A DNA stretch of 16,188 nucleotides, from the NCBI GenBank assembly GCA_022865965.1, contig JALHTS010000459.1, forward strand, positions 1-16,188, written 5' to 3'. Under the pieces are notes generated by a model. That model was not told the origin of the DNA. It worked only from the letters and a program-made list of their open reading frames with translations, and searched no databases. The DNA comes from Ignavibacteriaceae bacterium (lineage in GTDB: Bacteria > Bacteroidota > Ignavibacteria > Ignavibacteriales > Ignavibacteriaceae). Positions within the stretch are counted from its first letter, which is position 1. Each line of letters opens with the position of its first letter. Position numbers and translations under genes: made by a program. This document shows positions 1 through 16,188 of this stretch, piece by piece.

Positions 1-218
1 CGTGCAATCTCTGTTTTTCCTACTCCGGTTGGACCAATAAGTATAATATTATTCGGCATAATTTCTTCACGAAGAATATCGGAAATTTGCTGTCGTCTCC
101 ATCTGTTACGAAGTGCAATAGCCACAGCACGTTTTGCATCCGTTTGCCCGATTATATAATTATCAAGCTCTTTAACTATTTGTGTAGGTGTTAAATTTTT
201 CATTAATAACTTTTTCAT
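1..218 (-). CDS. hslU: HslU, ATPase subunit of the HslUV protease (N-terminal part, runs off the left edge)
   Basis: Only the first 72 codons are in the window. HslU is the hexameric AAA+ unfoldase that feeds proteins into the HslV peptidase in the cytoplasm. The translated start shows the family N-terminus: the segment [20 protein letters not shown] (residues 18-37), RNRWRRQQ (37-44), and the Walker A motif GPTGVGKT (62-69). I chose ATG at 218 because AAAGGAAAGAG lies at Shine-Dalgarno distance before it. An in-frame ATG five codons later (203) is possible and closer to the usual HslU length. It lies 49 bases downstream of hslV, the usual partner, and is probably cotranscribed with it. Walker B, the sensor motifs and the pore loop are outside the window. 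Confidence 0.93.
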
Positions 219-267
219 TTAATCTCTTTCCTTTAGTAAGGAACAAACTAAAGTTTGCTCAACAGTT

Positions 268-804
268 TTACTCTATGACTTCCACATTTATTTTATCATT
301 TGTATAAATACAAATATCAGATGCTGTTTTCAATGCCTCAGCAACCATCTCTTTTGCAGAAAGTTTGCTGTGTTTCATTAACATTTTGGCTGCAGCAAGT
401 GCATACATTCCGCCGGAACCGATTGCCACAATTTTATCATCGGGTTCAATTACATCGCCATTTCCGGAAACGACAAGAGCAACATCATTAGAAATTACTG
501 CTAGCATTGCTTCGAGACGTCTTAGATATTTATCCGTGCGCCATTCCTTGGCAAGTTCAACTGCAGCACGATTAACATTTCCGCGATATTGCTGAAGTTT
601 ATCTTCAAATCTTTCCATTAGCGTAAAAGCATCGGCGGAAGCACCGGCGAATCCACATAATACTTTTCCATCGGCAATCTTTCTTATTTTCATCGCATTG
701 TGTTTCATAATAGTGTTTCCAATAGAAACCTGCCCATCACCGCCTAATGCAGCTTGTCCGTTATGAACCATACCGATAATTGTTGTTGCTTTAAATTGTT
801 CCAT
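268..804 (-). CDS. hslV: HslV, threonine peptidase subunit of the HslUV protease
   Basis: This is the proteasome-related peptidase that forms a double hexamer capped by HslU. At 178 residues it has the normal length. A short propeptide (MEQFKA) precedes Thr7, which by alignment to the family is the N-terminal nucleophile after processing. In mature numbering, Asp23 and Lys39 correspond to the conserved Asp17 and Lys33. Other family signatures are [11 protein letters not shown] (21-31), [23 protein letters not shown] and IGSGG. The ATG is preceded by AAGGAA at good spacing. It overlaps the stop of the upstream methyltransferase-like gene by one base (TAATG), which suggests translational coupling, and is followed by hslU. 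Nothing looks damaged. The identification is secure. Confidence 0.97.
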
Positions 805-1460
805 TATAATTCCTTGTTAAATTTTAATTCCGATTTTCCTGAAAATATTCTGACTGGAAAAATTCTTGAAACTCTTTTCTGATATTTAATATAATCATCA
901 CCAAAAACTTTTACTAATTTCTTTTCTTCATACACAGAGCCGATATAAAAATAGGCGACAAAGCTTACAAACATTGTGAGATAAAACAAGTTCATTTCTG
1001 CTCTGAATAAAAGGAAAAGAATTGAAAATAAATAAACAGGGTGACGAGAAAATTTATACGGTCCTTCTATTCTGAAGGTCATTTTTTCATCAAGTTCATT
1101 TTCGTCATATTCGTTTTTCAGAAATCTATCAATCTGTGCCAAACCGAGAAATTCTCTAAAGCTAATATACTTAAAGCACCAGAACACTCCGACTAAAGAT
1201 AGTAACTGCAGTCCAAATACAATCAAATCGTAAGGATAATTTAATTCGTAAATTAATAATGAAGGATGAGGACCAAATTCCCAGATGAGATATAATCCAA
1301 TAAATACCAAAATATTATATGTCAATCGGTAAAAGGCAATATACTTTCCGAACTTACTTTTTATAAATGTTTTAAATCGAAATGAAGCAAGCAGTGAATG
1401 TGAATACCCGTATAATCCAAACAAAAGAACAAGAATTAACACATCGGAAAAATAATTCAT
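804..1460 (-). CDS. ICMT/NnrU-like integral membrane methyltransferase
   Basis: A polytopic membrane protein of 218 residues with about five hydrophobic segments. The C-terminal half carries the signature of the isoprenylcysteine carboxyl methyltransferase / phospholipid methyltransferase superfamily: [12 protein letters not shown], then [26 protein letters not shown], which binds S-adenosylmethionine at the membrane face in studied relatives. The N-terminal HSLLAS segment resembles NnrU and methanethiol-methyltransferase (MddA) relatives. The substrate cannot be read from the sequence. I prefer ATG at 1460 over the GTG one codon upstream (1463), because ATG at 1460 overlaps the rpoN stop by one base (TGATG). 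There is no clear Shine-Dalgarno, so translation is probably coupled to rpoN. Its link to rpoN or hslVU function is unknown and may be operon co-location only. Confidence 0.82.
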
Positions 1461-2929
1461 CACAGAACTTGTTTACGTAACCTGGCTATGGGTAATTTAA
1501 GAAGATCGCGGTATTTAGCAATAGTTCTTCTTGCTACCTGTATACCTTCTTTATTCAATATCTCCGCAAGTTTATCATCACTGTAAGGATTTTGTTTGTC
1601 TTCGCTGTCAATAATTTCTTTTAATCTCTCTCTGATATGTTTGTTAGATACTTCTTCTCCCTGATCTGTCGGCAATCCTTCGCTGAAAAAGTATTTTAAT
1701 TCGTGAATACCCTGCGGACTCTGAACATATTTACCATTAACAACACGACTAATCGTCGAGATATCCATACTTATTATTTCAGCAATGTCTTTATAGATCA
1801 TAGGTTTTAAGAATTTAGGACCCTTATCAAAAAAATGATATTGAGTTTCAAGAATTGCGCGCATAACTTTTACTAATGTTTCCCTCCTTTGCTGAATACA
1901 GGCAATAAACCAACGCGCAGACTCAAATTTTTCGCGAAGAAATTTATAAGTTTCTTTATCTCTCTGATTTTTCTTGATCCGTTTTTTAGAATCAAACATT
2001 TCGAGATAACTTTTATTTATTGTGACCGAAGGCATGCTTTTATCATTCAACGTTATTATCCAGCTATCGTCTAGCTTTTCAATAAGAAAATCCGGAGTAA
2101 TTTGGTTTGTTTCTATAAGATCGATTCTGCCTTCGCCCGGTTTGGGATTCATACTTTGAATCAGTTCAACAGTTTCTTTTAGTGAATCATCAGTCAGATT
2201 CATTTTCTGCTTAATAAAATCAAATCTTCGTTTTGCAAAATCGTCGTAATAATCTTCAAGCATTTTGATTGCCAGGTACTTGTAATACGAATCTGCCTTA
2301 GACTCCTGAAGCTGTACAAGCAAACATTCTTTTAGAGATCGACAGGCAATTCCAACCGGATCAAATTTCTGAATTTTTTTAAGTAATTCTTCTGCTTTGT
2401 CCAGTTCAATTTTAATGTGATCAAACATATCGAGTTCATGAACAATATCCGCAAGGTCACGTTTCAGATAACCATCTTCATCAAAATTACCAAGTATTTC
2501 TTCGCCAAGAATTGCTAAATCTTCATCTAAATTTAACATTCTTAACTGATCAGTGATATAATCTTTTATGCTTCTGCGAGATGGTGCAATGGGAGTATAG
2601 AAATCATCATCATTACTTCTATTAACACGATCCTGATCATAATCATCGTCATTCATATAATCTTCAAGATCAAATTCATCATCGGAATCTTTAACTTCAG
2701 TTTCTTCTTCGCTATCAGAACTTTTTTCAGAATCAGTTTCGGAGTTTCTATCCTTTTCATCCTGCTCAAGAGACATATCCATCTCTTCTTCCAACAGAGG
2801 ATTTATCTCCAATTCGGTTTTAATTCTTTGCTCAAGTGCAAGGTTATTCAACTGCAGAAGTTTCTGATACTGAATCTGCTGTGGTGAAAGTTTCTGCTGC
2901 TGGGATAATCTTTGATTTAGAGATAGCAT
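1460..2929 (-). CDS. rpoN: RNA polymerase sigma-54 factor
   Basis: RpoN directs core RNA polymerase to -24/-12 promoters and needs an AAA+ activator to open DNA. The 489 residues show all parts in order. Glutamine/leucine-rich region I occupies residues 1-50, starting MLSLNQRLSQQQKLSPQQ and ending near NPLLEEE. A very acidic, low-complexity region II follows (about 50-112, mostly D, E and S). The core-binding domain is about 120-310, a helix-turn-helix around 375-400 contains DIAEIISMDISTISRVVNGKY, and the RpoN box ARRTIAKYR is at 466-474 near the C-terminus. It starts one base after the stop of the DUF3109 gene and its own stop overlaps the next gene. The window also contains an NtrC-type activator and two promoters of the type this factor would read, so it is a plausible part of the circuit at 9855-15599. 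Confidence 0.98.
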   Translation of the reverse strand: MLSLNQRLSQQQKLSPQQIQYQKLLQLNNLALEQRIKTELEINPLLEEEMDMSLEQDEKDRNSETDSEKSSDSEEETEVKDSDDEFDLEDYMNDDDYDQDRVNRSNDDDFYTPIAPSRRSIKDYITDQLRMLNLDEDLAILGEEILGNFDEDGYLKRDLADIVHELDMFDHIKIELDKAEELLKKIQKFDPVGIACRSLKECLLVQLQESKADSYYKYLAIKMLEDYYDDFAKRRFDFIKQKMNLTDDSLKETVELIQSMNPKPGEGRIDLIETNQITPDFLIEKLDDSWIITLNDKSMPSVTINKSYLEMFDSKKRIKKNQRDKETYKFLREKFESARWFIACIQQRRETLVKVMRAILETQYHFFDKGPKFLKPMIYKDIAEIISMDISTISRVVNGKYVQSPQGIHELKYFFSEGLPTDQGEEVSNKHIRERLKEIIDSEDKQNPYSDDKLAEILNKEGIQVARRTIAKYRDLLKLPIARLRKQVL

Positions 2930-2930
2930 A

Positions 2931-3500
2931 TTACTTACTCAAACTGTCTTTTAATTGTGAATACCATTTTCCGCCGTATAATCTTGTTAATGATTCTTCG
3001 CAGAATTCTGCGATTGTAATGTTTTCTTGTTTACCTTTTTCAAGAGCCGGTTTACATTCTGAAAATTCTTCGTACCTTAAAACCTCTCCGCCAAATTTTG
3101 ATACTCTTATTGGAAAAAGATGACAGGATATTGGTTTTTGAAAATCAATCTTTCCTTCCAGATAAGCTTTTTCAATTCCGCATTTTGCTGTATCATCATC
3201 AAAATAGACAAAAACACAGGCTTTACGATTCATACTTTTAAGCATATATTCATTATCTACAAGATGATAAAAACCGTTTTTTTCAATTTCATCAACATGC
3301 GATTGCGGTAGATAAGGCTTAATAAGTGGTAAAATCTCTTCAATTTTCTTTATTTCTTCAGGTTTTACCGGTGCACCATAGTCACTTTCCAGGGTGCAAC
3401 AAGCACCCTTGCACTGCGACAAATCACAAACAAAAGGTGTATCGGTAATTTCTGTCCTTACCAAAACCTCATTTATTGTTAAAATTTTACCAAAAAACAT
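2931..3500 (-). CDS. DUF3109 family cysteine-rich protein
   Basis: A 189-residue protein with the DUF3109 pattern, known mainly from Bacteroidota/Chlorobiota relatives and related to the zinc/iron-chelating YkgJ group. Cysteines sit at C25, C30, C34 and C35 (FVCDLSQCKGACC), then C95, C107, C126 (ISCHLFPIR) and one more near residue 151, consistent with a metal- or cluster-binding fold. The function is not established for the family. An upstream in-frame ATG at 3596 would add 32 residues, KRKNRNVNFVCRIFYIYF and onwards, that do not resemble the family and run through AT-rich intergenic DNA. I therefore chose ATG at 3500, which gives the family-like start MFFGKILTINEVLV. The Shine-Dalgarno is weak. 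It heads the rpoN-hslVU gene run and is separated from rpoN by one base. Confidence 0.86.
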   Translation of the reverse strand: MFFGKILTINEVLVRTEITDTPFVCDLSQCKGACCTLESDYGAPVKPEEIKKIEEILPLIKPYLPQSHVDEIEKNGFYHLVDNEYMLKSMNRKACVFVYFDDDTAKCGIEKAYLEGKIDFQKPISCHLFPIRVSKFGGEVLRYEEFSECKPALEKGKQENITIAEFCEESLTRLYGGKWYSQLKDSLSK

Positions 3501-3594
3501 TGGAATAATTTTTGTTAGAATCTTTGCTTTAAAATATATATAAAATATTCTACACACAAAATTTACATTTCTGTTTTTTCTTTTATAAACTTCC

Positions 3595-3628
3595 AACTGT
3601 TTACTAAAATATTAATTTATAAACAGTT
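3595..3628. repeat. Perfect 9-bp inverted repeat in a divergent intergenic region
   Basis: AACTGTTTA at 3595-3603 is matched by its exact reverse complement TAAACAGTT at 3620-3628, with a 16-base AT-only spacer apart from one C. It lies between the divergent DUF3109-rpoN run and the short-chain dehydrogenase gene and ends just before the latter's Shine-Dalgarno. It could be an operator for a dimeric regulator or a leader hairpin. Only the symmetry is seen; the role is inferred. Confidence 0.4.
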
Positions 3629-3632
3629 TTAC

Positions 3633-3638
3633 AGAGGA
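3633..3638 (+). promoter_or_regulatory. Shine-Dalgarno that fixes the TTG start of the dehydrogenase
   Basis: AGAGGA lies six bases before TTG at 3645. No ATG or GTG in frame gives the complete Rossmann fold; the TTG leads directly into the first beta strand (NNKTILITG). The strong ribosome site together with the fold argues for a real TTG start. Confidence 0.6.
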
Positions 3639-3644
3639 ATCTTC

Positions 3645-4409
3645 TTGAATTTAAACAATAAAACCATTTTAATAACTGGAGCATCTTCAGGAATAGGTTA
3701 CGAACTTGCATTACAGTTGTCTGAATATAATTGCAATTTAATTCTTACAGCAAGAAGAAAAGAATTGCTGGATGAACTTTCCAGGAGAATATCTAGTAAA
3801 TGTAAAGTGATTTCTTATCAGTCAGATGTTTCGGATAAAACTTCTGTCAAAAATGTTTATGAAAAAGTAATTGGTGAATTCGGAAAAATCGATATTGCTA
3901 TTCTTAATGCGGGTATTGATCAGAAAACCAGAATTACAAATTTTAACTCCGGGGATGCAGAGATAACAATGGGTGTTAATTTTTTCGGACTTGTTTATTG
4001 GATAGAACTCTTACTGCCAGAATTTATGAGAGAAAAAAGAGGAATGATAGTTGGTGTTACCAGTCTCGCCGATGTTAAAGGATTTCCCGGAAGCGGATAC
4101 TACTGCGCAAGTAAAGCTGCTGCAGGTCATCTTCTCGAGAGCTTAAGAATTGGTCTGAAAAAATACAACGTAAAAGTAATAACTGTTAAACCAGGTTTTG
4201 TTAAAACTCCTATGACAGATAAAAATGAATTTCATATGCCTTTTCTGATAGATGTTGATAAAGCTGTAAAAATAATTATCCGAGGAATAGAAAAAGAAAA
4301 ACGTGTTATTGAATTCCCATTAATGACAAGTTTAAGCACAAAATTATTAAAGTGTATGCCTTATTCCATGTTTGAATTTATATTTTCAAAAGATGTTAAA
4401 AAAAAGTAA
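3645..4409 (+). CDS. Classical short-chain dehydrogenase/reductase (SDR)
   Basis: A 254-residue NAD(P)-dependent oxidoreductase with a full set of SDR motifs: nucleotide-binding TGASSGIG (11-18), the pair of arginines after the second beta strand (TARR, 35-38) that usually favours NADP, NAG (88-90), Asn112, and the catalytic triad Ser140, Tyr153 and Lys157 (YCASK). PGFVKTPM (183-190) covers the cofactor. The C-terminal 40 residues are basic and hydrophobic and may touch the membrane. The substrate cannot be predicted; the overall layout resembles the DltE/YqjQ-type SDR group. The start is TTG, supported by AGAGGA six bases upstream. The gene is transcribed away from the rpoN run and is followed by the large secreted protein gene in the same direction, probably as a separate unit. 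Confidence 0.92.
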   Translation: MNLNNKTILITGASSGIGYELALQLSEYNCNLILTARRKELLDELSRRISSKCKVISYQSDVSDKTSVKNVYEKVIGEFGKIDIAILNAGIDQKTRITNFNSGDAEITMGVNFFGLVYWIELLLPEFMREKRGMIVGVTSLADVKGFPGSGYYCASKAAAGHLLESLRIGLKKYNVKVITVKPGFVKTPMTDKNEFHMPFLIDVDKAVKIIIRGIEKEKRVIEFPLMTSLSTKLLKCMPYSMFEFIFSKDVKKK

Positions 4410-4438
4410 TTATAAGTTAATTAGTTTTTCTTTTTTTT
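4398..4438 (+). terminator. Weak AT-rich hairpin with T-tract after the SDR gene
   Basis: TAATTA (4407-4412) and TAATTA (4418-4423) form a 6-bp stem with a 5-base loop. After a G/G mismatch, an A-run (from 4398) could pair with the T-run at 4425-4438. A long T-tract follows the hairpin, as in an intrinsic terminator. The stem has no G-C pair, so efficiency is doubtful. Confidence 0.35.
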
Positions 4439-4466
4439 ATATTGATAGTATAACAAAATTTTTGAG

Positions 4467-7400
4467 ATGATAATGAAGAAAATTCTTTTAATAATATTTG
4501 TCTGTTCATATTTTATTTTCCCGCAAGCTGATACTACCCTAATATTAAGTGAAATTATGTTTATACCTTCGTCCGGAAATAATGAGTTTATTGAGATTTT
4601 TAACTTAAGTGATACTGAAAGTGTTGATTTGAATGGGTATAAGTTCAAATACTATACAGCCACACTAGATACTTTCACAGACGCAGGTTTTGGAACGGTA
4701 CTTCCACCACGTTCATATGCTATTGTATTTGAGGGCGATTACGATATCGCTACAGGAATATATGCAGGATTAATTCCCTCTAATGCATTAATATTAAAAA
4801 TATCAGATAATATTTTTGGATCACAAGGAATGGCTAATACTGAAATACGTTTTTCATGGCTTTTAACTCCTGCTAACGACACTCTTGATGTTTATACCTA
4901 TTCTCCAAACAATGCTGCTGCAATTTCAGATGAAAAAATTATCCTTAACAAAGATTCATCACAAACTAACTGGGCAAATTCACTTGTAATAAATGGTACG
5001 CCGGGATTTAAAAATTCAGTTTCACTTACTGAGTTTGATCTACAAATGGTTTCACTAAATTTTTTACCCACAGTTTTAATTCAAGACGATGATGTTACCA
5101 TTACAGCACAGGTAAAAAACCGCGGGAGCAATGTAGCGACCAATTACTCAATTGAAATCTATAATGATCTGAATTTTGATTCTATTGCAACGTCAAACGA
5201 ACTTATATATTCTCCGAGCTTTACAAATCTCAATCCAGGTGATTCAATGGAAGTACAAACTTTTCTGTATTCCTTAACTCAGGGTGAATATCAGATAATT
5301 GCTGATGTAATTTTTAATGAGGATGAAAATCCTAATAACAATAAATTAATTAAACAATTTACTGTTTATCCACCCGCCAATAACTATAATGATATTGTGA
5401 TAAATGAAATAATGTATGCACCGCTAACCGGTGAACCCGAGTGGGTGGAACTTTATAATAGAACCACTCAAACAGTTAGTATAAAATACTGGAAGATATC
5501 AGATGCCTCTTCAACAACTACACTTATACCACAAAATATTTTAGAAGATATTATAATTCCGGCAAACTCATTTATTGTAATATCTAAAGACGAGACAATA
5601 TCAAATTTTTATTCGGTTCCATCAACAATATTTGTTGCCAACCTTCCCTATCTTAACAACACAGGTGATGCTGTTGTAATTAAAGATTTAAATGGAATTG
5701 TAATCGATTCTGTTTATTATTTACCGACTTGGGGCGGAAGTGTTGGTGGAAAATCACTAGAAAGGATTTCTGTCGATGATTTAAGTAATAATCCTACAAA
5801 TTGGGGAACATCTTTAAATATCAGCAAGGCAACTCCCGGTAAAATTAATTCCATCACTCCAAAAGAAAACGATCTTACTATTTCAAAATTTTCACCAGCA
5901 CTTCCCTATTCTATTGTTGGAAATGATATTGAGTTAAAAGTTATGATCAAAAATATAGGACTTACTAATTCTGCAAATTTTAATCTTAATTTTTACGGAG
6001 ATGTTAATACTGACTCAATTCCAGAACCATCAGAATTATTAGTTTCACTTCCACAAAACGGAATATTATCCGGCGATAGTTTAGAAGTAATATATTCAAC
6101 GAATCAATTTGATGAAGGAATAAACAATTTTATTGCTTACATAGAAGATACTATTGATGATGATACATCTAATAATATTGCTTTTACAAAAGTAACCGGT
6201 GTTCAGATTAATGAAATTCGAGGTGATATTGTTATCAATGAATTTATGTTTGCCCCAATATCTCCCGAACCTGAATGGATTGAGATTTTTAACCGGAGTG
6301 ATAAAATAATCGATCTAAAAAATTACAGGATAGCAGATAACAATGATACAGTTGTTGTGATCACTCAATCTGTTTGGCTGAATCCTGGTGAATATTACGT
6401 AATTGCATCGGATTCATCAGTCAGAAATTTTTATAATATTCCTTCCGGTATTACATTCAAAACGTTACTCGCACTTAATAATACGGGCGACAAAATAATT
6501 CTTATTGATTCGCTTAACAGGATAATTGACTCACTGGAATATTTTCCTACTTGGGGAGGAAGCAACGGTAATTCACTTGAAAGAATTGATGTTGAGTTAT
6601 CTTCGATTGATTCAACTAACTGGAAAACATCAACTAGTATATTTAAAGCAACTCCCGGTTATATAAATTCGGTAACGAAAAAAGATTTTGATCTGGCTGT
6701 TACAAATATTTTGTTCAATCCGAAATTCCCGTTGAAAGGTGATGATGTTGAAATATCAGCTTTTGTAAAAAACTTAGGAAAAAATTCTGCAACATTTGAT
6801 ATTCAGCTTTTTGAAGATACAAATCTTGACTCAATACCTGATCAACTGTTTAGTCAGTTAAATCAGTTAAACCTGAATGCAGACGATTCAATTGAAATTT
6901 CATTTTCATATTTCATTAATAATCTGCAAGATATCAAGGCTTTCTTTATAAAAGTTCTATTCGATAGTGATCAGGACACTACTAATAACTACTATTACAA
7001 AACTGTTGAACCCGGATTTCCTGCACAATCAATTGTGATAAATGAAATTATGTTTACCCCGCTCGGCGGTGAGCCTGAATGGATAGAACTTTATAACAGA
7101 TCAGAAGAAGCAATTAACCTTTTAGGTTGGAGCGTGAGAGATGTTCTCACAACTCCAGCAACTGCTTTAATCAATTCCGATCTGATAATTCAACCCGGTT
7201 CGTATATTGTTTTAACAAGAGATTCATCGATACTAAATTTTCACAGATTTATTCCTTCATCAATTTTCAAAATAAGTCTTCCTGTTCTTAATAATGATAT
7301 TGACGGAGTGATCCTCAAGGATCAACGCGGGTTAACAATTGATTCTGTTCTCTATAACAGTCAGTGGGGCGGAATAAATGGTTATTCACTGGAAAGAATT

Positions 7401-9155
7401 TCTGTTGATGCACAAAGCACTTTGCCTGTTAACTGGGCTTCATCAATTGACATAGAACAAAGCACTCCCGGAAGAATCAACAGCATTACACCAAAACAAT
7501 TTGACGTAAGAATATCGGGACTAAGATTTGATCCAAGATTTCCTGTGAGCGGCGATGATGTTTTTATTATTGCAGACATTAAAAACAGCGGCACATTTAA
7601 TGCCGATAATTTTATAGTTGAATTTTATATTGATTCTGACTCCAACAATATAATTGATCTTTTGCTAAGCTCAGTTTCGTCAACAAATTTAGATGCAGGT
7701 GATTCAATACAAATTATTTCTTTATCACCAATACTAAATATTCAATCAAAAACTATTGCCGCGGTAAGAGTTATCTTTGAGTCTGATGAAGACACATTAA
7801 ATAATTATTTCGAGAGCACAGTCCAACCGGGAGAAGCACAAAATATTGTTATAATAAATGAAGTAATGTATAATCCTGCTGATGGCGAACCGGAATGGAT
7901 TGAGTTCGTGAATGCATCAGATATGACGATCAATCTTGCAAACTTCTCTGTCAGTGATGTCCTAACAACTCCGACAAAAAGCTTTATTACAACAATAGAT
8001 TTTTTTATAGAGCCTAACGAATATTTTATCATTGCTCGTGATTCAACAATTTATAATTTACATCCCGATATTGAAGCAAAAGTTTTTTATTCAAACTTTG
8101 GAACTTTAGGCAATACATCAGACGGTGTTATTATTTATGATTATCGTGATGGAATTATTGATAGCCTATTATATCATTCAAGCTGGGGAGGAAAGAAGGG
8201 ATATTCACTCGAACGTATTTCTATTAATGGTACTACAAACGACAGCTCAAACTGGTCAACTTCTCTAAATATTAATGGAAGCACACCCGGAAAAGAAAAT
8301 TCATTCTCAGGAATTCCATCCTATCAAAGAAATACGCTTATTATAAATGAGATAATGTTTGATCCGGAAACTGGTAACAGTGAATATATCGAGTTTCTCA
8401 ATCTAAATAATGATTCTGTTAATATCGGGGGATGGAGAATTGAAGATGAGAATTCAAATTTTTATAGATTGAGTGATATCAGTTTTACAATTCCATCACA
8501 ATCCTATTTTATTCTGGCATCAGACTCAACAATTTTAACACGATTTAATCTTTTTGATTACTCATACTTAACAATGGTCGGCACATCAAGTTTGGGTTTA
8601 GTAAACACAGGCGAGCTTATACTATTAAAAGACGTGAAAGGAAATGTAATTGATTCAGTTTTGTACTCTGATAATTGGCACAATAGAAACATAACTATCA
8701 CAAAGGGAAAATCTTTAGAAAGAATTAATCCGCTACTAAATGGAAACGATCCTATGAATTGGAATACAAGTGTTGATTATTCAGGTGGAACACCGGGAAA
8801 AGTGAACAGCATCTTTGCAGAAAACCTGAATAAAGAAAAGAACATTTCTGTTTCACCAAATCCATTCTCGCCGGATAATGACGGCTTTGAAGATTTTACT
8901 ATTATTAATTATAATCTTACTCAAGCAACTGCCCAGGTCCGTGTTAAAATATTCGATAATAAAGGTAGACTTTTAAGAACACTTTTAAATAACGCTCCAA
9001 GCGGGCAAAGCGGTTCAATTATTTTTGATGGACTTGATGATGACGGTCAGGTTTTGCGAATAGGAATTTACATAGTTTTTCTTGAAGCAATGAATGATAA
9101 TGCAGGTGTTGTCGAAACAATGAGAACTGTTGTGGTCGTCGCAAGAAAGTTGTAA
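4467..9155 (+). CDS. Large exported multi-domain protein: six lamin-tail domains, CARDB-like domains, C-terminal FlgD/T9SS-type domain
   Basis: A 1562-residue protein with a Sec signal peptide (MKKILLIIFVCSYFIFPQA). Six lamin-tail domains begin near residues 25, 309, 587, 855, 1127 and 1290, each opening with a variant of IVINEIMYxPxxGEPEWIELYNR; most end with SLERI...NW.TS...TPGKINS. CARDB-like Ig domains follow the first four, near 188, 467, 739 and 1011 (for example DDVTITAQVKNRG). Fifth and sixth lamin-tail domains are adjacent with no Ig domain between. The last ~100 residues (from 1459; VSPNPFSPDNDGFED, then KIFDNKGRLLRTL and DDDGQVLRIGIYIVFL) match FlgD-like Ig or type IX sorting domains. 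I infer a surface-attached or secreted structural protein. No enzyme motif is visible. The ATG at 4473 fits the signal peptide and the upstream GAG slightly better than ATG 4467. Confidence 0.93.
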   Translation: MIMKKILLIIFVCSYFIFPQADTTLILSEIMFIPSSGNNEFIEIFNLSDTESVDLNGYKFKYYTATLDTFTDAGFGTVLPPRSYAIVFEGDYDIATGIYAGLIPSNALILKISDNIFGSQGMANTEIRFSWLLTPANDTLDVYTYSPNNAAAISDEKIILNKDSSQTNWANSLVINGTPGFKNSVSLTEFDLQMVSLNFLPTVLIQDDDVTITAQVKNRGSNVATNYSIEIYNDLNFDSIATSNELIYSPSFTNLNPGDSMEVQTFLYSLTQGEYQIIADVIFNEDENPNNNKLIKQFTVYPPANNYNDIVINEIMYAPLTGEPEWVELYNRTTQTVSIKYWKISDASSTTTLIPQNILEDIIIPANSFIVISKDETISNFYSVPSTIFVANLPYLNNTGDAVVIKDLNGIVIDSVYYLPTWGGSVGGKSLERISVDDLSNNPTNWGTSLNISKATPGKINSITPKENDLTISKFSPALPYSIVGNDIELKVMIKNIGLTNSANFNLNFYGDVNTDSIPEPSELLVSLPQNGILSGDSLEVIYSTNQFDEGINNFIAYIEDTIDDDTSNNIAFTKVTGVQINEIRGDIVINEFMFAPISPEPEWIEIFNRSDKIIDLKNYRIADNNDTVVVITQSVWLNPGEYYVIASDSSVRNFYNIPSGITFKTLLALNNTGDKIILIDSLNRIIDSLEYFPTWGGSNGNSLERIDVELSSIDSTNWKTSTSIFKATPGYINSVTKKDFDLAVTNILFNPKFPLKGDDVEISAFVKNLGKNSATFDIQLFEDTNLDSIPDQLFSQLNQLNLNADDSIEISFSYFINNLQDIKAFFIKVLFDSDQDTTNNYYYKTVEPGFPAQSIVINEIMFTPLGGEPEWIELYNRSEEAINLLGWSVRDVLTTPATALINSDLIIQPGSYIVLTRDSSILNFHRFIPSSIFKISLPVLNNDIDGVILKDQRGLTIDSVLYNSQWGGINGYSLERISVDAQSTLPVNWASSIDIEQSTPGRINSITPKQFDVRISGLRFDPRFPVSGDDVFIIADIKNSGTFNADNFIVEFYIDSDSNNIIDLLLSSVSSTNLDAGDSIQIISLSPILNIQSKTIAAVRVIFESDEDTLNNYFESTVQPGEAQNIVIINEVMYNPADGEPEWIEFVNASDMTINLANFSVSDVLTTPTKSFITTIDFFIEPNEYFIIARDSTIYNLHPDIEAKVFYSNFGTLGNTSDGVIIYDYRDGIIDSLLYHSSWGGKKGYSLERISINGTTNDSSNWSTSLNINGSTPGKENSFSGIPSYQRNTLIINEIMFDPETGNSEYIEFLNLNNDSVNIGGWRIEDENSNFYRLSDISFTIPSQSYFILASDSTILTRFNLFDYSYLTMVGTSSLGLVNTGELILLKDVKGNVIDSVLYSDNWHNRNITITKGKSLERINPLLNGNDPMNWNTSVDYSGGTPGKVNSIFAENLNKEKNISVSPNPFSPDNDGFEDFTIINYNLTQATAQVRVKIFDNKGRLLRTLLNNAPSGQSGSIIFDGLDDDGQVLRIGIYIVFLEAMNDNAGVVETMRTVVVVARKL
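5392..7842 (+). repeat. Three consecutive ~270-residue lamin-tail + CARDB modules
   Basis: Within the large exported protein, lamin-tail openings at about 5392, 6225, 7029 and 7846 are spaced about 833, 804 and 817 bases. They define three full module copies; the preceding first copy (from about 4539) is more divergent. The similarity is clear in protein (INEIMYAP, INEFMFAP, INEIMFTP) but diverged in DNA, which indicates old internal duplication rather than recent tandem repeats. Confidence 0.75.
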
Positions 9156-9199
9156 AAAAATCAAAAATGAAAGCTTGCTATAAGCTACTATTCGGTTAA

Positions 9200-9691
9200 T
9201 TATTCAGACTGATTTTCAATTTCTTTTATAATTTTTTCTGCTTCAGGTACTTCCGAGCACGGCACGACAAGTTTTATTTCATTTATAATGACATTTTGTG
9301 AATCTCCTGCAGCACGAAACAGTGAATGATCACTTCCACCTAAGTGCATCGGAGTGGCTTTGCGATTGTAAATAAATGGATGTAGTCCTTCATTCTCTAA
9401 GCATGATTTAATATAATTTACCAGTGCCTCATCCGGAGAACCGAATACTCTTGCCATTCCTTCAACAATTTCATAACTGGAATGTTCATCACATAGAAAG
9501 ATATTATTCACTCTGAGCCCACATTTTTTACAGTAGGCCTGCAGACATATCGTGCAAACACCTGTAGCGTCTCTTTCTGAATGATTTATACATTGAACAT
9601 CATTGATAAAAAGATTCCCGCATTTACCGCAGAATTCCGAATCGTCAGTTGATTCGTTTCCGCAATAAGTACAAAATAATTTTTCAGACAT
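9200..9691 (-). CDS. Zinc-ribbon + B-box zinc finger + DUF2007-like protein
   Basis: A 163-residue cytoplasmic protein with two metal sites and a small C-terminal domain. A zinc ribbon at C7-x2-C10 and C21-x2-C24 is followed by a complete B-box pattern: C33-x2-H36-x8-C45-x2-C48-x4-C53-x2-C56-x9-C66-x2-H69. From about residue 73, ARVFGSPDEALVNYIKSCLE and later IKLVVPCSEVPEAEKIIKEI resemble DUF2007, a domain proposed to have a signalling role. No signal peptide or membrane segment is present. The function is unknown; binding of protein partners is an inference from the zinc modules. ATG at 9691 has a weak AAGAG upstream and overlaps the stop of the candidate small ORF at 9684-9821. It converges with the large exported-protein gene, with 44 bases between stops. 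Confidence 0.88.
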   Translation of the reverse strand: MSEKLFCTYCGNESTDDSEFCGKCGNLFINDVQCINHSERDATGVCTICLQAYCKKCGLRVNNIFLCDEHSSYEIVEGMARVFGSPDEALVNYIKSCLENEGLHPFIYNRKATPMHLGGSDHSLFRAAGDSQNVIINEIKLVVPCSEVPEAEKIIKEIENQSE

Positions 9692-9821
9692 ACAACTCTT
9701 TATTCTGTTTCAATTTTAATTCCGGCTCTGTTGCTTTTACTTTGGAAAGATTATTCCAAAGGACTGATGGAAAATCGTGATTTTCATTGTGGAAGCCAAT
9801 AATAATTTTATTTGATTTCAT
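9684..9821 (-). CDS. Candidate 45-residue ORF overlapping the zinc-finger gene start
   Basis: ATG at 9821 opens 45 codons, MKSNKIIIGFHNENHDFPSV at the N-terminus and ending KQNKELYV, and the TGA falls inside the first codons of the zinc-finger gene (8-base overlap). This arrangement could couple translation of the two. There is no good Shine-Dalgarno, and only 33 bases separate the ATG from the terminator of the gene further upstream, which leaves little room for a promoter. I recognise no family. It may be a leader peptide, a short real gene or chance. Confidence 0.33.
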   Translation of the reverse strand: MKSNKIIIGFHNENHDFPSVLWNNLSKVKATEPELKLKQNKELYV

Positions 9822-9854
9822 TTTGCAATATTTAAATAATATCTAATAGAAAAT

Positions 9855-9887
9855 AAAAAAAAAGGACGACGATTACTCGCCGTCCTT
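9855..9887 (-). terminator. Intrinsic terminator of the first DxDGDG protein gene
   Basis: On the minus strand AAGGACGGCG, a 6-base loop and CGTCGTCCTT form a 10-bp stem (9862-9887), followed by nine T (A-run 9855-9863 on the plus strand; the two outermost stem bases overlap it). One stem position is a G-U wobble in the minus-strand RNA but would be an A-C mismatch in the plus-strand RNA. Orientation is therefore clear. It starts 22 bases after the stop of the gene at 9910-10383. Confidence 0.88.
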
Positions 9888-9909
9888 AAAATTTATTCTT
9901 TAAGAATAA

Positions 9910-10383
9910 TTATTTTCTACCGCCTCTTTTAGTTCCACTTACGGCTTCTGGAGTAGTACAGTCTCCAGGACCATAACCTGTACCATCTTTAGGACCAACT
10001 CCATCATTTCCTGTTCCATCGCCAGGACCATATTTATTTCCACCAAATTTATTCATATTTCCTTTTTTGGCCGCCTGTTTAAGAGCGCTTGCATCTTCTG
10101 ATTTTACTGCGTTATCATTAATACCGTCCCCATCTTCATCAACAAAACTCTTTAAGGCTTTTTCTTCACCATATAATTGAGTTCTGGTCATTGTTCCTTG
10201 ACCTTCATTTACTCGAACTTCATTTCGGTTCTGTGTGGTTTCGCCTTCATTTTTAAAGTTTAGCTCAGTTTTAATTGTCTTTCCCTCTTTTGTTTTTGTG
10301 CTATCTTGAGCTAAAAGATTAGATGATACCAAAGCTATTGCAATTACTATTGCTAATAAGCTTAAAAGATTTCTTGTTTTCAT
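9910..10383 (-). CDS. Small exported protein with DxDGDG motif and GPxDGTG repeats
   Basis: 157 residues. A Sec signal peptide (MKTRNLLSLLAIVIAIALVSSNLLAQ) is followed by a charged, Thr/Glu/Asn-rich stretch. Then comes SFVDEDGDGINDN at about residue 80, an acidic loop of the calcium-binding DxDGDGxxD type (EF-hand/dockerin/TSP3-like loops). A lysine-rich piece and a glycine-rich tail follow: YGPGDGTG, VGPKDGTG and YGPGDC form three GPxD units with the only cysteine, ending GTKRGGRK. The tail recalls the GDGTGPxGxGPxTGRGxGxC pattern of DUF5320 proteins (from memory, not searched). ATG at 10383 has AAAGGGAA upstream. Transcription is predicted from the -24/-12 promoter at 10433-10447, with a strong terminator after the gene. 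It is divergent from the sensor kinase, like zraP from zraSR. The function is unknown; metal or calcium binding in the periplasm is an inference. Confidence 0.85.
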   Translation of the reverse strand: MKTRNLLSLLAIVIAIALVSSNLLAQDSTKTKEGKTIKTELNFKNEGETTQNRNEVRVNEGQGTMTRTQLYGEEKALKSFVDEDGDGINDNAVKSEDASALKQAAKKGNMNKFGGNKYGPGDGTGNDGVGPKDGTGYGPGDCTTPEAVSGTKRGGRK

Positions 10384-10432
10384 TTTAGGATTCCCTTTAT
10401 TTTGTTGTTTGTTATGTTTTGGTTTAAGTATC

Positions 10433-10447
10433 CCAATAGCCGTGCCA
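10433..10447 (-). promoter_or_regulatory. Sigma-54 (-24/-12) promoter of the first DxDGDG protein gene
   Basis: The minus strand reads TGGCACGGCTATTGG, an exact TGGCAC -24 element, five bases, then TTGG against the TTGC consensus. The invariant GG is present; at -12 GC is replaced by GG. The predicted transcript start is near 10421, giving a leader of about 38 bases with the Shine-Dalgarno AAAGGGAA. Confidence 0.85.
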
Positions 10448-10499
10448 CTATAAAAATAGGCTGAAATGACGTACTAATTCACACTTTATAATTGTACAT

Positions 10500-10537
10500 T
10501 CGACTTTATTGACGGATTAATACGACTTAATAGACGA
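10500..10537. promoter_or_regulatory. Paired dyads, predicted activator sites (UAS) for the left promoter
   Basis: Two imperfect copies of TCGAC-N6-GTCGA: TCGAC-TTTATT-GACGG (10500-10515) and ACGAC-TTAATA-GACGA (10522-10537), centres 22 bp apart. From the predicted start of the promoter at 10433-10447 they sit near -87 and -109, the usual position for NtrC-type enhancers. The same motif, number and spacing occur at 15563-15599. They also lie about 55-90 bases upstream of the kinase gene and might affect it. Confidence 0.68.
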
Positions 10538-10590
10538 ATCAAATCTATTGATATCTTATTTTATATCAAAATATTAAAGTAATTTTGTAT

Positions 10591-12618
10591 ATGAAGAATA
10601 AGTTTAAACTGAAGCCTAAAACAGTTGTTCTAATAGCAGGAATAATTGCTGTGATTATGTTCACATCATCATTTATTGAACTTAATCAAAGCAAAAAAGA
10701 AATTTTTCAACTTCTTTATGAGCATTCTTCAGCACTTATAGAATCAATTATTCAAAGCAGTGATAATACTCTTAATTCAAGTTTTGAAATTGAAGATCTT
10801 ATCGCAGACAGGCTTCTTGACAATGCCAGACTTATAAAACAATTAGACCATATTAAGTCTCTTACTAAAGATGAGTTAATTAATATTGCCAAAGAGAACA
10901 ATCTGTATCGAATCAATATTTTTGATAAAAACGGCAATCGTGTTTTAACAAATAGAGTTCCTGAACCGGGTCACATTTATGCCGAAGAAAATGTTAACAG
11001 ATATGATGAATTATCTCCAATCCTAAATGGAGAAAGAGATGAACTCATAATTGGGTTGAAAAATGCTGAATTCCAAGAAGGTGAAAGATTTGCCGTTGCA
11101 ATTTCTCGTACAAACAAAAGAGGAGCAATCATTGTTAACATTGATGCAAAAGATTTTCTCGAATTTCGAAAAAAAATTGGCATAGGAAAAATACTTCAAG
11201 AAATGACAAAGCATCCAGGAATTGAATACATAGTTTTACAGGATACAATTGGAATTCTTGCAGCCAGCGAAAGAATTGATACACTCGAAGCGATTCAAAG
11301 TTCACATTTTCTTATACGGGCTTTGCTGACAGATTCAGCATTTTCAAGAATTACTGATTTTTCTTCAGCAGAAGTTTATGAAGTTGTTAAATCATTTAAA
11401 ATGGAAGATGAGATAATTGGTCTTTATAGAATCGGCATTTCACTTGAAGATGTACGCAATGTAGAATCGCGCATTGCAAGAAGACTAATCATAATTTCCG
11501 TAATTCTCGCAGCTATTTCGGTAATTGTATTAAGTATAATTTTTACTGCACAAAATCTCAGATCAGTTTCTGAAGAGTACAGAAAATTTAAGACACTTGC
11601 TTCTTCTGTTCTTGAAAATATGGGTGAAGCAGTTATTCTTTTAGATAAGGATAAACACATCACCCTTTTTAACAAATCTTCTGAAATTCTTTTCAATGAA
11701 AAGGTAGAAAATATTATTGGGACAAATATTTTTAAATTCAAGAAAAACGTTTTAGAATTATCCGATCAGAATTTTTCCAATGTTTTCCGGACTGAAAAAT
11801 ATTTTGAAAGAGAAATCAATCTCGATAATAACATAAAATATTTGTTACTTGGCATGTCAATTATTTTTGATAATAATAATCAAGTAGAAAATTTTATTAT
11901 CGTTATTAAAGATATGACTGAAATAAAACAACTTGAAAAAGAAGCAAGAAAAAATGAAAAACTTACCGCTATGGGTGAACTTGCTTCAGGAGTTGCTCAC
12001 GAAATAAGAAACCCGATTAGTGCTATTGGAATGATTGCACAAAGATTGAATAAGGAGTTTTCTGTATCTTCACATCAAAATGAGTATAACGAAATGACCG
12101 GACTTTTAAGAAATGAAGTAAACAGGATAAACAAGATCATTACTCAGTTTTTGAGTTATGCAAAACCTTTGGATATTAAAACAGACAAAGTTGATCTGAA
12201 AAAATTCTTTCAGGAAATAAATAATCTCTTCAGTGAGCAGGCCATACAAAAAAACATCAAGTTTACGGTACAAGGTGATGACACTAAAGAATTTATTTTT
12301 GACGCTGATTTGATTAAACAGGCTCTAATGAATATCATTCAAAATGCTTTTGATGCCGTAAACGCAAATAATGAAGTAAGCATAAATTATAATTATCTTC
12401 CGGATAAGCTTATTATTGAAATAAAAGATACTGGCAAAGGTATGTCTGATAACATTCAAAAAAGAATTTTTGATCTTTATTATACTACCAGAAAAGACGG
12501 TAACGGATTAGGATTAAGTATTGCCCAAAAGATAATTTCTCAACACAACGGTTTTATTTACTTGTCAAGTTCTGTAAATAAAGGAACATATTTTAAAATA
12601 ATTTTACCAAAGCTATGA
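10591..12618 (+). CDS. Membrane sensor histidine kinase, NtrB/ZraS-like, partner of the sigma-54 activator
   Basis: 675 residues. A first membrane helix (about 12-31) and a second (about 299-321) enclose a ~265-residue extracytoplasmic sensor region with Cache-like character (for example NLYRINIFDKNGNRV); the ligand is unknown. Next come a PAS domain (about 335-445, NMGEAVILLDKDKHITLFNKS), the phosphorylated His470 in GVAHEIRNP, and a HATPase domain with N585 (N box), DTGKGM (613-618) and GNGLGL (637-642). All catalytic motifs are intact. I chose ATG at 10591 rather than TTG at 10585; the Shine-Dalgarno is weak either way. The stop overlaps the response-regulator start by four bases (ATGA), so the pair is coupled. 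It is divergent from the exported DxDGDG protein gene, whose promoter its partner probably activates. Confidence 0.94.
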   Translation: MKNKFKLKPKTVVLIAGIIAVIMFTSSFIELNQSKKEIFQLLYEHSSALIESIIQSSDNTLNSSFEIEDLIADRLLDNARLIKQLDHIKSLTKDELINIAKENNLYRINIFDKNGNRVLTNRVPEPGHIYAEENVNRYDELSPILNGERDELIIGLKNAEFQEGERFAVAISRTNKRGAIIVNIDAKDFLEFRKKIGIGKILQEMTKHPGIEYIVLQDTIGILAASERIDTLEAIQSSHFLIRALLTDSAFSRITDFSSAEVYEVVKSFKMEDEIIGLYRIGISLEDVRNVESRIARRLIIISVILAAISVIVLSIIFTAQNLRSVSEEYRKFKTLASSVLENMGEAVILLDKDKHITLFNKSSEILFNEKVENIIGTNIFKFKKNVLELSDQNFSNVFRTEKYFEREINLDNNIKYLLLGMSIIFDNNNQVENFIIVIKDMTEIKQLEKEARKNEKLTAMGELASGVAHEIRNPISAIGMIAQRLNKEFSVSSHQNEYNEMTGLLRNEVNRINKIITQFLSYAKPLDIKTDKVDLKKFFQEINNLFSEQAIQKNIKFTVQGDDTKEFIFDADLIKQALMNIIQNAFDAVNANNEVSINYNYLPDKLIIEIKDTGKGMSDNIQKRIFDLYYTTRKDGNGLGLSIAQKIISQHNGFIYLSSSVNKGTYFKIILPKL

Positions 12619-13991
12619 AGGACTATTCCATATTAATTATAGATGATGAGGAATCGCAGAGAAATGTTCTCAGTGGTTATCTTCAAAAAAAAGGTTTTAA
12701 AATTTTTTCTGCTTCATCGGGCAGCGCAGGAGTTGAATTAGCAAAAAATAATATGATCGATATAGTTTTATCCGATTATAAAATGCCCGATAAAACCGGA
12801 CTCGAAGTACTGGAAGAAGTTAAAAGAATAAATCCCGAAATGAGTTTTGTTATTCTAACCGCATACGGAACTGTGGAAAATGCTGTTAAAGCAATGCGGC
12901 TTGGTGCTTATGATTATATATCAAAACCTGTTGATCTCGACGAACTTGATCTTTTAATTGAAAGAATTATTGAAACAAAAAATCTTCGTTCTGAAATAAA
13001 GCTTTTAAGAACTCAGCTCTTCGATAAATTTAAGATTGATTCTATTATTTCAAACTCGCCAAAAATGGAGGAAGTTCTCAGCGTTTCATCAAGAGCTGCT
13101 GATAGCAAGGCAACTATTTTAATTACGGGTGAAAGTGGAACAGGAAAAGAAGTTTTGGCAAGAGCAATTCACTTCATAAGTTCCAGAAAGAATCAACCCT
13201 TTATCCCCGTAAACATTCCTGCACTTCCCGAAACTTTACTTGAGAGCGAATTATTTGGACACGAAAAAGGCGCATTTACCGGTGCAGAAAAATTAAAGAA
13301 GGGAAGATTTGAGCTTGCAGATAAAGGTACAATCTTTCTCGATGAAATTGGCGATGTCCCTATAAATCTTCAGGTTACACTTCTAAGAGTTCTACAGGAA
13401 CAAAAGATAGAAAGACTTGGCGGTACAGAAAATATAAACATTGATGTAAGAATAATTACGGCAACTCATCAGAATCTTGAGGAAAAAATTAAGGAAGGAA
13501 CTTTCAGAGAAGATCTCTTCTACAGACTGAATATAGTTTCAATAAATATTCCTCCTTTACGTGAAAGACGGGAAGATATTCTTCCTCTTATTGAATATTT
13601 CATCACAAGTTATGCAAAGGAAAATAGTCGGGAAAAAGTTGAAATATCAAAAGAAGCAGTTGATTTGTTATTAAAGTATAATTATCCCGGCAATGTTAGA
13701 GAACTTGAAAATATAATTGAAAGAGCAGTTGTTCTTTGCAGAGATAACATTATTACTCTTAATGATATTGCTGACAGTGTTAAAGGATTAAAGAAAGAAT
13801 CGATGCTGGCTCAATCAGATACGGAAACATTGATTGAACAAGTGGAAAGACTTGAAAAGAAATTAATATTTGATGCGTTGAGCAAATCCAACGGTAATCA
13901 GACACTGGCAGCTAAAATGCTTGGATTAACTGAACGAAATATTCGTTATAAAATTCAGAAATACGGAATAAAGAAAAAAGAAATAACCTAA
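12615..13991 (+). CDS. NtrC-family sigma-54-dependent response regulator
   Basis: 458 residues in three domains. The receiver (1-120) has acidic D10/D11, phospho-acceptor D54, T82 and K104. The AAA+ domain has Walker A GESGTGKE (172-179), the GAFTGA loop that contacts sigma-54 (219-224), Walker B with D243/E244, and RLNIVSINIPPLRERREDI. A C-terminal Fis-type helix-turn-helix lies at about 400-455 (SKSNGNQTLAAKMLGLTERNIRYKIQKYG). Every residue needed for a working activator is visible. It is translationally coupled to the kinase. The likely targets are the two -24/-12 promoters with TCGAC-N6-GTCGA dyads that flank the block, an inference from proximity and site layout. Its stop codon overlaps that of the convergent outer-membrane gene (13988-13991). 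ZraR- or AtoC-like names would be over-specific. Confidence 0.96.
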   Translation: MKDYSILIIDDEESQRNVLSGYLQKKGFKIFSASSGSAGVELAKNNMIDIVLSDYKMPDKTGLEVLEEVKRINPEMSFVILTAYGTVENAVKAMRLGAYDYISKPVDLDELDLLIERIIETKNLRSEIKLLRTQLFDKFKIDSIISNSPKMEEVLSVSSRAADSKATILITGESGTGKEVLARAIHFISSRKNQPFIPVNIPALPETLLESELFGHEKGAFTGAEKLKKGRFELADKGTIFLDEIGDVPINLQVTLLRVLQEQKIERLGGTENINIDVRIITATHQNLEEKIKEGTFREDLFYRLNIVSINIPPLRERREDILPLIEYFITSYAKENSREKVEISKEAVDLLLKYNYPGNVRELENIIERAVVLCRDNIITLNDIADSVKGLKKESMLAQSDTETLIEQVERLEKKLIFDALSKSNGNQTLAAKMLGLTERNIRYKIQKYGIKKKEIT

Positions 13992-15082
13992 AAACCATAA
14001 CTTATAGAGGCTGCATAAAGATTATTTTTATAATCGTAAAAGTAATCGTTAGAAGTATTTTGAATATAATTCCAGCCTGCTTCAAGAGATAATCCATTGA
14101 CCATAAAACTCAAATCAAAGTTTGCATTAATACCAAAAGCTAATTGCTTATCTTCGCGTAAATAGTCTAACGAGTTTCCTTCTGTATCCGCAACAGGAAG
14201 CGAAGTAAAGTTTCTGGTTGAATACTTTCCTTCAATACCGACGAGAACATATTCGTTGAAATAATGACTTAATGCCCCGCCATAAGTAAAACCATCATTA
14301 GAATACATATCGTTAAAAATTTCTTCTTCGAAAAAAATAAAATCTTCCCTATTGATAAAATATCTGCTTTCGGAAGCAGGATTTTCTCTTAATTGCACAT
14401 AGGCGTTAATCCTTGTTCTATCAGTTAACATCTGCCCAACATTAAACGTAAAGATAAATAGGGTCGCATCGTTTGCATAATCAGGTATTTTATATTTTAC
14501 AAAATAATTTTTAAGATTTAACTCGCCGCTGCCAATAATAGTTGTTCCTGAGGCAAAATTTGATATCCATCTGGCAAAAAATTTGTTTTCATAATGTGAG
14601 AAAAGTGGAAATTTTTCGAAATTATTTCTATAAAAAACATACCCTGCTAACAGATAATTATTTTCAACTACAGTATGCCGATAATTAATATATGCCGAAA
14701 GCTGATCTAAATCATAAATATCAAATCCATTGCTATTATTTCTTAAAAGGAAATTTACTCCCATATTAAGAGGATTATCATCAACAGAAAATAAGTGAGT
14801 ATTGACTATACCAAACTTATGTGAGTTTGAATTTTTAAAGTCATTTTTTATGAAGCTGCTAAATTCTCCCTGATAATAAATCTGAAAATTATTTAACTCA
14901 CTCTCTACATTGTAAGCGGTTTCAAGCGAAAAAGTGTTGATAAAATCTTTTGTTTGTTCATAGTTATTAAAAATATTATCATCATAGTATCCTTCATAGG
15001 AAACGAAAAGATTAAACTGCGCAAATAATGATGATGAAGATAAAAGAATGATGAGGAGGGTACTAAAAATGTAATGTTTCAT
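13988..15082 (-). CDS. Outer-membrane beta-barrel protein
   Basis: 364 residues with a Sec signal peptide (MKHYIFSTLLIILLSSSSLFA, then QFNLF). The mature part is a series of alternating-hydrophobic strands rich in aromatic residues (FSLETAYNV, NNFQIYYQGEF, LAFGINANFDLSFMV, LSLEAGWNYI). The last strand, YAASISYGF, ends in phenylalanine, the usual signal for outer-membrane assembly. I recognise no specific family; transport, surface anchoring or adhesion are all possible. It lies 29 bases downstream of the second DxDGDG gene on the same strand with no terminator between, so it is probably transcribed from the sigma-54 promoter at 15500-15514. It converges with the response regulator and shares four bases with it at the stops. 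Confidence 0.8.
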   Translation of the reverse strand: MKHYIFSTLLIILLSSSSLFAQFNLFVSYEGYYDDNIFNNYEQTKDFINTFSLETAYNVESELNNFQIYYQGEFSSFIKNDFKNSNSHKFGIVNTHLFSVDDNPLNMGVNFLLRNNSNGFDIYDLDQLSAYINYRHTVVENNYLLAGYVFYRNNFEKFPLFSHYENKFFARWISNFASGTTIIGSGELNLKNYFVKYKIPDYANDATLFIFTFNVGQMLTDRTRINAYVQLRENPASESRYFINREDFIFFEEEIFNDMYSNDGFTYGGALSHYFNEYVLVGIEGKYSTRNFTSLPVADTEGNSLDYLREDKQLAFGINANFDLSFMVNGLSLEAGWNYIQNTSNDYFYDYKNNLYAASISYGF

Positions 15083-15111
15083 ATAATGTTGCTCTGATTT
15101 TAATTTTTACT

Positions 15112-15474
15112 TCAGATACTATTTATTAGAAGAGAAGGTCGTCCGCCACCAGTTCCCCCGCTTCCCTTCTTTTTTGTCGATCTTTTATTAAGTTTATCAA
15201 AACTAAGTTTATCAAAACTAAGTTTATCAAAACTCATTCCGCCTTGCCTGTTATCACTGATACCGTCACCATCTTTATCAATAAAAACATCCTTCTTTTT
15301 TCTTTCACTCAGACGGTCCTTTTCTCCAGAGTCTGCTTTATCCACAGAATCTTCTTTATCCTGAATTTGCTCCTTTTGAATTTCCTGATTTTTGTTTATT
15401 GATGTATCGGGAATCTCGTAACCATTTGCATAGCTGAAAGAAGCAAATAAAAATATTATTACTAATGTCTTCAT
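15112..15474 (-). CDS. Second small exported DxDGDG protein with SFDKL repeats
   Basis: 120 residues. The signal peptide MKTLVIIFLFASFSYA is followed by a highly charged linker rich in K, D, E and Q. VFIDKDGDGISDN (about residues 72-84) matches the SFVDEDGDGINDN loop of the protein at 9910-10383. Three perfect SFDKL repeats follow, then a basic and glycine-rich tail (TKKKGSGGTGGGRPSLL). An in-frame upstream ATG (15501) would add MYICVKENK before the signal peptide, but it sits inside the -12 element. I chose ATG at 15474, which has AAGGAA upstream and follows the predicted transcript start by 14 bases. It is probably cotranscribed with the outer-membrane barrel gene. No function is known. The shared loop, shared promoter type and shared upstream sites make it a sister of the protein at 9910-10383. 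Confidence 0.83.
   Translation of the reverse strand: MKTLVIIFLFASFSYANGYEIPDTSINKNQEIQKEQIQDKEDSVDKADSGEKDRLSERKKKDVFIDKDGDGISDNRQGGMSFDKLSFDKLSFDKLNKRSTKKKGSGGTGGGRPSLLINSI
15190..15234 (-). repeat. Three perfect 15-bp tandem repeats
   Basis: AAGTTTATCAAAACT (plus strand) occurs three times without change at 15190-15204, 15205-15219 and 15220-15234. It encodes SFDKL three times in frame in the second DxDGDG protein. The identity at DNA level suggests recent expansion by slippage, and a change in copy number would keep the frame. Confidence 0.97.
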
Positions 15475-15499
15475 TTTATTTTCCTTAACACAAATATAC

Positions 15500-15514
15500 A
15501 CAAACGCTGTGCCG
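15500..15514 (-). promoter_or_regulatory. Sigma-54 (-24/-12) promoter of the second DxDGDG/outer-membrane operon
   Basis: The minus strand reads CGGCACAGCGTTTGT: CGGCAC, five bases, TTGT, against TGGCAC-N5-TTGC. The -24 GG is intact and the -12 GC is GT, so it is weaker than the copy at 10433-10447. The predicted start near 15488 gives a 14-base leader that holds the Shine-Dalgarno AAGGAA (15481-15486). Confidence 0.72.
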
Positions 15515-15562
15515 TGTAAAAATATCTTATATAGCTTTTATTAGAAGATTTTAAACTTATAA

Positions 15563-15599
15563 TCGACAATTTAGTTTAATGCCTCGACAATATAGTCGA
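15563..15599. promoter_or_regulatory. Paired dyads, predicted activator sites (UAS) for the right promoter
   Basis: TCGAC-AATATA-GTCGA (15584-15599) is a perfect dyad. TCGAC-AATTTA-GTTTA (15563-15578) is a half-degenerate copy. Centres are 21 bp apart and lie near -83 and -104 from the predicted start, almost the same geometry as at 10500-10537. Confidence 0.72.
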
Positions 15600-15812
15600 A
15601 CTTAGATACTATTTTAAGTTAAAAGATATTTATGATAACAGTAAAATTAACTATTTTCAGCTATTATTTTATCACTTTTCCGGGGATCGAATATAAAAAC
15701 TATTCTTTTGATTTTAATCAGAAACAGAAGGAATGCTGTAGTAATTAATGGTGTCTCATCAAAATTAGTTGACCTCTCAATATTCGGAGAGCCCAAAAAC
15801 AAACCGTTTAAG
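15600..15812. other. Gene-free stretch between the sigma-54 upstream sites and the right-hand kinase
   Basis: Together with the control region it makes about 360 bases without a convincing gene. A plus-strand frame stays open from about 15650 to a TAG at 15828-15830 and ends NKPFKKTAKK, but it has no ATG or ribosome site near its beginning and does not resemble any protein I know. The minus-strand open frame here starts inside the kinase gene and is hydrophobic without a known pattern. I see no RNA gene or mobile element end. Confidence 0.4.
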
Positions 15813-15842
15813 AAAACTGCTAAAAAATAGCAGCTATTTTTT
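15813..15842 (-). terminator. Terminator-like hairpin at the end of the right-hand kinase gene
   Basis: On the minus strand CTGCTA, a 5-base T loop and TAGCAG (15817-15833) form a 6-bp stem followed by TTTTCTT. It begins directly after the TAG stop. An overlapping alternative, AAAAAATAG-CTG-CTATTTTTT (15822-15842), includes the stop codon and cannot form at the same time. Either would separate the kinase from the control region downstream. Confidence 0.55.
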
Positions 15843-16188
15843 CTTAATGGGAAGAATAATACAGAAGCAAGTCCCCGGTTTATCAACTGTTCCAAGATGT
15901 GAAGGACTTTTGACTTTTATAGTTCCTTTATGCCTTTCAATAATTTGTTTAACAACAGGAAGCCCTATACCCGCTCCTTCGTATTCACTTAATTTAATAT
16001 TGGAACCCCGGTAAAATTCTTTAAATATTTTATATTCCTCATTTTCTGGTATTCCAATTCCATTATCACAAACATTTATTATCAAATCATCGTCTTTATT
16101 TGCAAGAGTAACTTCAATAATTCCTTCAAAATCTACATATTTAATAGCATTGTTGATTAGATTCGATATTGCAATTTGCATTAAAAAA
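15834..16188 (-). CDS. Sensor histidine kinase, C-terminal ATPase domain (runs off the right edge)
   Basis: About 118 codons of a HATPase domain, open to the window edge, so the start is outside. The ATP-binding motifs are intact: N box SNLINNAIKYV, G1 DNGIGIP, the F box FKEFYRGS and G2 GAGIGLPVVKQII, ending CFCIILPIKKK. It resembles the HisKA/HATPase kinases of phytochrome-like or PAS/GAF sensor proteins (FYRGS, LPVVKQIIERHKG) more than the NtrB-like kinase at 10591-12618. The sensor part and partner regulator are not visible. A terminator-like hairpin follows immediately, so it is probably not part of the sigma-54 block. Confidence 0.93.
   Translation of the reverse strand, partial: FLMQIAISNLINNAIKYVDFEGIIEVTLANKDDDLIINVCDNGIGIPENEEYKIFKEFYRGSNIKLSEYEGAGIGLPVVKQIIERHKGTIKVKSPSHLGTVDKPGTCFCIILPIKKK

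Follow-up and report, generated by a model that had tools for sequence, protein, structure and literature searches.

Among described two-component systems, ZraPSR of E. coli and Salmonella bears the nearest likeness to the locus considered here: it too places a sigma-54-dependent two-component pair beside the gene of a small exported protein, with the genes laid out divergently. The window (the whole 16,188-nucleotide stretch of DNA analyzed, from an Ignavibacteriales genome) contains a kinase and an NtrC-type regulator gene flanked by two -24/-12 elements, and the resemblance to zraP/zraSR drawn in an earlier note on this DNA holds for the layout, but not for family membership. The kinase scores 182.7 against a ZraS equivalog cut-off of 479 (NF007688), the regulator scores 399.1 against a ZraR cut-off of 760 (NF007689), and the exported proteins EF-A and EF-B match none of the ZraP-related models in Pfam and NCBIfam. 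PMC7657598 gives zraP, zraSR and mgtA as direct targets of ZraR, whereas the window system has, in addition, an outer-membrane barrel and DUF2202 lipoproteins. A role linked to zinc, like that of ZraP, was considered but is unsupported. The best NCBIfam models for both proteins are those of AtoSC (kinase, 255.1 bits; regulator, 519.5 bits), although these scores also lie below the equivalog cut-offs (646 for NF008468 and 714 for NF008469, respectively). The effectors of the regulon are unnamed. The literature matches listed showed no description of such a sigma-54 two-component regulon in this lineage, and searches for DUF2202, MJ0754, or Ignavibacteri with sigma-54 and EF-hand found no paper; in the main text of PMC12316311, Ignavibacteri, EF-hand and porin do not occur.

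The sensor histidine kinase (10591..12618, plus strand) consists of a membrane segment, a double-Cache domain, a second membrane segment, and PAS, HisKA and HATPase domains, with the membrane segments assigned by eye and the Cache domain periplasmic; its start is probably ATG 10591 rather than the TTG at 10585 that opens the reading frame. Cache-family and PDB matches together give the sensor region a double-Cache periplasmic fold: of 22 members, 13 have sCache_3_2 and 6 have dCache_3 (at E-values up to 0.1), and the PDB matches listed for the sensor domain are mostly dCache sensors from kinases and chemoreceptors. Searching PDB sequences with the sensor profile gave no match. The NtrC-type response regulator (12615..13991, plus strand) combines a receiver domain (PF00072, 98.9 bits) in which the phosphoacceptor Asp and switch residues D11, D54, T82 and K104 are invariant across 21 sequences, a sigma-54 AAA+ domain (PF00158, 240.3 bits), and a Fis-type HTH (PF02954, 46.1 bits). 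Two features noted earlier are confirmed, namely the 4-base overlap of the genes (the regulator starts at 12615 and the kinase ends at 12618) and the intact GAFTGA of the window regulator, in place of which some orthologues have GSFTGA or GSYTGA. The sigma factor needed by the promoters is encoded in the window itself, and so in the same genome as the regulator, by rpoN (1460..2929, minus strand; TIGR02395, 417.7 bits, above the cut-off at 277.35). By its domains, the pair would be an NtrC-type two-component activator, and activation at -24/-12 promoters is predicted. The recognition helix of the regulator occurs in two forms among orthologues, ERN[IL]RYK and ERHLRSR, yet the dyad looks alike, an observation that counts against the circuit proposed below.

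The remaining elements that the earlier note had described on either side of the pair are likewise present. The pattern YGGCAC-N5-TTG occurs at exactly two places in the window, against 0.08 expected, and both are on the minus strand: TGGCACGGCTATTG (10434..10447), serving EF-A, and CGGCACAGCGTTTG (15501..15514), serving EF-B and the barrel. Our pattern search of the window places two dyads upstream of each element, all on the minus strand. Those of EF-A are CCGTCAATAAAGTCGA (10500..10515) and TCGTCTATTAAGTCGT (10522..10537), centered at -73.5 and -95.5 from the -12 G, and those of EF-B are TAAACTAAATTGTCGA (15563..15578) and TCGACTATATTGTCGA (15584..15599), centered at -69.5 and -90.5. With about 12 bases added from the -12 G to reach the transcript start, these positions agree roughly, within 2 bases, with the distances first proposed (-83 to -87 and -104 to -109). 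Only the dyad at 15584-15599 is a perfect TCGAC-N6-GTCGA (10/10 bases), while each of the remaining three matches at 8/10 bases. On their own, the dyads are weak evidence within the window: at up to two mismatches there are 7 matches where 2.76 would be expected, and a count of 7 is reached in 3 of 200 shuffles. It is their placement and their conservation that make them significant.

Downstream of these elements lie two small genes for exported proteins. EF-A (9910..10383, minus strand) encodes 157 amino acids with a signal peptide recognized by eye, the motif FVDEDGDGINDN, and a Gly-rich GPGDGTG/RGGRK tail. EF-B (15112..15474, minus strand), which contains the motif FIDKDGDGISDN, is presumed to be the first gene of an EF-B/barrel operon; within the open reading frame 15112-15501 it probably starts at ATG 15474, because the first GTG of that frame falls inside the -12 element. 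The DxDGDG proteins, EF-A and EF-B included, match no Pfam family above its cut-off, so that metal binding, which these exported proteins may possibly share, rests on the motif, which we take to be metal-binding. A 134-aa exported protein of a related locus (L045) had no Pfam, NCBIfam or PDB match at the thresholds used.

The conservation of the dyads and -24/-12 elements in relatives, a check put forward in the earlier note, proved strong within the order. A composite promoter (called at a score of 16 or more) lies upstream of 27 of 33 DxDGDG genes in relatives, compared with 6 of 250 upstream regions taken as controls and 1 of 6600 shuffled sequences; these counts are not independent, as the loci are related by descent. 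The 33 genes include two that are false by motif and were kept (L045 4246, glyoxalase-like by eye, and L055 5140), and the six passing controls, which stand before two kinase genes, two DUF2202 genes and two small proteins, look like true targets. At least one composite site is present in 18 of 22 related loci of the order; none was found in L046, L053, L060 or L062, of which L053 runs off its contig. The dyads also keep the 10.5-bp helical period (R = 0.68 for 67 dyads at 44 promoters in 21 genomes), a value reached by none of 20,000 genome-shift simulations. This calculation excludes loci L031/L032, which share their contigs with L042/L043 and are duplicates, repeat calls of a single promoter (L032 6821 and L109 1307), and rows that we considered spurious (L053, L091 and L054 12471), and it allows for the kinase-side row of L033 being its EF-A dyads and for L088 being counted under genome G005. 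The site positions constitute a natural record, across 21 genomes, of the helical-face constraint on sigma-54 enhancers.

At a genome-wide scale, the dyad-pair pattern with up to two mismatches has three occurrences in the 3.03-Mb genome that holds the window, and none in the reversed control; the pattern was composed after these three places were already known. One lies before EF-A, and each of the other two precedes a DUF2202 lipoprotein gene outside the window. The regulon, originally described as self-contained, is therefore not so, since two unlinked genes carry a matching promoter. A DUF2202 relative has a match to the solved MJ0754 at 7.6e-46, and the regulon proteins, which belong to the same family (PF09968), differ from MJ0754 in that they are lipoproteins, as judged by eye, and are predicted to be controlled by sigma-54. 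We take the DUF2202 family to be ferritin-like, and it is unnamed. Genes of this family occur in 10 of 24 kinase-bearing genomes, compared with 2 of 35 others. The dyad-pair pattern is the specific one, unlike looser patterns: one similar to that described next gave 6 matches in the same genome against 5 in the control, and a third variant gave 9 against 7. The true sites are among the matches of these looser patterns. The loose pattern GTCG-N50-80-YGGCAY-N5-TTG beats its reversed control in just 15 of the 59 genomes and was not used as evidence.

Taken as a whole, these observations are probably best explained by a sigma-54 switch over an envelope gene set. The double-Cache kinase would sense a periplasmic signal and phosphorylate its NtrC-type partner. 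This regulator would bind two TCGAC-N6-GTCGA-like dyads that share a face of the DNA, are spaced by about two helical turns, and lie some 60-105 bp upstream of -24/-12 promoters. Sigma-54 RNA polymerase would thereby be activated at EF-A, at EF-B and the barrel, and at the unlinked DUF2202 lipoprotein genes, as well as at the kinase gene in some relatives and at a cytochrome c/DUF4405 pair in green sulphur bacteria. We consider this circuit, from kinase and regulator to the sigma-54 promoters of envelope genes, very likely; we infer binding and the direction of control, while the genes, promoters, dyads, conservation, phasing and genome-wide specificity are properties of the sequences themselves. 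Control by the regulator of both exported-protein genes and the barrel, as first suggested, is supported by conservation, site specificity across the genome, and co-occurrence. The signal and physiological role we likewise infer: no gene of the system points to a specific signal, and our best guess, a tentative one, is that the products act in envelope metal or redox homeostasis. For a sigma-54 two-component system of this lineage, the analysis predicts an operator, a regulator and a regulon, and it brings several unnamed envelope protein families together in one pathway.

The barrel gene (13988..15082, minus strand) has a stop codon that overlaps that of the regulator by 4 bases. Its product is predicted to have 16 strands (mean pLDDT 88), beginning at residue 20, directly after the signal helix. 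The products might instead serve surface or matrix assembly, with the barrel exporting EF-B in the manner of SlipAM or Slam, or a polysaccharide in that of PgaA or EpsL, and with the DxDGDG proteins acting as calcium-dependent surface proteins. Three of five barrel orthologues tested exceed the cut-off of PF04575 (SlipAM; DUF560, the family of Slam and type XI secretion), one of 18 barrel members matches it at 4.3e-9, and precomputed PF04575 annotation appears in 21 of 120 homologues listed. The EF-B and barrel genes adjoin and overlap in loci L045-L048, recalling the small exported protein gene beside a Slam barrel; the EpsL match of a green sulphur orthologue reaches 27.8 bits, far under the cut-off of 275; and PgaA, according to PMC8406197, also has 16 strands. 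However, the window barrel reaches the cut-off of no Pfam model and, in the same search, has no TPR match, thus lacking the periplasmic N-terminal TPR domain of Slam proteins, which moreover have 14 strands according to the same paper; EF-B matches no Pfam family. The best fold matches listed are TpsB transporters and porins, which show no function, and the absence of a PgaA chain from the 50 matches listed in each of two fold comparisons excludes nothing. We regard surface assembly as unlikely, if worth keeping in view. Sequence matches of the barrel profile to two retron chains in the PDB (E 0.03-0.05) were taken as chance. Decidedly improbable, in our estimation, is a combined reading: an ancestral Ignavibacteria-Chlorobia envelope system in which one sigma-54 switch would link a dedicated export route, a TPR-less, SlipAM-like 16-strand barrel displaying DxDGDG proteins, with redox partners in the periplasm (DUF2202 or cytochrome c/DUF4405). 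If true, this would be a cell-surface module for metal handling that resembles no named one.

The sites could also be real but served by another sigma-54 activator, with the adjacent pair controlling something else, and many related genomes do contain further kinases of similar core (seen as extra partial matches). Against this, the kinase genes of L052 and L055 themselves carry the composite promoter, a composite site lies beside the pair not only in those 18 of 22 loci but also in 10 of 17 loci outside the order, and among 59 genomes searched the barrel occurs only where the kinase does (19 of 24 kinase-bearing genomes, 0 of 35 others), making a separate activator very unlikely. It is also very unlikely that the dyads at 10500-10537 mainly serve autoregulation of the divergent kinase/regulator operon, with EF-A incidental. 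They do lie some 50-90 bp upstream of ATG 10591, and composite sites occur on the kinase gene in two relatives, but the -24/-12 element is oriented toward EF-A, and the same combination of dyad pair and -24/-12 element also stands before EF-B and the unlinked DUF2202 genes.

The sigma-54 system, with its binding sites and many of its target genes, extends to green sulphur bacteria; in four loci there, the site belongs to a cytochrome c/DUF4405 gene pair. Two results from outside the order, the lower pass rate and the helical phase, weigh against the proposed explanation. Outside the order, 5 of 17 EF upstreams pass the composite test, fewer than inside, as do 6 of 229 non-EF upstreams, two of which look spurious; the site of L171 was missed in this count (its ORF start is misplaced) and is visible in a separate analysis. 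A single helical phase for all taxa was rejected: the green sulphur dyads share one phase among themselves, offset by about 4 bp from that of the Ignavibacteriales.

The kinase and regulator genes share bases 12615-12618, confirming the overlap described in the earlier note, and the two -24/-12 elements that it placed on either side of them, before the genes for the small exported DxDGDG-motif proteins EF-A and EF-B (10434-10447 and 15501-15514, both on the minus strand), are the sole pair in the whole window, where 0.08 would be expected. A dyad pair does lie upstream of each element; the form TCGAC-N6-GTCGA ascribed to these dyads is perfect in one of the four, the other three matching at 8 of 10 positions. 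Taken alone, dyads of such quality show just mild enrichment in the window (7 versus 2.76 expected); the case is carried by conservation, phasing, and genome-wide specificity. The rpoN gene (1460-2929, minus strand) lies in the same window, about 7 kb away from the regulon.

The kinase is matched at E 1e-30 in 49 of 59 genomes, often through just the common kinase core, and at near full length in 24 of 59. Loci were fetched for the 23 near-full-length genomes besides that of the window; one is a 3-kb contig, and the other 22 (L041-L062), from the order Ignavibacteriales, were analysed. Arranged either divergently or in tandem, EF-A, the regulator, the outer-membrane barrel (17 of 22 loci), and EF-B recur around the kinase in these loci. 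A whole-genome search places the barrel in 19 of the 59 genomes, every one among the 24 kinase-bearing (Fisher 3e-11), and DUF2202 in 12, ten of them among those same 24 (Fisher 0.002). By eye, cytochrome bd genes adjoin the system in two distant taxa (L051 11366-13792, minus strand; L170 9534-11881, plus strand), and NifX-like, DUF134-like, OsmC-like, and sulphide-quinone-reductase-like genes recur nearby (L052 1099-4530, L059 10706-11080, L176 11521-14892, L185 12438-15191).

Promoters were scored as composites of a -24/-12 element and an upstream dyad, with a pass mark of 16, which was reached by 27 of 33 regions upstream of DxDGDG genes compared with 6 of 250 other upstream regions and 1 of 6600 mononucleotide shuffles. 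Since the six passing controls precede kinase genes (L052, L055), DUF2202 lipoprotein genes adjoining the system (L054, L061), and small-protein genes (L045, L049), they look like true targets. Conservation in relatives, a check named beforehand, was thus upheld, with at least one composite site in 18 of the 22 loci scored and none in L046, L053 (at a contig end), L060, or L062. Composite promoters also accompany small proteins with a common NIVWA-x-x-EDFP motif (L048 near 11700, L049 4799-5029). Exported proteins sharing an LGP-x-W-[FY]-W motif (134 and 157-172 aa) gave no family match in L045 (10167-10571, minus strand, 134 aa, preceded by a composite promoter) or L055 (5140-5658, minus strand).

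Across 67 dyads at 44 promoters in 21 genomes, positions cluster near -61, -71, -81, -91, and -103 from the -12 G. When the period was scanned freely from 8 to 14 bp, R peaked at 0.68 for 10.5 bp (at most 0.43 in 2000 uniform simulations). In a genome-block shift test, which allows for relatedness within genomes, none of 20,000 trials matched this R; across the 21 genome means R is 0.82. Kinship between genomes remains in these figures. Spacing is 22 bp in 16 of 23 dyad pairs. Such phasing is what an activator bound to one face of the DNA and looping it would leave.

In the Ignavibacteriales genome that the window comes from (3.03 Mb, 741 contigs), a dyad-pair pattern with up to 2 mismatches occurs at three places, namely the EF-A site and contigs C460 and C492, and its reversed control at none; because the three sites were already known when the pattern was composed, what counts is the lack of further matches. 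The EF-B pair is missed because its spacing is 21 bp. Both contig sites precede a -24/-12 element (weaker in C460, TGGTAC) and a DUF2202 lipoprotein gene, so that the predicted regulon is one of at least four transcription units, and not self-contained as the earlier note had it. The two unlinked DUF2202 lipoprotein genes with composite promoters in this genome lie at L069 9727-10338 (plus strand) and in L110, from C460 (minus strand, promoter at 1255); upstream, C460:2307-2783 holds a further DUF2202 match containing stops. In L041, L044, and L047 a DUF2202 gene directly follows EF-A, and a DUF2202 relative matches the solved MJ0754.

When 296 genomes of the phylum were searched with a sensor profile, relatives turned up in 44. 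Family f24 accounts for 27 of these genomes and on its protein content is a green sulphur lineage, since the chlorosome family PF02043 was present in all 12 f24 genomes tested and in none of six others. Outside the order, 17 of 35 matched genomes were fetched (12 from f24, 5 of the same class); of the 17 loci, 12 have the barrel near the kinase and 11 have DxDGDG genes there. A dyad and -24/-12 element precede EF genes in 5 of 17 cases (L174, L175, L182, L184, L185) versus 6 of 229 other upstream regions (Fisher 3e-4), and also the EF gene of L171, beyond those counted. In four green sulphur loci they instead precede a cytochrome c gene near the kinase (L176 5812-6300, L177 5607-6107, L178 9133-9654, L186 5823-6242; assigned by Pfam in L177, by eye in the others), followed by a DUF4405 membrane-protein gene in L176 and L177 (by Pfam; elsewhere by eye or not seen). 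Ten green sulphur dyads (L175-L186) have a common phase (R 0.82) that is shifted by about 4 bp from that of Ignavibacteriales, which counters a universal phase rule.

The mechanism can be read from sequence as far as the DNA sites; beyond them, we infer binding, sign of control, and signal. The Cache domain of the kinase would receive a signal, phosphotransfer to the regulator would follow, and a regulator oligomer forming on the dyad pair would reach sigma-54 polymerase at the -24/-12 element through a DNA loop, leading to expression of envelope proteins. ZraPSR is nearest in layout and logic, so the likeness drawn earlier stands to that extent, but neither of the two family-membership features tested (Pfam/NCBIfam) was found; AtoSC models score best for the kinase and regulator, yet below cut-off. 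No published description of this regulon was found among the papers listed by literature searches that reach mainly open-access journals. Envelope metal or redox homeostasis is our leading, still tentative, guess at the role, because DUF2202, cytochrome c, and the acidic DxDGDG loops are of likely metal or redox character. Its main rival gives the barrel a secretion or matrix role, as three of five barrel orthologues exceeding the PF04575 cut-off would suggest, although the barrel is without a TPR domain and is predicted to have 16 strands, not 14.

Elsewhere in the window, the product of 4467-9155 (plus strand), 1562 aa long, combines six stretches of lamin-tail domain with CARDB domains, a FlgD-like domain, and a CHU_C match below cut-off, which hints at type IX secretion. 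The window ends in a histidine-kinase fragment (15834-16187, minus strand), whose relative in L041 is a full kinase with a PilS-like match below cut-off and adjoins an iron-only hydrogenase gene.
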